A stretch of 64,000 nucleotides of DNA from Rheinheimera sp. UJ63 (lineage in GTDB: Bacteria > Pseudomonadota > Gammaproteobacteria > Enterobacterales > Alteromonadaceae): NCBI RefSeq assembly GCF_021568285.1, contig NZ_JAKGTQ010000001.1:1054001-1118000 (forward strand), written 5' to 3'. Position numbers and translations under genes: made by a program. The notes beneath the pieces are model-generated. The model was not told the DNA's origin. It was given only the letters and a program-made list of their open reading frames with translations, and searched no databases. This document shows positions 1 to 64,000 of the stretch, piece after piece (the stretch's first letter is position 1; every line of letters starts with the position of its first letter).

Positions 1-1164
1 CATCACCAATAACGCGGCCAAAGCCGCCATGGGCATGTAAGCGAGCACAGGGGTTAACAATAATAAGGCCAGCAATACCACAAGCGCGTGGATCATCGCT
101 GAGATAGGTGATTGCGCACCAGCATTCAAGTTCGCAGCCGAGCGAGCCAGCGCCGCTGTCGCGGTAATACCCCCGAAAAACGGCGTAATAATATTACCGA
201 TACCTTGCCCCATTAACTCGCTATTTGCACTATGGCGTTGGCCGCTACTGTTATCCAATACCACCGCACACAATAACGACTCAATCGCACCAAGCATGGC
301 AATGGCAAAGGCGGCGGCCAGCAGATCTTTTGCCAACTGCCAACTAAAACTCAGCGCTACACCATCAGGCCCAGGGCGATTCCAAGGCCAATCAAAATAA
401 GGTAAATACGACGGCACGCCGGCAGCGACAGCACCATCTTCTGCTATATAAGTAAACCGCGAGGCAATAGTGGGTACATCTGCGCCGAATTGCAGCAATA
501 ACAACCCTAGCAAGGTGCCGATAAACAATGCCGGTAAATGCGGTGGAATGGGGGTGTGAAGTCGGCGCCAACCAAGCATAACGGCTAAGGTCACTACCGC
601 CACCAGCAAGCTAGGCCAAGCGGTTTGGGGTAATGCTTGTGCTAACACTAAAATTTTATCGCCAAAATGCTCGGGCAAAGCGGCTAACGGTAACCCCAAA
701 AAGTCTTTGACCTGCAAAATGACAATAACAATTGCAATACCCGAGGTAAAACCTAAGGTGACTGACTCAGGGATATATTCAATTAAACGGCCCAAGCGCA
801 ATAAGGCCATAGCGACCAGTAATAAACCAGATAGCACAGAGGCAATTAATAAGCCGCTTAAACCATACTTCACGGCAATAGGGTATAGGATCACCACAAA
901 GGCGGCGGTGGGCCCAGAAATGCTATAACGCGAGCCTCCGGTTAGCGCAATCACAAAACCGGCGATAATAGCCGTATACAGACCGTATTGCGGCGGCACA
1001 CCCGATGCAATCGCCAACGCCATAGCCAGTGGAATGGCAATAATGCCCACGGTAACGCCGGCTAACAGATCTTTGAATAATTTTTGCCGCGTGTAACCTT
1101 CAGCCAAAATCTCGCGTAGCGCATGACCAATACGCAAAGAAAACAAATGGGCGCGATGAGACAA
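1..1164 (-). CDS. SulP-family inorganic anion permease (C-terminus outside window)
   Basis: The reverse strand is open from a TTG at 1164 to the window edge, giving 388 codons of a polytopic membrane protein. The N-terminal part carries the SulP-type sequence GVTVGIIAIPLAMALAIASG followed by a GLYTAI segment, and later the SSGQRHSANSEL region typical of SulP transporters. These carry sulfate, bicarbonate or other anions across the inner membrane, usually with H+ or Na+. The C-terminal STAS domain expected in the family would lie outside the window and cannot be checked. The TTG start is chosen because GGAG lies about 7 nt upstream and an in-frame stop lies eight codons before it, with no ATG between. 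The substrate cannot be assigned. A putative sulfite-export module sits about 7 kb away, but no link is shown. Confidence 0.9.
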   Translation of the reverse strand, partial: MSHRAHLFSLRIGHALREILAEGYTRQKLFKDLLAGVTVGIIAIPLAMALAIASGVPPQYGLYTAIIAGFVIALTGGSRYSISGPTAAFVVILYPIAVKYGLSGLLIASVLSGLLLVAMALLRLGRLIEYIPESVTLGFTSGIAIVIVILQVKDFLGLPLAALPEHFGDKILVLAQALPQTAWPSLLVAVVTLAVMLGWRRLHTPIPPHLPALFIGTLLGLLLLQFGADVPTIASRFTYIAEDGAVAAGVPSYLPYFDWPWNRPGPDGVALSFSWQLAKDLLAAAFAIAMLGAIESLLCAVVLDNSSGQRHSANSELMGQGIGNIITPFFGGITATAALARSAANLNAGAQSPISAMIHALVVLLALLLLTPVLAYMPMAALAALLVM

Positions 1165-1286
1165 AACAGACTCCGCTGATCTGGCCTAAACAATACATCA
1201 CTATAGCGCAGCAATTTTGCTAAACCTATGCACTTTTAGTCTCAGATGGCATAGTTATAAACCCTTTTAACTGCCGCTTAACGCAA

Positions 1287-1310
1287 AAACGCTGTTCGAA
1301 AACAGCGTTT
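1287..1310 (-). terminator. Rho-independent terminator after the peroxidase/cytochrome b561 pair
   Basis: A perfect 10-bp stem (AAACGCTGTT / AACAGCGTTT) closes a CGAA tetraloop. Read on the minus strand it ends in a run of five T. It lies 34 nt downstream of the cytochrome b561 stop codon. Confidence 0.8.
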
Positions 1311-1343
1311 AGATTCAATTAGGTGCATTGAGTCGCGATGGCT

Positions 1344-1877
1344 TTATGGTGTTTTTTTTAGCATGCTCGCCAGTACCCCATCACGTTTAATGAAACCATG
1401 CTGCAATGCTGCGCTGATATGCAGAATAATTAACAGCATCAGTAGCAAACTTGCCCAGCCATGCAGCTCGCGTAATAAGCCATAATGGGCTAAATCAGTT
1501 GCTAGCAGCATCGGCAAACTGACATCGAACAGCACCACCGGCAATCCAGCAGCATTTTGCATTAAATAACCCGACAGCGGCATTAACACCAACAACAAAT
1601 AAAAAGCAAAATGGGTGAGTTTCGCGGCCCACTTTTGCCATAACGGCAGCGAACTGGGTAAAGCCGGAACCTGCGTAGTCAACCGCAGATAAATTCGCAG
1701 CAATACAGCACAAGCAGCGAATAACCCAGCCATTTTATGCCACGTAAGCAATTGTTGCTGCCAAACCCCTAATGCACTAACCATCGTTAAGCCAGCCAGC
1801 AATAAAGACAATACTAATGCCGCCATCAGCCAGTGCATCAAGCGCATAGCTAATGAGTACGTTGCCGGATTATTCAT
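1344..1877 (-). CDS. Cytochrome b561 family protein
   Basis: A 177-residue, four-helix integral membrane protein of the bacterial cytochrome b561 (CybB) type. Candidate haem-ligand histidines are visible in MHWLM (helix 1), TWHKMAG (helix 2) and in DLAHYGLLRELHGW and LIILHISAAL (last helices), which is the family's usual arrangement. These proteins pass electrons between the quinone pool and a periplasmic acceptor or superoxide. Its start overlaps the end of the upstream peroxidase by 8 nt, so the two are translationally coupled. The pairing suggests the cytochrome supplies electrons to the periplasmic haem peroxidase; that role is inference. A terminator follows directly. Confidence 0.9.
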   Translation of the reverse strand: MNNPATYSLAMRLMHWLMAALVLSLLLAGLTMVSALGVWQQQLLTWHKMAGLFAACAVLLRIYLRLTTQVPALPSSLPLWQKWAAKLTHFAFYLLLVLMPLSGYLMQNAAGLPVVLFDVSLPMLLATDLAHYGLLRELHGWASLLLMLLIILHISAALQHGFIKRDGVLASMLKKTP

Positions 1878-2871
1878 GCTGTTTCCCTACCACTGATTGC
1901 ACTAATACTTCACGCGCTCGGCGCCGATGTGACTCGGCATAAGCAGCAGCGCGCGCACGTAAAATCGGATCGGCGGTTGGCGCAACACCACGAGGTAACA
2001 CTAAGGGGTCAAAATTAAGCGCATTACAATTCCCGTCTAACTGCTCTGTCGCCTGATGGATCTGCAGTATTCCCGCACTTATTTGTACATTACTGTCAGG
2101 CCATAATACCGTCGCGTTATTTTCATCATCCGCGGCCGTGCCAAGGGTAAATTGCCAGTCAAAGCTCACCATGCCCGCATTTAAGCGCGCAAAAAATTCT
2201 TTTTGCAGGGCATCAGCATCTGTTTCATCTAACTCACTGCTGATTGTCGACGTTAACATCGGCACTGCAGCCCATTTCACGGCTTGCTGCTGACCTGCCG
2301 CATTTTGCAAATAAAAGGCGTTAATACTGTGATAGCGTTCACTGGCAAAGCTACTGCTGGCTTGATAGGTTGATCGCCATTTTACAAAAGCCTGACTCTC
2401 TGGATGCTCAGCTAAAAATTGCGGCACACTATTATTTTGAATGGCTTGCAGCTGCAGATAAAACTTTTCTGGTGTTCCTACCGCTAGCACCGGTGGGGTG
2501 TTCATTGCTATGCGCCATTGCTGTGCGGTTTCGGGCAACAAGGTGATGGCAAAACTGCGTACCGGTGCTTTAAAATCAGGCGCCAGCGGATTATTACCAG
2601 CAATCGAAAATCGACCAATAAACGGATAACGCCCGGCTTGCAACACCGCAGCACTTGAATACGGCGCTAACGCGCCGCTGGAAATAAAATCACCGGCTAC
2701 GCAAAAACCTTTAGCATGCGCACGGCGAAAACCGGCATGCGCTGTTGAACCTTGCTGTAAATCGACAAAATCTTGCGCACTGAGTGCATTACCCGCGCCC
2801 AAATTAGCGGCCAATAAAAATGCCGCGCTAACACTGCCCACTAGCGCGGCCACAATAAAATAAGCTCGCAT
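1870..2871 (-). CDS. Catalase-related peroxidase (SrpA-like), exported
   Basis: A 333-residue protein with an N-terminal signal or anchor (about residues 1-22) and a short catalase fold. It has the distal-histidine segment RRAHAKGFCVAG, the GRFSIAGNNP region and, near the C-terminus, RARAAAYAESHRRRA, where the tyrosine and arginine match the proximal haem-ligand region of catalases. At about 330 residues it belongs with the small catalase-related peroxidases (SrpA/YfeX-like size class) rather than true catalases of about 500 residues. Such enzymes use H2O2 or organic peroxides with an electron donor in the periplasm. It heads a two-gene operon with cytochrome b561 and is divergent from a MarR regulator, with two operators in between, so peroxide-responsive control is likely. 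Confidence 0.88.
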   Translation of the reverse strand: MRAYFIVAALVGSVSAAFLLAANLGAGNALSAQDFVDLQQGSTAHAGFRRAHAKGFCVAGDFISSGALAPYSSAAVLQAGRYPFIGRFSIAGNNPLAPDFKAPVRSFAITLLPETAQQWRIAMNTPPVLAVGTPEKFYLQLQAIQNNSVPQFLAEHPESQAFVKWRSTYQASSSFASERYHSINAFYLQNAAGQQQAVKWAAVPMLTSTISSELDETDADALQKEFFARLNAGMVSFDWQFTLGTAADDENNATVLWPDSNVQISAGILQIHQATEQLDGNCNALNFDPLVLPRGVAPTADPILRARAAAYAESHRRRAREVLVQSVVGKQHE

Positions 2872-2890
2872 CTTGTCACGTCCCCAACAT

Positions 2891-2936
2891 TTATCTTGAA
2901 CTCAAGATAAAGCAAAGGTATCTTGAACTCAAGATA
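2891..2936. promoter_or_regulatory. Tandem palindromic operators between peroxidase operon and marR-type gene
   Basis: Two copies of one palindrome are seen: TTATCTTGAACTCAAGATAA at 2891-2910 (arms TTATCTTGA/TCAAGATAA around AC) and TATCTTGAACTCAAGATA at 2919-2936. Their centres are 27 bp apart. They occupy most of the 86-bp gap between divergent genes. Two-fold symmetric sites of this size are what dimeric MarR proteins bind, so the neighbouring regulator is the likely ligand, repressing both directions. Confidence 0.85.
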
Positions 2937-2957
2937 AATTCAACATAGCGACGCATA

Positions 2958-3452
2958 ATGGACGAACTCGATCGGATCCAGCAGGCTTGGGCCAGTGAAA
3001 TGCCCACATTGAATACCGACAGCATGGCGCTGATTGGTCGTTTGCAGCTTTTGCATAAACGTTTAACCAACGCCATGTCGCCGAATTTTCGGCTGTACGG
3101 TTTAACGGATGCTGGCTTTGATGTGCTAGCCACCTTACGTCGTAGCGGTATGCCCTATCAACTCACACCTAATCAGCTACTTGGGCAAACTTTAATTACC
3201 TCAGGCTCATTAACCAGCAGATTACAGTCATTAGAAAAACAAGGTTTTGTCAGTCGCCACACCGCCGCCGCAGACAAACGCAGTATTGTGGTAAGCCTAA
3301 CGGAAAGTGGTAAAAACGTGATCGAGCAACTGCTGGTCAAGCATGTCGAGACACAACAGCAGCTGCTCAGCGGTTTAAGTGTGCACGAACAACAGCAGCT
3401 AATTTCGTTAATGCGCAACTGGCTTAATGTAACTACCGAGCCAGCTCTCTGA
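2958..3452 (+). CDS. MarR-family transcriptional regulator
   Basis: A 164-residue MarR-type winged-helix protein. The recognition region reads LGQTLITSGSLTSRLQSLEK, followed by the wing with AAADKRSIVVSLTESG, a standard MarR layout with dimerisation helices at both ends. An internal Met (MPTLNTD, 14 residues in) is an alternative start because no clear ribosome binding site precedes either. It is divergent from the peroxidase/cytochrome b561 operon and probably binds the two palindromes between them. There is no CxxC pair, and the OhrR reactive-cysteine position cannot be recognised with confidence, so the sensed ligand is unknown. The stop codon lies inside the first unit of the 22-bp repeat array that follows. 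Confidence 0.9.
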   Translation: MDELDRIQQAWASEMPTLNTDSMALIGRLQLLHKRLTNAMSPNFRLYGLTDAGFDVLATLRRSGMPYQLTPNQLLGQTLITSGSLTSRLQSLEKQGFVSRHTAAADKRSIVVSLTESGKNVIEQLLVKHVETQQQLLSGLSVHEQQQLISLMRNWLNVTTEPAL

Positions 3453-3643
3453 GTCTGGTCATACCTGTACCGGAGTGTGGCCAAACCAGTGTCTGAGTGC
3501 GGTCATACCAGTACCGGAGTGTGGCCAAACCAGTGTCTGAGTACGGTCGGACCAGTACCGGAGTGTGGTCGGACCGGTGTCTGAGTGTGGTCTTACCTGT
3601 ACCGGAGTATGGTCGGACCGGTGTCTGAGTGCGGTCGGACCGG
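3446..3643. repeat. Minisatellite: nine contiguous 22-bp units in alternating A/B types
   Basis: Nine head-to-tail 22-bp units without spacers, starting at 3446, 3468, 3490 and so on to 3622. Two unit types alternate, giving a 44-bp higher-order period: A is close to TGTCTGAGTGCGGTCNNACC and B is close to TACCGGAGTGTGGYCNNACC, each ending in NG. Several units contain the small palindrome GGTCGGACC. The first unit overlaps the stop codon of the MarR gene. The array fills the space between two convergent genes and has no open reading frame of note. Confidence 0.95.
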
Positions 3644-3701
3644 TGTTGGTTGGTTAAGTACGAAGATCAGCAGCGATGTGGCATAGCGGGTAGTGACAAA
3701 A

Positions 3702-3731
3702 AACCACGGTATGCTTTTTGATACCGTGGTT
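3702..3731 (-). terminator. Rho-independent terminator of the MFS/GH13 operon
   Basis: An 11-bp perfect stem, AACCACGGTAT / ATACCGTGGTT, with an 8-nt loop. On the minus strand it is followed by six T (complement of 3698-3703). It lies 21 nt after the stop of the GH13 lipoprotein gene. The stem could also stop transcripts from the plus strand, though the T tract there is weak. Confidence 0.88.
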
Positions 3732-3752
3732 GTTCAGGTTTGACAATGCGGG

Positions 3753-5468
3753 TTAGGGTGTTTGCAAAATCAGCAGGCCATAAGCTGCCAGCATGTTGCC
3801 TTGCAAATCAAAAGCCCAATTGGCGGTTTGCTCGGTGTTTAACAGCGAACTGATGTCTTGTGCTGAATCGCTAAGATTTAACACAAAACGGGTTTTGCTG
3901 CCGTTTAACTCGCGCTCTATGTGCAATATACCATTAGCCAATTCAGTGACCTGATAACTGCCGGCCAGCTTCAGCTCTGGCCGTTGTTTTTTCTGGGCGA
4001 TAAGCCACTGATATAAACGCCATACAGAGTCAGGCTGCGCTTGTTGCTCGGCAACGGTGCTGCCGCCTTGTGCTAATTGCTGTTGTAAAAACGCCGGCCA
4101 CCAATTTTCAAATTGTTGCGTAAATAACTCGGCTTGCTCTACCCAACTCAGGGTCGCTGGCGTAAAACCGCCCTGCGTTTGTGTGGACCAAAGCATTGGC
4201 GCGCGTTTATAAACGTCATGGCCGGTATTCGCCTGGGTTAAACCAATTTCTTCGCCGTAATAAATGTACTTGGTACCGGGAGAGCTAAATAACATCGCCG
4301 CGGCTAACTTGGCTTTTTGCTGGGTAATTTTTGGCTCTGCTGCCAGCTGATAGGCCACCCGCTCTTGATCATGATTGGTTAAAAACGGCGAGAAAAAAGC
4401 CAACGGCGCGTTAGATTGCTGGCGACGCTGCACGTTCTCTTGTAATGGATGCAATTCGCCACTCTGTGTGCCACTAATGGTGCCAAATTGTGCGTCATTA
4501 CCGGCAGTAGGGAGCAATTGCCCTAAGATTTTATAACCCACTTCAAAATCAAAGCCTTGATCTAAGCCCTCGCCATTGCCCCAATATTCAGCGGCCACCG
4601 GAATATCGACCCAGGCCTCACCCACGAGGTAAGCTTCCGGGTTGACACTTTTCACGTAAGCATTGAAATCGCGCCAATAATCGATGGTTTCAGGCAGATC
4701 GGCTTGGCCCGCTGGGCCAGTTTCCATCACAAAGCGCACTGCATCTAGCCGAAAACCGGCTACGCCTTTATCCAGCCAAAACTTCGCCATCTTTTTCATT
4801 TCAGCCACCACATCGGGGTGCTGTAAATTCAGATCAGGCTGCGTTGCACCAAAGGCCGCATAGTAATATTCACCCCGGCGCGCGTCGAAATGCCACACGG
4901 CTTCGGGTTTATCCGACTGATCCCAGGCATAGCCCCAGCCTTCACCTTTGGCGGGTAAGTCTTTACGCCAGACAAAGTAATCACGATAAGGCGCAACGCC
5001 TTCAGCCGATAACCGGAACCATTCGTGCTCACGCGAGATATGGTTAATCACCAAATCGAGAATCACCTTCATGCCTTTATCATCGGCCGCTTGAATAAAG
5101 GCCTCAAACTCGGCCATCGAGCCGTAATCACTTTCTACCTGATAAAACTCGGTAAAGTCATAACCATGATAAGACGGCGCTTCAAACATGGGCGTTAACC
5201 AAATCGCGTCGATACCGAGCTCTTGTAAATACGGCAGTTTGGCGGTCATGCCATTAAAATCGCCATGGCCATCACCATTGGTATCGTAAAAACTGCGTGG
5301 CCATATTTGATAGAACACCGCATCTTGCCACCAGGGTGCGTCTGCTGTTGCTGGGCTTAGCGTGGTAGCAGCTGGCACAGCACTGTCGTGACTCGCTTGC
5401 TGAGGTGCTGGCTTACAACCGCTTAGCGCCAGCGCTAACATCAAACAACTTAAGGACGTTTTAAGCAT
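3753..5468 (-). CDS. GH13 alpha-glucosidase/alpha-amylase lipoprotein
   Basis: A 571-residue glycoside hydrolase family 13 enzyme with a lipoprotein signal (lipobox LSGC, lipidated Cys18), so it is anchored to a membrane, probably the outer one. The TIM barrel starts near residue 45 with DAVFYQIWPRSF. The catalytic regions are intact: region I DLVINH (Asp138), region II GFRLDAV (nucleophile Asp242), region III VGEAW (acid/base Glu284) and region IV TNHD (Asp367). The NGDGHGDFNG calcium-type loop resembles oligo-1,6-glucosidase and alpha-glucosidase members. It probably cuts short alpha-glucans to glucose or maltose. The MFS sugar transporter gene ends 3 nt upstream of its start, so they form an operon, under the operator at 7090. 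The exact linkage specificity cannot be read from sequence. Confidence 0.92.
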   Translation of the reverse strand: MLKTSLSCLMLALALSGCKPAPQQASHDSAVPAATTLSPATADAPWWQDAVFYQIWPRSFYDTNGDGHGDFNGMTAKLPYLQELGIDAIWLTPMFEAPSYHGYDFTEFYQVESDYGSMAEFEAFIQAADDKGMKVILDLVINHISREHEWFRLSAEGVAPYRDYFVWRKDLPAKGEGWGYAWDQSDKPEAVWHFDARRGEYYYAAFGATQPDLNLQHPDVVAEMKKMAKFWLDKGVAGFRLDAVRFVMETGPAGQADLPETIDYWRDFNAYVKSVNPEAYLVGEAWVDIPVAAEYWGNGEGLDQGFDFEVGYKILGQLLPTAGNDAQFGTISGTQSGELHPLQENVQRRQQSNAPLAFFSPFLTNHDQERVAYQLAAEPKITQQKAKLAAAMLFSSPGTKYIYYGEEIGLTQANTGHDVYKRAPMLWSTQTQGGFTPATLSWVEQAELFTQQFENWWPAFLQQQLAQGGSTVAEQQAQPDSVWRLYQWLIAQKKQRPELKLAGSYQVTELANGILHIERELNGSKTRFVLNLSDSAQDISSLLNTEQTANWAFDLQGNMLAAYGLLILQTP

Positions 5469-5471
5469 CAG

Positions 5472-6968
5472 TTACTCCTGTACCAAATCAGTTTTCACAC
5501 GTAGCACATACAGCGCCGCAATAATGTAACTTACCCCGCCAATCGCCAACGCATAAATAGCTTGCCCTTGGAAAAAGTAGCCGACCAAACTTCCCAAAAT
5601 GGCCGCAGCCAGCAGCTGTGGTAGCACGATAAAGATATTAAACATGCCCATATACACCCCCATTTTATTGGCTGGCAGGCAGTTGGAGAGCATGGCATAA
5701 GGAAGTGATAAAATGGATGCCCAAGCGATACCAATACCAATCATCGGGATCCAGAGTAAGGCCGGATCCTTAATAAAGAAAAAGGCGAATAGCCCTAAAG
5801 CGCCACAGCATAAATTAATCGCGTGTGCCTTTTGTGTACTGGTGGCTTTAACTAACAGCGGGATCAGTAAGGCCGCAATTGCCGCAAAACCGTTGTAAAC
5901 CGCAAATAACACACCAACCCAATCGGCACCATCGTTATAAGCGACCGATGTGGTGTCCGTGGTGCCATAGTGATAACTGGTCACCGCCGCCGTGGTATAG
6001 ATCCACATGGCAAATAACGGAAACCATGAGAAAAACTGCACTATCGCCAATTGCCGCATGGTGCTTGGCATAGTAAATAAATCATCGACCAGTTGTACTA
6101 GCATATTGCGATTTTGCTGTTGCTTAAACCAGCTCGCCAGCCACTGTAATACCCCAAAGCTGGCGATGAGTGCGCCCAGTAAATACAGTTGCTTATCTAA
6201 CTGCGCAGAAGCGACAGCAATCATTGCTGCCACACCCACCACCACGGCCACTGCGCCGCTGCGCCAGTAGTTTGCGGCAGGCGTTGCACGCTCAGCGACC
6301 GGCTGAGCCGCTTGTTCAGCCGCATCGAAGGCAGCTAATTGCTCAGGGCTATATTCTTTTGAGGAAATAATGGTCCAGCCAACCGAAAGAAATAACACGG
6401 CACCACCGGCATAGAACGAAAACACCACCGAGTCTGGGATCACCCCTTCTGCCGCCGTATTCGACACACCAAACCAATTGCTCATCATCCATGGCAGCGC
6501 CGACGCCACCACAGCACCGACACCGATAAAGAACGATTGCATGGCAAAGCCGGTGGGGCGCTGCTGTTTATTGAGGTTGTCGCCGACAAAAGCGCGAAAC
6601 GGTTCCATCGTGACATTGATGGCCGCATCTAATAGCCACAACATCCCTGCAGCAATCCACAAGCTTGGTGAATTTGGCATAAAAAACAATGCCGCGGTGG
6701 TGGCCAGTGCACCGTATAAAAAGAAGGGCCGACGCCGACCTAATTTAGTCCACGTTTTATCACTGAAATGGCCGATAATCGGTTGTACCAACAAGCCCGT
6801 TAACGGTGCGGCAATCCACAGAATAGGAATTTGATCCATATCTGCGCCCAACGTCTGGAAAATTCGGCTAACATTGCCATTTTGTAAGGCAAAACCGAAT
6901 TGGATACCGAAAAATCCAAAACACATGTTCCAGATCTGCCAAAAGCTGAGGTTCGGCTTAGTTTGCAT
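5472..6968 (-). CDS. MFS sugar transporter, SLC45/maltose-carrier type
   Basis: A 498-residue protein with about 12 membrane helices. The loop after helix 2 reads GHFSDKTWTKLGRRRPFFLYG, a form of the MFS signature typical of the GPH/SLC45 group, which carries disaccharides with H+. NVTMEPFRAFVGD after helix 4 is also characteristic. Similar carriers occur in TonB-based maltodextrin loci of Alteromonadales and Xanthomonadales and are thought to bring maltose or maltodextrin into the cytoplasm. Start is supported by an AGAGAAC ribosome-binding stretch. It heads a two-gene operon with a GH13 lipoprotein, and a LacI-type operator lies about 120 nt upstream. The substrate is inferred from context. 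Confidence 0.9.
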   Translation of the reverse strand: MQTKPNLSFWQIWNMCFGFFGIQFGFALQNGNVSRIFQTLGADMDQIPILWIAAPLTGLLVQPIIGHFSDKTWTKLGRRRPFFLYGALATTAALFFMPNSPSLWIAAGMLWLLDAAINVTMEPFRAFVGDNLNKQQRPTGFAMQSFFIGVGAVVASALPWMMSNWFGVSNTAAEGVIPDSVVFSFYAGGAVLFLSVGWTIISSKEYSPEQLAAFDAAEQAAQPVAERATPAANYWRSGAVAVVVGVAAMIAVASAQLDKQLYLLGALIASFGVLQWLASWFKQQQNRNMLVQLVDDLFTMPSTMRQLAIVQFFSWFPLFAMWIYTTAAVTSYHYGTTDTTSVAYNDGADWVGVLFAVYNGFAAIAALLIPLLVKATSTQKAHAINLCCGALGLFAFFFIKDPALLWIPMIGIGIAWASILSLPYAMLSNCLPANKMGVYMGMFNIFIVLPQLLAAAILGSLVGYFFQGQAIYALAIGGVSYIIAALYVLRVKTDLVQE

Positions 6969-7089
6969 AAGTATGTTCTCTATCGTCGCGGTTGTTATTA
7001 TTGTTACCCACTCTGTTGGCCACAGCCGCCAAAGTGGGTAGAAAACCTGTCAGCCTGATTGATACCGCCATTTGTTTGCGACTACAAGA

Positions 7090-7103
7090 TGAATACGTAT
7101 TCA
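7090..7103. promoter_or_regulatory. LacI-type (MalR-like) operator, site 1
   Basis: The perfect 14-bp palindrome TGAATACGTATTCA with a central CG lies 122 nt upstream of the MFS start, inside the 171-bp gap between the LysR stop and the MFS gene. Central-CG palindromes are typical of LacI-family operators. Three matching sites occur at other maltodextrin promoters in this window. Confidence 0.85.
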
Positions 7104-7139
7104 ATGCGCCAAAAGTGTGCAAGCCAACCCATCCGTTAT

Positions 7140-7997
7140 TCAAGGCTGACACAGCGCGATAAATTGCCGTGCTAACACCGAATGGTACTTTTGTTTATGC
7201 CAAACTAACTGCAATTGTCGCGTAAAAGGCGTCGGTAAGGTAATTTTCGCCAGCCGACCATAGTGCAAACGATCGGCAGCCGCGGCGGCAGAAATAAAGC
7301 TCAGCCCAAGCCCCGCCTCAACGGCCTGCATGATCGCCTCTGGCGAGTTAAATTCGGTAATCGCCGTGATCGTCGGCAAATGTGGGGCAAGATGGCGGTC
7401 AAACTGCGCTCGACTGCCCGAGTGCGCTTCGCGCAACACCCAGCTTTGCTGTTGCAAGGCATGATAGTGGTGCACTGTTTTTCCAGCGAGCGGATGGTCG
7501 GCTTTGGCAATAATGTACATCTCGTCTTGCCGCCACGGCTGGGTGATCAGATCTGGGAAAGGGTTACCCCCTTCGATCAGCGCTAAATCAAGTTCAAACT
7601 GCAACACTTGCTGGCACAGCGTATAGGTATTGTCGATACTGACTTTAAATTGTCCTGGCGCTAATTGGCTTAGTAAGCGGGGTAATAAATAATTACCAAT
7701 GGTTTGGCTGGCCCCTAAGCTCAGTTGGCCTTGTGGCGTGTTATGTTGAAATAAGTGTTCAATGTCTGACACTCTGGCCAAAATTTCATCGGCTAACGGC
7801 TGTAATAAGCGCCCTTGTTCATTGAGTTTTAAACGCGGGTGTACCCGATCAAACAGCGGCGCACCCAGTTGCGCTTCTAATTCACTCAAGGCCTGCGAAA
7901 CCGCCGCCTTACTTAAATACAGTGCGCTCGCCGCACTGCTTAAATTCCCCAACCGAGCAATACAACTAAATACCTGCAGCTTTCGAATAGCAATCAT
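7140..7997 (-). CDS. LysR-family transcriptional regulator
   Basis: A 285-residue LysR regulator. The N-terminal helix-turn-helix reads NLSSAASALYLSKAAVSQALSELEAQLG up to about residue 45 (seen as overlapping short motifs AASALYLSKAAVS and QALSELEAQLG), followed by the substrate-binding domain with DLALIEGG and EAGLGLSF. It resembles the CysB/CbbR-like branch in architecture only; the effector is unknown. It is divergent from the TDT and TauE/SafE transporter genes across a 96-bp gap, the usual arrangement for a LysR activator and its targets. Its 3' end faces the maltodextrin operator region, but nothing suggests a role there. Confidence 0.93.
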   Translation of the reverse strand: MIAIRKLQVFSCIARLGNLSSAASALYLSKAAVSQALSELEAQLGAPLFDRVHPRLKLNEQGRLLQPLADEILARVSDIEHLFQHNTPQGQLSLGASQTIGNYLLPRLLSQLAPGQFKVSIDNTYTLCQQVLQFELDLALIEGGNPFPDLITQPWRQDEMYIIAKADHPLAGKTVHHYHALQQQSWVLREAHSGSRAQFDRHLAPHLPTITAITEFNSPEAIMQAVEAGLGLSFISAAAAADRLHYGRLAKITLPTPFTRQLQLVWHKQKYHSVLARQFIALCQP

Positions 7998-8005
7998 GTT
8001 CGGTT

Positions 8006-8072
8006 TATCCTAACGCTATGTTAAAAACGTTCAGATATGCTAAAGCAAAAGTGAGCGCTATCCTAGCGTCAT
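8006..8072. promoter_or_regulatory. Candidate LysR binding region with direct repeat
   Basis: The 96-bp divergent gap contains TATCCTAACGCTAT at 8006-8019 and TATCCTAGCGTCAT at 8059-8072. They are near-identical direct repeats 53 bp apart, close to five helical turns. The second is part of a small palindrome, CGCTA-TCC-TAGCG (8056-8068). This suits a LysR tetramer but is only a sequence pattern. Confidence 0.45.
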
Positions 8073-8093
8073 TCTGTAAATTGGAACCATGAC

Positions 8094-9098
8094 ATGTCAA
8101 ACGATCGCACTGATCTCACTCGCGCCATTCCAACCCCCTTGGCCGCGTTAGCATTAGGCATAGCCAGTTTAGGCTGGTGCTGGGATAAAGCATTGCAATT
8201 ACAAGGCGCGCTGCAAACCGCAGCGGCATTGTTCGCCTTGGTATGCCTTAGTTTGTTATTGTTTAAGTTTATCCGTCAACCGGCGCTGCTACGCCAAGAT
8301 TTAGCGAACCCGATACTCGGTGCGGTGCTACCGGCGTCAGCCATGGCATTAATGGTGATCGCCACCGCGCTACCAAATAGTGCGGGGCGTTGGCTTTGGT
8401 CCGTTGCTGTGGTGCTGCATTTATGGTTACTGGTGGCGTTTATCTGGCACCGTGTAGGCACTTTACAGTTTAATCAGCTGTTACCCGGTTGGTTTGTGCC
8501 GCCTATTGGTATTGTCACTGCCGTGGTAACCTGCCCTGCAGCCGTTTCAGAAAATGTCATACAGGGTATTTTTTGGTTTGGGCTGCTCTGCTATGCCGTA
8601 TTACTGCCTTTAGTGATCATTCGTTTGCTGTTCGCCGGTAGCATCCCGTTAGCGGCAAGGCCGAGTTTGGCGGTTTTAGCCGCTCCGGCCAGCTTATGTT
8701 TAACCGGCTATCTCAGTTTATCCAGCCCGGCACAGCCCATGTTAGTGCTCAGCTTACTGATATTGGCATTGGTGATGACCAGCATTATTTATGTGGCCAT
8801 GCTATATTTATTAAGGTTACCGTTTTCGCCCGGCTTTGCTGCTTTTACCTTTCCTTTAGTAATTGGCGCAACGGCGCTGTTTAAAGCCAGCGAACAATTT
8901 GCGCTATGGCAACAGCCTGAAAGCGCAGCATTACTGCAGCAGCTCGCTTATCTAGAATTAGTTATCGCAACTCTGGTAACCTTATATGTCAGTTTTCGCT
9001 TTGCCGGTTATCTCTGGCAACAAAGTGCGGCGCTGCGGCCAGATACACTAGCCAAGCAAACACAAAGACTGGTTGAATCTGCTAGCAGCAAAAATTAA
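8094..9098 (+). CDS. TDT-family (TehA/SLAC1/Ssu1-like) anion transporter
   Basis: A 334-residue polytopic protein (about ten helices) of the tellurite-resistance/dicarboxylate transporter family. Diagnostic stretches are IPTPLAALALGIASLGW at the N-terminus and GWFVPPIGIVTA in the middle, where the PPxGI pattern is a family hallmark. Members include TehA, plant SLAC1 anion channels, Mae1 malate carriers and the fungal sulfite pump Ssu1. The following gene encodes a TauE/SafE (sulfite/sulfonate exporter family) protein 51 nt downstream in the same direction, so export of sulfite or another small anion is a reasonable guess. The divergent LysR gene probably controls both. Confidence 0.88.
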   Translation: MSNDRTDLTRAIPTPLAALALGIASLGWCWDKALQLQGALQTAAALFALVCLSLLLFKFIRQPALLRQDLANPILGAVLPASAMALMVIATALPNSAGRWLWSVAVVLHLWLLVAFIWHRVGTLQFNQLLPGWFVPPIGIVTAVVTCPAAVSENVIQGIFWFGLLCYAVLLPLVIIRLLFAGSIPLAARPSLAVLAAPASLCLTGYLSLSSPAQPMLVLSLLILALVMTSIIYVAMLYLLRLPFSPGFAAFTFPLVIGATALFKASEQFALWQQPESAALLQQLAYLELVIATLVTLYVSFRFAGYLWQQSAALRPDTLAKQTQRLVESASSKN

Positions 9099-9149
9099 TG
9101 AATAAAAACAGAACGGTTCGCAACCTCTAACCTAAATAAGGCTTAATAC

Positions 9150-9950
9150 ATGGCAATTGAATGGATACTGGCTTTTGTATCCTTGGGAGTGTTTGCTGGC
9201 TTTATGGCTGGTTTACTCGGTATTGGCGGCGGCGGCATTATGGTGCCTATGCTCACCAGTATTTTTGTCGCACAAGGGATCTCACCCGATTACGTGGTGC
9301 ACTTGGCCCTTGGTACTTCTATGACATCTATTATGATGACGTCGCTTTCGAGCCTGCGCGTGCATCACGCCAAAGGCGGTGTACTTTGGCCAATCGTAAA
9401 AGTGATGGCCCCTTGGCTGATTATCGGCTCTTTTGCCGCCACCTTTGTCGCAGCACGGATCAGTGGTTATGCCCTTGCGGTATTTTTTGCCATTTTTATG
9501 AGCTACATTGGGATAAAAATGCTGCGGCCGAAAAAAGCCATCGTGGCTGAAAGTAGAAACCCCAGAAAATTGGAGTTAGCGGCAGTAGGTACGGGTGTCG
9601 GCGCTATTTCAGCCTTGGTATCCATTGGCGGTGGCACCCTCACCGTACCCTATTTAAGTTGGCGCAACATCACATTAAAGTATGCTATTGGCACCTCAGC
9701 CGCGATTGGTTTACCTATCTCGTTAGCCGGTGCCTCTGGTTATTTACTGAACGCCCAACCACAGCTGGATTTACCCTACACTGTGGGTTTAGTGTATTTA
9801 CCTGGCGTTGTTTTAATCTCTGCAGCCAGTTTTTTTACTGCTCGCATTGGCGCAAAACTGGCGCACAAATTACCTGTGAACACCTTGCGAAAAATCTTCG
9901 CTATTTTGTTGATCTTACTCAGCTTAAAAATGCTCTGGTACGTTCTATAG
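9150..9950 (+). CDS. TauE/SafE (TSUP) family membrane exporter
   Basis: A 266-residue membrane protein with two homologous halves. Each begins with the TSUP glycine-rich motif: GLLGIGGGGIMVPML near residue 22 and SIGGGTLTVPYLSW near residue 155. About eight helices are visible. Family members are linked to export of sulfite, sulfoacetate or other organosulfur anions across the inner membrane. It follows the TDT transporter gene after 51 nt and probably shares its transcript and LysR control. A weak hairpin with a T run follows. Substrate is inferred only from family and neighbour. Confidence 0.9.
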   Translation: MAIEWILAFVSLGVFAGFMAGLLGIGGGGIMVPMLTSIFVAQGISPDYVVHLALGTSMTSIMMTSLSSLRVHHAKGGVLWPIVKVMAPWLIIGSFAATFVAARISGYALAVFFAIFMSYIGIKMLRPKKAIVAESRNPRKLELAAVGTGVGAISALVSIGGGTLTVPYLSWRNITLKYAIGTSAAIGLPISLAGASGYLLNAQPQLDLPYTVGLVYLPGVVLISAASFFTARIGAKLAHKLPVNTLRKIFAILLILLSLKMLWYVL

Positions 9951-9984
9951 GCTATCTATAGCTGGGTATATAAATAGCCGTTTT
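9950..9984 (+). terminator. Possible terminator after the TauE/SafE gene
   Basis: GGCTAT (9950-9955) pairs with ATAGCC (9974-9979) across an 18-nt loop that contains a further TATA/TATA pairing. GTTTTT follows. The stem is short, so strength is uncertain. Confidence 0.5.
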
Positions 9985-9992
9985 TCAGCGCC

Positions 9993-11855
9993 TTATCTTA
10001 TATCTAAGATAATACTCCCGCGCGCAGGGATACTTAGTGGCTGTTGCAAACTCACGACGTTACCGGTCAGCACATTGGTAGCGGCTTTATCTGTCGCTAG
10101 CACTTCACGAAAACGCGCTAAATCCAGTGTCACTGCCTCGTGTTGCTTATTCAGCACCACCATCACCGTCTGCTGCTCATTGTAGCGAAAATAAGTATAA
10201 GTGCCGCGATCCGGCGCGAAATGTTTTAATTTACCGTTATGTACCGCACTCGCAGTTTTGCGCCAATTCAGCAACGTTTTCACTAACTGCTGCGCCTGAC
10301 GCTGCGTTGTGTTTAAACCTTTACCGGTAAATGCATTCACCTGATCGCCGGCCCAGCCGCCCGGAAAGTCAGCGCGCACTTTGCCATCGTCACGCTGCTG
10401 AGGGCTAGTCATCGCTAATTCTGTACCATAAAACAGTTGCGGGATACCGCGCATCGTTACCAGATAACTCAGTGCCATTCGATACAGGTCCATATCTTCA
10501 TTGAGCACTGAAAATAACCGCGCTGTGTCATGGTTACCTTCAAAAATCACCAAGTTAAAGGGATCGGCATACACATGATCATTACTGAGCATTTCATACA
10601 GCCTGATCCAACCACTGTTCCAGCTCTCTTGCTCCACCAAGGCATTTAATAAGGCATCGTAGAGCGGAAAATCCAACATGGCCGGCGTATGCGAGACATA
10701 ACCGTCTGTATTTTGTTTACCGGCCTGCCAGTAAGACACGATCAACGGATTAGGGCTCCACTCTTCGCCCACGATATTAAAGTGCGGGTATTCCTGCATA
10801 ATGCGCCGGCCCCATTCGCTTAAAAAGGCTTTGTCGGCATAGGAATAGGTGTCTTCACGAATGCCTGATAAACCGGCATATTCCACCCACCAAATACTGT
10901 TTTGAATCAGGTAAGTGGCTAATTGTGGTTGCCGTTGATTTAAATCCGGCATGCTGTCGACAAACCAACCATCGGTAAATAATTGGCGATCACCTGCGGC
11001 GGCATAGGGGTCTTGAATGGTACTGCGGTTGTGGTTGGTTGGCACAAAACGTCCCTTTGCATCACCGCTTGGAAAATTAAGCCAGTCTTGCGCGGGTAAA
11101 TCGGCCAGCCACCAATGCTTGCTACCGATATGATTAACAATAATATCCTGAATCACTTTAATGCCACGGCGATTCGCGGCGGCGACAAAGTCGCGAAATT
11201 GCGCATTGCTGCCAAAGCGCGGGTCAACTTGGTATAGATCGGTGGCCGAGTAACCGTGATAAGAATACGCCGGTTGGTTATTTTCGGTTAAGGGTGTGGG
11301 CCACACCGCCGTAATACCCAAGGTTGCAAGGTACGGCAGTGCCGCTTGCATACCCGCGATATCGCCACCATGACGACCGTTATCCTTTGCACGGTCCACA
11401 CCTTCTAGCATTGCGGGTACCGTATCATTGCTCGGATCGCCGTTGACAAAACGATCAGGCGTAAGTAAATAAATCACATCACTGCCATTAAAGCCTTGCC
11501 GCTTCGCGGAACCCGGCGCTCGCGAAAGCAGCGGATAATCATAGCGAAGTGCTACCTTTGCTCCCTGCTTTAGTTGCAGCGGCAATTGCCCGGCTTTTGC
11601 CTCAGCAGCGATAGTGAGCTCCACAAATAAATAGTTGGGATTGTCAGTGCGCGTGATCTTGCTGATCGCGACCCCATGGTAAGTTAACGCGGGTGTTAAG
11701 CTACTGATATTTTTGCCGTATAACAGCAGTTCAACCGTTGGATACTGCATGCCCACCCACCAATTTAATGGCTCTACTCGTTGTAACGTTGGCATGCTGG
11801 CGTGAAGCGGTAAGTTACAACCAAGCAGAATGACAGCAAGCAGCAAAAAACGCAT
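9993..11855 (-). CDS. GH13 cyclomaltodextrinase/neopullulanase-type enzyme, exported
   Basis: A 620-residue enzyme with an export signal, an N-terminal beta-sandwich of the cyclomaltodextrinase type (about residues 22-110, starting TLQRVEPLNWWVGM), a GH13 barrel and a C-terminal beta domain. Catalytic regions are present: DIIVNH (Asp237), GIREDTY (nucleophile Asp335), VGEEW (acid/base Glu364) and EGNHD (Asp443). The GIRxDTY form is typical of SusA-like neopullulanases and cyclomaltodextrinases, which open cyclodextrins and cut pullulan or maltodextrin. LLGC at residues 11-13 could act as a lipobox, though HAS just after is also a good signal peptidase I site, so anchoring is unclear. It is the last gene of a three-gene operon. 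Confidence 0.92.
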   Translation of the reverse strand: MRFLLLAVILLGCNLPLHASMPTLQRVEPLNWWVGMQYPTVELLLYGKNISSLTPALTYHGVAISKITRTDNPNYLFVELTIAAEAKAGQLPLQLKQGAKVALRYDYPLLSRAPGSAKRQGFNGSDVIYLLTPDRFVNGDPSNDTVPAMLEGVDRAKDNGRHGGDIAGMQAALPYLATLGITAVWPTPLTENNQPAYSYHGYSATDLYQVDPRFGSNAQFRDFVAAANRRGIKVIQDIIVNHIGSKHWWLADLPAQDWLNFPSGDAKGRFVPTNHNRSTIQDPYAAAGDRQLFTDGWFVDSMPDLNQRQPQLATYLIQNSIWWVEYAGLSGIREDTYSYADKAFLSEWGRRIMQEYPHFNIVGEEWSPNPLIVSYWQAGKQNTDGYVSHTPAMLDFPLYDALLNALVEQESWNSGWIRLYEMLSNDHVYADPFNLVIFEGNHDTARLFSVLNEDMDLYRMALSYLVTMRGIPQLFYGTELAMTSPQQRDDGKVRADFPGGWAGDQVNAFTGKGLNTTQRQAQQLVKTLLNWRKTASAVHNGKLKHFAPDRGTYTYFRYNEQQTVMVVLNKQHEAVTLDLARFREVLATDKAATNVLTGNVVSLQQPLSIPARGSIILDIR

Positions 11856-11882
11856 GTAAGATAAGCTCCTGTTTAAGTAAAC

Positions 11883-11904
11883 AGCGCCAGATAAAACCGG
11901 CGCT
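11883..11904 (-). other. Intercistronic hairpin between GH31 and GH13 genes
   Basis: AGCGCC and GGCGCT pair across a 10-nt loop in the 66-nt gap between two operon genes. Only a weak T-rich stretch follows on the minus strand. It could tune RNA stability or partially terminate the transcript. Confidence 0.45.
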
Positions 11905-11921
11905 AGTTATCAGTACTGAGA

Positions 11922-14360
11922 CTATTTAATGACAATCTGACTCAACTCAGCCTGCCACGTGAGTTTGATATACACTTTTTTTGCTGCTTTATCGTACCAA
12001 GCCAGCTGTTGGCTTTTAGCAAAGCGCTGCGGCTGTGCCACCAGCGGAATATACTGACCATCGACATAGATTTTGTCTGGTTTGCCGCGTTGATTATGCA
12101 CGACGAGGGTTAACTCACGCTGCGCGGGCTTACCCTGATAATCTCCACCTTGGCGCTGCAACGAAAACAGCAGCTGTTCGTTGCTGTGCTGTGCATTAAA
12201 GTTCAGCAATTCATATTGGCCTTTGGCAAGCGAATCGGGCGTTACGCCGTCATCTTCAAACAGCTGACCTTGCGCGGAGCTTACACTGGCATCTGCGAAA
12301 TAATGTAAGGTAAGCGCTTGGCTAGAGTAATCTGCGGTGCGCTGGATCGGTGCCGTCATCGGGATAAAACTACCCGCTTTCACTAACACCGGAATGGTCT
12401 CAAGACTAACTGGGCGCTTTACAACTTCGCCGCCAATAATGCGTTCACCGTTAAAAAAGTCAAACCACACGCCCGTTGGCACATTCACTGGCCACTGCGT
12501 AACACCTGGCTCGGTCACCGGCGCCACTAAAAACGCGTCGCCCCACAGGTAACTGTTGGTTTCAGTGCGTAACGAGGGGTTAGTTTCATCAAGGAAAAAC
12601 AACGGTCGCATCAGGGGTATCCCCGTTTGGCTATGTTGATAGGCCAGCGTGTAGTTATAGGGCAGCAGTTGATAACGTAAGTTTAGCCAAGGGCGCAGGG
12701 TGTCAATCACCTCATCACTGTGAAATACCGGCTCTGGCGCAATATGTTCTTGCGCATGTGGCCGATAAACTGGCTGAAACACACCGTACTGCAGCCAGCG
12801 AATATACAGCTCCGCATCAAACTGCTCGCCGCCGGCAAAACCGCCCAGATCAGAATGGATATAGCCAAACCCAAATAAGCCCATTTGTAGCGCCAGCTCA
12901 ACTTGTGGCTTTAACCCACCCCAGCTGCGGTCGACATCGCCGGTCCAAGGCACCATGCCATAACGCTGCGAACCAAGATTCCCGGCACGCATCATAATAA
13001 AAGGCCGCTGCTCAGGGAAATCTTGCCGATAGCCTTGATACACTAATTCTGCCCAGCGCTGACCATAGGCATTGTGTACCTCATTGGCCGTCACACTACC
13101 GATACCCGGTAACTGATGCAGGGTATCCGCTGGGTGCACTTCTGGCTCACCTAAGTCGCCCCAAATACCACCGACCCCTTGCGCCAGTAGATCACGATAA
13201 ATACCCCAAAACCAACTTGACGCTTCCGGTTTAAACACATCAATTAAGCCGGTATTGCCAAAATAAAAATCAAAGGTTTTTGGCTTGCCATCGGGGCCCA
13301 AGGCTATAGCACCGGCGTCAACGGCTTGCTGCCAACGCTTGGAACTGGTTAAGATAAATGGCTCAGTAACCAAAATGGTTTTAATGCCATCGGCGGCAAA
13401 GTCAGCCAGCATCTGCTCGGGTGTAGGAAACGCCTGTTTATCCCAAGCCAAGTTGCCCATATGGCCTTGAATGTCTTTACCAAACCAGTACAAATCGATA
13501 ACGATGGCATCTAGTGGTAAGTTTAGATCACGAAATTTTTGCACCACAGCACGCGCTTCGGCTTCTGTACGATAACCAAAACGTGACGCATAATTGCCTA
13601 AAGTCCAACGCGCCGGTAACGGTGCCTGACCGCTGGCCGCCGTGTAGTTAGCAATCAGCTCCGGCGTATTTTGCCCTGCCACCACGATATAAGCACTACG
13701 GCCACCTTCGGCTTGAAAAGCCAAGGTATCGGCTTGGCTATGGCCCAGATCCAACTCACCGCTAGCGCCATTATCAAATAGCAGCATGTAGTTTTTACTC
13801 GACATCACCCCAGCCAAACTAAAATACATCTGGTTTGATTCGGTGCTATAACCATAATGCGCTTTGTTATACAGCGGTAATTTATGGCCACGGCGATCCA
13901 TACCCAGCACGCGCTGGCCACCGCCAAATAACATCTCCTCGGGCGTTAAACGAAACTTAAAAGCAATTTTTGTAGCGTCGGGTTGCAACAAACCCGCGAT
14001 ATCTTCAGTCAGTAACCGCTCACCTTGATAAAAACGCAATGCCAGTGGGCTTTTTTGTATTTCGACCCGCAAGCGGGCGCTTTGCAAGATCAGCTGCTCT
14101 GGCTGTTGCTGCAAGGTCAGTGCTACCGCAGATGTTTTATCGGCTAAAATCAGTGATGGCAACTGCTGCCGCCCTTCCGGCTGATACCACACTTCAACCG
14201 CCGCTTCGTGTTGAAAGCGCACACTCACTTGGCCACGGTCAGTGGTTAAAATAAGCTGATTATCATTAACCCGATGCGATTGATAATGTTCAGCCGCGCC
14301 GAGCAGCAGCGAGGCAAACAGCAGCGCACTACACACCAACCATTGAAAATAACGTTGCAT
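11922..14360 (-). CDS. GH31 alpha-glucosidase / alpha-transglucosidase, exported
   Basis: An 812-residue glycoside hydrolase family 31 enzyme with a signal peptide (about residues 1-22). The N-terminal beta-sandwich is followed by the barrel starting near TLGNYASRFGYRTEAE. The nucleophile Asp402 lies in IWGDLGEPE and the acid/base is probably Asp475 in WTGDVDRSW. A DUF5110-like C-terminal beta domain is present, with the family's LFEDDG motif. The GDLGEPE form and overall length resemble Cellvibrio japonicus Agd31B, an oligosaccharide 4-alpha-glucosyltransferase that rearranges short maltodextrins in the periplasm, so transglucosylation is at least as likely as hydrolysis. It is flanked by GH13 genes in the same operon, 9 nt from the one upstream. 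Confidence 0.92.
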   Translation of the reverse strand: MQRYFQWLVCSALLFASLLLGAAEHYQSHRVNDNQLILTTDRGQVSVRFQHEAAVEVWYQPEGRQQLPSLILADKTSAVALTLQQQPEQLILQSARLRVEIQKSPLALRFYQGERLLTEDIAGLLQPDATKIAFKFRLTPEEMLFGGGQRVLGMDRRGHKLPLYNKAHYGYSTESNQMYFSLAGVMSSKNYMLLFDNGASGELDLGHSQADTLAFQAEGGRSAYIVVAGQNTPELIANYTAASGQAPLPARWTLGNYASRFGYRTEAEARAVVQKFRDLNLPLDAIVIDLYWFGKDIQGHMGNLAWDKQAFPTPEQMLADFAADGIKTILVTEPFILTSSKRWQQAVDAGAIALGPDGKPKTFDFYFGNTGLIDVFKPEASSWFWGIYRDLLAQGVGGIWGDLGEPEVHPADTLHQLPGIGSVTANEVHNAYGQRWAELVYQGYRQDFPEQRPFIMMRAGNLGSQRYGMVPWTGDVDRSWGGLKPQVELALQMGLFGFGYIHSDLGGFAGGEQFDAELYIRWLQYGVFQPVYRPHAQEHIAPEPVFHSDEVIDTLRPWLNLRYQLLPYNYTLAYQHSQTGIPLMRPLFFLDETNPSLRTETNSYLWGDAFLVAPVTEPGVTQWPVNVPTGVWFDFFNGERIIGGEVVKRPVSLETIPVLVKAGSFIPMTAPIQRTADYSSQALTLHYFADASVSSAQGQLFEDDGVTPDSLAKGQYELLNFNAQHSNEQLLFSLQRQGGDYQGKPAQRELTLVVHNQRGKPDKIYVDGQYIPLVAQPQRFAKSQQLAWYDKAAKKVYIKLTWQAELSQIVIK

Positions 14361-14369
14361 AGTTTTTCC

Positions 14370-16277
14370 TTAACGCACCAATTGATATACCACAGAGCCC
14401 AGTGGCGCCAACTTCACCGCAATACGGCCTTCACCGCTGGTCACCACCAGTTCATGGCTCACACCCGTTAACTGTTCATGTAATGCATATTTGCCATCGG
14501 CAAGCTGCCATTGCTGCATCAGGGTGCGAGGTAATTGCAGCTGAAATTCAACTGACTCTGAGGCATTGAAATGGCTGACCACCACTAATTGCTGCTCGTT
14601 AGAAAACCGTGCAAAAGCCAATTGCTGCTCTGAATAAGCACTGCCTGCGGCTAAATTTAGCGTATGCAATTCCACATAGTCACCGTTTAATGCCGGCGCC
14701 TCACGGCTAAAGCTGAGTAAACCTTGATAAAAATGCCGTAAGTTCATTTCGGCGGGCGTCAGCGCACCACCATCAAACTTCCCGCCATTCACCCAGCGCT
14801 GATGATGCGGTACGCCCCAATAATCAAAAATAGTGGTGCGACTGGCTTTGCCAAAACCGGCATCCTCACTCGCCGGTTCACCCACTTCTTGGCCAAAATA
14901 CAGCATGGTGGGTGAACTACTGATTAACGTTGAGACCACCATGGCTGGCATGCCTTTACGGGCATCTCCTGCAAACTCGGGGCTGGCAATGCGCTGCTCG
15001 TCATGATTTTCTAAAAAATGCAGCATATGGTGTTCAATATCCGCCATGCGCTGCTGCACCTGCACTAAGGCTGAGGTAGGTCCTTTGCCTTGCATCACTA
15101 ATTTTAAGCTGTCGTAAAATTCAACCTTGTCATACAAATAGTCCATTAAACCTAACTGTATATAGTCGCGATATAGCGCCGGCTGATACACTTCTGCGAG
15201 TAAAAATGCTTGCGGATTAGTGTGTTTGATATGCGCGTTTAAATAACTCCAAAACTCAACGGGCACCATTTCGGCCATATCATAACGAAAGCCATCAACA
15301 CCCAGTTGCAGCCAATATTGCGTAATATCACGGAATTTTAACCAAGAATCAGGCACCGACTTACCTTGCCAAAACTGGTAATGCGCTTGCCAATCTTTTT
15401 GGGCATAATCAGCCGGCAAGCGCTCAAAATCATAACTGCCATCAGGCCGCACACCATAATTGATTTTGACCGTCTCATACCAATCATCAAAGGCGGGTTT
15501 GGCCGCTCGTGCACCATTACCGGTCCATTTCGCCGGATTTTCGTTAAATTGGCCATCAGCCAACGGGTGCGCTTGCCCCCCTAACACTTGATAATCAGCG
15601 GGCCAGTCAGGTACTTGAAAGGCTTCGCCAGGCACATAGTAAAAGTTATTGTCGCGCGCATAGACCACACTGGTATCATCATTCGCGCCAAAATCAGCCA
15701 CGCCGGCAGGTTTCGCCAGCGACTGATAAGAGCGCGCCACATGATTGGGTACGATATCAATTAACACCTGCATACCATGCTGGTGAGTACGCGCAATCAA
15801 CGCTTGGAATTCTTGTAAACGCTCAGCAGGATCAACCGCTAAATCAGGATTAACACTGTAATAATCTTTCACCGCATAAGGCGAACCGGCGCGGCCTTTC
15901 ACTACATCGGGATCGTCATGACTGATACCATAAGCGCTATAATCGGCAATAAGCGCATGATGTGGCACACCGGTAAACCAAATATGGGTGGTCCCCAACG
16001 CTTTGATGCCACGTAAGGCGTCATCATTGATGTCATTAAATTTACCTACGCCATTTTGCGCCAGTGAACCCCAGGGTTTGTTAGTACTGGTGGTATTGGC
16101 ATAAAGACGAGTGAACATTTGATATACCACCGCCTTGCCCTGAGCAGCGGTGTGATCCGAAGCGGTGCTGACCACGGCCGGCGGTGTTACGGTTTGAGAT
16201 GCTGGTGTGGGGGCTTTATCACAGGCAACCAATACTGCGAGTGCCGCCAAGCTCAATAAGCGAATTGTTTTTATCAT
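14370..16277 (-). CDS. GH13 alpha-amylase lipoprotein
   Basis: A 635-residue GH13 enzyme with a lipoprotein signal (LVAC, lipidated Cys19) and a short Thr/Ala/Pro-rich linker to about residue 45. The barrel starts with VVYQMFTRLYANTT. Catalytic residues are intact: DIVPNH (Asp174), GFRYDMAE (nucleophile Asp333), LLAEVY (acid/base Glu362) and LENHD (Asp426). The long insertion after the TRLYANTT strand and the GFRYDMAEMVPVEFW segment mark a subgroup distinct from the other two GH13 enzymes here. As a membrane-anchored amylase it is the best candidate for the first cut of starch-like polymer. It heads a three-gene operon, and a LacI-type operator lies about 72 nt upstream. Confidence 0.9.
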   Translation of the reverse strand: MIKTIRLLSLAALAVLVACDKAPTPASQTVTPPAVVSTASDHTAAQGKAVVYQMFTRLYANTTSTNKPWGSLAQNGVGKFNDINDDALRGIKALGTTHIWFTGVPHHALIADYSAYGISHDDPDVVKGRAGSPYAVKDYYSVNPDLAVDPAERLQEFQALIARTHQHGMQVLIDIVPNHVARSYQSLAKPAGVADFGANDDTSVVYARDNNFYYVPGEAFQVPDWPADYQVLGGQAHPLADGQFNENPAKWTGNGARAAKPAFDDWYETVKINYGVRPDGSYDFERLPADYAQKDWQAHYQFWQGKSVPDSWLKFRDITQYWLQLGVDGFRYDMAEMVPVEFWSYLNAHIKHTNPQAFLLAEVYQPALYRDYIQLGLMDYLYDKVEFYDSLKLVMQGKGPTSALVQVQQRMADIEHHMLHFLENHDEQRIASPEFAGDARKGMPAMVVSTLISSSPTMLYFGQEVGEPASEDAGFGKASRTTIFDYWGVPHHQRWVNGGKFDGGALTPAEMNLRHFYQGLLSFSREAPALNGDYVELHTLNLAAGSAYSEQQLAFARFSNEQQLVVVSHFNASESVEFQLQLPRTLMQQWQLADGKYALHEQLTGVSHELVVTSGEGRIAVKLAPLGSVVYQLVR

Positions 16278-16348
16278 CTTGCTGCTACCTATTGGGTTGA
16301 TCCCAATAAGTTACCGCAATTTTTGACGCAAGCATTGCCTTTTTTTGG

Positions 16349-16362
16349 TGCATACGTATGCA
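16349..16362. promoter_or_regulatory. LacI-type (MalR-like) operator, site 2
   Basis: The perfect palindrome TGCATACGTATGCA lies 72 nt upstream of the first gene of the GH13/GH31/GH13 operon, in the 101-bp gap to the EAL-HDOD gene stop. It is identical to the site at 25417. Confidence 0.88.
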
Positions 16363-16378
16363 AGCCTGAACCTAAGGT

Positions 16379-17587
16379 TTAAGGCTTTAGTACTTGCTCG
16401 GTCCAGAGAACCGCTTCTTGGTATAGCTCCGCCAAACCCGTTAACGGATCCAAGGCCTGCTTTAGTTGCTCCGTTCTTGGCCAATCGGCTTGTTCAAAGG
16501 CTTCGATTAGTTGCAAGAACTGCCCTAACACGCCTTGTCTTGTTAGCAGTGCTTGTTTTACGTTGTCTAACAGCGGTAATTGTTGCAGCAACTCTGCCAG
16601 CGGTTGCTCGACTATTTCGTGCACATTTGAAAACAGACCGGTTAAAAAAGCACTGGGCGGATTGTCAGGCAGTTGTTTTTGTTTGGCGAGTTGCCCGCAA
16701 AAATAAGCCCGCACTAAAGATTGAGTGATCCGCTCATCAATGCCGCCATCCGCTAAATTGGCTAACGCTAACAACGAAATAAATTTCTTTAATTCCGTTT
16801 CGCCCATAAAGACCATGGCATGTTTTAACGAGGATATTTTTTCTGAACGCATTGGCCCAGAGTTATTAATAAAACTCAGTAACTTGTAAGACAAACCCAC
16901 ATCGCGCTGACAACACTCAGCTAGCCGATTAAAATTCATTTTGCTGGATGACGCCTCAGCAATTAACTCCAGTAAGGTCGCTTTGTTTACCGGTAATTGT
17001 TTGTGCTTCATCATCTCTGGCCGAGCGAATAAATAGCCCTGAAACAAATGAAAGCCCAAAACCTTTAACTGCTCAAATTGCTCGGCGGTTTCTACCCGCT
17101 CGGCTAATAAGATCAATGGAAATTGTTTTAATTCGCGTAATTGGCGACTAATTTGCAGCATATTAAACTGCTGAATATCGACTTTTAAATAAGTAATGTA
17201 AGGTAAGAAAGGCCGCCATTTTTCATCAAAGTCGTGATCATCTAACGCCAATTTATAACCACGGCCATGCAAAAACTTTAAGGTATGCAACAGCTCTTCA
17301 GAGGCAGGAACCGATTCTAATACCTCAATGACCATGCCTTCTGGGCGGATTGACGTGGGAAAGTGATAAATTAGGGTATCTTCAGAAAAATTGATAAAAG
17401 CGAGTTTATTGGCAGCGACTTTTTCAACACCCATCAATAGGTGATGTTGCATCAAGAGTTTGGAGGTTGCCTCATCGGCATCAATATTAGGAAAGGCGTT
17501 GGCCTCACCATCACGAAACAATAACTCGTAACCGATGGTCTCCTTTGAAACATTAAAGATCGGTTGCCTTGCAATAAAACCATACAT
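16379..17587 (-). CDS. EAL-HDOD signalling protein (YuxH type)
   Basis: A 402-residue protein with an N-terminal EAL-type domain (about residues 1-200) and a C-terminal HDOD domain (about 200-390, with SFINNSGPM). The EAL signature is present as YELLFR (Glu21) rather than EAL proper. INFSED, VIEVLES, LDDHDF, a KVD lysine and the AERVET glutamate are recognisable, but the DDFGTG loop is altered to DDHDF. Such EAL-HDOD proteins are often poor or inactive c-di-GMP phosphodiesterases that act as binding or regulatory proteins, so enzymatic activity is doubtful. It is monocistronic: 98 nt separate it from rhlE upstream, and it ends next to the maltodextrin operator. Confidence 0.88.
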   Translation of the reverse strand: MYGFIARQPIFNVSKETIGYELLFRDGEANAFPNIDADEATSKLLMQHHLLMGVEKVAANKLAFINFSEDTLIYHFPTSIRPEGMVIEVLESVPASEELLHTLKFLHGRGYKLALDDHDFDEKWRPFLPYITYLKVDIQQFNMLQISRQLRELKQFPLILLAERVETAEQFEQLKVLGFHLFQGYLFARPEMMKHKQLPVNKATLLELIAEASSSKMNFNRLAECCQRDVGLSYKLLSFINNSGPMRSEKISSLKHAMVFMGETELKKFISLLALANLADGGIDERITQSLVRAYFCGQLAKQKQLPDNPPSAFLTGLFSNVHEIVEQPLAELLQQLPLLDNVKQALLTRQGVLGQFLQLIEAFEQADWPRTEQLKQALDPLTGLAELYQEAVLWTEQVLKP

Positions 17588-17685
17588 ATTACGTAACCCT
17601 TAAGCACTACCGCTTGAGAGTATAAGCTTTAACACCTCGAGCACAAGAGCGCAGCAGAATATATCCGCTGCGCCATCAACAGGCT

Positions 17686-18942
17686 TTAATGCTTTTGTGT
17701 AACGCTTCGTTGACCCGCCCGGTGCTCGCGTGCTTGCGGTCTTTTTGCTGCAACGGCTCGTGGCGCTTTGCTGTTAGCCGTGGTAACAGGTAAAGGTTGC
17801 TGCGGCGTAAAACCGGCAATCATCTGTCTGGGCAGTAATTGCTTAATTAACCGCTCAATACCCACCAACTCTTTTAACTCTTCTGCACACACTAATGACA
17901 CAGCTAAACCTGCGGCCCCAGCGCGACCCGTGCGGCCAATGCGGTGCACGTAGTCTTCAGGAACATTGGGTAATTCAAAGTTGACGACTTGTGGCAATTG
18001 CTGAATATCTAAACCACGGGCGGCGATATCGGTCGCCACTAACACCCGTACTCCGCCCGCTTTAAATTCAGCGAGGGCTTTAGTACGCGCGTTTTGGCTT
18101 TTATTACCATGGATAGCCATGGCCGTGATGCCTGCTTTTTCTAATTGCAGCGTCAGCTTGTTGGCGCCGTGTTTGGTTTTGGTGAACACCAACACCTGCT
18201 GCCATTTATGCTCGTTAATTTGTTGAATGAGCAAGGCGGCTTTTTGGCTTTTATCTACCGGATACAGCCACTGTTCGATGCGCTCGACCGTACTGTTTGG
18301 CGGAGTCACCGTCACTTCTAACGGATCGTTTAACAGGCCTTTTGCCAAAGTACGAATTTCGTTGGAAAAGGTTGCCGAAAACAACAGGTTTTGCCGCTTA
18401 GGTGGTAATAACGCTAAGATTTTTTTAATGTCGCGAATAAAGCCCATATCGAGCATACGGTCAGCTTCATCTAACACCAGCACTTCAAGCTGATTAAAGC
18501 GCACGGCATTTTGCTGATATAAATCCATTAAACGCCCTGGCGTGGCAATCAGAATATCAACGCCTTTGCGAAGCGCCATCATTTGCGGGTTAATTTTCAC
18601 GCCACCAAACACTAAAGTGCTACGCAGTGGTAAGTATTTACCATATAACGCCACGTTTTCTGCGATTTGCGCAGCTAACTCGCGAGTTGGCGTTAAGATT
18701 AAAGCACGCACTTGGTTAGCTTGTACTTTACGTCCTTGCGTTCGGCCTTCCGCTAATAATTGTAATAAGGGTAAAGTGAAGCCGGCCGTTTTACCGGTTC
18801 CGGTTTGCGCGGCTGCCATCAAGTCGCGCCCTGCTAACACGGCAGGGATGGCTTGTTGCTGGATAGGTGATGGTGTGGTGTAACCTTTTTCTGCTACAGC
18901 TTTTAAAATGTCAGCCGATAACGGTAAATCTGTAAATTGCAT
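17686..18942 (-). CDS. rhlE: DEAD-box ATP-dependent RNA helicase RhlE
   Basis: A 418-residue DEAD-box helicase. The Q motif ([12 protein letters not shown]) is at about residues 22-33, motif I AQTGTGKT at 45-52, then [22 protein letters not shown], and in the second RecA domain DIAARGLDI and HRIGRTGR. The C-terminal tail after about residue 370 is basic and low-complexity ([19 protein letters not shown]), as in RhlE members. RhlE unwinds RNA in ribosome assembly and RNA decay in the cytoplasm. It stands alone with a 273-bp AT-rich gap upstream, which could hold a cold-inducible leader, though no element was recognised. Confidence 0.93.
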
Positions 18943-19215
18943 GCGTATTCCCGCAATTGTCGCTGCGAAAATCTCTGCCCGCAGCTGCAGTACCCTTCCA
19001 AATGAAGGGCGCGCAGCTTACATGATATTGCAACAAAAGACGAGTAAATCACTTACTTAGTCCCGTTAATTGGTAATTGCGCGGTGAATCGTACAGAAAA
19101 TAACTTTTTCGTAAAACGAAAAGTTTTAATTTCAACTTTTGCTCTATTGCTACTTTGCAGCCTAGATCGGGAGTGGTATTTTGTTTTATAAATCAAATAA
19201 TATCGGGGCTTAGTT

Positions 19216-20637
19216 TTGAATCTTGCGCTTCCCAAAAAATCGGTTTTTGTGCGGAACCTTGAGCAGCTATTGGCACAGTTTTATAGCACTCACCAAGCGT
19301 GTTTTTATAACGAGGCGATAGATTTTTTTGCGCAATATCAAGAGCAACAACGTGCTTTACGCCAAGCGGAATTTGTTTGGAAGCAAAGTCAGCAAGCGGG
19401 TGATATTGCCGAAGTACAACGCAAAAACCGCAGCCTTTTTACTGATCTGCAATTTGAAGACGAAAAGCGCCGTATCCGTTGCTGGACGTTGTTGCGCCAA
19501 GCCGCAGAAGCCCTGCTAAAACTGAGTGAAGGTACCACACCGCTCGAAACCCAAACGGCCAGTGCTCGCTTGCTCGGTGGTTTGTTAATGACCGCAAGTT
19601 CAAATAAACGCAAAACGGTCTTACTGGAAAACGCTTATAAACCCTGTTATCGCGCCTTACTCACCTTACGCTTGTTAGAAGACTTATTAGAACAAAACAT
19701 CTTAAAAGAACCGCTCTGGCAAGAATGGTATAAAGAACGCAATGTGGGCTCTTTAACCGACTGCCCCTATCGGCAAAACCTACAAATACCGATAGTGATG
19801 GGCTGTATCATTCAACATGCAGGCTTAATGTGCTTACCGGCACAGCAATTGCTCGCAAAACAAACTGGCGGTGACAAGGCCGATCGAGCCTTGACTCAAG
19901 AGCAACGGCAAGAGCTATTAAGCCATTGCCTTACCGGCAGCCTCGACTTATTAAAATACGGCCTGGGCGAGTTACCTTTCAGGGGTAATAAACGCGAAGA
20001 ACGTGACTTACACCAACAGCAACAACAGCGTTTACAAAAACAATTACAACGTTTTATTAGTGCCAAACCCAATACCCCGCTGGGCAGCTTATTTAAAGTG
20101 CCGCAAGCTTATGCCTCTGTCGCCTTACCGGGCCGGCCGCGCTATAACTATGAAGCCTTACCTAAAGCAGCATTGTTAATGCGAGATGGTGTGCAACGTG
20201 GTGATTACCATGGTGTGTTAGTTGATAGACTGTTTCGGATTGTTGGTTTGTTCCCGCAAGGCTATGGCGTAGTGTTCACGCCACTGGGTGATGATGGTAA
20301 ACCACAAATGAAATATGAGTTTGCTATTGTGAACACCCTTTATCCCGAAAAGCCGGATCAACCTGGCTGTCGAGTGGTCAGCCGTAATATGCAATATCGC
20401 AATACGGGGCATAATATTAGTTTAAGCAGTGAGCTGAATTTATTTTTTAAACCCGCGCGGGACCGTTTAAAGCGGCTACCAGAAGAGCGGTTAAAAGAAT
20501 TGCTGAATATGCTGTTTAAAGACGGCGAAGAGAACTACATGAATGTACTCTTGCCCAAATGCTGGTACCCAGAAAGCTTCTTTAGCGTGCCAGAAAACCA
20601 GAACCTATGGCAAACCGTGCATTTAAAACAAAACTAA
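19216..20637 (+). CDS. Unrecognised protein with degenerate HD-GYP-like features
   Basis: A 473-residue soluble protein starting at TTG, with GGGG about 8 nt upstream; an internal GTG (VRNLEQ) is a weaker alternative. I cannot assign a function. The helical N-terminal half has a Glu/Gln-rich segment (about 35-100). A helix at about 192-213, IPIVMGCIIQHAGLMCLP, has the spacing of an HD-domain helix, but the HD pair is replaced by HAG. The C-terminal segment at 337-372, DRLFRIVGLFPQGYGVVF and onward, resembles the tail of HD-GYP proteins, where a YPxGxxV loop precedes a beta hairpin. It may be an inactive HD-GYP relative. It lies near the EAL-HDOD gene but on the other strand, and is monocistronic. 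Confidence 0.75.
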   Translation: MNLALPKKSVFVRNLEQLLAQFYSTHQACFYNEAIDFFAQYQEQQRALRQAEFVWKQSQQAGDIAEVQRKNRSLFTDLQFEDEKRRIRCWTLLRQAAEALLKLSEGTTPLETQTASARLLGGLLMTASSNKRKTVLLENAYKPCYRALLTLRLLEDLLEQNILKEPLWQEWYKERNVGSLTDCPYRQNLQIPIVMGCIIQHAGLMCLPAQQLLAKQTGGDKADRALTQEQRQELLSHCLTGSLDLLKYGLGELPFRGNKREERDLHQQQQQRLQKQLQRFISAKPNTPLGSLFKVPQAYASVALPGRPRYNYEALPKAALLMRDGVQRGDYHGVLVDRLFRIVGLFPQGYGVVFTPLGDDGKPQMKYEFAIVNTLYPEKPDQPGCRVVSRNMQYRNTGHNISLSSELNLFFKPARDRLKRLPEERLKELLNMLFKDGEENYMNVLLPKCWYPESFFSVPENQNLWQTVHLKQN

Positions 20638-20835
20638 GTAAAAACTCAGGTTTTCGCCGCTTTTACGCTGTATTTAATTGCAGTAAACAACATACAGACG
20701 GTATGTCGTCTACTGCCAGTACGGTGGTTTCACTTATTTTGGTGGCATTACCCATCCAACATTAGTGTCTCTTCCTCAGCGCGGTTTTGTTGCACGTTCT
20801 TTTAACAGCACGCTGTCAGCATAAACGTTTAGCCT

Positions 20836-22338
20836 TTACTGCTGGGCCGCGCTTTGCTGCAAAAATTGTTGGTGACTAGGTAATTGGGCTGCGGTGCGCT
20901 GCATAATTAACTGGATATCATCTAAAAAGCCGGTTAACTGCCCAGCTGACAAACTCTCCGCCAAGGGATGATAGTGCTTAGGTAATACATGTTGCCCTAG
21001 CATCACTTGCTGCCAAGCTACTTCGGTAAATAACTCATCTTGTTGACGAAACACCGCAGCATTTTCAGCAAACAGCGCTATACGTTGCGCCAGCGAATCA
21101 GGCAAGGTCATTTGCTGACAATATTGCCACAAGCCCTGATCAGTGCGCTGATTTAAATGATAATGCAGAATAATAAAATCACGGATAGCACAGTATTCCT
21201 CAGCGGATTGCCGATTATATTCTTGGCGTAATTTAGCCATATCCAGCGAAGTAGGAAAGCACTGTACTAAACGCACTATGGCACTTTGGATCAGATGAAT
21301 ACTGGTCGATTCTAACGGTTCGAGAAAGCCACTTGATAAGCCAATCGCCACACAGTTGTGCTGCCATTGCTGTTTACGCCGGCCCGTTACAAAGCTAATT
21401 TTGCGCGGATCGGCTAAGGCCGGTGCATCTAAATGATGCATTAAGGTGTGCTGTGCTTGTTCATCGCTTAAAAATTGGCTGCTGTACACCAAGCCATTAC
21501 CGGTTCGATGCTGTAACGGAATACGCCATTGCCAACCGGCATCTCGGGCGATAGCACGCGTGTACGGTAAAATAGGTTGTGTTGCGGCCGACGGCACGGC
21601 TAAAGCGCTGTCACAAGGCAACCAGTGTTGCCAATCTTCATAGCCTACGGCTAATTGCTGCCCAATTAATAAAGCGCGACTGCCCGAACAATCAATAAAT
21701 AAATCGGCTGCCAACTTTTGGCCATCGGTTAATACCACCTCTGCAATCGCCTCAGAAGGATGCTGGGTTACCGCAGCGATAGTGCCTTCGGTGCGGCTAA
21801 CGCCTAAACGCTCACTGTATCGGCGTAAAAAAGCGGCATATAAACCGGCGTCAAAATGATAGGCATGCACTAAACCTTGTAAGGGTGTATTCGGAATTTG
21901 CGCTAAAGGCTGATATTTACCGGCACGCGCGGCCTGATAATTTAATGAAAACTCCCAAAAACTGCGGCTATCACCGCGAGCCCGTGCCGCCAACCAAAAA
22001 TGATGAAACGAGGTAAAACCCAAGGGTTTGCCAATAGGACCAAAGGCATGCATGTAACTGTCGCCCGGCTTGCCCCAATTCTCAAATTGAATGCCTAATT
22101 TGATGGTGCCTTTGGTGGCTTGCAAAAACTCGGCTTCGTTAATACCGAGCGCCGCATTGAAGTGTTGAATGGCCGGAATGGTTGCTTCGCCCACACCAAC
22201 AGTGGCAATAGCATCAGATTCAATAAGTTGGATTTGTACTTGTTGGCCCATAAACCTTGCCAGCATAGCGGCCGTCATCCAGCCTGCTGTACCACCGCCA
22301 ACAATTAATACTTTTTTAATCGCGCGTTGCTGCATCAT
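20836..22338 (-). CDS. Flavin-dependent tryptophan-halogenase family protein
   Basis: A 500-residue flavoprotein of the tryptophan halogenase family. It has the FAD motif GGGTAGW (14-20), VGVGEATIP, the conserved lysine in TIKLGIQFENW (Lys80, equivalent to the HOCl-relay lysine), the WxWxIP halogenase signature (WQWRIP) and LEPLESTSIH. All key halogenase features are therefore kept. Genes of this type recur beside TonB receptors in carbohydrate-uptake loci of Alteromonadales, Xanthomonadales and Caulobacterales, where their substrate is unknown; one studied homologue (BrvH) brominates indole. It lies 78 nt downstream of the TonB receptor on the same strand, but with a strong terminator in between, so expression should be well below that of the receptor. 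Confidence 0.93.
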   Translation of the reverse strand: MMQQRAIKKVLIVGGGTAGWMTAAMLARFMGQQVQIQLIESDAIATVGVGEATIPAIQHFNAALGINEAEFLQATKGTIKLGIQFENWGKPGDSYMHAFGPIGKPLGFTSFHHFWLAARARGDSRSFWEFSLNYQAARAGKYQPLAQIPNTPLQGLVHAYHFDAGLYAAFLRRYSERLGVSRTEGTIAAVTQHPSEAIAEVVLTDGQKLAADLFIDCSGSRALLIGQQLAVGYEDWQHWLPCDSALAVPSAATQPILPYTRAIARDAGWQWRIPLQHRTGNGLVYSSQFLSDEQAQHTLMHHLDAPALADPRKISFVTGRRKQQWQHNCVAIGLSSGFLEPLESTSIHLIQSAIVRLVQCFPTSLDMAKLRQEYNRQSAEEYCAIRDFIILHYHLNQRTDQGLWQYCQQMTLPDSLAQRIALFAENAAVFRQQDELFTEVAWQQVMLGQHVLPKHYHPLAESLSAGQLTGFLDDIQLIMQRTAAQLPSHQQFLQQSAAQQ

Positions 22339-22358
22339 CCGTCTGTTGTCTCCATGAT

Positions 22359-22395
22359 AAAAAAGCCCCTGGTTATCGATGATAACAGCAGGGGC
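22359..22395 (-). terminator. Strong terminator between TonB receptor and halogenase genes
   Basis: GCCCCTG (22365-22371) pairs with CAGGGGC (22389-22395), and inside it GTTATC pairs with GATAAC around a GAT loop, giving a 13-bp stem with a small bulge. On the minus strand six T follow (complement of 22359-22364). The element lies 20 nt after the receptor stop and 21 nt before the halogenase start. Confidence 0.9.
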
Positions 22396-22416
22396 GGCTT
22401 AGTCAGTTAGACTTTA

Positions 22417-25125
22417 TTAAAACTTATATGACACACCGGCCATAAATGAGCGACCGTAGCGCTGATACTCAATCACGCGACGCGTGTCATCACCTTCAAC
22501 CCGCACAAAAGGTTCATCGGTAATGTTGTTCGCTTGCAGTAGCAAGGTCAGACCTTCATAGTCACCCGAGAAGCTGTAGCTTAGCTGAGCGTCCACTACG
22601 GTTTCTGCTTCAATCATACGTAAGTTACGGCCATTACCAAAGCCAGAGATTTCACCTAAGAAGTCTGAACGGTAACGGCTGCTGATCCGCGCAGAGAAGC
22701 CTTCGTTTTCGTAGTAGAACGTTAAGTTAGCCACTTTCTCTGATAAACCGGGTAACGGCGTAGCAGGATCATCAGGATTCGCTTTGATATTACTGTCTGT
22801 CCAAGAACCGGTTAATACCGCACCGAAGTTATCTAACGCTGGCGTTAACATGCCGCCACTAGCCGATAAGGTAAATTCTAAACCGTTGATCCGACCGCCT
22901 TCACCATTTTGTGGTGTCGTCGCAATACCTTGGTTAATCACTGGCACTTCGCCACCTGATGGGAAACCGGTAAAATCTTGGATCACGCGCTGATCATAGA
23001 TGTAGCTTTCTAAATCTTTGTAGAACGCTGCAATGGCCACATAACCATTACTGTTGTCGAAATACTGCTCGTAAGAAACATCCAGTGAATTAGCAATCCA
23101 TGGGCGTAAGGCGGGGTTACCACCACCGGCGCTCCAAGGAGAGTTTTGCTCTGGCGTTGCTTGTGCGTTATTCAGTGCAGGGTTAAAGCCGAAATCTTGG
23201 CTCGCCCGCATCTGATCCATCCGCGCCCGTGCCATAGTCCGCGCTAAACCAACACGGACATATTTCGCCATACCTACTTCAAAATTCAGGTTTAAGCTTG
23301 GCAGCACTTCCCAGTATTTGTCACCACCGTCTAAACGGAAAGACGACACGTTAATACCTGAGCCTGACGCCGCTAACGCAAAAGAAGATTGGTCAGTGTG
23401 CACTAATTGCGTACCCACATTACCGGTGACGGGGATTTCACCAATACGGCTGTTAATACCCACTTTGATATAACCGGTGATCACGTCTTCTTCTACGTTC
23501 CAGTCTTTAATCAAAACGTCAGCATTCGGGTTACGCACTTTGACGAGCGCACCGGTATCAATCAACTCTCGCGGATCGTAGCTCACCATACCTGGAATAC
23601 CAAAAGCCGCTAGGCTGGTGGTGCCGGCTACGTTCGGGATCGGCGCAGATAAGGCGCCATTAGGTAATGCCAGGAAGAACTCGTTAGCTTGCTTGTCTTT
23701 TTCACGGTTGCTGTAGTTAATGCCCACTTCTAATGAATCGAAGTTCTCACTCTCTAGCATGGTTTGTGCACTAAAGCGCAGCTGATTCAAATCATCGGTA
23801 ATACCAGGTGAGTTGAAATAACCTAACTGTCCGCCAGGGATAATATCGCCACCCCAACCTTGCGGGCTGGTTAATAAAATTAAGCTGGGATCCGCATAGT
23901 TAAGCGTAGTGTTAAACACCGGGCCATTCGGGCCCATGGCGAAAGATAAGTTATCTAAAGCGCCTGATCCAGCAGGGCCAGTACCGGCATCTGATTCTAA
24001 AATTAAATCGGTACGGTCTAAGGATGAGTGACTAATATCTAACGTAGCATCCCAACGATCAGATAACTTGAACTCGTTTTTCCAACCCAGCGAGAATAAT
24101 TCACTTTCGCGGTAGTTGCCGTGGTTACGCACAATGCCTTTTACGCCAGTGTAGCCACCTGAGGTCACTAAACCGTCTTCAACCGTTGCATTAACCAGTG
24201 GTGCGCCACCCCAAAATAAGGGTAACTCAATAAAGCTGGTGCGCTGCGTTTCATCAAACTGTGAATAATAGAAATCGAGAGTGCTGCTGAATTTATCGCT
24301 GGGCTTGTATTCTAACACGCCGATAAAACCGTCGCGCTCTAATAAGTTAGAGTTTGCATACACTTTGCCGCCGCCGATCACTTTATTGCCATCCGCTGTA
24401 TCAGCATAACCCCATGCTTCAAACCGCTCGATTTGCACTGGGTTAGACATGTTGGCATAACCTAAGGCCACGCCAATGGTGTTATCGGCAAATTGGTCAA
24501 TATAAGAGATGCTAAAACGTTTACCCGTGTCATCGGCACCGGCATTTAAGGCATCAATTTGGCTCCATTCGTAACGCGCGTTCACCACTACCGTGGTTTC
24601 ACCGTGTGTTAATGGGCTAACCAAACGCATATCCGCCGTACCAGCTAAACCTTGGCCCAGCAAAGCCGCGTCTGGCGTTTTATAAACGACCACGCCACTG
24701 AGTAATTCAGATGGATACTGGTCGAACTCGACGCCGCGGTTGTCGCCTGAGCTGACTTGCTCACGGCCATTTAATAACGCGGTAGAGAAATCGGGTGCTA
24801 AACCACGGATACTGATGACCTGGCTGCGACCATTTAAACGCTGTGCCGTTAAACCGGGTAAGCGAGCTAATGATTCAGCAATACTGACGTCAGGTAACTT
24901 ACCAATGTCTTCTGCAGAAACCGCTTCTACAATTGAACTATTGAACATCTTAATGTTCTGAGACTCTTGCAAGCTGCGGCGAAAACCACGTACTGAAATC
25001 ACTTCAATCGCTTCTTCTTGCGCTTGAGCGGCTTGTGCGTCTGTCGCTTCTTGTGCCAACGCCATTGAGCTGCTACCCGCTGCCGCTAACGCCAATGTCA
25101 GCATACTGAGTTTAAATTTATTCAT
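22417..25125 (-). CDS. TonB-dependent outer-membrane receptor, maltodextrin type
   Basis: A 902-residue TonB-dependent receptor with a signal peptide (about residues 1-24, ending ALAQ), a TonB box near EVISVRGFRRS, a plug domain (VEAVSAEDIGKLPDVSIAESL, then RLPGL and ISIRGLAPDF) and a 22-strand-type barrel ending in aromatic YKF. It closely follows the pattern of MalA-like receptors that import maltodextrins across the outer membrane using TonB energy. There is no SusD partner nearby. It is divergent from malQ, with two LacI-type operators in the 377-bp gap, and followed by a strong terminator, then the halogenase gene. Substrate is inferred from locus context. Confidence 0.93.
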   Translation of the reverse strand: MNKFKLSMLTLALAAAGSSSMALAQEATDAQAAQAQEEAIEVISVRGFRRSLQESQNIKMFNSSIVEAVSAEDIGKLPDVSIAESLARLPGLTAQRLNGRSQVISIRGLAPDFSTALLNGREQVSSGDNRGVEFDQYPSELLSGVVVYKTPDAALLGQGLAGTADMRLVSPLTHGETTVVVNARYEWSQIDALNAGADDTGKRFSISYIDQFADNTIGVALGYANMSNPVQIERFEAWGYADTADGNKVIGGGKVYANSNLLERDGFIGVLEYKPSDKFSSTLDFYYSQFDETQRTSFIELPLFWGGAPLVNATVEDGLVTSGGYTGVKGIVRNHGNYRESELFSLGWKNEFKLSDRWDATLDISHSSLDRTDLILESDAGTGPAGSGALDNLSFAMGPNGPVFNTTLNYADPSLILLTSPQGWGGDIIPGGQLGYFNSPGITDDLNQLRFSAQTMLESENFDSLEVGINYSNREKDKQANEFFLALPNGALSAPIPNVAGTTSLAAFGIPGMVSYDPRELIDTGALVKVRNPNADVLIKDWNVEEDVITGYIKVGINSRIGEIPVTGNVGTQLVHTDQSSFALAASGSGINVSSFRLDGGDKYWEVLPSLNLNFEVGMAKYVRVGLARTMARARMDQMRASQDFGFNPALNNAQATPEQNSPWSAGGGNPALRPWIANSLDVSYEQYFDNSNGYVAIAAFYKDLESYIYDQRVIQDFTGFPSGGEVPVINQGIATTPQNGEGGRINGLEFTLSASGGMLTPALDNFGAVLTGSWTDSNIKANPDDPATPLPGLSEKVANLTFYYENEGFSARISSRYRSDFLGEISGFGNGRNLRMIEAETVVDAQLSYSFSGDYEGLTLLLQANNITDEPFVRVEGDDTRRVIEYQRYGRSFMAGVSYKF

Positions 25126-25247
25126 AACCCTACCTTCCCCGGTCTGTTGTTGTTTTATTGCTGCGAAATCCGTAAGCCTGCCTGTAATTAATCAGTCTCG
25201 GTTTCGCCATGCTCATTTATTAAACTTATTCTGTCGTTCACTCAAGA

Positions 25248-25261
25248 TGAATACGTATTCA
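25248..25261. promoter_or_regulatory. LacI-type (MalR-like) operator, site 3 (TonB receptor side)
   Basis: TGAATACGTATTCA, extendable to the 16-bp palindrome ATGAATACGTATTCAT, lies 123 nt upstream of the TonB receptor start. It is identical in core to the site upstream of the MFS gene, at nearly the same distance from the start codon (122 nt there). Confidence 0.88.
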
Positions 25262-25416
25262 TAAGCAAAATTATGCCCAAATGCTGTGCATCGCGAGATA
25301 AGCCTGCACCTTGAACGCACAAAGCTAACATTGGTAGAACTTTGTTTTTTCTTGAAAAAAACAGCACGCCACGCATAAAACATCGTTATTAAGCAGAAGT
25401 TTGCACCAAAATGAAC

Positions 25417-25430
25417 TGCATACGTATGCA
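25417..25430. promoter_or_regulatory. LacI-type (MalR-like) operator, site 4 (malQ side)
   Basis: The perfect palindrome TGCATACGTATGCA lies 73 nt upstream of malQ. It matches site 2 exactly, again at nearly the same distance from the gene (72 nt there). Centres of sites 3 and 4 are 169 bp apart, so looping between them is possible. The rest of the 377-bp gap (25126-25502) shows no gene. Confidence 0.88.
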
Positions 25431-25502
25431 GCATGTTCCCTAATGTCAGGGAGCTGTTTATGCTTGTGAGGGTAATATCTACACCAGACTAACAGGTGCT
25501 TT

Positions 25503-27641
25503 ATGGAACAACTTCAACAGCTAGCCGATCTTGCCGGTTTGCAACAAAGCTATGTGCATGCCAATGGTCACCCAGTGACCATTGCGCCAGAGGTGCAACA
25601 GGCCATCTTAAATGCCATGGGTTTTAACCTTTCAAACGAACAGGTTATTGCCGAGCAAGTTCAGCAAGCTATCGCATCACGCTGGCAAGAGCCCATAGCG
25701 CCGGTTACGGTGGTCACCCAAGGCCAGCCGCTACAAGTCAGACTCCAACTCGCTGCACAGTACGCTAGCAGCTTGTGGCAATGGCAACTTACCTTAGAAG
25801 AGGGTGAATTACGACAAGGCGAAATTAGTCTGCAACCCAAAGATATTATTGAACAAGCCGTTTTAGCCGAGCAAAAAATGCTGGCCTTTATGCTGCAATT
25901 ACCTGACGATTTGCCACTGGGCTATCATCAATTACAATTAAGCGATGGTCATTATCACTGGCAGCAGCAGGTGATTGTCGCGCCAAGCCGCTGTTTTCAA
26001 TTACATGACAGTGCCATCTTACATAAAACGATGGGCCCGGCTATTCAGTTATACGCCATTCGCTCGGCCCGCAATTGGGGTATCGGCGATTTCCTTGATC
26101 TTAAAAACATGGTGGCGCCGTTAGCGGCACTGGGTAACGACTTTATTGGTTTAAATCCATTGCATGCGCTTTACCCTATGTTGCCGCAAGATTGCAGCCC
26201 TTATAGCCCGAACAGCCGCTTGTGGCTCAATACGCAGTACGTTGCGCTTGAACACAGCGCCGAGTTTCAACACTGTCGCGCTGCCCAACAGCTAGTGGCG
26301 TCAGCGGAGTTTCAGCAACAATTGGCCGCCTGTCGTGCCGCCAGTGATGTTGATTATGCCCAAGTTGCGGCATTAAAAGCCCCTGTGGCTAAATTGCTTT
26401 ACCAGACCTTTAAAACCCAAGAGTTGGCCAAACAGAGCGCGCGAGCACAAGCGTTTCAGCAATTTGTGCAGCAAGGCGGCGCATCGTTAAAACAAACTGC
26501 GCTATTCAAAGTGCTACAAGGTACGCTGTTTTGGCAAGATCACGCGATGGCGGCTTGGCAAAACTTTCCACCGGAATATCAAAATCCGCAAAGCGCGGCG
26601 GTACAACAGTTTGCCCAAGAGCATGCAGAGCAAATTCATCAGCAATTGTATTTACAATGGTTAGCTCAACAGCAATTGGCCGAAGTGAAAGCTGAGTGTC
26701 AAAAGCAAGGTATGGCCATTGGTTTGTATTGTGATGTCGCGGTAGGCACTAGTCGCAGCAGTGCCGAAAGCTGGGCCGCGCCCGAAGATTTCTTACTGGA
26801 TTTAAGTGTGGGTGCACCACCGGATATTATGGCCCCGAAAGGCCAAAACTGGGGTTTACTGGCTTATAACCCACACACCTTACGTCAAAAAGCCTATCAG
26901 CCATTTATTGAATTGATCCGCGCCAATATGCGTCATGCTGGCGCCTTGCGTCTTGATCATGTGATGGCACTGCTGCGTTTGTGGTGCTGTCCCTTAGGCG
27001 CGGATGCTACCGCAGGCGCCTATATTGGCATGCCCGCCACGGCGCTTTTTGCCATACTCGCATTAGAAAGCCAGCGTAATCATTGTGTGGTTATCGGCGA
27101 AGACTTAGGCACAGTGCCAGTTGCCATCAGTGAATTGATGCAGCGCTATCAGGTGTTGTCATATCGCGTGTTTATGTTAGAACAAAAACACGGCAGCTAT
27201 GATTATCGTGATCAAACTTATCCGGCTCGGGCACTCGCCACCGTGACAACACATGATATGCCGACGCTGATTGGCTATTGGCAAGAGCATGATTTAGCGC
27301 TGCGGCATAAACTGGATTTATTTCCAAGCGCTGAGGTGGCCGCTAATTTGCAGCAACTGCGTAAAGATGAAAAACAGCTGTTACAGCAGCAACTGCAGTT
27401 ACATGAGCCCGATGCCGCCGCCTTAGTAACGGCGTGTCATTTGTATGCGGCTGCCACACCGGCGCAGCTATTTGCCTATCAGTTAGAAGATTTAGTGTTG
27501 CTGGATACACCGGTTAATATTCCGGGCACCAGCACCGAATACCCCAATTGGCGTCGTAAATTACCAAGCAATATTGAAGATATTTTAGCGCAAGCGGATG
27601 TCCAGCAATTATTACTCAAAATCAAACAGGCACGCGCCTAA
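25503..27641 (+). CDS. malQ: 4-alpha-glucanotransferase (amylomaltase)
   Basis: A 712-residue GH77 enzyme of MalQ length, including the N-terminal domain found in enterobacterial-type MalQ (about 1-165). Conserved segments are CSPYSPNSRLWLN (about 231-243), IGLYCDVAVGTSRSSAE, the nucleophile region ALRLDHVMAL (Asp485), the acid/base IGEDLG (Glu533) and TTHDMPT (Asp585). The enzyme is cytoplasmic and transfers maltodextrin units, releasing glucose and making longer chains for other enzymes. It is divergent from the TonB receptor and preceded by operator site 4. A clean terminator follows. No maltodextrin phosphorylase gene is adjacent, so further breakdown must be encoded elsewhere. Confidence 0.97.
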   Translation: MEQLQQLADLAGLQQSYVHANGHPVTIAPEVQQAILNAMGFNLSNEQVIAEQVQQAIASRWQEPIAPVTVVTQGQPLQVRLQLAAQYASSLWQWQLTLEEGELRQGEISLQPKDIIEQAVLAEQKMLAFMLQLPDDLPLGYHQLQLSDGHYHWQQQVIVAPSRCFQLHDSAILHKTMGPAIQLYAIRSARNWGIGDFLDLKNMVAPLAALGNDFIGLNPLHALYPMLPQDCSPYSPNSRLWLNTQYVALEHSAEFQHCRAAQQLVASAEFQQQLAACRAASDVDYAQVAALKAPVAKLLYQTFKTQELAKQSARAQAFQQFVQQGGASLKQTALFKVLQGTLFWQDHAMAAWQNFPPEYQNPQSAAVQQFAQEHAEQIHQQLYLQWLAQQQLAEVKAECQKQGMAIGLYCDVAVGTSRSSAESWAAPEDFLLDLSVGAPPDIMAPKGQNWGLLAYNPHTLRQKAYQPFIELIRANMRHAGALRLDHVMALLRLWCCPLGADATAGAYIGMPATALFAILALESQRNHCVVIGEDLGTVPVAISELMQRYQVLSYRVFMLEQKHGSYDYRDQTYPARALATVTTHDMPTLIGYWQEHDLALRHKLDLFPSAEVAANLQQLRKDEKQLLQQQLQLHEPDAAALVTACHLYAAATPAQLFAYQLEDLVLLDTPVNIPGTSTEYPNWRRKLPSNIEDILAQADVQQLLLKIKQARA

Positions 27642-27645
27642 AACG

Positions 27646-27682
27646 AAAGCACCCGATAGCTTACTTGCCATCGGGTGCTTTT
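27646..27682 (+). terminator. Rho-independent terminator of malQ
   Basis: AAAGCACCCGAT pairs with ATCGGGTGCTTT across a 12-nt loop, followed by T. It begins 4 nt after the malQ stop. Just beyond it lies a second imperfect palindrome (GCTTAA ... GTCACGTGAC ... TTAAGC, 27685-27711) that may serve the convergent CHRD gene. Confidence 0.9.
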
Positions 27683-27715
27683 ATGCTTAAACGTCACGTG
27701 ACTTGTTAAGCCTAC

Positions 27716-29989
27716 TTATTCAATTTGACCACGGATCTCGCCACTTGGGAAAGCTGGGGTATGAATGTTGACATAGTGACCACCCGACGCCAATACAGCA
27801 AAAATCGCTGCATTCAGGTTAGTACCGGCGCTTGTCTGCCAACGATTCACATCCGCGGTATTTTGCTCAAGCGCAACAAGAACCGGACCATTACTCCCTC
27901 TAACACCTGTATGAATGTGCGCCATGGTGGCATCCGCGACACCGCTCGTCAGCACTTGTAATTCCACATTAAAGTCTTGTAACCGCACTAAGGCATAACC
28001 ATCACCTCGCGCCATCGTTGTCACTGCAGGTACTTCTTGCGCACCAGACAGCGGAAACGTGACTAAAGCATAATCGCTAGCCCGAATGATTTGACCACGC
28101 AATTCACCACCTGGGTTGGTTGGCGTATGAATATTCACGTAATGTCCGCCATCTGCTAACACCGCCAATATTTCTGCGTTTATCACCGTATCCGCTGGCG
28201 TAGACCATTTACCTGCATTATCTGTTGCACGCTCCAGTGCAACCAAAACACTGCCATTTTGACCAATGCGACCAGTATGAATGTGCGCCATAGTGGCTGC
28301 ATCTGCGCCTTGGGTTAAAGCAACCAACTCTAGATTAAAGTTGCTCGTATTCACTAAAGCATAACCCTGACCCGTTGCCGTTGTGGTTACCGCTGGCACT
28401 TCTTGTGCACCGCTGAGGTTAAACGTCGCTAATACAAAATTATCTGTTAAGATTTGCCCACGTAATTCGCCACCAGGATTAGCCGGCGTGTGCACATTGA
28501 CATAGTGCCCACCTGAGGCCAGTACCGCAAAGATATCCGCATTGATCTCGGTTTCAGCAGGCGTAGACCACTTACCTAAGTTAGTTTGGTCTTGCTCAAG
28601 CGCCACTAACACTGGGCCGTTATTACCCACGCGGCCAGTATGAATATGCGCCATAGTCGCGTCATTAACACCTTGTGTTACCGCAACCACTTCCACACTG
28701 TAATCTGTGGTATTGACTAACGCATAACCATCGCCCGAAGCAGTGGTAGTTACACGCGGTACTTCTTGTGCGCCACTGAGTTTAAACGTAGCCAAAGCAA
28801 AATTGTCGGTTAAAATTTGACCGCGTAACTCACCACTCGGATTCGCCGGTGTATGCACATTGACATAATGACCGCCTGAGGCGAGCACGGCAAAAATTTC
28901 AGCATTAATTGCGGTGTTCTCAGGCGTAACCCAAACGCCCACTTCACCATCAGCTTGCTCTAAAGCAACTAATACACTGCCGTTATTACCAACACGACCG
29001 GTATGAATATGTGCCATCGTCGCATCATTGACGCCAGAAGTAACAGCGACCACTTCTACAGCATAATTCGTGGTATTAACCAGCGCATAACCATTACCCG
29101 AAGCTTGGGTTGCTACTGCGGGCACTTCTTGTGCTCCGCTTAACGGAAAGGTCGCCAGAACAAAGTCATCGGTCAGAATTTGACCACGTAATTCACCACT
29201 TGGATTAGCTGGCGTATGCACATTAACGTAATGCCCACCGCTGGCTAAAACAGCAAAGGTTGGCGCATCCAATAATGTGTTATCAGCCAGCACCCAAACA
29301 TTCGGATCATCCGATAATTGCGCTAACGCCGCTAACACCCCACCATTCATGCCAATGCGGCCTGTATGGATGTGCGCCATAGTCGCATCTGCTACGCCCG
29401 AGGTGCGTACCGTCAGATTGACTTCAAAATCGGTTTGGTCAACAGCAGCATAAGCATAGCCCATACCTGCTGATGCAACTGCCGGTACTTGCTGCATACC
29501 AGACAAGGGGAAAGTGACAATAACCGTCTGATCATTAACTATTTGACCGCGTATTTCGCCATCTGGGTAAGCGCTGGTATGCACGTTAATATACCAATCG
29601 CCATCTTTCAGATCCGTCATTAAATCTGCAGAAATGGTGGTCTCTGCTAATTGATATATCCCATCATTATTACCATCGGTGAAACTGAACGCGACGGGCC
29701 CATTTAAACCCAAATCACCATCATGAATATGCACAGCTTGCACATTGGCGACATTGGTTAAGTTTATCGATGCTCTGACTTGCATCAGGTTTTCATCAAT
29801 TTCAACGATACCCGATGCCGTTGCGGTAGACGGCGTGCGTGGCACTTGTTGATCGCCAGAAAGTGCGGCATTCAAGGTTTGTGATACGGTGAATACCGGT
29901 GGTGGTGGGACTTCGACTTTATCATTGTCGTTATCATTACAGCCCATTAGCAGTAACCCAATGACACTGAAACAAATCAGCTTTTTCAT
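27716..29989 (-). CDS. Lipoprotein made of six CHRD domains
   Basis: A 757-residue lipoprotein. Start is placed at 29989, 33 nt inside the longest frame, because AAGGATCC precedes this ATG and MKKLICFSVIGLLLMGC then forms a clean lipoprotein signal (lipobox LLMGC). After an Asn/Asp-rich linker come six tandem CHRD domains of about 118-120 residues. Each has an LSGxQEVP opening, a central AHIHTG motif and a closing GGHYVNVHTPxxPxGELRGQI; the first is the most divergent. CHRD domains were defined in chordin and occur in many bacterial surface proteins of unknown function. Repeats 2-5 are also similar in DNA, so copy number could change by recombination. Probably outer-membrane or surface located; ligand unknown. 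Confidence 0.9.
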   Translation of the reverse strand: MKKLICFSVIGLLLMGCNDNDNDKVEVPPPPVFTVSQTLNAALSGDQQVPRTPSTATASGIVEIDENLMQVRASINLTNVANVQAVHIHDGDLGLNGPVAFSFTDGNNDGIYQLAETTISADLMTDLKDGDWYINVHTSAYPDGEIRGQIVNDQTVIVTFPLSGMQQVPAVASAGMGYAYAAVDQTDFEVNLTVRTSGVADATMAHIHTGRIGMNGGVLAALAQLSDDPNVWVLADNTLLDAPTFAVLASGGHYVNVHTPANPSGELRGQILTDDFVLATFPLSGAQEVPAVATQASGNGYALVNTTNYAVEVVAVTSGVNDATMAHIHTGRVGNNGSVLVALEQADGEVGVWVTPENTAINAEIFAVLASGGHYVNVHTPANPSGELRGQILTDNFALATFKLSGAQEVPRVTTTASGDGYALVNTTDYSVEVVAVTQGVNDATMAHIHTGRVGNNGPVLVALEQDQTNLGKWSTPAETEINADIFAVLASGGHYVNVHTPANPGGELRGQILTDNFVLATFNLSGAQEVPAVTTTATGQGYALVNTSNFNLELVALTQGADAATMAHIHTGRIGQNGSVLVALERATDNAGKWSTPADTVINAEILAVLADGGHYVNIHTPTNPGGELRGQIIRASDYALVTFPLSGAQEVPAVTTMARGDGYALVRLQDFNVELQVLTSGVADATMAHIHTGVRGSNGPVLVALEQNTADVNRWQTSAGTNLNAAIFAVLASGGHYVNIHTPAFPSGEIRGQIE

Positions 29990-30376
29990 ATGTGGATCCT
30001 TAACCGTTATAAGCCAAAACACGCCGTGTTTGGCAAGAGGGAATCTCTATACATCTAAGGTTGCACATGGTGTAACGTAAGGAAGGCGAAAAAGGATCGT
30101 TAATTGTGGTTATTATTTAAGCGCAAAGTTTGCCTAATCCTTAATTAATCGGCTACAGGCTAAGGGCGGCAAGCCCTTAAGGCATCACTTGCCATTAAAA
30201 AATTATTCAGCTCAGCACTTAAGCTGCGCAACAAAAAATCAGGGATAAACATGAAACAGGCGCGTCATAATGCTTCAGCATTTTGACTTTACTGAAATCG
30301 GCTTGGCTGTCAGCATTAGGTTTATAGCGACAGCCAACCTTTAACAAGATGGCTTATAATGAAAACCCGTTAATCC
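29990..30376. other. Intergenic region without a gene, with two hairpins
   Basis: This 387-bp stretch upstream of the CHRD gene has no plausible coding frame. It contains TAAGGGC-GGCAA-GCCCTTA (30161-30179) and a 9-bp stem TTGGCTGTC / GACAGCCAA with a 17-nt loop (30303-30337). Either may end transcription of the EF-hand gene, though neither has a strong T tract. Confidence 0.5.
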
Positions 30377-30661
30377 TTATTTAGGTTTTTTGCGAGGGGG
30401 TTTATGCGCCGCATATTCTTCTGCTGACACCACGCCGTCTTGATCGGTATCCATACTTTGAAATACCTCTTCAACACTGCCGTGCGGCAGGCTAATGCTT
30501 GAGAACTCGTCCCATTGCAACAGGTTGTCACCGTTGCTATCTAAGCTGCTAAATTCTGGGCGGGGTTTGGGCCGTTTTTCAGCTTTTTCTTGTTGTGCAA
30601 CCACGCTGCTGCTTAACAAAGCGAAAGTTATAAATACACTAAGGGCTGTCGTTTTATGCAT
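30377..30661 (-). CDS. Small exported EF-hand protein
   Basis: A 94-residue protein. Start is placed at 30661 rather than the longer frame because MHKTTALSVFITFALLSSSVVAQ then forms a standard signal peptide (cleavage near residues 22-24; here given as overlapping parts, MHKTTALSV and VFITFALLSSSVVAQ). The mature part has a lysine/proline-rich start and two EF-hand loops, DSNGDNLLQWDE and DTDQDGVVSAEE, both with calcium-coordinating acids at positions 1, 3, 5 and 12. It ends in a basic PPRKKPK tail. It should bind Ca2+ in the periplasm. It lies 104 nt downstream of the BaeSR-like genes on the same strand and could be part of, or regulated by, that system. Confidence 0.85.
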   Translation of the reverse strand: MHKTTALSVFITFALLSSSVVAQQEKAEKRPKPRPEFSSLDSNGDNLLQWDEFSSISLPHGSVEEVFQSMDTDQDGVVSAEEYAAHKPPRKKPK

Positions 30662-30765
30662 GATGTGTGACTCGTTAATGAATGAACACCCAGCATAATG
30701 AATAACCAAGCAAACAATATGGAATCATTGTGCAAATTAGAAGCTTATCGACAACTTTGCCGGGT

Positions 30766-31470
30766 TTACTGAAAAACATATTTATAGCCGACGCCATATA
30801 CCGACTCGACCAAAGTGGTGTGCGGTAAGGCAACATCGAGCTTTTTGCGAAGTTTTTTGATATGGCTGTCAATGGTTCGTTCATTGACGATGCGATAATC
30901 GGCATAGATCGCATCCATCAGTTGGCTACGGCTAAATACCTGATGCGGGTGCGCGGCCATGGTATGCAATAACTGAAACTCGACGGCGGTTAGCGCACAG
31001 CGCTGACCATTGATTAAAATACAAAATTGCTTTGGAAGCAGCTCAATAACTGGCTTGGCAGCTAGCGCAGGGCTAGCCACTGTACTAGGTAGCGTGGTTT
31101 CTGGCGGCGTAACTCGGCGCAGCACCGCTTTTACTCTGGCGACCACTTCACGCGGGCTAAAAGGTTTGCACATATAATCATCGGCACCTAACTCTAAACC
31201 AATCAGCCGATCAATTTCTTCTACTCTGGCCGTTAACATTAAAATAGGCACATTAGAAAACTGCCGTACTTCTTTGCAAATATCTATGCCGTCTTTATGT
31301 GGCAACATAATATCCAGTAACACGGCGGCGGGCTGATGCGTTTGGATCCATGCGACAACTAAAGCACCGTCGCCAATAATATGCGTGCTAAAACCTGACT
31401 GCTGTAAATAGTCGTTTAATAACGCCGCCAGTTTGCTTTCGTCTTCGACAATTAATATGGTTTTACTCAT
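30766..31470 (-). CDS. OmpR-family response regulator, BaeR-like
   Basis: A 234-residue response regulator. The receiver domain has the acidic pocket VEDE (9-11), phosphoacceptor Asp53 in LLDIMLP, LTAR and CKP (conserved lysine). The stretch EEIDRLIGLELGADDY and PREVVARVKAVLRR is very close to Escherichia coli BaeR. A linker rich in Ala/Pro/Thr leads to a C-terminal winged helix with RSQLMDAIYADYR and SHIKKLRKKL. It follows the histidine kinase gene by 9 nt, forming a kinase-regulator operon. BaeSR responds to envelope stress; whether the target genes are the same here is unknown. Confidence 0.9.
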   Translation of the reverse strand: MSKTILIVEDESKLAALLNDYLQQSGFSTHIIGDGALVVAWIQTHQPAAVLLDIMLPHKDGIDICKEVRQFSNVPILMLTARVEEIDRLIGLELGADDYMCKPFSPREVVARVKAVLRRVTPPETTLPSTVASPALAAKPVIELLPKQFCILINGQRCALTAVEFQLLHTMAAHPHQVFSRSQLMDAIYADYRIVNERTIDSHIKKLRKKLDVALPHTTLVESVYGVGYKYVFQ

Positions 31471-31479
31471 CGCCTGCTC

Positions 31480-32913
31480 TTAACTATTCTCGGGTAATTT
31501 TAAGGGTAAAACGATACTGATCGCTAAGCCCCCCTGCGCCGCAGTACTGGCAAAAATATCGCCGTGATGACGATGGACAATTTGGGCACAAAGCGCCAAG
31601 CCGAGCCCCAAACCGCCGTTACTGCGATGCCGATGCTCTTCGGCACGATACAAATACTCAAATATATGCGCATGATGCTGCGGGGCGATACCAATGCCAT
31701 TATCCGCCAGCTGGATCAACACCTGCTGATCGTGTTGACGGACACTGAGGGTGAATTGGCTTGCCTGAGCGTATTTCACACAATTGGTTAAAATATTCTC
31801 AAAAAGCTGATTCAGCCGCACAGGATCAAACGCCAGCCAGAGTGTGCCACTTGGCCAATCGGTCAGTAATTGAATGGCGTTGTCTTGCAGGTACTGGCTA
31901 TATTTCAACTGATGTTGTTGTAAAAACGCTAATAAATCATGTTGCTGCAGCTTTACCGGGATCCCTTCAATTTGCTGACTGGTCAGCGCATAGAGATCAT
32001 CAATCATCTTACTGAGCTGATTAACTTCGCTGTGGATACTTTGTAAGTTTTTTAAATCTGGCTGACGAATACCATCAATTAAGGCTTCTGTTTCACCTTT
32101 TAAAATCGCGATAGGTGTGCGCAGTTCATGAGAAACAGTGGCTAACCAACGCTTACGATGTGTTTCGGTTTGCGACAAGCGCTGTGCCAGGGTATTAAAA
32201 TGCTGACTCAGCAGTTGCAACTCATCCTTGCGGTTAATCTCTATTTTCTGTTCGTAGTTGCCACGGGTTAATTGCGTCATCCCCTCGACCACTTTTTTAA
32301 TCGGTTGCACAAAGTGTCGGGCGATCATGTTCGAAATAACCACCACAACTACAAATAAAAACAGCCCCACCCACAACCAGTAATGTTGCTGTTGCTGCAA
32401 AATTTCAAATTCGTAGTCTTGCGATAACTGCTCTTTTTTCGCAACCAATAAGGTGCCTATTTGCTGTTGCTGCAGCAAAATAGGGAAATAATGATAATCG
32501 ATGCTAGCATCATAACTGCCAACGACTAACTGCTCTGCACTATCGAGCAGCGCTATAGCCGGCCCTCGTTTCTCTGGCGGCGGTGGTGGTGGCCGCCCAG
32601 CTCGGGGCTCGTAAGGACCTGACTGCGGCCGTTGCCTTTGTGCAAAACCTCGCGGGCTTAATTCAGCTTGTAGGTAAAAACTGGCGCGATCAAAAAAATA
32701 GCGTGGCTGCCCCGCCCATTGCTCCCAACTTTGCTGCTTTTGATAACTTTGCTGTAGTTCTTCAACAAAGGGCTGCAATAGCTCTTTTTCTTTCGAGTTC
32801 ACATATTTAATTAACCCCTGCCCAAAACTCCATTGGGCAAACATTGCTAAGCTGCTAATAATGAACAAGCTTAAACCGAGCAGTGTTAATAACAGTTTAT
32901 TTTGGATCTTCAT
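31480..32913 (-). CDS. Sensor histidine kinase, BaeS-like
   Basis: A 477-residue membrane histidine kinase. Helix 1 (about 7-28) and helix 2 (about 178-198) enclose a periplasmic sensor domain of about 150 residues that contains a run of prolines (RPPPPPPEKRG, about 107-117) and many glutamines. HAMP follows, then HisKA with the phospho-accepting His262 in VSHELRTPI, and HATPase motifs ADNGIGIAP and GGLGLGLAL. The arrangement and partner regulator match BaeS-type envelope-stress sensors. The proline stretch is unusual and may form an extended arm. No clear ribosome binding site is seen before the ATG. Confidence 0.9.
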   Translation of the reverse strand: MKIQNKLLLTLLGLSLFIISSLAMFAQWSFGQGLIKYVNSKEKELLQPFVEELQQSYQKQQSWEQWAGQPRYFFDRASFYLQAELSPRGFAQRQRPQSGPYEPRAGRPPPPPPEKRGPAIALLDSAEQLVVGSYDASIDYHYFPILLQQQQIGTLLVAKKEQLSQDYEFEILQQQQHYWLWVGLFLFVVVVVISNMIARHFVQPIKKVVEGMTQLTRGNYEQKIEINRKDELQLLSQHFNTLAQRLSQTETHRKRWLATVSHELRTPIAILKGETEALIDGIRQPDLKNLQSIHSEVNQLSKMIDDLYALTSQQIEGIPVKLQQHDLLAFLQQHQLKYSQYLQDNAIQLLTDWPSGTLWLAFDPVRLNQLFENILTNCVKYAQASQFTLSVRQHDQQVLIQLADNGIGIAPQHHAHIFEYLYRAEEHRHRSNGGLGLGLALCAQIVHRHHGDIFASTAAQGGLAISIVLPLKLPENS

Positions 32914-33289
32914 GGCGAATACAAGCTAATTTAGGGCCTAACTTTATTGCAGAGTAGCAGCAAATAATGCAAATAATGTGCATTAATGCGTTATTTCATT
33001 AGGCGGCACCATTATCCCTATACCTGCTAGCCCACTTTCAGCGCTGTGCTGACTAAACCGGCAACGCCTTGACGCTTGACGGATGGTTTTCAAGCCGCTT
33101 GGCTAGTAAAACCCTTATTGATACTGCTAAAGTGCAGCTTCATTGACGCGCTGCAGGTATCACAAATACTGCGCGAGAAAGCATAGCCTTGCGCTAGCGC
33201 AACCTTTACCCAGCAGGCCGCTGCTGACTTATCGTGCAATAAAACCTTCACGGTCGGCCGCTTACTACATCATAAAAAGAGAAACCACC
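32914..33289. other. Intergenic region between divergent baeS-like and PLP-enzyme genes
   Basis: This 376-bp stretch must hold promoters for both directions. It has an AT-rich part with AAATAATGC (32962-32970) and GCGTTATTT (32988-32996), a near inverted repeat. A longer in-frame extension of the downstream gene to 33143 exists but has no start signal or family support. No riboswitch was recognised. Confidence 0.5.
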
Positions 33290-34588
33290 ATGGCTAACGA
33301 CGGCAACTACAAAAAAAAGAAAATTGGCGAACATACCTTAAAACCCGAAACCATGATGATGTCTTATGGTTATAACCCACAGTTTTCCGAGGGTTCTGTT
33401 AAGCCACCGGTGTTTTTAACCTCGACTTTTGCTTACCAAACGCCTGAAGAAGGCGAAGAGTTTTTTCATATTATGGCGGGGCGTAAGCCTGCTCCAGCAG
33501 GCAGTGTCGGTGGCTTAATTTATAGCCGTTTTAACCACCCTAATGTCGAAATAATTGAAGATCGTTTGTCGTTATTTGAAGGGTCAGAAAGCGCGGTGGT
33601 TTGCTCCAGCGGTATGGGCGCCATTAGCGCCATCTTGCTGGCTTATCTTCGTCCGGGTGATGTGATCGTGCAAAGCGCCCCACTGTATGGCGGCACTGAA
33701 ACCTTGATCCGTAAGTTTTTGCCGGAGTTTAATATTCATACCGGGGAATTTCATCATGGCTTAGATGAAATGGGCATGTTAAGCGCACTAAGAGCGGCCG
33801 CGAAAAAAGGCCGCCTAGCGATGGTGTTTGTAGAATCGCCAGCCAACCCAACCAATTCCTTAGTCGATTTTGCCGCCTTAAACCGCGTACTGGATATCAT
33901 CAAAACGGAAACAGGTCATCGGCCGATCAGTGTGTGTGATAACACGCTAATGGGCCCCGTTTTTCAGCAAGCTGTGCCACAAGGCATTGATATGGCGATG
34001 TACTCACTGACCAAATATGTGGGCGGCCACAGCGATTTAGTCGCCGGTGCGGTGTGTGGTAGTCGAGATATGTTGCGCCCCGTGCGGGCCATTCGCGGTG
34101 CCATTGGCCTTAACCTTGATCCACACACCAGCTGGATGATTTCACGCTCATTAGAAACCTTAAGTATTCGGATGGAACGCGCTGCTGCCAGTGGTCGTAA
34201 AGTGGCAGAGTGGCTGGCGCATAACCCTTACAAGCCGGCCAAAGTGTTGCATCCTGACTTGATTACCGATGCGGCTTATCAAGCGGTATATCAACGGCAG
34301 TGCTCTGGCCCTAGCTCAACCTTTTCTTTTGTTATGGACATAGCAAAAGCCGATGCCTTTCGTTTAATTAATAACCTGTCGATTTTTAAATCGGCGGTGA
34401 GTCTCGGGGGTAGCGAAAGTTTAGTTTGCCACCCAGGCAGCACCACACACTCTGGTGTGCCAGCCGAGCTGCGTGATCGTTTTGGCATCAGCCACGGGCT
34501 GATCCGCTTATCGATTGGCTTAGAACACCCAGACGATTTAATTGCCGATTTAGACCATGCGTTTGCTGCCACTTTTGGTACGAACTAA
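33290..34588 (+). CDS. Cys/Met-metabolism PLP-dependent enzyme (gamma-lyase/gamma-synthase family)
   Basis: A 432-residue fold-type I PLP enzyme. The ATG at 33290 is chosen over a start 147 nt upstream because AAGAGA precedes it and the family homology begins soon after. Visible features are SSGMGAIS (PLP phosphate region), SAPLYGGTETL with the conserved tyrosine, VESPANPTN, SVCDNTLMGP and the PLP lysine in YSLTKYVGGHSD. GGSESLVCHP near the C-terminus is also typical. The basic N-terminus (NYKKKKIGEHTLKPET) and length fit a subgroup annotated as cystathionine gamma-synthase family; methionine gamma-lyase or O-acylhomoserine sulfhydrylase activity cannot be excluded. The gene downstream is separated by 89 nt containing a GC-rich hairpin (34598-34627). 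Confidence 0.9.
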   Translation: MANDGNYKKKKIGEHTLKPETMMMSYGYNPQFSEGSVKPPVFLTSTFAYQTPEEGEEFFHIMAGRKPAPAGSVGGLIYSRFNHPNVEIIEDRLSLFEGSESAVVCSSGMGAISAILLAYLRPGDVIVQSAPLYGGTETLIRKFLPEFNIHTGEFHHGLDEMGMLSALRAAAKKGRLAMVFVESPANPTNSLVDFAALNRVLDIIKTETGHRPISVCDNTLMGPVFQQAVPQGIDMAMYSLTKYVGGHSDLVAGAVCGSRDMLRPVRAIRGAIGLNLDPHTSWMISRSLETLSIRMERAAASGRKVAEWLAHNPYKPAKVLHPDLITDAAYQAVYQRQCSGPSSTFSFVMDIAKADAFRLINNLSIFKSAVSLGGSESLVCHPGSTTHSGVPAELRDRFGISHGLIRLSIGLEHPDDLIADLDHAFAATFGTN

Positions 34589-34677
34589 CCACAGCATGCG
34601 GTCGGGGCATCACCAGCCACCGACCGCGCAGCCTCGATGCGTTGCACCTAGCAACGATTTTAAATGCGGGATTATTC

Positions 34678-35190
34678 ATGTTGAAGTTATCTCAGGCTCT
34701 GGCCATCTGCAGTAGTATGTTTTGCTTATGGCTGCCACAAGTCAATGCCCAGACCTTATATCTGGTGCGGCATGCCGAAAAACTCAGTGGTGCCGATCCG
34801 ACACTCTCGGCGTGTGGCCAAGCCAGAGCCGAGGCACTGGCCGAGTATTTCCAAGCCATCCCATTGCAAGCAGTCTATGCCACGCCCTATCAACGTACGC
34901 AACAAACAGCCGCCGCGGTGGCAAAGCGCCAGCAGTTAACCGTAACAAGTTACCATCCCGCCGCACCTGAGCAGTTAAAACAACAGCTGAGTAGTGCAAA
35001 CCACACGGTATTAATCGTTGGCCACAGCAACACCGTACCGGCTTTAGTCAAACTGTTCAGTGAGATCGACGTTGCACCGCTGACGGAGCAAGATTACGCC
35101 ATGCTGTACCAAATCGACTTAAGCGGGCAGCCGACCGTATTACTGCGCAAGCAACAGTTTAGTTGCCAGCCAGCTACAGCCGCTGATTAA
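34678..35190 (+). CDS. Exported histidine phosphatase family protein
   Basis: A 170-residue member of the phosphoglycerate-mutase/SixA-like histidine phosphatase superfamily. The ATG at 34678 is chosen because GGGA lies about 8 nt upstream and a typical signal peptide follows, cleaved near VNAQ. The catalytic core is intact: LVRHAEK (phosphohistidine), the ATPYQRTQQT arginine, and VGHSNTVP (second histidine). With a signal peptide it should act in the periplasm on a small phosphorylated compound; the substrate is unknown. It follows the PLP enzyme in the same direction but the link is weak. Confidence 0.88.
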   Translation: MLKLSQALAICSSMFCLWLPQVNAQTLYLVRHAEKLSGADPTLSACGQARAEALAEYFQAIPLQAVYATPYQRTQQTAAAVAKRQQLTVTSYHPAAPEQLKQQLSSANHTVLIVGHSNTVPALVKLFSEIDVAPLTEQDYAMLYQIDLSGQPTVLLRKQQFSCQPATAAD

Positions 35191-35238
35191 CACATTACAC
35201 AGCGTCATTGCTTAATAGCGATTAGTTGAGTGTTGAGT

Positions 35239-35266
35239 GTTTAGCGTTTAGCGTTTAGCGTTTAGC
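35239..35266. repeat. Heptanucleotide repeat, four copies of GTTTAGC
   Basis: Four perfect contiguous copies of GTTTAGC, preceded by GAGTGTTGAGT and followed by ATGAC. The flanks resemble the left end of the fold-back element at 49469 (GATGAGTTTAGTGTTTAGCATGAC), so this may be a remnant of a related element with an expanded heptamer. Confidence 0.85.
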
Positions 35267-35342
35267 ATGACTTGGATTAATTACCTGCAGTGTTCTTTCC
35301 AAAAAAATCATCAAATACTGTACTCTTTCAGCCTGTAAAACA

Positions 35343-35377
35343 AAAACCGCCGGTAGCCTTGGGTTACCAGCGGTTTT
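35343..35377 (-). terminator. Terminator of the S9 peptidase gene
   Basis: AAAACCGC (35343-35350) pairs with GCGGTTTT (35370-35377), and GGTA pairs with TACC inside. On the minus strand a T-rich tract follows. It lies 34 nt beyond the peptidase stop. Confidence 0.85.
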
Positions 35378-35410
35378 ACTATAACTTAATAAAATACAGC
35401 CGTTTAGCCG

Positions 35411-37831
35411 TTATTTTTGGCTGGCGGGCTCGGCGTTTTTCACAAACTCATCTAACCAAGCCGTCGTTTCCCACAGCATATGTAAGATCGATTCGCGCGC
35501 ACGGTAACCGTGAGATTCTAAAGGCAACATCACTAAACGTGTGGTGCCGCCATTACCTTTGATGGCTTGGTATAAACGCTCACTTTGTAGCGGGAAAGTG
35601 CCTGAGTTGTTATCGTCTGTGCCATGGATCATCAGTAACGGTGTTTTGATTTTTTGCGCATGGAAAAACGGAGACATCCGGCTGTATAGCTCAGGATCAT
35701 CCCATAAGGTACGTTGTTCACGCTGAAAACCAAACGGCGTTAAACTGCGGTTATAAGCACCGCTACGCGCAATACCGGCTTTAAATAAGTTGGTGTGCGC
35801 CAGCAAATTCGCAGTCATAAAGGCACCGTAAGAATGCCCCCCTACCGCTACGCGATTAGCATCCGTTACGCCCAACTGTACACCGGCCGCAATCGCGGCT
35901 TCGGCGTTCATGACCAATTGCTTGATAAAGGTATCATTTGGCTCTTGCTCGCCCTCACCAACGATTGGCATGGTGGCATTGTCCATCACCGCATAACCTT
36001 GCGTTGCTAAAAACTGTGGCGTCCAATAACTGATGCGATTAAAACGATAAGGTGAATCACTCACCTGGCCTGCGGCGGCGGCACTTCTAAACTCGCGTGG
36101 ATAAGCCCAAATCACTGTAGGTAATGCACCATCTCGCGCTTTATCGTAACCAGCAGGCAACAACAAGGTCGCAGACATCGGCACACCATCGGCGCGTTGA
36201 TAATTAATTAACTCGCGGCTAATACCTTGAGTATGCGGCATCGGATGCGGCGTTTTGGTTAAAGCGCTAAGCTCGCCACTTTGCAGATCGCGCAGGTAAA
36301 AGTCAGGCGGTAGATCGCTTGATTCGCGCTGGGTTAATAACTTGCCAGACGCTAATAACGTGTAAGGATATTCATAGAAAGGCGCTTCTGAGCGCCATAA
36401 GCGGCTGGTTTCACCACTGCTCAGTTGGCGTTTATCAATAAATGGTCGGTTACCTTCTGTGGAGGCACCAATGCCGGTTAAATAAATCGCGCCATCTTCA
36501 ATGCGTAATAAACTTTGGCCATTAGCAGCAGTGGTCATTAACGGTGTACCAGGATCGTTATAACGATCTTCAGATGAGCGCTCCCACATTAATTGCGCAG
36601 GCTGTTTTGGCGCTAAATACCACACTTTTTCGTTGCGATCTTGCCACCAACGCTCCGACACCATCAAGCTACCCTCAGCGCCCGCGCGCAGATTAGCAAA
36701 GCGATAACTTAAATCTAAAAGCTTTTCAGCGGGTTGCGTAAAGGGAGCAGGCAGTTGGAATAACTGATCGCGCACTGTGGCCGTATTGGCCGGATCACCG
36801 CCATCTGCCGCTTCCGCCCAATAGAGGGTAGCCGCATGATCGGCACGCCAGCCGATGTCACGCCGACCGGTGGGTACCGCATCAAAGGCAATGGGTAAAT
36901 TATCAGCCACCGGTTGCTGCACCACGTTATAAACTAACTTACCCGTGGCATCCCATACTTCGGCCGTATAGCCAAAACGAAATACCGGTACAGCATAGGA
37001 AAACGGCTGCTCTAAACGATTGACTAAAATAAAGTTATTATCCGGAGACACTTCAATACCGCGAAATAACTGCGGTTTGCCAATGGCAGTTACTTTATTA
37101 TTGAGGCCAATTTTTACTAATTGACTAGTGAAGTAATGGCTAAACAAGGCTTCATCATGTTTATCTTTCAGTAAATCTTGATAAGTCCGCGCTGGCGCAG
37201 TACGACCACGCGCTTCGGTTACCACCGGCCCAGTCGGTACTTTACTCGCTTGCGGCTCCACACCGCGTTTTGCCGGCACACTGCTGGCGAAAATCGCTTT
37301 ACTATCAGCTGACCACTGTAAAGCCCCACCCCAGATCGCATTAATGGGTGTTTTACTCCACTGACTGGCTTTCGCTTTAGCAATATCAACCCGCCATAAG
37401 GTCGCGATGCTGTCATCTAACTGAATAAAGGCGAAATAACGACTGTCGGGCGACCAGCTTAAATTCACCGCTTTTAAGTTTTTCGGTAAACCACTGATTG
37501 CACGGCTTTGCTGGTTAGCTAAATCAATAAGTTGTAACGACGAGACATAGCGTGGTTGCGCCGGACCATTGTTCGCCGGGTTAAAACGGACGCCCGCCAA
37601 ACGGTACTCGGGTGCGGCTAAATCGGCAATACTGGGTAACGCAGGAAAAGCCGTGCTTAGCAATGTGCGCCCATCAGGGCTTAAACTGGCACTGGGTGCC
37701 GGTGCGGCATCGACAATATCAATAATTTCTTGGCTAGGTTGTTGGTAATTAATATCAACGGCTGTGGCCAGTGCATAGCTGCCATAAGCAAGCGCAGCCC
37801 CTAGCAGCAGAGTACGTAATAAGCTGTTCAT
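35411..37831 (-). CDS. S9 peptidase, glutamyl-endopeptidase (S9D) type, exported
   Basis: An 806-residue prolyl-oligopeptidase-family serine peptidase with a signal peptide (about 1-22, ending ALA). A beta-propeller region fills the first two thirds, and an alpha/beta-hydrolase domain carries the catalytic triad: Ser667 in GGHSYGAF, Asp740 in HGTDDN and His774 in ESHGY. GIARSGAYNRSLTPFGFQ and ARESILHMLWE match the plant chloroplast glutamyl endopeptidase (S9D) closely from memory of that family, so cleavage after Glu is a specific prediction. In this exported form it would degrade peptides in the periplasm. The gene stands alone with its own terminator. Confidence 0.92.
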   Translation of the reverse strand: MNSLLRTLLLGAALAYGSYALATAVDINYQQPSQEIIDIVDAAPAPSASLSPDGRTLLSTAFPALPSIADLAAPEYRLAGVRFNPANNGPAQPRYVSSLQLIDLANQQSRAISGLPKNLKAVNLSWSPDSRYFAFIQLDDSIATLWRVDIAKAKASQWSKTPINAIWGGALQWSADSKAIFASSVPAKRGVEPQASKVPTGPVVTEARGRTAPARTYQDLLKDKHDEALFSHYFTSQLVKIGLNNKVTAIGKPQLFRGIEVSPDNNFILVNRLEQPFSYAVPVFRFGYTAEVWDATGKLVYNVVQQPVADNLPIAFDAVPTGRRDIGWRADHAATLYWAEAADGGDPANTATVRDQLFQLPAPFTQPAEKLLDLSYRFANLRAGAEGSLMVSERWWQDRNEKVWYLAPKQPAQLMWERSSEDRYNDPGTPLMTTAANGQSLLRIEDGAIYLTGIGASTEGNRPFIDKRQLSSGETSRLWRSEAPFYEYPYTLLASGKLLTQRESSDLPPDFYLRDLQSGELSALTKTPHPMPHTQGISRELINYQRADGVPMSATLLLPAGYDKARDGALPTVIWAYPREFRSAAAAGQVSDSPYRFNRISYWTPQFLATQGYAVMDNATMPIVGEGEQEPNDTFIKQLVMNAEAAIAAGVQLGVTDANRVAVGGHSYGAFMTANLLAHTNLFKAGIARSGAYNRSLTPFGFQREQRTLWDDPELYSRMSPFFHAQKIKTPLLMIHGTDDNNSGTFPLQSERLYQAIKGNGGTTRLVMLPLESHGYRARESILHMLWETTAWLDEFVKNAEPASQK

Positions 37832-38075
37832 GTTGTTTTCCTAATAATTTATCAACTTCTTTTTAGCATGTTCTAGCAAAGGCTGCTGTCCGTTTCGACC
37901 ATCTAGGGTAAAGCTGAGATAAATGCACAAAACAGCGTTAAATCTTCATCATTTTTATGAACGGCAGATGAATAAAAAATGTTATTAAAATAAACCATAT
38001 ATGTAAAATCATTCAGATTATATTCAGGCGTTGCATCCGATAGTAAGGGCGTATAACAACCCACAAGGAAAGACC

Positions 38076-38651
38076 ATGTTAAATAAAATTTTAGCCATTG
38101 CCCTGGCAAGCAGCTTAGTGACGCCCGTTTTCGCCGCCGACTCACCTTTTTATATCGGTGGCCAAATCAGTAATACCACCTTGAAAGAATCTGCGGCTGG
38201 TTTTAGCGATGATTTTGATTTTACGGTATTAAGCGCTATCGCGGGTTATCAATTCACACCTTTTTTTGCCACAGAATTACGCTTAGGTAAGGGTGTTAGC
38301 GGTGAAAGCTTTCAAGATATCGGCTATTCCGAAAAGCTGGACGTAAGCCAACAAACCGCAGTGTTAATGAAAGGCAGCGTACCCATTACCGACGCATTTT
38401 CTCTGTATGGTGTTGCCGGTTATGCTGCCAGTAAGTTCACTTACAAAGAACGCGACGGCAATTTCTATTACTCTGATTCAGAAACAGTAGACGGTTTAAC
38501 TTGGGGTGTGGGTGCGGGGGTAAAATTTACTCAGAACTTATCCGCGACCGTTGAATATTTACAAATGCCAAGTGAAAAGTTTAACGACGGTGGCTTTGGC
38601 TACAAGCTAAAAAGTCATAACCTGAGCTTAGGTGTAATTTATCAGTTTTAA
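38076..38651 (+). CDS. Small outer-membrane beta-barrel protein
   Basis: A 191-residue protein starting at 38076, with AAGGAAAG just upstream; the longer frame from 38031 has no start signal. It has a signal peptide (about 1-20, ending VFAA) and a barrel of alternating strands beginning FYIGGQISNTTLKE, with FFATELRLGKG, LYGVAGYAASKF and LTWGVGAGVKF, ending in LGVIYQF with the terminal Phe needed for barrel insertion. It fits the OmpW/OmpA-N-terminal-type eight-stranded class. Its role is not known; such proteins act as small porins or adhesins. Confidence 0.88.
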   Translation: MLNKILAIALASSLVTPVFAADSPFYIGGQISNTTLKESAAGFSDDFDFTVLSAIAGYQFTPFFATELRLGKGVSGESFQDIGYSEKLDVSQQTAVLMKGSVPITDAFSLYGVAGYAASKFTYKERDGNFYYSDSETVDGLTWGVGAGVKFTQNLSATVEYLQMPSEKFNDGGFGYKLKSHNLSLGVIYQF

Positions 38652-38671
38652 TTGCAGCGCTCACTAAAAAG

Positions 38672-38747
38672 CCGGTTTGCTCTACAGCACGTATTGCAGC
38701 ATGCAAACCGGATCATAGAAAGCCCCTAGCAGCTTACTATGGGCTTT
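38672..38747. terminator. Two hairpins between convergent barrel and M13 peptidase genes
   Basis: CCGGTTTGC (38672-38680) pairs with GCAAACCGG (38703-38711); on the minus strand it is followed by five T, so it can end the peptidase transcript. AAAGCCC (38719-38725) pairs with GGGCTTT (38741-38747), a second shorter stem that can work in either direction. Confidence 0.75.
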
Positions 38748-38761
38748 CATTCGTTAAATCA

Positions 38762-40825
38762 TTACCAAATTTTCACGCGCACATCTTCTTCCCGATACAT
38801 GCCATCACCCGGCTTGATATCGAAGGCTTCGTAAAACTCTGGCATATTCGACAGTACGCCTAACACACGGTACATGCCTGGCGAATGCGGGCCAGTGATC
38901 ACTTGCTGGCGCAATGCTTCATCACGGAATTTAATACGCCACACTTGCGCCCAACCAATAAAAAAGCGCTGATCTGGGGTAAAACCGGCAATGGTTTGCT
39001 GGGGTTTATCTTTAGTGGCCGCTTTGTACGCTTTATAGGCCACGGTTAGCCCGCCTAAGTCCGCGATGTTCTCACCTAAACCCAAAGCACCTTGCAGTGT
39101 TAAGTTATCAATGGGATTAAACGCATTGTATTGATCAATCATACGCTGCGCGCGCTCGCTAAATTGCGCGGCGTCGCTGGGTGTCCACCAATCACGCAGG
39201 TTACCCTCACCATCAGAACGGCGACCTTGATCATCAAAACCGTGTGTAAACTCATGGCCAATAACACCACCAATGGCACCATAGTTAATGGCGTCATCCG
39301 CAGCCACATTAAAAAACGGGGGTTGTAAAATGGCAGCAGGGAAAACAATTTCATTCATGGTAGAGCTGTAGTAGGCATTCACGGTTTGCGGTGTCATGCC
39401 CCACTCATCACGATTCACTGGCTGACCTAAACGCGCCACCATGCGTTGGTATTCACACTCGCTGCTGCGGCGTAAATTGCCAATAAGATCATTGGCATCA
39501 ACTGTTAAACAGTCATAATCGCGCCAAACATCGGGATAACCAATTTTCGTATTAAACTTGGCTAATTTAGCCTGCGCTTCCACCTTAGTCGGTTCGCTCA
39601 TCCATTCTAACTCAGCAATGGCGACCTTAAACGAACCTCGTAGGTTTTCGATCATCTCGTCCATACGCGCTTTGGCTTCTGCTTTGAAGTAGCGATCGAC
39701 ATATTGCTTACCAACCATAAAACCTAAGCTGCTGTCCACCACACCCACTGCACGTTTTTCTCGGCTGCGCTGCTCTTGTAAACCACTGAGTGTTTTACCG
39801 TAAAATTCAAAGCTCGCTTGCACAAAAGGCTCACTTAAATTACTGGCATTACTGCGCAGCAAATGAAACTTTAAATAGGTTTGCCACTGTGCGACTGGCA
39901 CATCACCCTGCATTTTGGCGAACGCCGTAAAATAAGAGGGCTGACGTACCACGACTTCATTCACCTTATCCAGCTCGGCGGCGGCCATAAAACGGGGCCA
40001 ATCAAAGCCCGGCGCCACTTGTTGTAACTCGGCTAAAGTGTATTTGTTATAAGTGGCATTACGATCACGATTTTGAATACGGCTCCACTGTGCTTCGGCA
40101 AGCTGCGTTTCTAACGCAATAATTTGCGCCGCAGCTTGCGCTGGATTATCCCAGCCGGCCAACTGCCACAGGGTTTGAATAAAGTCGCTATATTGGCTTA
40201 ACAGTTTTTTAGAGCGCTCATCATCTTTGAGGTAGTAATCGCGATCAGGTAAACCTAACCCCCCTTGACTAGCACCTGTAATATATTGATCAGATTGACG
40301 TTGATCTTGACCAACATAAACAGACACCGGTGTCCCAAAACGGTAACGCTGTAACTCGCCCCATAACTCGGCAAGATCTTGGTGTGTGCGTAACTGTTCA
40401 ATACGCACAATGTCGCCCCGCAACGGATTTAACCCCAAGACGTTAATTAATGGCTCATTTAAGTAAGATGAGTATAAATCAGCAATCTTTTGCGCATCAG
40501 AGCCTTTAGCATGTTCACCCGCCGCCAGCTCGCGGATAATCTCTAACACTTGTTTTTCGGCATTTTCACGCAGTTCATCAAAGCTACCCCAACGTGAACG
40601 ATCCCCTGGAATTTCGGTGCTGTTTAACCAGTTACCATTAACAAAACGGAAAAAGTCTTGCTGAGGCGCTACCGTTTGGTCAAAGTTTTTTAACTCAAAA
40701 CCGGCTTTCTGTTCTTGCATCGCCAGTGTTTGGGCGGTTTGTTCCACGGTCGGCTGACTGCTACAGGCCGCTAATCCCAACGCGGCAGCAATGCCCAGCG
40801 CCAGTAAAGAAAGTTTTTTCATCAT
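38762..40825 (-). CDS. M13-family zinc metallopeptidase lipoprotein (PepO/neprilysin type)
   Basis: A 687-residue neprilysin-family peptidase with a lipoprotein signal (lipobox LAAC). The long N-terminal helical domain is followed by the catalytic domain with the zinc motif HEFTH in GGVIGHEFTHGFDDQGR, the third ligand in GENIADLGG, and the NAYY substrate-binding motif just before. All catalytic residues are present. It should cleave short peptides in the periplasm or on the outer membrane. Two ATG codons open the gene; AAGGA is better spaced for the second (40822), so the protein may be one residue shorter. It is monocistronic. Confidence 0.94.
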   Translation of the reverse strand: MMKKLSLLALGIAAALGLAACSSQPTVEQTAQTLAMQEQKAGFELKNFDQTVAPQQDFFRFVNGNWLNSTEIPGDRSRWGSFDELRENAEKQVLEIIRELAAGEHAKGSDAQKIADLYSSYLNEPLINVLGLNPLRGDIVRIEQLRTHQDLAELWGELQRYRFGTPVSVYVGQDQRQSDQYITGASQGGLGLPDRDYYLKDDERSKKLLSQYSDFIQTLWQLAGWDNPAQAAAQIIALETQLAEAQWSRIQNRDRNATYNKYTLAELQQVAPGFDWPRFMAAAELDKVNEVVVRQPSYFTAFAKMQGDVPVAQWQTYLKFHLLRSNASNLSEPFVQASFEFYGKTLSGLQEQRSREKRAVGVVDSSLGFMVGKQYVDRYFKAEAKARMDEMIENLRGSFKVAIAELEWMSEPTKVEAQAKLAKFNTKIGYPDVWRDYDCLTVDANDLIGNLRRSSECEYQRMVARLGQPVNRDEWGMTPQTVNAYYSSTMNEIVFPAAILQPPFFNVAADDAINYGAIGGVIGHEFTHGFDDQGRRSDGEGNLRDWWTPSDAAQFSERAQRMIDQYNAFNPIDNLTLQGALGLGENIADLGGLTVAYKAYKAATKDKPQQTIAGFTPDQRFFIGWAQVWRIKFRDEALRQQVITGPHSPGMYRVLGVLSNMPEFYEAFDIKPGDGMYREEDVRVKIW

Positions 40826-41025
40826 AGTTCCTTGGTTTTTGTTTTATTGTTTTTAAAACGACTTGCCGAGTGTAGAAAAAGCCAGCGAAGCCTGTCCAGT
40901 AAACAGGATATTAGCCCTGCCGGCTGCGATAAACTTCGGTAGTTTTTGCCTTGATACGGTTTTACTTGAATTACGCCGCAAATTTCCGCAGGATCAGTGC
41001 ATCATTTAGGTAATAGGACCTTGCT

Positions 41026-41439
41026 ATGTTAGATACGGCGTTAAGCTCATTAACCGGTTTACCCTCTTTTTTGGCTTACTTTGCTTTGGCCATTATTTCT
41101 TTGCTGCTGTTTATTCGCTTATATAGCTGGGTAACACCGCACGATGAATTTGGTTTAATTCGAGCGAATAATCCTGCCGCCGCAGTGGCCTTTGCCGGCG
41201 CATTAATCGGTTTTGCGTTGCCACTGTCTAGCGCCATTACCCATTCATTGTCATTGTTAGATTGTGCCATCTGGGGTGCTGTGGCCTTGCTAGTGCAAGT
41301 GCTAACCTTTTTTGTTAGCCAGTTGGCCTTAAAACAACTACCAGAACGTATCACCAAAGGCGATATCGCTGCAGGGATTTTTTCTGCAGGCTGTTCAATC
41401 AGCGTCGGTATGTTAAATGCCGCCTGTATGAGTTACTAA
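41026..41439 (+). CDS. DUF350 inner-membrane protein (YjfL-like)
   Basis: A 137-residue protein with four membrane helices. FALAIISLLLFIRLYSWVTP, HDEFGLIRANNPAAAVAFAG and the GDIAAGIFSAGCSISVGMLN ending match the DUF350 family. It opens a tight three-gene set with a DUF1190 lipoprotein (10 nt) and a glutathionylspermidine-synthase-like protein, the same order as yjfL-yjfM-yjfC in Escherichia coli. The function of the set is not established. Confidence 0.9.
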   Translation: MLDTALSSLTGLPSFLAYFALAIISLLLFIRLYSWVTPHDEFGLIRANNPAAAVAFAGALIGFALPLSSAITHSLSLLDCAIWGAVALLVQVLTFFVSQLALKQLPERITKGDIAAGIFSAGCSISVGMLNAACMSY

Positions 41440-41449
41440 GGAGCAGACC

Positions 41450-42067
41450 ATGCCAAAAACCACATGTAAACGTAGCCGCAAAGCGGCGCTCATTTTTATG
41501 GTGCCCGCTGCCACCTTGTTACTGCAAGGCTGTGGCCAAGAAAAAACGGTAGAAGCTCAGGTTTACAATACGCCAGATGAGTGTGCCGCTTTTTATAATC
41601 CACCGGCTCAATGCCAAGCCGCGTTTGAAGAAGCCGCCGCGTTGCATCCGCAAGTGGCCCCTCGTTATGCCAATAAACAAGAGTGTGAGGCTGACTTTGG
41701 TACGGGCAGTTGCGAAACCGCACCGCAACAACAAAGCGCTCAAGGCAGTTTTTTTATGCCCATGATGATGGGTTTTATGGCCGGGCAAATGCTCAATCGC
41801 GGTGGTATGGGTGCACAAGCGCCACAACAAAGCAGTGCAGCGGCGCGCAACAGTGTGCCGACACAACCGTTGTACAAGTCACGGGACGATCGCGGCACTT
41901 TTCGCACCGCAAGCAATGCACCGGTAGCAAGCCAATCTGGCCCAACACAGGTTCGGCCATCAGCCGTGCAGCCTAAACCCGCCAGCTTAGCGCGTCGTGG
42001 TGGCTTTGGCTCACAAGCGCAGCAACGTGCTACTGCCGCACAGCGCAGTAGCAGCTACGGCGGTTAA
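41450..42067 (+). CDS. DUF1190 lipoprotein (YjfM/YgiB-like)
   Basis: A 205-residue lipoprotein (lipobox LLQGC near residue 28) of the DUF1190 family. The conserved part contains paired cysteines in TPDECAAFY, PPAQCQAAF, NKQECEADFGTGSCE, and then a Met/Gly-rich stretch FFMPMMMGFMAGQML. The C-terminal third is low-complexity, rich in Gln, Ser, Ala and Arg. It sits between the DUF350 and ATP-grasp genes, 1 nt before the latter, so the three are co-translated. Function is unknown; a role at the envelope is inferred. Confidence 0.88.
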   Translation: MPKTTCKRSRKAALIFMVPAATLLLQGCGQEKTVEAQVYNTPDECAAFYNPPAQCQAAFEEAAALHPQVAPRYANKQECEADFGTGSCETAPQQQSAQGSFFMPMMMGFMAGQMLNRGGMGAQAPQQSSAAARNSVPTQPLYKSRDDRGTFRTASNAPVASQSGPTQVRPSAVQPKPASLARRGGFGSQAQQRATAAQRSSSYGG

Positions 42068-42068
42068 G

Positions 42069-43220
42069 ATGAAACGCATCCCCATTGCACCGCGCCCGGG
42101 TTGGCAAGATTTCGCTGAAAGTGTGGGCTTTGATTTTCATACCATAGATGGCGAAGCCTACTGGGATGAATCGGCTTATTATCAATTCAGCTTGGCGCAA
42201 ATTGAGCAAGACTTAGAAGCGCCAACCGAAGAGCTGCATCAAATGGCGCTGGATCTGATCCCGGACATTTTGCAGAGCGAGCAACAGCTAACGCAACTTG
42301 CCGTGCCTGAACGTTTTTGGGATGCGGTGCGCGATAGCTGGAATAATGCTGAACCCCACTTATACGGTCGCCTCGATTTCGCTTACAACGGCCAAGGCCC
42401 TGCTAAACTGTTAGAGTTAAATTACGATACCCCCACGTCCTTGTATGAAACGGGATTTTTCCAGTGGGTATGGCTAGAAGATCAGCAGATGCGGGGTGTG
42501 CTACCCGCCCATGCCGATCAATTTAACTCTTTGCAAGATAAGTTAGAGCAAGCCTTTGCCGAATTACCCTTACCCCAACCGTTTTATTTTAGTAGCGTGA
42601 CGCAAAGCATCGAAGATAAAGGCACCGTCGATTATCTGATGGATATCGCACTGCAAAGCGGCCTAGACAGCCGCTATATTCAATTAGAGCAACTGGGTGA
42701 TATTGATGGTCAGTTAGTCGATTTAGCCGGTTTCCCGATCCAAGGGTTGTTTAAGCTATACCCGTGGGAATTTATGCTGCAAGAAGAGTTTGCCGCGACC
42801 TTACTGACTACAGAAACGCGTTTCTTAGAACCGCTGTGGAAAACCTTGTTATCTAACAAAGGTATCTTGCCGCTGTTATGGCAAAAATATCAGGGCCATC
42901 CTAATTTATTACCGTCATTCTTTGATGACGGTAAAAAGCCATTAACACCCGGCTGGGTACGCAAACCGTTATTTTCGCGCGAAGGTGCCAATATCGAAAT
43001 GATCACTCCGGATGGACAAAGCTTGTTTGAGCCCGGCCCTTACAACGATAATGGCTATATTCGACAAGCCTTTGCCCCCTTACCCCGTTTTGGTGAACAC
43101 TTTACCTTAATTGGCAGCTGGGTGGTCGGTGATATGGCCGCAGGTATTGGCATCCGTGAGGATAACAGCCTCATCACTAAAGATAGTTCTCGCTTTGTAC
43201 CGCATATCATCCTAGATTAA
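42069..43220 (+). CDS. Glutathionylspermidine-synthase-like ATP-grasp protein (YjfC/YgiC-like)
   Basis: A 383-residue homologue of the C-terminal synthetase domain of glutathionylspermidine synthase. The ATG at 42069 follows the previous stop after 1 nt; a longer frame from 41997 overlaps that gene and is not supported. Typical stretches are IAPRPGWQDFAES, LELNYDTPTSLYETGFFQW, GLFKLYPWEFMLQEEF and KPLFSREGANIEM, which form the ATP-grasp active site. The YgiC/YjfC branch lacks the amidase half and has no proven polyamine substrate. speE and speA lie about 7 kb away, which is suggestive only. Confidence 0.9.
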   Translation: MKRIPIAPRPGWQDFAESVGFDFHTIDGEAYWDESAYYQFSLAQIEQDLEAPTEELHQMALDLIPDILQSEQQLTQLAVPERFWDAVRDSWNNAEPHLYGRLDFAYNGQGPAKLLELNYDTPTSLYETGFFQWVWLEDQQMRGVLPAHADQFNSLQDKLEQAFAELPLPQPFYFSSVTQSIEDKGTVDYLMDIALQSGLDSRYIQLEQLGDIDGQLVDLAGFPIQGLFKLYPWEFMLQEEFAATLLTTETRFLEPLWKTLLSNKGILPLLWQKYQGHPNLLPSFFDDGKKPLTPGWVRKPLFSREGANIEMITPDGQSLFEPGPYNDNGYIRQAFAPLPRFGEHFTLIGSWVVGDMAAGIGIREDNSLITKDSSRFVPHIILD

Positions 43221-43234
43221 AGAATAATTATTCA
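43221..43234. promoter_or_regulatory. Candidate ARG box (ArgR operator) upstream of argA
   Basis: AGAATAATTATTCA differs at one base from the ideal ARG box TGAATAATTATTCA. It lies 125 nt before the argA start, directly after the stop of the preceding gene. A convincing second box at the usual spacing was not seen. Confidence 0.6.
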
Positions 43235-43359
43235 CTAATTGTGGATATAAAGTCACTTTAATGCTATGTTGCATGCGTTATTTCCGTTCAAGTCTGGCAG
43301 TTTATGCTAATAGCTGCCAGACTTAACCTTAATTGCTAACCAAAGGATCTTCATCGCCC

Positions 43360-44679
43360 GTGCGCACTACTGAACTTGTCAGCGGTTTCCGCCAATCTGC
43401 CCCTTATGTGAATGCCCACCGCGGTAAAACTTTTGTCATCATGCTCGGTGGCGAAGCGATTATGCAATCGGGTATCCGCAGTATCGTTAACGACATTGCC
43501 TTGTTAAATAGCCTCGGTATTAAAATCGTTCTAGTGTATGGCGCTAGGCCGCAGATCAATCAGGCCTTGCAACAAGCCGGCTTAGAAGCGCAATACCATA
43601 ATCGCGTGCGCGTCACTGACGACGAATCCTTTCGACTGATTAAGCAAGTCGCCGGTGCCTTACAATTAGATATTACCGCTCGCTTATCGATGAGTTTGAG
43701 CAATACGCCCATGCAAGGCGCACAAATTAACGTGGTGAGTGGTAACTTCGTGATTGCGCAGCCGCTAGGCGTTGACGAAGGCGTCGATTATTTCCACAGT
43801 GGTAAAGTAAGACGCATTGATACCAACGGTATTCGTCGGCAATTAGACAACAACGGTATCGTACTGATGGGTCCGATTGCGGCGTCTGTCACCGGGGAAA
43901 GTTTTAATCTGACCGCCGAAGAAATTGCCACGCAGGTCGCGATCCGTTTAAAAGCCGATAAGATGATTGGCTTTAACGAAGCTGGGGGCGTTACTGACGA
44001 AGATGGACAAATTACCGCTGAATTAATGCCAAACCGCGCGGAAGAAATTATGCAGCGATTAGCGGCAGACAGTGATGCGTGTGTGGGTACGGTAGCCTTT
44101 TTAAATGCCGCCATTACGGCATGTCGAGCGGGCGTACCGCGCTGTCACTTGGTTTGTTACAACGAAGATGGCTCAATCTTACAAGAATTGTTCTCACGTG
44201 ATGGTATCGGTACGCAAGTGGTTACCGAATCCGCAGAGAAACTGCGGCGCGCGGCGATCAGCGATATCGGTGGGATCCTTGATTTAATCCGGCCGTTAGA
44301 GCAGCAAGGCCTGTTGGTTCGCCGCTCACGCGAGCAATTAGAAATGGAAATTGAACATTTCACTCTGATCGAACGTGACGGTTTAGTGATTGGTTGTGCA
44401 GCGCTGTATCCGTTTCCTGAAGATAACGTGGGCGAGTTTGCCTGTTTAGCCGTGCATCCTGATTATCGCGATGCCGACCGTGGCAGCATCTTGTTAAAAA
44501 GCGTGATCCAGCAAGCACGGCAACGCAAGTATGACAGGTTATTTGCCTTAACCACGCGCAGCATTCACTGGTTTTTGGAGCAAGGCTTTCAGCTGGTGAC
44601 TGTCGATGACTTACCTAGCCAGAAAAAGCAGCTGTATAATTACCAGCGCCGCTCAAAAATTTTAGCGCTCGATTTTTAA
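43360..44679 (+). CDS. argA: Amino-acid N-acetyltransferase (N-acetylglutamate synthase)
   Basis: A 439-residue classical ArgA: an N-terminal amino-acid-kinase domain ([40 protein letters not shown]) and a C-terminal GNAT domain (about 295-439) ending [12 protein letters not shown]. It makes N-acetylglutamate from glutamate and acetyl-CoA, the first step of arginine synthesis, and is feedback-inhibited by arginine through the kinase-like domain. The GTG at 43360 fits the length of Escherichia coli ArgA better than the TTG 27 nt upstream; AAAGGA is 12 nt before it, a long spacing. A likely ArgR site lies upstream, and a shared terminator separates it from the convergent proB. Confidence 0.96.
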
Positions 44680-44683
44680 AACA

Positions 44684-44706
44684 CAACGCCAACTAAGCTG
44701 GCGTTG
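44684..44706. terminator. Shared terminator between convergent argA and proB
   Basis: CAACGCCA pairs with TGGCGTTG across a 7-nt loop, followed by TTGTTT on the plus strand. The stem includes the last codons of proB, whose stop lies at 44693-44695. Confidence 0.75.
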
Positions 44707-45814
44707 TTGTTTCAAACAAGGCTAAATCATCTCGATGCACGGCCACTTCACTTGGGCAATACCCTAACAAGCTGGCAATTTGCTGGCTTTTCGCACCACG
44801 AATTTTGGCCAGTTCTAAAGCACTGTACTGACTGATCCCCTGCGCCAGGATAAGCCCCGCCTCTGTTTGCAGCAATACTGCATCACCTTTGTCAAAATGG
44901 CCTGCCGTAGCGGTAATGCCCGAAGGTAATAATGACGCACCGCGTTGCTGTAATGCTAGGGCCGCGCCCGCATCAACCACAATGCTTCCCTGCGGTTTTA
45001 AGTTGTGCCGCAACCAATGTTTCTTGGCACTGATGCGTTCTTGTTGCCGCTGAAACAAGGTACCACAGTGCCGATCGGCTAATAACTCATCAAAGGTTGT
45101 GGCCTTTTGTCCATTAATAATCAGCGTATCAATACCGGCTTTAGTGGCTTTATCTGCGGCTTGAATTTTCGTAGCCATACCGCCCGTACCAATGGCATGG
45201 TGGCTGCCGCCCGCCATCGCATAAATAGCGGGGGTAATATGCTCAACCAAGGGAATAAGCTTGGCATCTGGGGTAGTACGCGGATTGGCATTAAACAAAC
45301 CGTCAATATCAGAGCAAATTAATAAAGCGTCAGCATCGGCTAAAATCGCGACCATCGCGGCGAGATTATCGTTATCGCCCACTTTTAATTCCGCTGTGGC
45401 TACGGTGTCGTTTTCATTGACTATCGGCAGCACCTGATTTGCTAGCAAAGTACGCAAGGTGTTATCGATATTCAGATAACGACGCCGATCTTTTAAATCA
45501 TCGTGGGTCAGTAAAACCTGCGCACAATCAAAATCAAAAAGTTGTGCCCAGCAAGCCATCATACGGCTTTGCCCTACTGCCGCCATCGCTTGTTTAATGT
45601 TGATCGGCAAAGGTAACTGCTTAAAACTAATCGCATTGCGCCCAGCAGCGACACTGCCAGATGAAACCAGCACCACTTCAGTACCCGCAGCACGACACTC
45701 GGCAATAAAGCGCGCAATCGACAATAAATAGCGTGTTGAACAGCCGTCTGCCGAAGGTGCAATTAAAGCACTACCCACTTTTAACACTATACGTTTCCAA
45801 CCTCGAACGGGCAT
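44693..45814 (-). CDS. proB: Glutamate 5-kinase
   Basis: A 373-residue glutamate 5-kinase with the kinase domain (KRIVLKVGSALI, LVSSGSVAAGR, NENDTVATAELKVGDNDNLA in short parts NENDTV and VGDNDNLAA, CSDIDGLF, GTGGMATKIQAA) and a C-terminal PUA domain (about 275-360). It phosphorylates glutamate in the first step of proline synthesis in the cytoplasm. The ATG at 45814 has AAGGA 8 nt upstream; GTG (45832) and ATG (45823) are less well placed. proA is not adjacent, unlike the common proBA operon. Confidence 0.95.
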   Translation of the reverse strand: MPVRGWKRIVLKVGSALIAPSADGCSTRYLLSIARFIAECRAAGTEVVLVSSGSVAAGRNAISFKQLPLPINIKQAMAAVGQSRMMACWAQLFDFDCAQVLLTHDDLKDRRRYLNIDNTLRTLLANQVLPIVNENDTVATAELKVGDNDNLAAMVAILADADALLICSDIDGLFNANPRTTPDAKLIPLVEHITPAIYAMAGGSHHAIGTGGMATKIQAADKATKAGIDTLIINGQKATTFDELLADRHCGTLFQRQQERISAKKHWLRHNLKPQGSIVVDAGAALALQQRGASLLPSGITATAGHFDKGDAVLLQTEAGLILAQGISQYSALELAKIRGAKSQQIASLLGYCPSEVAVHRDDLALFETTTPA

Positions 45815-45972
45815 ATCCTGCATCCTTAGCACACATTTAACTTGCCTAGCTTAAAGTTTGGAAGTCTATATGTCTATTGCTATTTATCTGCTAACACTGA
45901 TATCAATTCAGCCATGATTCAGCCGCTAAGCTTAAGCTTAGACTTAATTACCTTGCTTCACGGAGTAACACC

Positions 45973-46611
45973 ATGAATTTAAAAGTCACTACCGCCTTAA
46001 TGATGTCAGCCAGCTTAGTCTTAGCCGGTTGTGCAAACATGGAAAACCAAAATACTGCTCGCGGTGCCGCTATTGGTGCCGTTGTCGGTGCCGTTGCTGG
46101 TAAAGCTACGGGTAACCATAAAGACAAACGCATCGTAATTGGTGCTGCCGTAGGCGCCTTAGCCGGTGCTGCCGTAGGTAGCTATATGGATAAGCAAGAA
46201 AAAGCCCTGCGCGAAGAGCTCAGTGGCTCAGGCGTTAAAGTGATCCGCAATGGCGATAAACTGATGTTGGATATCCCGGCTCAGCTGACCTTCGAGATTA
46301 ACCGCTCAGACGTGCGTGCCAGCTTATACCCTGTATTAAACGATATCGCCAAAGTATTGCGCGATTACCCCAAAACCATGTTAGTGATCGCTGGCCACAC
46401 CGATGATACCGGTACACGCCAATACAACATGACTTTATCTACCGCCCGTGCTGATGCCGTGAAAAATTACCTGGTGGCGCAAAGTGTGCAGTCAATACGT
46501 TTAGAAACCATCGGTTATGGCCCAGATTATCCCGCGCTACCGAATAATTCAGATGCCAATCGTGCAGCAAACCGCCGTGTCGAAATTCATATTGAACCAG
46601 TAGTTGAATAA
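45973..46611 (+). CDS. OmpA-family lipoprotein with glycine-zipper (YiaD-like)
   Basis: A 212-residue lipoprotein (lipobox LAGC, Cys20). Residues about 30-65 are a glycine-zipper stretch (GAAIGAVVGAVAG, IGAAVGALAGAAVG), followed by a C-terminal OmpA-like peptidoglycan-binding domain (about 90-205) with FEINRSDV, VIAGHTDDTGT, NMTLSTARADAV and RAANRRVEI. The conserved Asp and Arg that hold diaminopimelate are present. It probably ties the outer membrane to peptidoglycan, like YiaD. It is a single-gene unit with a clear terminator 16 nt downstream. Confidence 0.93.
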   Translation: MNLKVTTALMMSASLVLAGCANMENQNTARGAAIGAVVGAVAGKATGNHKDKRIVIGAAVGALAGAAVGSYMDKQEKALREELSGSGVKVIRNGDKLMLDIPAQLTFEINRSDVRASLYPVLNDIAKVLRDYPKTMLVIAGHTDDTGTRQYNMTLSTARADAVKNYLVAQSVQSIRLETIGYGPDYPALPNNSDANRAANRRVEIHIEPVVE

Positions 46612-46627
46612 ACTAAAAGCCTTAAAC

Positions 46628-46655
46628 AAAAACGCAGCTCAAAGGCTGCGTTTTT
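46628..46655 (+). terminator. Terminator of the OmpA-like lipoprotein gene
   Basis: An 11-bp perfect stem, AAAAACGCAGC / GCTGCGTTTTT, with a 6-nt loop, followed by C and further T. A textbook rho-independent terminator, usable from both strands. Confidence 0.93.
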
Positions 46656-46810
46656 CTTTGTTATTCCGCTGTATTTAAGTGTATCTATGCCCTGCCCCTG
46701 AACTTTCAACACTCCACTCAACCATTAAAAGCACTTATCGAAGTGACAGTGCGGTGCACTCATTAATAAAAAATAGGCATAATCTGCTGCAATAGCTTTT
46801 TATAAAATCA

Positions 46811-46831
46811 TCCATGTTCCATGTTCCATGT
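46811..46831. repeat. Heptanucleotide repeat, three copies of TCCATGT
   Basis: Three perfect contiguous copies of TCCATGT lie in the 295-bp gap between the OmpA-like gene and the TPR gene, 76 nt before the latter. Otherwise the gap shows only the terminator at 46628. Confidence 0.85.
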
Positions 46832-46906
46832 TTGACGATATGCCGCTAAGCAGCCATAGTGGTGGTATTACAATCGACATTCATTTTTCAATGGCAGTAA
46901 CGTTTT

Positions 46907-47824
46907 ATGCGCTTGTCTCTGGTCATTTTACTGCTAACGGCTTTTCGCATCAGCGCTTCAGAAAACCTGAGTGACCACGAAACGTTTTGTCAGCAAGACA
47001 ACACGATAAGCTGTGAGCACTATCTGCAACAGCAACTTACTGCAACAACCCCCTACAGCAATAATTGGTTTCGGATAAAAGCCTACCAACTCAATTATCT
47101 GTTTGATAAAAATCAATTTTTACAATTACAACATGAAGCAGAGTATTTATTAACGCAGCCCGCCATGCCTGATGTGTTTCGGGTACAACTGTATTTTTAC
47201 TATGCTAAGGCGCTGTTTTATTTTAAAAAAACCGATGAAGCAAAAATCTATGCTGCCAAGGCAGTGGCTATCTTAAAGGAAGTTTACACCGTGTTTGGTA
47301 ACCCACTGCGAATAGTCGAGTTGGCCAACCTGCAATATTATTTAGGCGAACTTGATCAGGCAGAGCAACTCCTGCGTTTTGCTCAATCGCATTATTCTAA
47401 AAGTATCGATCCTCTGTTCTTATTCGAACTTAATTCTAATTTTGCGCATATCAGCCATCAGCGTGATGATTTAACGTCTGCAGCGGCTTACCGTGCCGAC
47501 GCATTAGCGGCTGCCATTTCGCTTGGGCATACTGGCAAAATGATTATCGGGATGGGCAATCTGGCCCGCACACAACAACTACTAGGCCAGTTAGCGGCGG
47601 CAGATCAGCTTTACCAAGACTCGCTAAAGTATACCGCCGAGCCAGAGCACCAAGTACAACACCATATTCATCTGCTGCGACTGACAGAAATAAACTTACA
47701 ACTGAATCGGCCAACATTGGCTCGCGATTATTTTCAACAAATCGAGCCGAAACTACTTTCATCTTTTCATATGACGCTTTATCAACAATTCGGCACTAGC
47801 TTGGCGCAATTTACCGCTCAGTAA
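46907..47824 (+). CDS. Exported TPR-repeat protein of unknown function
   Basis: A 305-residue protein with a signal peptide (about 1-17). The mature part is all alpha-helical with TPR-like pairs, such as FYYAKALFYFKKTDEAKIYAAKA, seen as AKALFYFKKTDEAKIYA, then LANLQYYLGELDQAEQLLRFA, ISHQRDDLTSAAAYRADAL and GNLARTQQLLGQLAAADQLY. Two cysteines near the N-terminus (FCQQDN and SCEHY) could form a disulfide. It resembles the periplasmic TPR sensor portions of some GGDEF or kinase proteins, but no output domain follows, so it may be a stand-alone version. No gene is close enough to form an operon. Confidence 0.7.
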   Translation: MRLSLVILLLTAFRISASENLSDHETFCQQDNTISCEHYLQQQLTATTPYSNNWFRIKAYQLNYLFDKNQFLQLQHEAEYLLTQPAMPDVFRVQLYFYYAKALFYFKKTDEAKIYAAKAVAILKEVYTVFGNPLRIVELANLQYYLGELDQAEQLLRFAQSHYSKSIDPLFLFELNSNFAHISHQRDDLTSAAAYRADALAAAISLGHTGKMIIGMGNLARTQQLLGQLAAADQLYQDSLKYTAEPEHQVQHHIHLLRLTEINLQLNRPTLARDYFQQIEPKLLSSFHMTLYQQFGTSLAQFTAQ

Positions 47825-47896
47825 AGTCGAGTATTGATTCTTGCCATAAGAGTAACAAAACACCCAAACCACAAGGTTTAGCGAACTTAATACCGC

Positions 47897-48364
47897 TTAC
47901 TTTGCTTGCTGCTGCGCAGCATTATAAGCTTGCGTGCCCCACAATGGCACCGTAGACAAGCTGTGTTTAAAGCTGCCCGAGGTTTCTTTGGTTGAATACG
48001 CCAGATACATCAATGTCTGATTTTCAGCATCGAAAATACGCCGAATTTTCATGCTTTTAAAAAAGATGCTTTTTGATTTGGTAAACAGTACCTCACCGCT
48101 TTTGCTCTTATCTATTTTAGCAATCATCTCAGCAGTAATCGGGCCTGTTTGGCGACAAGAAATACCGCTGTCCGAAGGGTCTGAAAGATTTAGATTGGCT
48201 TCAATACTGGAGACATGACAAGTCACACCGGTGACCAGCGGATCAGTAAAGGCATCAAGTTTAATATCCTTAGTGGTAAAGACGCCTAATGACACGTCAC
48301 CCACTTCATTGCGGTTACAACTGACCAATAATAACAACAGTAAAACACCGAACAGTAAGCGCAT
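47897..48364 (-). CDS. creA: CreA-family exported protein
   Basis: A 155-residue CreA protein with a short signal (MRLLFGVLLLLLLVSC), whose LVSC could be a lipobox. The family pattern is clear: VGDVSLGVF, TDPLVTGVTCHVS, DPSDSGISCRQTG and GEVLFTKSKSIFFKSMKIRRIFD, read in parts. CreA proteins are periplasmic and widespread; their function is unknown. The cysteines in VTCHVS and GISCRQ are conserved in the family. No creBCD genes are present. Confidence 0.9.
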   Translation of the reverse strand: MRLLFGVLLLLLLVSCNRNEVGDVSLGVFTTKDIKLDAFTDPLVTGVTCHVSSIEANLNLSDPSDSGISCRQTGPITAEMIAKIDKSKSGEVLFTKSKSIFFKSMKIRRIFDAENQTLMYLAYSTKETSGSFKHSLSTVPLWGTQAYNAAQQQAK

Positions 48365-48490
48365 GTGAAGGTCTCCCTAATTAAATAAGTGCATTGCTAC
48401 AAGCTACCGCAGCTAACAGTATAGGTACCAGTAAAACACACCGGCGCAATTGTTGTCAGTATTTAAGCAAACTGTGCAACTTTCAAGGCC

Positions 48491-48522
48491 TGACCCCATG
48501 CAGATATGACCCCATGCAGATA
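48491..48522. repeat. Perfect 16-bp tandem duplication TGACCCCATGCAGATA
   Basis: Two contiguous identical copies (48491-48506 and 48507-48522), preceded by CAAGGCC. The TGACCCC core is common next to REP-associated and other transposase-linked sequences in gammaproteobacteria, so this may mark a decayed element. No transposase frame is present in the 264-bp gap. Confidence 0.8.
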
Positions 48523-48628
48523 AAAACCACATACGGTGCCTTTACGTATGGCATACTGCATCATCTAGGTTGTCGGCGGGGTTTGGCTGTCAGCATGGTT
48601 AGTCTTTTTAAGCTCGGAAATGCTATAT

Positions 48629-49447
48629 ATGTATCTTATTTGTTTTGACTTAGACGGCACCCTGTTAAACAACGTCTCTGAGATCTCCCGCTTTACCTAC
48701 GACACCTTACAACTGTTAAGTGAGAAAGACATTGCCTTCACCATCGCCACCGGGCGCACTATGCTGTCGGCACAGCGAGCGGTGGCGGGTCATAAATTTG
48801 TGTTACCGCAAATCTATAATAATGGCGTAACTATCTGGGATCCGAACACCCAGCAACTGACCTTAGAGAACATCTTAGAGCAGACTGAAATTAATACTAT
48901 TCTTGAGCTTGCGCTGCGCCAAGGGATCTCGCCCTTTGTGCACGTGATTGCACAGCACCAGCATGTGGTGTTTCATGCTGAAACCCAGCACGATGTGGAA
49001 AAAAGACTGGTTGAAAAGTACTTTAGCGACACGCCACAACAGCTACTGCCGCTGCACGCCTTAGCGCCTGAGCATCAGGTCACTAATATCAGCATGATTG
49101 GCGAGGCAGCCACCATTCATGCCATGTGGCTAAAATTAAACACCTATCCAAACCTGATTGCCTACTCAGGCCCTGCCATTGAGGGGCCGCAATATCGTTG
49201 GATGGATGTGCATCATTACCAAGCCAATAAAGGCAAGGCCGTCGCGCAGTTGAAAAAACAACTGGGTGCCAGCAAAGTCATTTGTTTTGGGGATGGTGAT
49301 AACGATTTAAGTATGTTTGCTTGTGCTGATGAAAGTTACGCCCCCGCCAATGCCATTGACGAAATTAAGCAAGTGGCCAGCGCGGTAATTGGGCATCACC
49401 ATGAAGATGGCGTCGCGCATTTTCTACGCGAGCGTTTCTCGCTGTAA
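48629..49447 (+). CDS. Cof-type HAD-superfamily phosphatase
   Basis: A 272-residue HAD hydrolase of the Cof (IIB) subfamily. Motif I is DLDGTLL right at the N-terminus, motif II TIATGRT, motif III the lysine in ANKGKAVAQL, and motif IV CFGDGDNDLSMF, with the C2b-type cap between. All catalytic Asp residues are kept. Such enzymes, like YigL and YidA, dephosphorylate sugar phosphates or PLP in the cytoplasm. The ATG at 48629 places motif I at the usual distance from the start; an ATG 9 nt upstream is also possible. Its terminator has been split by a small insertion. Confidence 0.93.
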   Translation: MYLICFDLDGTLLNNVSEISRFTYDTLQLLSEKDIAFTIATGRTMLSAQRAVAGHKFVLPQIYNNGVTIWDPNTQQLTLENILEQTEINTILELALRQGISPFVHVIAQHQHVVFHAETQHDVEKRLVEKYFSDTPQQLLPLHALAPEHQVTNISMIGEAATIHAMWLKLNTYPNLIAYSGPAIEGPQYRWMDVHHYQANKGKAVAQLKKQLGASKVICFGDGDNDLSMFACADESYAPANAIDEIKQVASAVIGHHHEDGVAHFLRERFSL

Positions 49448-49450
49448 TAA

Positions 49451-49632
49451 GAAACGCCTGCCAATGCAGCAATACCGATGAGTTTAGTGTTTAGCATGAC
49501 GCGGTTTGCTCACATCAACACGCCATGAATCATCCCTGAGGCTCCTTTTCGGCCATCCATGGCCTTCAACGGTTGATTTAGAGCAAACAGGTCATGCCTC
49601 ACTGAATTACATTATACCAATGCAGGCGTTTT
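49451..49632 (+). terminator. Terminator of the HAD gene, interrupted by an insertion
   Basis: AAACGCCTG (49451-49459) and GCGTTTTT (49625-49632) are separated by a 147-bp element with a 9-bp CCAATGCAG direct repeat on each side. Removing one repeat and the insert restores a perfect 10-bp stem with a CAAT loop and T tract, 3 nt after the HAD stop codon. Confidence 0.85.
49469..49615. mobile_element. 147-bp non-autonomous fold-back (MITE-like) element
   Basis: The insert is flanked by the 9-bp direct repeat CCAATGCAG (49460-49468 and 49616-49624), a likely target-site duplication. Its arms form a long interrupted inverted repeat: GCATGAC, GTTTGCTC, ATCAAC on the left (49493-49518) against GTTGAT, GAGCAAAC, GTCATGC on the right (49571-49596). 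A central GGCCAT-CC-ATGGCC hairpin lies at 49550-49563. The outermost 25-30 bp at each end pair only partly. It encodes no protein; a small open frame across it has no coding features. The source transposase is not in this window. Confidence 0.82.
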
Positions 49633-49649
49633 TATTATTCAACACTACC

Positions 49650-50516
49650 TTACTGGTTTGCAGCAAAGGCTTTCTTTACAAAGTTAGGCAAGGCCGCGGC
49701 GGCTTTATGCACTTCAACGTTGTAATACTCGGTATCAAAGCCAGCAGCCGCAGCAGCCCCTTCGCGGAAACCGTTAAACTCACCGCTTTTCTTCGCCAAG
49801 GTACAGGTCCACCAACCAGAGGGATAAACCATTTGCGGGAAGTTCAGCGTTTGCAAACTGGCAAAACCGGCATCGCTCATCGCTTGACGCATCGCGGTTA
49901 ATAACGGCATATGAATCAGTGGCGATTCACTTTGTTGCACTAAGATACCGTCACTGGCTAGCGCCGCTAAGCAGCTAGCATAAAAGGCACGGTTAAATAA
50001 GCCTTCGCCTGGGCCAATCGGATCGGTAGAATCAACAATAATCACATCAATGGAGCCGGCAGCCGCTTCACGCATAAATTTAATGCCGTCTTCAAATTTC
50101 AGCGTGGCGCGTGGGTCATTATTCGAGGCACACAGCTCAGGGAAATATTTTTCCGCCATACGCGTGACTTGCTCGTCGATATCTATTTGCGTCACGCGTT
50201 CAACACCTGGGTGTTTTAATACTTCGCGTAAAGTGCCGCAGTCACCGCCACCAATAATCACCACATTTTTTGGGTTAGGATGCGTGAAAAGTACAGGGTG
50301 ACTCAGCATTTCGTGATATAAGAAGTTATCACGGCTACTGAGCATGATAACGTCATCAATCACCATTAAATTACCAAAATGCGTGGTTTCGTACATGGCA
50401 ATTTTCTGAAATGGTGACTGCACTTCGTCCAATTTCTTGGTAATCGCTAGACCAAACACACTACCACTGTCGGCAAACACCTCAGTAAGCCACTTTTTGT
50501 CATTAATTACTGACAT
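49650..50516 (-). CDS. speE: Spermidine synthase (polyamine aminopropyltransferase)
   Basis: A 288-residue aminopropyltransferase. Start is set at 50516, where GGGGGAAATT precedes ATG; the longer frame has no family support. Recognisable parts are SPFQKIAMYET, GGGDCGTLREVLKH (SAM-binding), DIDEQV, VDSTDPIGPGEGLF (catalytic Asp region) and FPQMVYPSGWWTCTLA. It makes spermidine from putrescine and decarboxylated S-adenosylmethionine in the cytoplasm. It is divergent from speA, across 134 bp, which feeds the same pathway through agmatine, so shared control is likely. speD and speB are not in the window. Confidence 0.95.
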   Translation of the reverse strand: MSVINDKKWLTEVFADSGSVFGLAITKKLDEVQSPFQKIAMYETTHFGNLMVIDDVIMLSSRDNFLYHEMLSHPVLFTHPNPKNVVIIGGGDCGTLREVLKHPGVERVTQIDIDEQVTRMAEKYFPELCASNNDPRATLKFEDGIKFMREAAAGSIDVIIVDSTDPIGPGEGLFNRAFYASCLAALASDGILVQQSESPLIHMPLLTAMRQAMSDAGFASLQTLNFPQMVYPSGWWTCTLAKKSGEFNGFREGAAAAAGFDTEYYNVEVHKAAAALPNFVKKAFAANQ

Positions 50517-50650
50517 AATTTCCCCCTGCATCGTATAAGGGGCGTATTCTGCCTGTGTTGCAGGCCACATACAAATTTTTTGGGCAATTTTGCTGCACCA
50601 ACCCGTTATAGGCTTTAAACTATAGCAGTTAATTTTTTTGAGGAAGCACA

Positions 50651-52537
50651 ATGTCAGCTTGGGGTTTTGAAAAAGCGCGATCGATTTATAACGTGGCAGT
50701 CTGGAGTGAAGGCTATTTTGACGTCAATCAGGACGGTGATCTTATTGCCTACCCAGACCAAGATCACAGTAAAAACGGGATCAGCTTTCCCGAGCTTACG
50801 CAGCGTTTCAAAGAAGAAGGCTTAACCTTACCGGTTTTAGTTCGCTTTACCGATATTTTGCAGCACCGGGTTGATACGTTAATTAAGTCGTTTCAACTAG
50901 CCAAAGCAGAAAAAGAATATAAAGGGCAATACACTGCTGTTTACCCCATTAAGGTAAACCAGCAGTTCTCTGTGGTAAAACGTTTAATTAGCCACGACAG
51001 CGGCAAAGTCGGCTTAGAAGCCGGTAGTAAGCCTGAATTAATGGCGATCTTGGGTGTGACTGAGCAACCGCTGCAAATCGTTTGTAATGGTTATAAAGAC
51101 AGCGAATTTTTACGCTTAGCCACCATCGGCCAAATGATGGGCCACACCGTGTATGTGGTGGTAGAAAAACTGTCTGAGCTTAAAACGCTGATCCGCGAAA
51201 TTGATAACTTAGGCGCAGCACCGCGCATTGGTATTCGTATTCGCTTAAACTCGGTAGGTAAAGGCAAATGGCAAAACACCGGTGGTGAAAAGGGCAAGTT
51301 TGGCTTAACCGCTACTCAAGTATTGCAAGCGATTGACGTACTGCGTGCAGCGAACAAGCTCGACCTGCTGCAATTAGTGCATTTTCATATCGGCTCACAA
51401 ATCGCCAATATCCGTGATATTCACAACGCTATCCGTGAATGTGCCCGTCACTATGCAGAATTACGCACCCTTGGCGTGCCTATCACCACGGTTGATGTGG
51501 GTGGTGGCTTAGGTGTCGACTATGAAGGGTCAAAATCGCGCTCAGCCTGCTCGATGAACTACACCATGATGGAATATGCGCGTAACGTCGTTAACGGCTT
51601 AAAAGAAGTCTGTGACGAGTACGACTTACCCCATCCGAACATTATTACCGAATCGGGCCGCGCCATGACCGCGCACCATGCGGTATTGGTTACCGATGCG
51701 ATTGATATTGAACGCGCACCGGGTTTAGTCAATTTACCTGAGCCCAGCGAAGATTCACCCACGGTGATCTTAGGTTTGTGGGAAGCTTATCAAAGCGTCA
51801 CGCCACGTTCAGCAATTGAGGCGTATCACGATGCGATCCACTACTTCACTGACGCCCATGCCCAGTATGTACACGGTTTATTAACGCTGCAAGATTGGTC
51901 GTTATTAGAGCAAATTTACTTCGCTACCATTAACAAAGTGCGCGCAAATTTAGATTTATCGGCGCGTTCGCATCGCAGTATTCATGATGAGCTAAACGAA
52001 AAGCTGGCAGACAAACTGTTCGTTAACTTCTCGCTGTTTCAATCCATGCCAGATGCTTGGGGTATCGACCAACTGTTCCCAGTAATGCCACTCGAGCGGA
52101 TGAACGAGCCACTAAACCACCGTGCCATTATTCAAGATATTACCTGTGACTCAGACGGTATGCTAAAAAGCTATGCCGATGGTAACGGTATTGAATCAAG
52201 CTTACCGCTGCCAGAATACAGCGATGATAAACAGTATTTACTGGGTATGTTTATGGTCGGCGCCTATCAAGAAATCCTCGGTGATTTACACAACTTGTTT
52301 GGCGATACCGATTCAGTGCACGTTGAACTGACAGATGATGGCAGCTACAAGCTAACCAATATCATCAAAGGCGACACCGTAGCCGATGTATTACGCTATG
52401 TGCAGTTTGATGCGAAGAAGCTGATTGCCTCTTACACTAAACAGCTGGCGAAACTTGAAATGGAAAGTGAACGTAAAGATGAACTGCTGGATGAATTAAA
52501 AGCCGGCGTTTATGGTTATACCTATTTCGAAGATTAA
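50651..52537 (+). CDS. speA: Biosynthetic arginine decarboxylase
   Basis: A 628-residue fold-type III PLP decarboxylase of SpeA length. The PLP lysine lies in TAVYPIKVNQQ; HFHIGSQI, VDVGGGLGVDYEGSKS, ITESGRAMTAHHA and the C-terminal DMFMVG-like LLGMFMVGAYQEILGDLHNLFGD (parts LGMFMVGAYQ and LGDLHNLFGD) are typical. It converts arginine to agmatine, the entry to putrescine by the SpeB route. GAGGAAG precedes the ATG. It is divergent from speE and ends in a hairpin terminator. Confidence 0.97.
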   Translation: MSAWGFEKARSIYNVAVWSEGYFDVNQDGDLIAYPDQDHSKNGISFPELTQRFKEEGLTLPVLVRFTDILQHRVDTLIKSFQLAKAEKEYKGQYTAVYPIKVNQQFSVVKRLISHDSGKVGLEAGSKPELMAILGVTEQPLQIVCNGYKDSEFLRLATIGQMMGHTVYVVVEKLSELKTLIREIDNLGAAPRIGIRIRLNSVGKGKWQNTGGEKGKFGLTATQVLQAIDVLRAANKLDLLQLVHFHIGSQIANIRDIHNAIRECARHYAELRTLGVPITTVDVGGGLGVDYEGSKSRSACSMNYTMMEYARNVVNGLKEVCDEYDLPHPNIITESGRAMTAHHAVLVTDAIDIERAPGLVNLPEPSEDSPTVILGLWEAYQSVTPRSAIEAYHDAIHYFTDAHAQYVHGLLTLQDWSLLEQIYFATINKVRANLDLSARSHRSIHDELNEKLADKLFVNFSLFQSMPDAWGIDQLFPVMPLERMNEPLNHRAIIQDITCDSDGMLKSYADGNGIESSLPLPEYSDDKQYLLGMFMVGAYQEILGDLHNLFGDTDSVHVELTDDGSYKLTNIIKGDTVADVLRYVQFDAKKLIASYTKQLAKLEMESERKDELLDELKAGVYGYTYFED

Positions 52538-52557
52538 GCTAGAATAGCAACTGATCG

Positions 52558-52592
52558 GACGAGTAACGCAGCGCATAAGCGCGTTACTCGTC
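52558..52592 (+). terminator. Terminator of speA
   Basis: A 12-bp perfect stem, GACGAGTAACGC / GCGTTACTCGTC, with an 11-nt loop, followed by a short T-rich stretch (TTACATTTA). The stem is strong but the T tract is broken. Confidence 0.78.
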
Positions 52593-52644
52593 TTACATTT
52601 ATTTCCTGTTGCCACCTCGGCAACACTAAATAATCAGGTGCGTT

Positions 52645-53535
52645 ATGTTGGCGTTTTTACCCAAACCCCTTGTCGGTGTGCTCTCCATCCTACTCTATAC
52701 CATCAATACTTTGTTCTGGTTTGTCCCTGTTTTGTTACTTGCCATCCTGAAATTGCTACCAATACCGCTTTGGCAAAGCGGCCTCACTTATCTGCTGGAT
52801 GCCTGTGCCGTGTGTTGGATCAGCGTGAATAACTTCACCACAGCACTGTTTACCCGCATTCGCTGGCATGTGCAAGGCATCGAGCAATTATCACGAAAAG
52901 AGTGGTATTTGATTATTGCTAATCACCAATCTTGGGCAGATATCTTGGTATTACAGAAGATTTTTAATCGCAAAATTCCGTTTATTAAATTTTTCCTGAA
53001 AAAAGAACTGCTGTATGTGCCGTTTCTGGGCATTTGTTGGTGGGCGCTCGATTTTCCTTTTATGAAACGCTACAGCAAAAACTTTTTACAGAAAAACCCG
53101 CATTTGCAGGGTAAAGATATCGAAACTACGCGTAAAGCCTGCGAAAAATTCCGCTTTAAGCCGGTCTCGATTATGAATTTTGTTGAAGGAACACGCTTTA
53201 CGAAGGCAAAACACCAGCAGCAACAATCGCCATTTGCGCATTTACTCAAACCGAAAGCCGGTGGTACCGCCTTTGTGCTTGGCGCTATGGGCCAACAACT
53301 GCATAAACTGCTAGATGTGACCATTTATTATCCACAAGGCATCCCCACCTTCTGGGATTACATCTCAGGCAAAGTTCATGCTATAACAGTAAAGGTGCAG
53401 GTATTGCCCATTACAGAGGATTTGATTGGCGACTACAACGATCCTGCTTACAAAGCACATTTTCAGCAATATATTAATCAGTTGTGGTTAAATAAAGATC
53501 AACAACTGGCCGAGCGAGATAAAAACAGCCAGTAA
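52645..53535 (+). CDS. PlsC-type acyltransferase (YihG-like), copy 1
   Basis: A 296-residue membrane acyltransferase with two N-terminal helices (about 8-45) and the PlsC motifs: NHQSWAD (motif I, His and Asp), FPFMKRYS (motif II) and FVEGTRF (motif III), then KPKAGGTAF. It resembles YihG and other lysophosphatidic-acid acyltransferase relatives that set acyl composition of phospholipids at the inner membrane. A paralogue follows after 14 nt. YIHG-type proteins prefer particular acyl chains; preference here cannot be read. Confidence 0.92.
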   Translation: MLAFLPKPLVGVLSILLYTINTLFWFVPVLLLAILKLLPIPLWQSGLTYLLDACAVCWISVNNFTTALFTRIRWHVQGIEQLSRKEWYLIIANHQSWADILVLQKIFNRKIPFIKFFLKKELLYVPFLGICWWALDFPFMKRYSKNFLQKNPHLQGKDIETTRKACEKFRFKPVSIMNFVEGTRFTKAKHQQQQSPFAHLLKPKAGGTAFVLGAMGQQLHKLLDVTIYYPQGIPTFWDYISGKVHAITVKVQVLPITEDLIGDYNDPAYKAHFQQYINQLWLNKDQQLAERDKNSQ

Positions 53536-53549
53536 ACAAGGAGTGGACG

Positions 53550-54479
53550 ATGTTAAGCATATTGCCAGGGTTTCTGTTATTGCCGATAAGTTTTAGCTTA
53601 TTTGCGCTTAATTTGGCATTTTGGGGCATCATCGTCACCCCGCTGGGTTTATTAAAATTATTGATCCCAAACGCCGCCGCCCACCGCTTGATTGCTAAGC
53701 TGGGTCGCTTTTGCTATCGCGGCTGGACCCGTGTGAATACGGGGCTGATTAATCTGTTTAACGATGTCGATTGGCAAATTAGCGGTGAGCAGCAACTGGA
53801 TAAAGAAAGTTGGTATTTGCTGATCGCTAATCATAAAAGTTGGTTAGATATTCCGGTGGTCAGTACTTTTGCCGCCAAGTTGATCCCTGAACCCAAGTTC
53901 TTTTTAAAAGACCAATTAAAATGGGTGCCCTTTTTAGGCACTGGCTGCTGGGCCTTGGATATGCCTTATATGAAGCGCTATAGCGCAGCGACCTTGGCAA
54001 AGCGCCCTGAGTTAAAAGGCAAAGATATCGAAACAACGCGTAAATCTTGCGCAAAATTTCGCCACGCTCCCACCACCATTATCAATTTTGTTGAAGGCAG
54101 CCGTTGTACTGCACAAAAACAAAGATTACGGCAAAGCCCCTATAGCCATTTACTGCCGCCCAAAGCCGGCGGTATTGCCTTTACCCTGGCCAGCATGGGT
54201 GAGCAGTTTAACGCCATCTTAGATATCACGCTTATTTACCCCGATAACCAGCAAAATATTGCGCTTGATATGTTGATGGGCCGTTTAAAACGCGTGGTGA
54301 TCAAAGCCGAGATTTTAGCCGTTGATCAACACGTCATGGGTGATTACTTTAACGATGCAGTATTTCGCGAGAATTTTCAGCAATGGCTGAATCAGCGTTG
54401 GCAGTTAAAAGATCAATACATTAGTGCCTATTATCAGCAGCAACAAAGCGATACGTTTAAACAACCTATCCGCTGTTAA
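53550..54479 (+). CDS. PlsC-type acyltransferase (YihG-like), copy 2
   Basis: A 309-residue paralogue of the preceding protein with the same order of motifs: NHKSWLD, MPYMKRYS, FVEGSRC and PPKAGGIAF. GKDIETTRKSCAKFR matches the equivalent stretch GKDIETTRKACEKFR in copy 1, which shows that the pair arose by tandem duplication and then diverged. The two probably transfer different acyl chains or use different acceptors. The same operon is likely, with GGAG 9 nt before this ATG. Confidence 0.92.
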   Translation: MLSILPGFLLLPISFSLFALNLAFWGIIVTPLGLLKLLIPNAAAHRLIAKLGRFCYRGWTRVNTGLINLFNDVDWQISGEQQLDKESWYLLIANHKSWLDIPVVSTFAAKLIPEPKFFLKDQLKWVPFLGTGCWALDMPYMKRYSAATLAKRPELKGKDIETTRKSCAKFRHAPTTIINFVEGSRCTAQKQRLRQSPYSHLLPPKAGGIAFTLASMGEQFNAILDITLIYPDNQQNIALDMLMGRLKRVVIKAEILAVDQHVMGDYFNDAVFRENFQQWLNQRWQLKDQYISAYYQQQQSDTFKQPIRC

Positions 54480-54545
54480 TCTTCAGCAACATGGCAGTAA
54501 GCTGGCCTGTTGCTTAGAAACCGCTGGCCATCATTGGCTTGGCCG

Positions 54546-55754
54546 TTAAACAGCGGGGTTTAAACGGGCTTGCAGTAATAAATTACGTGGGGTCAGCTGA
54601 TAATCACAAAAAGCTTGCACGCTCACCTGATAACCGTGTTGTTGCAAGTACAAGGCTCTATCAAGCACCAAATACAGCTCTAATGGCCGCCGAAACAGGT
54701 GCCGAACGGCATCTAACCGCTGTACCAACAGATATCGCGCCTCGCCAGCCGCTAAATAACTCGGCCAGTCTGTAACTGCAGGTGCTGTTAAATGCTGTAA
54801 GCTGGCCGCCATCTTGGCAAACGCAGCAAAATCGCCACTAAACCACTGCTTGGGTAACGAAGGTAACGGCTGATATGCCCGCTGCCCCGTATGCTGAGCT
54901 CGCCATTCATCATAGGCCAAACGCCAAGTCACTTCGGTTTGCCGCAAACGACTAACCCGCTCACCCGCTGTAACTTGCCCTTGCACCGCCAGTTTTAAAT
55001 CTTGCCGACTTAGCGCTAACGCATCGGCTTGGGCCTGTTTAGATAACGGCTGATAGTCTGAGCTGCTAATTAAATGATAGCAACAGGGGGCAACTTGTAA
55101 CTGTTGGCAGCGATGGGCTACCGCCACCGTGAGTAATTGCAGATGGAGTTGACCACAAGCATGCAAGGCCAGCACTTGTTGCTCAGCATGCACTGCCGCC
55201 GCCCCCGCGGCAGTTAGCACATCCGCCTGAATAAACTGCTGTGGGATCTTATGCTGTGAAGCTAAGGCACTGCCCGCCTCACATAAGCTTGGCTGCCACT
55301 CGATACTCGTCACGGCGCGGCTAGATTGTGCGGCAAACAACCGGCCTAAATGGCCTTTACCAGCGCACCATTCCAGCACCGGCAACGCTTGCTCAGGAAT
55401 AAACTGACAAAACTGCTGAATTTGCGCGAGCTTACGACCATGAATACCATTCGTTAACCAAAACGGCCAGATGCTACTGTCTGCATCACGCTGAGCCTTC
55501 AGCCACAAGGGTAAGTCTGTCAGCTCTGGAAAATACACGGCAAAATAGTGGCGTTGTTGCTGCGGATCCTGATCTAGCACCGCGAGCTCACTGGCGCCAA
55601 GTTGCAACAGTTGTGCATTCAAGGCTGGCGAGAAGGGTAATGTCAGGCAGTCCATCGGTGAGAACTGCCAATACTGGCGATAGCACTGCAATACACTGCT
55701 GAGCTGCTGAAACAACTCAGACAGCGCACTGCCCTGCAGCGGTGCGTTCGACAT
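54546..55754 (-). CDS. SAM-dependent methyltransferase (Methyltransf_32-like)
   Basis: A 402-residue protein with a methyltransferase core at about 140-260. Motif I is LEWCAGKGHLGRLFA, followed by SIEWQP and ALHACGQLH, where the ACG triplet matches the METTL25/GSTCD-like branch of the family. CCYHLIS after it is also shared by that branch. The N-terminal 130 residues and the C-terminal 130 residues have no recognised domain. It overlaps the end of cnoX by one base (TAATG), so the two are translationally coupled. The substrate is unknown; RNA or protein methylation are both possible. Confidence 0.85.
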   Translation of the reverse strand: MSNAPLQGSALSELFQQLSSVLQCYRQYWQFSPMDCLTLPFSPALNAQLLQLGASELAVLDQDPQQQRHYFAVYFPELTDLPLWLKAQRDADSSIWPFWLTNGIHGRKLAQIQQFCQFIPEQALPVLEWCAGKGHLGRLFAAQSSRAVTSIEWQPSLCEAGSALASQHKIPQQFIQADVLTAAGAAAVHAEQQVLALHACGQLHLQLLTVAVAHRCQQLQVAPCCYHLISSSDYQPLSKQAQADALALSRQDLKLAVQGQVTAGERVSRLRQTEVTWRLAYDEWRAQHTGQRAYQPLPSLPKQWFSGDFAAFAKMAASLQHLTAPAVTDWPSYLAAGEARYLLVQRLDAVRHLFRRPLELYLVLDRALYLQQHGYQVSVQAFCDYQLTPRNLLLQARLNPAV

Positions 55755-56599
55755 TAATACAACAGGGCGTATAAACGACGACGATATTGGCTGGCCAACG
55801 GATCACCTTTCGGCAATGCCGCCAAAATATCTAAATACAATTTTTTGCTCTGACCAAAATTAAGATCTTGCTGCAAAATGTTCAATAATAAGGCCAGCGC
55901 CTCTTCTGAACGCAACACCGCCTGATATTGCACCGCTAATTGTTCGATAAGGTGTTTATCTTCTGGCGCAGCGGCTAATTGTGCTTCTAATGCTTGGATC
56001 TCGGGGGTATTGGTGGCTTGTTGGGCTAATTCTAATTTGGCTAACACCGTTTTGTACAAGGCGTCTTGATCCGCTAAACGTACTTCCGCTAACAGCTTTT
56101 CAGCCTGAGTCAACTGACCTAAGCTAATTGAGCAATCCGCTAACCAAATTTTAATTTCCACTCGCTCAGGTGCCAGCGTTAAAGCCTCAGCTAATAACGG
56201 ATAAGCGGCGTTCATCTGCCCAGCTTCTAATTGTCGCTGCGCTTTCGCTAGCAAGTCATCTTCCGGCTTGGGTAAGTAAGCGGCCAAGCGTTGTAGAATT
56301 TGTTGTTCGGTTTCGACACCGGCAAAACCATCAACCGGTTGGCCTTCTTTAATAAACATGACGGTGGGCAGCGATTGCACACCAAATTGCATGGCTAAAT
56401 CTTGCTCTGCATCGCAATCCACTTTCGCCAAACACAGTTGCTTGGGATATTGCTGCACTATTTTGCTTAATGTTGCCGTGAGCTGCTGGCAGCCGGTACT
56501 ACGAGCCGACCAGAATTGAAAAAGTACTAACTGTTGCATCGAGCGATCGAGGATCTCCCGCGCATTCATCATGGTGACGTCAACAATAGGGTTTTGCAT
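55754..56599 (-). CDS. cnoX: Chaperedoxin CnoX (YbbN), thioredoxin-TPR protein
   Basis: A 281-residue protein with a thioredoxin fold (about 1-108) and a TPR-type C-terminal half. The active-site region reads WSARSTGCQQL, so the thioredoxin CGPC is replaced by an STGC with one cysteine, as in Escherichia coli CnoX (SQHC). DCDAEQDLA, SLPTVMF, QPVDGF and the C-terminal LASQYRRRLYALLY match CnoX closely. It holds proteins under oxidative stress and hands them to GroEL; the last residues are the part reported to bind GroEL. The ATG at 56599 follows CAGGA; the longer frame starts at TTG. It is the first gene of a pair with a methyltransferase. Confidence 0.93.
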   Translation of the reverse strand: MQNPIVDVTMMNAREILDRSMQQLVLFQFWSARSTGCQQLTATLSKIVQQYPKQLCLAKVDCDAEQDLAMQFGVQSLPTVMFIKEGQPVDGFAGVETEQQILQRLAAYLPKPEDDLLAKAQRQLEAGQMNAAYPLLAEALTLAPERVEIKIWLADCSISLGQLTQAEKLLAEVRLADQDALYKTVLAKLELAQQATNTPEIQALEAQLAAAPEDKHLIEQLAVQYQAVLRSEEALALLLNILQQDLNFGQSKKLYLDILAALPKGDPLASQYRRRLYALLY

Positions 56600-56911
56600 T
56601 AGCGGTAAATCCTGTAACAAAAGTCATAGTTGTTACTATGGTGGCGCCGCCGCCCTTTTTAAAGCAGTAAAGATGGCTAAAAAGTGAAAAAGGCATCGAC
56701 ATTCCCAAGCAGTTGCCGTAAATTAATTAAGCGCACAAAAAACGCCAGCAGAGCCATAAAGAAAGCGCAGGAACTGTAGCGAAAAGCTTACGCTTCCCGA
56801 CATACCAGCCCACGTAGCACCACTGACAATCCGGTAACGGAATGTCGGCAGTTTTTGGTATTTAATGCCTTAAAACTGCTTTTACCTCAGCAACTGATGA
56901 GATACTACATT
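56600..56911. other. Intergenic region between cnoX and ilvI, with a terminator-like hairpin
   Basis: This 312-bp gap holds both divergent promoters. CCGACAT (56797-56803) can pair with ATGTCGG (56842-56848) over a 38-nt loop, followed by CAGTTTTT. This looks like a weak attenuator ahead of ilvI. No leader peptide with runs of Ile, Val or Leu codons was found. Confidence 0.4.
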
Positions 56912-58651
56912 ATGACAAGCCAATCCAAACAAGCCGAGATGTTATCGGGCGCAGCTATGGTAATCCGCGCGCTGGCCGATGAAGGGGTAGAATACGTCTA
57001 TGGCTATCCCGGTGGCGCTGTACTGCATATTTATGATGCGCTGTTTCAACAAACTCAAGTCAAGCATGTGCTGGTGCGCCACGAGCAAGCCGCCACGCAT
57101 ATGGCCGATGCCTATGCCCGTGCTACCGGTAAAGCCGGTGTGGTGCTCGTGACTTCAGGTCCGGGTGCCACTAACGCCGTCACCGGTATTGCCACCGCCT
57201 ATATGGACTCGATCCCGATGGTGGTGCTCACCGGCCAAGTAATGAGCCATTTAATCGGCGAAGATGCCTTCCAAGAAACCGACATGCTCGGTATTTCCCG
57301 GCCGATCGTCAAACATAATATGTCGGTGCGACGCCCTGAAGATATTCCGGCTCTGATTAGAAAAGCCTTTTATATTGCGCAAAGCGGTCGCCCAGGCCCG
57401 GTAGTGCTCGATATCCCGAAGGATATGACGATCCCAAGCCAAACCTTTGCTTATGATTACCCAAGCGAAGTGAAGCTGCGTTCATACCAGCCAAAATTAA
57501 AAGGCCATAGCGGCCAGATTAAAAAAGCCGTTACCGCGTTATTAGCCGCGAAAAGACCGATCATTTATGCCGGCGGTGGTGTCATCATGGGCCGTGCATC
57601 CGACGAGCTCACTGAATTAGCGCAGCTGTTAAATGTGCCCGTAACCAACACCCTGATGGGCTTAGGGGCTTATCCGGGTGATGATAAACAATTTGTGGGT
57701 ATGCTGGGTATGCACGGCAGTTACGAAGCCAACCAAACCATGCACCACGCTGATGTTATTCTAGCCGTAGGTGCGCGCTTTGATGATCGCGTGACCAACA
57801 ACACCAAAAAATTCTGCCCCGATGCCACGATCATTCATATTGACGTTGATCCGGCCAGTATTTCTAAAACCGTTAACGCGCATATTCCGATCGTTGGTTT
57901 AGTGCAGCCGGTGCTAGAAGAAATGCTTGGCCTGGTGAAGCAGAAAAAGAAAAAACTGGACGAAGCCGCACTGGCCAGTTGGTGGCAACAAATTAATGCC
58001 TGGCGTGCCGTGCACGGCGGTCGTTATGACACCACCACCTCGCAAATCAAGCCACAGCACGTCATTGAAATGGTGAGCAAAATTACTAAGGGTAATGCCT
58101 TTGTCTGTAGTGATGTTGGCCAGCATCAGATGTTCGCGGCGCAGTATTACAAATTTAACAAACCGAATCGTTGGATTAACTCGGGTGGCCTTGGCACCAT
58201 GGGCTTTGGTTTACCGGCGGCAATGGGCATTAAACTGAACTTCCCTGATGACGATGTGGTGTGTGTTACCGGTGAAGGCTCTATTCAGATGAATATTCAG
58301 GAGCTCTCAACCTGTAAACAATATGGGCTGGGCGTGAAAATCATCAACCTGAATAACGGCTATTTAGGCATGGTGAAGCAATGGCAAGATATGAACTATG
58401 AATCGCGCTATGCCAGCTCTTATATGGACTCACTACCTGACTTTATTAAGTTAGCCGAAGCCTACGGCCATGTCGGTATTCGCGTAACGAAACCAGAAGA
58501 ACTGGAGCCGGCCCTAGAGCGTGCTTTTGCCCTCAAAGATCAGTTGGTGTTTTTAGATATTCATATCGATCCGAAAGAGCATGTTTACCCGATGCAAATT
58601 CCAGGCGGCGCCATGAATGAGTTATTTTTAAGTAAGACAGAGAGGACTTAA
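56912..58651 (+). CDS. ilvI: Acetolactate synthase III, large subunit
   Basis: A 579-residue ThDP-dependent acetolactate synthase. [14 protein letters not shown] near the start, the catalytic glutamate in [12 protein letters not shown], and the ThDP motif [10 protein letters not shown], then [14 protein letters not shown], give an intact enzyme. The ThDP/Mg motif starts GEGS, not the usual GDGS; this Asp-to-Glu change keeps a carboxylate. The C-terminus, LSKTERT, matches IlvI proteins. It makes acetolactate or acetohydroxybutyrate for valine, leucine and isoleucine synthesis. The ATG at 56912 is chosen over 56855 by homology. ilvH begins 2 nt after its stop. Confidence 0.95.
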
Positions 58652-58653
58652 CC

Positions 58654-59145
58654 ATGCGACATATTATTTCTGTTTTACTCGAAAACGAATCGGGTGCTTT
58701 AGCCCGTCTTGTCGGTTTGTTTGCTCAGCGCGGTTACAACATTGATTCGCTCACCGTAGCGCCAACGGAAGACGCCACCCTTTCGCGTTTAACCTTAGTG
58801 ACGCATGGTAATGATCAAGTGATTGAACAAATTACTAAGCAGCTGCATAAACTGATTGAAGTAGTGAAACTGACTGATCTTAGCGAATCAGCGCACATTG
58901 AACGCGAATTGATGCTGGTAAAAGTGAAAGCCGCAGGCAACCAACGCGACGAAGTAAAACGCTGTGCGGATATCTTTCGTGGCCAAATTGTTGATGTGTC
59001 TGCCAATACCTATACCGTGCAATTAGTAGGTACCAGCGACAAACTGGATGCGTTTATCCAAGCATTAAGCGGCTCGCAAATTCTGGAAGTGGTGCGCAGC
59101 GGTGTGTCGGGTATTTCACGCGGTGAAAAAACCTTAGCGATGTAA
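58654..59145 (+). CDS. ilvH: Acetolactate synthase III, small regulatory subunit
   Basis: A 163-residue IlvH with an N-terminal ACT domain (about 2-75: ISVLLENESGALARLVGLFA, GYNIDSLTVAPTED) and a C-terminal domain (LMLVKVKA, FRGQIVDVSANTYTVQL). It binds valine, gives feedback control to IlvI and raises its activity. It follows ilvI by 2 nt, so the subunits are made together. A perfect palindromic terminator lies just downstream. Confidence 0.96.
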   Translation: MRHIISVLLENESGALARLVGLFAQRGYNIDSLTVAPTEDATLSRLTLVTHGNDQVIEQITKQLHKLIEVVKLTDLSESAHIERELMLVKVKAAGNQRDEVKRCADIFRGQIVDVSANTYTVQLVGTSDKLDAFIQALSGSQILEVVRSGVSGISRGEKTLAM

Positions 59146-59161
59146 CCCGCGTTAAGCTTAC

Positions 59162-59187
59162 AAAACGGCGACCTAGGTCGCCGTTTT
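59162..59187. terminator. Bidirectional terminator between ilvH and the CPA2 antiporter gene
   Basis: A perfect 26-bp palindrome (AAAACGGCGACC / GGTCGCCGTTTT around TA) with T runs at both ends. It contains the stop codon of the convergent antiporter gene at 59173-59175. Confidence 0.93.
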
Positions 59188-60420
59188 CTTTGGCTGATGA
59201 CGGCCATACACCCACTTAAACAGCGGCGAAGCCATCAAAGTGGTGACAATAGCCATCACCACCATAATTGAAAATAGTCCTTGCTGAATAATGCCGTAAT
59301 TCAACGCAATATTAATAATAATTAGCTCCATCAACCCCCGCGCATTCATTAAGGCGCCCACCGCTAAGGCGGTTGGATTATCCGCACCGTTCCAACGGGC
59401 CGCCGCCCAACAGGCGACAAACTTGGCTAGAATAGAGCACACTAAAATAGCCAAGGTAATCAACAGTAAGTTACCGGAAGCCAGCACATCTAAACGGGTA
59501 TTTAAGCCCGAATAAGTAAAAAACATTGGCAACAATAACAAAATGGTAAGGCGCTCTAATCGCTTGCGCAGCAACTCGGCCATCAGGCCGCGCGGAATGG
59601 CGATACCCAATAAGAACCCGCCAAATACCGCATGCAAGCCCACCCAATCCATACTCCACGCCGACAGTGCGAACAACAGCATTAAAAATACAAAAGGCGG
59701 CCACTGTAATTGTTGCTGCAGCGCTACCCGATCTGCCAAGGGTTGTAACCAGCCACGCACCTTGGTTAGCATCAACAATGCATATAAACCGCCCCCCACC
59801 AAAGCGGTTAACAGTACACTGATGCCACCGCCAAAACTGGCCAGTACCAGCGCTAAAATTAACCAGGCCGCGGCATCATCTATGGCACCGGCGGCCAAAG
59901 CCATGGTACCCAGTGGCGTATTAGCAAGGCCACGCTCATAAATAATACGGGCCAGCATCGGAAAGGCGGTAATCGCAATGGCAGCACCTAAAAAGAGCGC
60001 GGCATTAAAATAGCTGATACCGGGGGCAAATAAGCCTGGCTGCGCTATCAGCCACAAACAGAGCAAAGCCGCCACCATAAAAGGTACTAGCATACCAGCC
60101 AGCGACACTGAAATGGCACTGCGCGCATGTTGCTTAAATAACCGCGTATTAAACTCTAAGCCGACTAAAAACATATAAAGGCCGACACCTAATTGCGCAC
60201 CAAAATACAGCCAACTGCGTGTTTCAGGAATAAAAATACTTTGTTGAAGGGCGGGCAAAAACCAGCCAAACAAGGAAGGGCCGAGCGCCACACCGGCAAT
60301 CATCTCGCCGACGACTTTCGGTTGTCCGACAAACCGAGCCAACCGACCAAATAGCTGAGCCGCCATTAAAATCAGGGCTAACTGCGCAACAAACAACAAG
60401 ATTAACTGCCAAAGAGACAC
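59173..60420 (-). CDS. CPA2-family cation:proton antiporter
   Basis: A 415-residue protein with 12-13 membrane helices of the monovalent cation:proton antiporter-2 family. VGQPKVVGEMIAGVALGPSL near the N-terminus, FLVGLEFNT and the ion-binding AAGAIDDAAAWLILAL (tandem Asp) are diagnostic. No C-terminal TrkA-N/KTN domain is present, so it is a short form without nucleotide gating. It probably exchanges Na+ or K+ for H+ at the inner membrane. The Nramp-like gene lies 22 nt upstream in the same direction, so they may share a transcript. Confidence 0.9.
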   Translation of the reverse strand: MSLWQLILLFVAQLALILMAAQLFGRLARFVGQPKVVGEMIAGVALGPSLFGWFLPALQQSIFIPETRSWLYFGAQLGVGLYMFLVGLEFNTRLFKQHARSAISVSLAGMLVPFMVAALLCLWLIAQPGLFAPGISYFNAALFLGAAIAITAFPMLARIIYERGLANTPLGTMALAAGAIDDAAAWLILALVLASFGGGISVLLTALVGGGLYALLMLTKVRGWLQPLADRVALQQQLQWPPFVFLMLLFALSAWSMDWVGLHAVFGGFLLGIAIPRGLMAELLRKRLERLTILLLLPMFFTYSGLNTRLDVLASGNLLLITLAILVCSILAKFVACWAAARWNGADNPTALAVGALMNARGLMELIIINIALNYGIIQQGLFSIMVVMAIVTTLMASPLFKWVYGRHQPKKTAT

Positions 60421-60442
60421 CCTGAACTCCTAATACCCATGG

Positions 60443-61690
60443 TTAACCGAGTAAGCCGAGATACCAACACAAGAACAATACGGCAAAACCAAACAAATAA
60501 CTCAGTCCAAGCCAACTTAATAGAGTTAACCCTTTCGATAATGGCGGCATGCCTGCCCCACGCAGTAAACTAAAATTAAGCCAAGCAAAAACGGGAGTAG
60601 TTAAAAAGGCTAAGGTCATGGCGAAAGTCAACATCGGGCCGAGTGCCGAACGGAAAAATAAGATCACCGCCATGCCACAAAGTGCCTGCACGATTAGCCA
60701 ACTGCTTAAGCTCAGGCGATTATCCACTTTTTGCCAACCCAACAAATAAAACGATTTATTCAGGGTTCGTGCGTACCCATCCAACACGGTGATGGTGGTA
60801 CCAAACATACATAAAAAGGCAATCAGCGATACCAGTGGCTTTGACCATGCGCCAATGGTTGCGCCATACATATCGACCAATTGTTGGGCAAAGGCAGCAC
60901 CGGCCAAAGCAATCGGCTGCGCAGTGCCGTATTGCACTAACGCCCCTAAGGATACAAAAACTAACGCCAAACCTGCGGTTAACCAATAACCGAGGTTAAA
61001 ATCGAACAGGCCCTGAGCACGCGTTACCGGTTGTCGCCGCTGTTTCGCGGTTAGCCACAATGAGCTAATCGCTGAAATCTCAATCGGTGCGGGCATCCAC
61101 CCCATTAACGCCACTAAAAAACCTAGCATCACTAATTGCCAAGGGGATTGCCCAACATAATCTGCAGGTGCGGTAGCGCCGTTTTTAGCGGCAATAATAA
61201 CCGCGGTTACGGTGGTGAGGGTTAAAAGCAACATAATCACTTTCGCGACACTGTCTAGCGCCTGATAATGACCCAGCAACAAGATCAGTAAGCAAGCCAA
61301 TAAGATTAAGCAACACAATAGGGTTAAAGACCAATTCCCAGGCAGTGCATATTGCAACAAGGCTGCCGTTAAAATCAGTACCGCCGCGGTATTCACCACC
61401 GCCGCCACAACGTTTAAGCCAACAAAGCAGTAAAAATAGCCGTTACCTTTACGCTGATAGCCTTCTAACAGCGTTTCGTTTTGCTCTAAGGTATATTGCA
61501 CACCAAACCGAAAAAACGGGTACTTTAAAATATTCACCAACAAAATAAGCCATAACAACTGCCAGCCAAATAAAGCACCGGCTTGGGTTGATGCCACCAA
61601 ATGAGAGCCACCAATCGCGGCTGTTGCCATTAAAACACCGGGCCCCAATGTTTGCAGGCGGGCGCGCCAGCCAGAGAAAACTTCTTGCAT
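60443..61690 (-). CDS. Nramp-related transporter lacking the canonical metal-binding motifs
   Basis: A 415-residue protein with about 11 helices and an overall Nramp layout, including GPGVLMATAAIGGSHLVAST in helix 1 and GWMPAPIEIS in helix 6. In transition-metal Nramps helix 1 has DPGN and helix 6 has MPH; here the equivalents read IGGS (26-29) and MPAP (199-202). The metal-binding Asp and Asn are therefore missing. Other family members with altered sites transport Mg2+ or Al3+, so another ion or a small solute is likely. It is upstream of the CPA2 antiporter gene by 22 nt. Confidence 0.85.
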   Translation of the reverse strand: MQEVFSGWRARLQTLGPGVLMATAAIGGSHLVASTQAGALFGWQLLWLILLVNILKYPFFRFGVQYTLEQNETLLEGYQRKGNGYFYCFVGLNVVAAVVNTAAVLILTAALLQYALPGNWSLTLLCCLILLACLLILLLGHYQALDSVAKVIMLLLTLTTVTAVIIAAKNGATAPADYVGQSPWQLVMLGFLVALMGWMPAPIEISAISSLWLTAKQRRQPVTRAQGLFDFNLGYWLTAGLALVFVSLGALVQYGTAQPIALAGAAFAQQLVDMYGATIGAWSKPLVSLIAFLCMFGTTITVLDGYARTLNKSFYLLGWQKVDNRLSLSSWLIVQALCGMAVILFFRSALGPMLTFAMTLAFLTTPVFAWLNFSLLRGAGMPPLSKGLTLLSWLGLSYLFGFAVLFLCWYLGLLG

Positions 61691-61782
61691 AATACGACTT
61701 GTTGATTGTTATTTGATGCTCGCTAGCTTAGCCTAAGCATCACAGTGATGCACTGCTTTTACCGCTAACAGAGGCTTGTAAC

Positions 61783-62049
61783 ATGCAAGAAAGCGACTTA
61801 ACCGATCAGGCAACCTTGCTTGAGGTTCTCGAAAACCAATTAGCCGATAATTATCCCACGGAAGTGATGGCAACCTTAATGCGTTTACGGATGACAGGGC
61901 ACAGTCGCGAGGCGGCTATGGAGTTAATGGCTTGTGCGCTAGCCCCAGAAATGTTTGCCGTGGTTGAGCAGCAACAAAGCTTTAATTTAGAGCGCTATAC
62001 CGCGCATTTAGCGTTATTACCTGCAACCCCTTGGTTAGATGAGGAGTAA
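61783..62049 (+). CDS. Small protein of unknown function, DUF1841-like pattern
   Basis: An 88-residue acidic protein. LENQLADNYPTEVMATLMRL followed by TGHSREAAMELMA matches, in outline, the ENQLA...P..V..TL.RL...G.SR..A pattern of DUF1841 and related short proteins; this is from memory and not certain. It is helical, with no signal or membrane segment. It lies 3 nt before the GNAT-like gene, and the pair forms an operon divergent from the Nramp-type gene. Function unknown. Confidence 0.75.
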   Translation: MQESDLTDQATLLEVLENQLADNYPTEVMATLMRLRMTGHSREAAMELMACALAPEMFAVVEQQQSFNLERYTAHLALLPATPWLDEE

Positions 62050-62052
62050 GCT

Positions 62053-62298
62053 ATGTCAGAACCGCTTATTAAGCATCTCGCATCAGAGCAACGCTTTACG
62101 CTCACCTTGGCGGATGCCAGTGCGCAGCTAGATTATCACGTGAATGGCAAGGTGATTAATTTTCACCATACCTTCGTGCCGCCGGAGTTTCGCGGTAAGG
62201 GTTTAGCAGAAAAATTGGTGCGGCATGCGCTGCAGTGGGCGCAAACAGAAGGTTATGACATTCAAGCAAGCTGCTCTTACGTGCAGCGTTTTCTCTAA
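62053..62298 (+). CDS. Small GNAT-like N-acetyltransferase (YjdJ type)
   Basis: An 81-residue minimal GNAT-fold protein of the YjdJ/human GTLF3B-type family. The acetyl-CoA loop region reads VPPEFRGKGLAEKLVRHAL, and CSYVQRFL at the end fits the family pattern. At this size it has only the core of a GNAT domain. Its substrate is unknown. GGAG precedes the ATG. It is second in a two-gene operon that ends with a strong terminator. Confidence 0.88.
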   Translation: MSEPLIKHLASEQRFTLTLADASAQLDYHVNGKVINFHHTFVPPEFRGKGLAEKLVRHALQWAQTEGYDIQASCSYVQRFL

Positions 62299-62301
62299 TA
62301 A

Positions 62302-62329
62302 AAAAGCCAGGTGACATCACCTGGCTTTT
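62302..62329. terminator. Bidirectional terminator between GNAT-like and M16 peptidase genes
   Basis: A 13-bp inverted repeat, AAAAGCCAGGTGA / TCACCTGGCTTTT, with a tiny central gap, flanked by A and T runs on both sides. It serves both convergent genes. Confidence 0.92.
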
Positions 62330-62347
62330 GCTATTTACTGATGCGGC

Positions 62348-64000
62348 TTATAGCTTCATTTCGATAATCGGCAATTGCAGTTTTTCTAACTCAGGCTTGA
62401 GTTTATCTGCTTCACCGACCACCACAATCACCATCTCTGCTGGTGATAAATAACGCCTGGCTAACGCATTTAGTTGCGCTTGGGTGCTTTGCTGTAAAAT
62501 TTGATTACGCTGCTGAGTAAACTCCGCACCAACGTTAAATTCTAACATCTGCGCCATAAAGCCTAACTTGGCATTCGGTGTTTCATAACGTAACGCTTCA
62601 GATTGGTTTACCGCACTGCGCATAAAGGCTAATTCTTCAGCGGTCATGCCGTTTTGTTGGTAATTGTTTAGCTCTTTTAAAAACTCTTCAATCGATTCAC
62701 GCGTGACATCGGCGCGCACTGCGGCGCTGGCCGAAAACATACCCACGCGCTGATCCCCACCAAAACCACTTCGAGCACCGTAGGTATAACCTTTATCTTC
62801 ACGCAGGTTCAGGTTGATACGGCTGTTAAAGTTGCCACCTAAAGTAAAGTTCATTAAACCCGCTTGATAGAACTCACCGGTCAGATCACGCGGCATAGCA
62901 CGGCGTACAATACGGATTTCTGATTGTGGTGATTGGTCTTTATGCACTAAGTAAATCGCGCCAGCCTGTACCTTAGGTGCAGGCAATGCCAAGTTTAACT
63001 CAGGGGCTTTACCTTGCCACTGCGGTGCCATATTGGCTAATAACGGCAACAGTTTCGCTTGAGGTAAATCCGAAACCGCCACTAACTGCGCACCAGCTGG
63101 TTTAACAAAGGTTTGATAGAAACTACGGATCTGCTCTAAGGTCATCGTCGCTAACGTTTGCTCAGTGCCCATGCTTGGCTGACCCGCAATGGTGTCACCG
63201 AACATTAACTGACTGACGGCACGTTCGGCCAAGTAGCTGGCATTTTTCTGTGCTTGGGCCAGTGATTGTAAGCGTTGCTGTTTTAAGCGATTAAAGTCTT
63301 CCGCTGAAAAAGCCGGGTTTAACAGTTTTTCTTGCACAAGCTGCAACGTTTGCGGCAAGTTACTGGTTAAACTGCTGACAAACACATTTAAATCGTTGTC
63401 ATCGGCACTGATTGACACCGAACTACCCAATAACTCCAGCGCCATGCTCATTTGCTCAGTGCTGTAATTGGTGGTGCTTTCATTTAATAACGACGCCATC
63501 ATCGAGGCGACACCCGCTTGCTCAACGCTGTTTGCATAACTGCCCGCAGGAATACGCAGTAATATCGACGTTGTCGGTGTTTCGTCACTCACAGACGCCA
63601 GCACCTTGATACCGTTAGCTAATTCGCTGGTCCAAGTGGCAGGTAAGGTGATTGCAGGGTTAGCACCGGCTTTAGGTACGGCAGTGCGATCAAAAGTATG
63701 GCTCGCTACTCGTGTAGGTAAACTTTCTGAAGGAGTGGCTTCAGCAGGGTCGAACGTGCGCGGCGTGAAGTTATCTGGCGCAGCAATCATCTCAATTTTA
63801 CCGCGTGGTACGACACTGCTAATCACTGCAGGTTTTTGCTGCACATATTGCTGATATACCCGCATTACGTCTTCTGCGGTGACCGCAGCATAGGCCGCTA
63901 ATAAGGTAGCGATACGATCAGGATCACCATAAAAGGTCTCATTGTAAGCCAACTGGCTGACTTTACCGGCCACGCTTTGTAAACCAAAAATGCTGCGCGC
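62348..64000 (-). CDS. M16-family metallopeptidase (C-terminal part; N-terminus outside window)
   Basis: The frame is open to the window edge, giving 550 residues of the C-terminal part of a long M16 (pitrilysin-type) peptidase. It starts within the first half (FGLQSVAGKVSQLAYNETF, GDPDRIATLLAAYAAVT), and a complete second M16 half follows from about residue 110. This half lacks a zinc HxxEH motif, as usual; the active site would be in the missing N-terminal half. LREDKGYTYGARSGFGGDQR is the conserved M16 second-domain motif with the Arg and Tyr that contact substrate. An internal GTG at 63973 is not the real start, because homology continues upstream. Presumably periplasmic. Confidence 0.92.
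   Translation of the reverse strand, partial: ARSIFGLQSVAGKVSQLAYNETFYGDPDRIATLLAAYAAVTAEDVMRVYQQYVQQKPAVISSVVPRGKIEMIAAPDNFTPRTFDPAEATPSESLPTRVASHTFDRTAVPKAGANPAITLPATWTSELANGIKVLASVSDETPTTSILLRIPAGSYANSVEQAGVASMMASLLNESTTNYSTEQMSMALELLGSSVSISADDNDLNVFVSSLTSNLPQTLQLVQEKLLNPAFSAEDFNRLKQQRLQSLAQAQKNASYLAERAVSQLMFGDTIAGQPSMGTEQTLATMTLEQIRSFYQTFVKPAGAQLVAVSDLPQAKLLPLLANMAPQWQGKAPELNLALPAPKVQAGAIYLVHKDQSPQSEIRIVRRAMPRDLTGEFYQAGLMNFTLGGNFNSRINLNLREDKGYTYGARSGFGGDQRVGMFSASAAVRADVTRESIEEFLKELNNYQQNGMTAEELAFMRSAVNQSEALRYETPNAKLGFMAQMLEFNVGAEFTQQRNQILQQSTQAQLNALARRYLSPAEMVIVVVGEADKLKPELEKLQLPIIEMKL

Follow-up and report, generated by a model that had tools for sequence, protein, structure and literature searches.

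IS4 of Escherichia coli (insG) follows the target rule AAAN20TTT, and an IS4 insertion is known in the pheST attenuator. The IS4 subgroup, as described by De Palmenaer et al. 2008 (PMC2266710), has ends of the form -AATR...WTW, direct repeats of 10-13 bp and a strong specificity for its target arms; the accessible text of that paper, figures excluded, never uses the word "terminator". The part of PMC9208149 consulted treats terminators as motifs in or near insertion sequences (IS) and not as targets. Like the element reported here, the SPRITE, RUP and BOX repeats of pneumococcus are small and non-autonomous; some of them are terminator-like themselves, whereas insertion into terminators is not described in the portion of the MITE review consulted (PMC10969869), where IS4 also has no mention. 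Within the open-access literature searched, to which most subscription journals do not belong, no title or abstract states that IS4 targets terminators.

The locus described here belongs to a 64,000-nt stretch of the Rheinheimera sp. UJ63 genome (the window) and sits in the bidirectional terminator that separates a Cof-type HAD hydrolase gene from the convergent speE. The hydrolase gene (HAD-IIB; TIGR00099, 139.5 bits; PF08282) lies upstream of the element at 48620-49447 on the + strand, and speE, encoding polyamine aminopropyltransferase (NF002010, 351 bits; TIGR00417), at 49650-50516 on the - strand. Upstream of the hydrolase gene, at 48490-48524, GACCCCATGCAGATA occurs twice, close together.

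Positions 49451-49632 have the layout GAAACGCCTG-CCAATGCAG-insert-CCAATGCAG-GCGTTTTT, in which an exact 9-bp direct repeat occupies 49461-49469 and 49617-49625. The initial annotation had read this as a 147-bp insert with a 9-bp target duplication. Insert and exact repeat are real, and both sizes are refined here. The family ends TAAT...ATTA set its bounds, so that the fold-back MITE, which carries ends of the IS4 subgroup, is 145 bp long (49470-49614, + strand), as supported by family ends, other copies, end profiles and fold. The duplication spans 11 bp, one of them mismatched: the left copy TGCCAATGCAG (49459-49469, +) and the right copy TACCAATGCAG (49615-49625, +) are identical at 10/11 positions, and the last 9 bp of the left copy match the right one. 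The outer arms, AAACGCCTGC and GCAGGCGTTT, are 10 bp long and 100% complementary. The fold of the segment 49430-49650 has an energy of -72.1 kcal/mol (z = -5.96), and 0/200 shuffles were as stable. Arms and empty-site fold place the left half of the host terminator, including the CAAT loop and the 3' half-stem, at 49444-49469 (+); together with the repeats, they place the right half, with loop, GCAGGCG half-stem and T-tract, at 49617-49638 (+). Deleting the insert and one repeat does rebuild a terminator, as had been proposed: once joined, the empty site forms a terminator hairpin, with -20.0 kcal/mol for the + strand and -19.2 kcal/mol for the - strand.

A search of the same genome with the 182-bp query gave 20 matches at E <= 1, the weakest of them at chance level. 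Eight copies carry both IS4-like ends, namely the window copy (L001), L002-L007 and L014. They are short (120-216 bp) and, as in MITEs generally, multicopy and without a transposase gene; a longer core, giving 216 bp, is found in L005 and L006. Different repeats flank different copies (AACCTAAGTT exact, CCGTATTATT exact, AGCGTTAGCA/T, TGGGTAGTGT/TGGGGAGTGT), in support of the earlier reading as a non-autonomous mobile element. The duplications have the 10-13 bp length of the IS4 subgroup, being exact over 10 bp in L006 and L014, 10/11 in L001 and 9/10 in L002 and L003; the weak ones of L004 (8/10), L005 (7/10) and L007 (8/11) are longer mismatched repeats chosen as the best among several lengths and may partly be due to chance.

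When the flanks are joined, four of the eight copies (L001, L003, L004 and L006) yield a terminator with its loop within the duplication, as in AAAAGCG-AACCTAAGTT-element-AACCTAAGTT-CGCCTTTTG. All four lie between convergent genes. At dG <= -7, 4/8 copies are centred in a terminator versus 62/4000 random positions (P ~4e-6), with each copy tried with either repeat and the random control once. On visual inspection, L002 runs over the edge of an intact terminator, and it fails the terminator test; L005 shows A and T tracts but no GC stem, and L007 and L014 also lie outside terminators. In another species, one copy (L065, genome G012) was recognised by its IS4-like ends; its repeat is exact over 9 bp, and its hairpin, at -5.7 kcal/mol, is weaker. 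The remaining matches in other genomes had no convincing combination of ends and duplication.

The ends of the element resemble those of IS4 in an asymmetric manner. Its left end, CAATACCGATGAGTTTAG..., is IRL-like, and its right end read inwards, TAATGTAATTCAGTGAGG..., is IRR-like. With end profiles derived from the 67 IS copies described below, the IS4 IRL profile outscores the IRR profile at the left ends of 8/8 copies, and IRR outscores IRL at the right ends of 6/8, the exceptions being L014 and L007, which has lost its right end. For 7/8 copies, 0-2 of the 127952 window positions reach the IRL score of the left end (92 for L005), and for 7/8 copies 0-6 positions score as high on IRR as the right end, L007 again being the copy without one; this background includes the L001 copy itself. 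Terminal -AATR and IS4-type IRL/IRR are present, with some copies ending in C, G or TC instead of TA. The IS examined mostly start and end with TAATGCCGATCAGTT-like repeats; their IRL and IRR were told apart by similarity to a single pattern, which agrees with transposase direction in 62/67, with 9 ties. The transposase motif Y(2)R(3)E(6)K is present in 66/67 IS copies, and the protein of L132 scores 261.6 bits against NF033592 (cutoff 115).

PF13006, the IS4-type transposase, has no match in the element's own genome, and we therefore infer the mobiliser. Matches occur in 49/295 genomes of the family and, in a class-wide search, in 1/369 genomes. Among the 16 sampled genomes of the genus (31 in total) only G017 matches, with frames of 57-71 aa; several of these short matches lie at contig ends, and they are a possible remnant of the mobiliser. 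Transposases of PF01609 were considered as partners and rejected. The one match in the own genome, a 533-aa frame (L073), is without IS4-type ends; 24/31 genus genomes match, and none of 29 further loci inspected from a longer list has these ends.

The preference for terminators is shared by autonomous IS of the same family of bacteria. A sample of 84 IS4 loci was picked from a longer match list with full-length frames preferred; in 67 of them the duplication is exact over 10-13 bp, and 17 were dropped for want of an exact duplication of at least 9 bp. Among those dropped, L117, L122, L130, L205, L229, L242 and L243 are terminator-like by eye with unequal repeats, and in L105, L110, L111, L115, L116, L121, L126, L131, L209 and L213 the ends are lost or could not be found, or the repeats are unequal. 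Terminators at dG <= -7 contain 61/67 of the retained sites compared with 114/20100 random positions; a loose terminator test gives 62/67 compared with 483/13400. The 67 sites come from 23 genomes, and in 19 genomes at least one site is a terminator. IS4 of E. coli was found in terminators at 10/13 unique sites, compared with 24/3049 flank positions, or at 8/11 when counted by distinct place, L274-L276 being close variants of one raiA-bamD site. These are 14 chosen of 60 among the matches listed (2739 records) plus K-12, with 2/15 dropped as duplicates; L278, whose hairpin of 0 kcal satisfied the loose test, was counted as non-terminator. Non-terminator sites thus number 6/67 for IS4 of the family and 3/13 for E. 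coli, K-12 insG included, and the MITE has the same target arms as autonomous IS4 in just half of its copies (4/8 vs 61/67).

To place the insertion among relatives, we compared loci of the genus by BLAST at speE (29 loci, with L149, the speE of G017, and the speE of G013 left out), at the deaminase-like gene by L003 (28 loci) and at the peptidase gene by L004 (30 loci, G019 left out). The element with both outer ends is present in its own genome only. A terminator with dG < -7 lies within the first 170 nt, on either strand, at 21/29 speE, 17/28 deaminase-like and 17/30 peptidase loci; in the own genome no such terminator was found within the first 170 nt at any of the three sites. Intact terminators of near relatives include ACGCCCGGCAAGTCCGGGCGTTTTT (L143) and AAAAACCCCGCGCTGTTTGGCGGGGTTTTT (L318). 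Relatives with an intact site, as anticipated by the initial annotation, were found: L143-L146 have an intact terminator after speE without the element, but the gene beyond differs. In L147, speE is followed by a hairpin with too few T. Since the HAD gene is present in only 2/31 genus genomes, the comparison at HAD/speE rests on speE and its terminator, with a different neighbour on the far side. Conservation of the full 182 bp in all relatives, with no other copies and no intact site, was not seen. Core-only repeats with other arms lie at most 400 bp away at the L003 site in 3 other genomes and at the L004 site in 6, so these gaps attract related repeats.

The core also occurs in other settings. 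Downstream of the same peptidase gene as at the L004 site, other-armed core repeats are seen in L322, L326, L328, L330, L332 and L334. A second repeat type has the same core (ACACGCC...CAACGGT) within the arms TACATTTTTTCTG.../...CAGAAAAAAGTA (L008, L016, L026, L066, L068, L070, L071), and a third type, e.g. L056, L057 and L059, has the arms CGGTTTGCTC.../...GAGCAAGCCGATT; the core seems to have been swapped between arm sets. In several genomes of the genus, core repeats are found clustered a few kb apart, as at G030:C7:547235-558336, G016:C13:30684-43091 and G015:C29:376717-385400. At L017:1480-1560 (G000:C1:980977), two IS4-like ends placed back to back form a ~36-bp hairpin that lies inside a AAAAAACCCGCC/GGCGGGTTTTT terminator and is perhaps a minimal derivative. 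The window itself has, at 35219-35271, a fragment of the MITE arm (GTTTAGC...ATGAC) in which the heptamer GTTTAGC is repeated in tandem.

Together, the IS4-matching ends and the terminator sites of both copies and IS lead us to read the element as very probably an IS4-subgroup MITE, from a group whose usual target is the intrinsic terminator. It was probably mobilised in trans into the HAD/speE terminator, as a consequence of IS4-subgroup transposases targeting the terminator layout. We then propose a model for its origin. The left/right asymmetry of IS4 ends would have been kept around a fold-back core from a repeat superfamily common in the genus. An IS4-type transposase acting in trans, which is not found in the genome today and may have been lost, would have cut and pasted the element into the centre of the terminator dyad, and the insertion would have duplicated about 10-11 bp, covering the loop together with a portion of the stem. 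The terminator would be chosen because transposases of the IS4 subgroup recognise its layout of A-tract, GC palindrome and T-tract.

Several other explanations bear on parts of this model. The core superfamily is matched in 30/31 genus genomes, and group IIC introns use terminator stem-loops (PMC7923331, part consulted), which would suit an origin as structured host RNA, as a repeat of the REP/BIME type or as what remains of a group IIC intron. We regard any such origin as very improbable for the whole element in view of its IS4-like ends and target duplication, and a search of 49300-49800 against Rfam at E <= 5 found neither a group II intron nor another known RNA, its sole match being at chance level (a nematode snoRNA, E 1.8, far under the cutoff). 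The core alone, apart from the ends and the duplication, may have one of these origins. It is likewise improbable, if a little less so, that insertion is broad and that the copies in terminators are simply those spared by selection. L001, L003, L004 and L006 all lie between convergent genes, and an insertion in a terminator harms no gene; however, spared insertions would spread over the intergenic gap, and centring is seen instead. The centre of the hairpin coincides with that of the duplication at offset 0 in 44/62 IS sites and within 0.5 bp in 56/62 (the loose test allowed about ±4), and only 45/821 nearby AAA-N16-20-TTT control positions are terminators at dG <= -7. Terminators thus look like a preferred, low-damage landing site for elements of this type, and not like victims hit by accident, a point that goes beyond the initial annotation; survival bias could add to the preference. 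As for what the transposase reads, we give even weight to a hairpin and to a duplex base profile of A-tract, GC and T-tract. A position-independent profile picks terminators in 42/50 background hits at the 25% threshold and in 16/16 at 50%. Pairing at ±4 to ±8 is 66-79% within sites vs 29-39% across sites, but terminators pair in this manner anyway. Because the profile alone already selects terminators, recognition of hairpin and of profile are not separated.

One possible outcome is that the insertion destroys the terminator, so that HAD transcripts read antisense into speE. The terminator loop is now ~160-170 nt, and a standard scan of 49300-49800 found 0 terminators (shuffles, mean 0.6). 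However, the U-tract is intact and the outer stem around the insert is predicted to be paired at equilibrium, with a mean P of 0.81 (+) and 0.93 (-), a level that shuffled interiors also reach; in all four terminator copies, on both strands, the mean P is 0.81-0.97. We thus expect the insertion to have lengthened the terminator, which may still function, and not to have killed it, and consider destruction rather doubtful. A role of the fold-back core in preserving the outer stem was considered and is unsupported: interiors shuffled in place leave outer-stem pairing about equal, which gives no evidence that the core evolved to keep the stem. In the IS, an inward-reading hairpin with a T-run is present at the right end (IRR) in 51/67 vs 3/67 at IRL (L103-L132, L195-L248; a comparison of the two ends with no random control), and judging from sequence it may act as a built-in replacement for the split terminator. 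It is tempting to speculate, though we hold this slightly below even, that the IS4-subgroup class uses intrinsic terminators genome-wide as a landing pad and repairs the damage, the IS by its IRR hairpin and the MITE by its pairable outer stem. The host would keep termination and the element a safe home.

The element itself belongs to a known kind; what makes the case interesting is the general terminator rule. The rule would give the strong target specificity of the IS4 subgroup a simple physical meaning and predicts where its IS and MITEs occur. A standard terminator scan overlooks a site with such an insert. The system could also be used to ask which of the two, a palindrome in the DNA or a base profile, is read by a transposase. 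With the IS4 subgroup, the MITE has its ends, repeat length and target-arm specificity in common, but it is 145 bp long and without a transposase. E. coli IS4 resembles it in the end TAATGCCAGTCAGTTAAGC and in terminator targets; it differs in being autonomous, with 1426 bp, and in its K-12 copy, which lies outside a terminator. Tn7, also a mobile element, lands safely between genes beside a terminator, but at a single specific site that a dedicated protein recognises. Group IIC introns are ribozyme retroelements that insert after the stem, without target duplication. They nevertheless share the use of terminator stem-loops as landing sites (PMC7923331, part consulted), and the terminator rule would put a DNA transposon in the same refuge.
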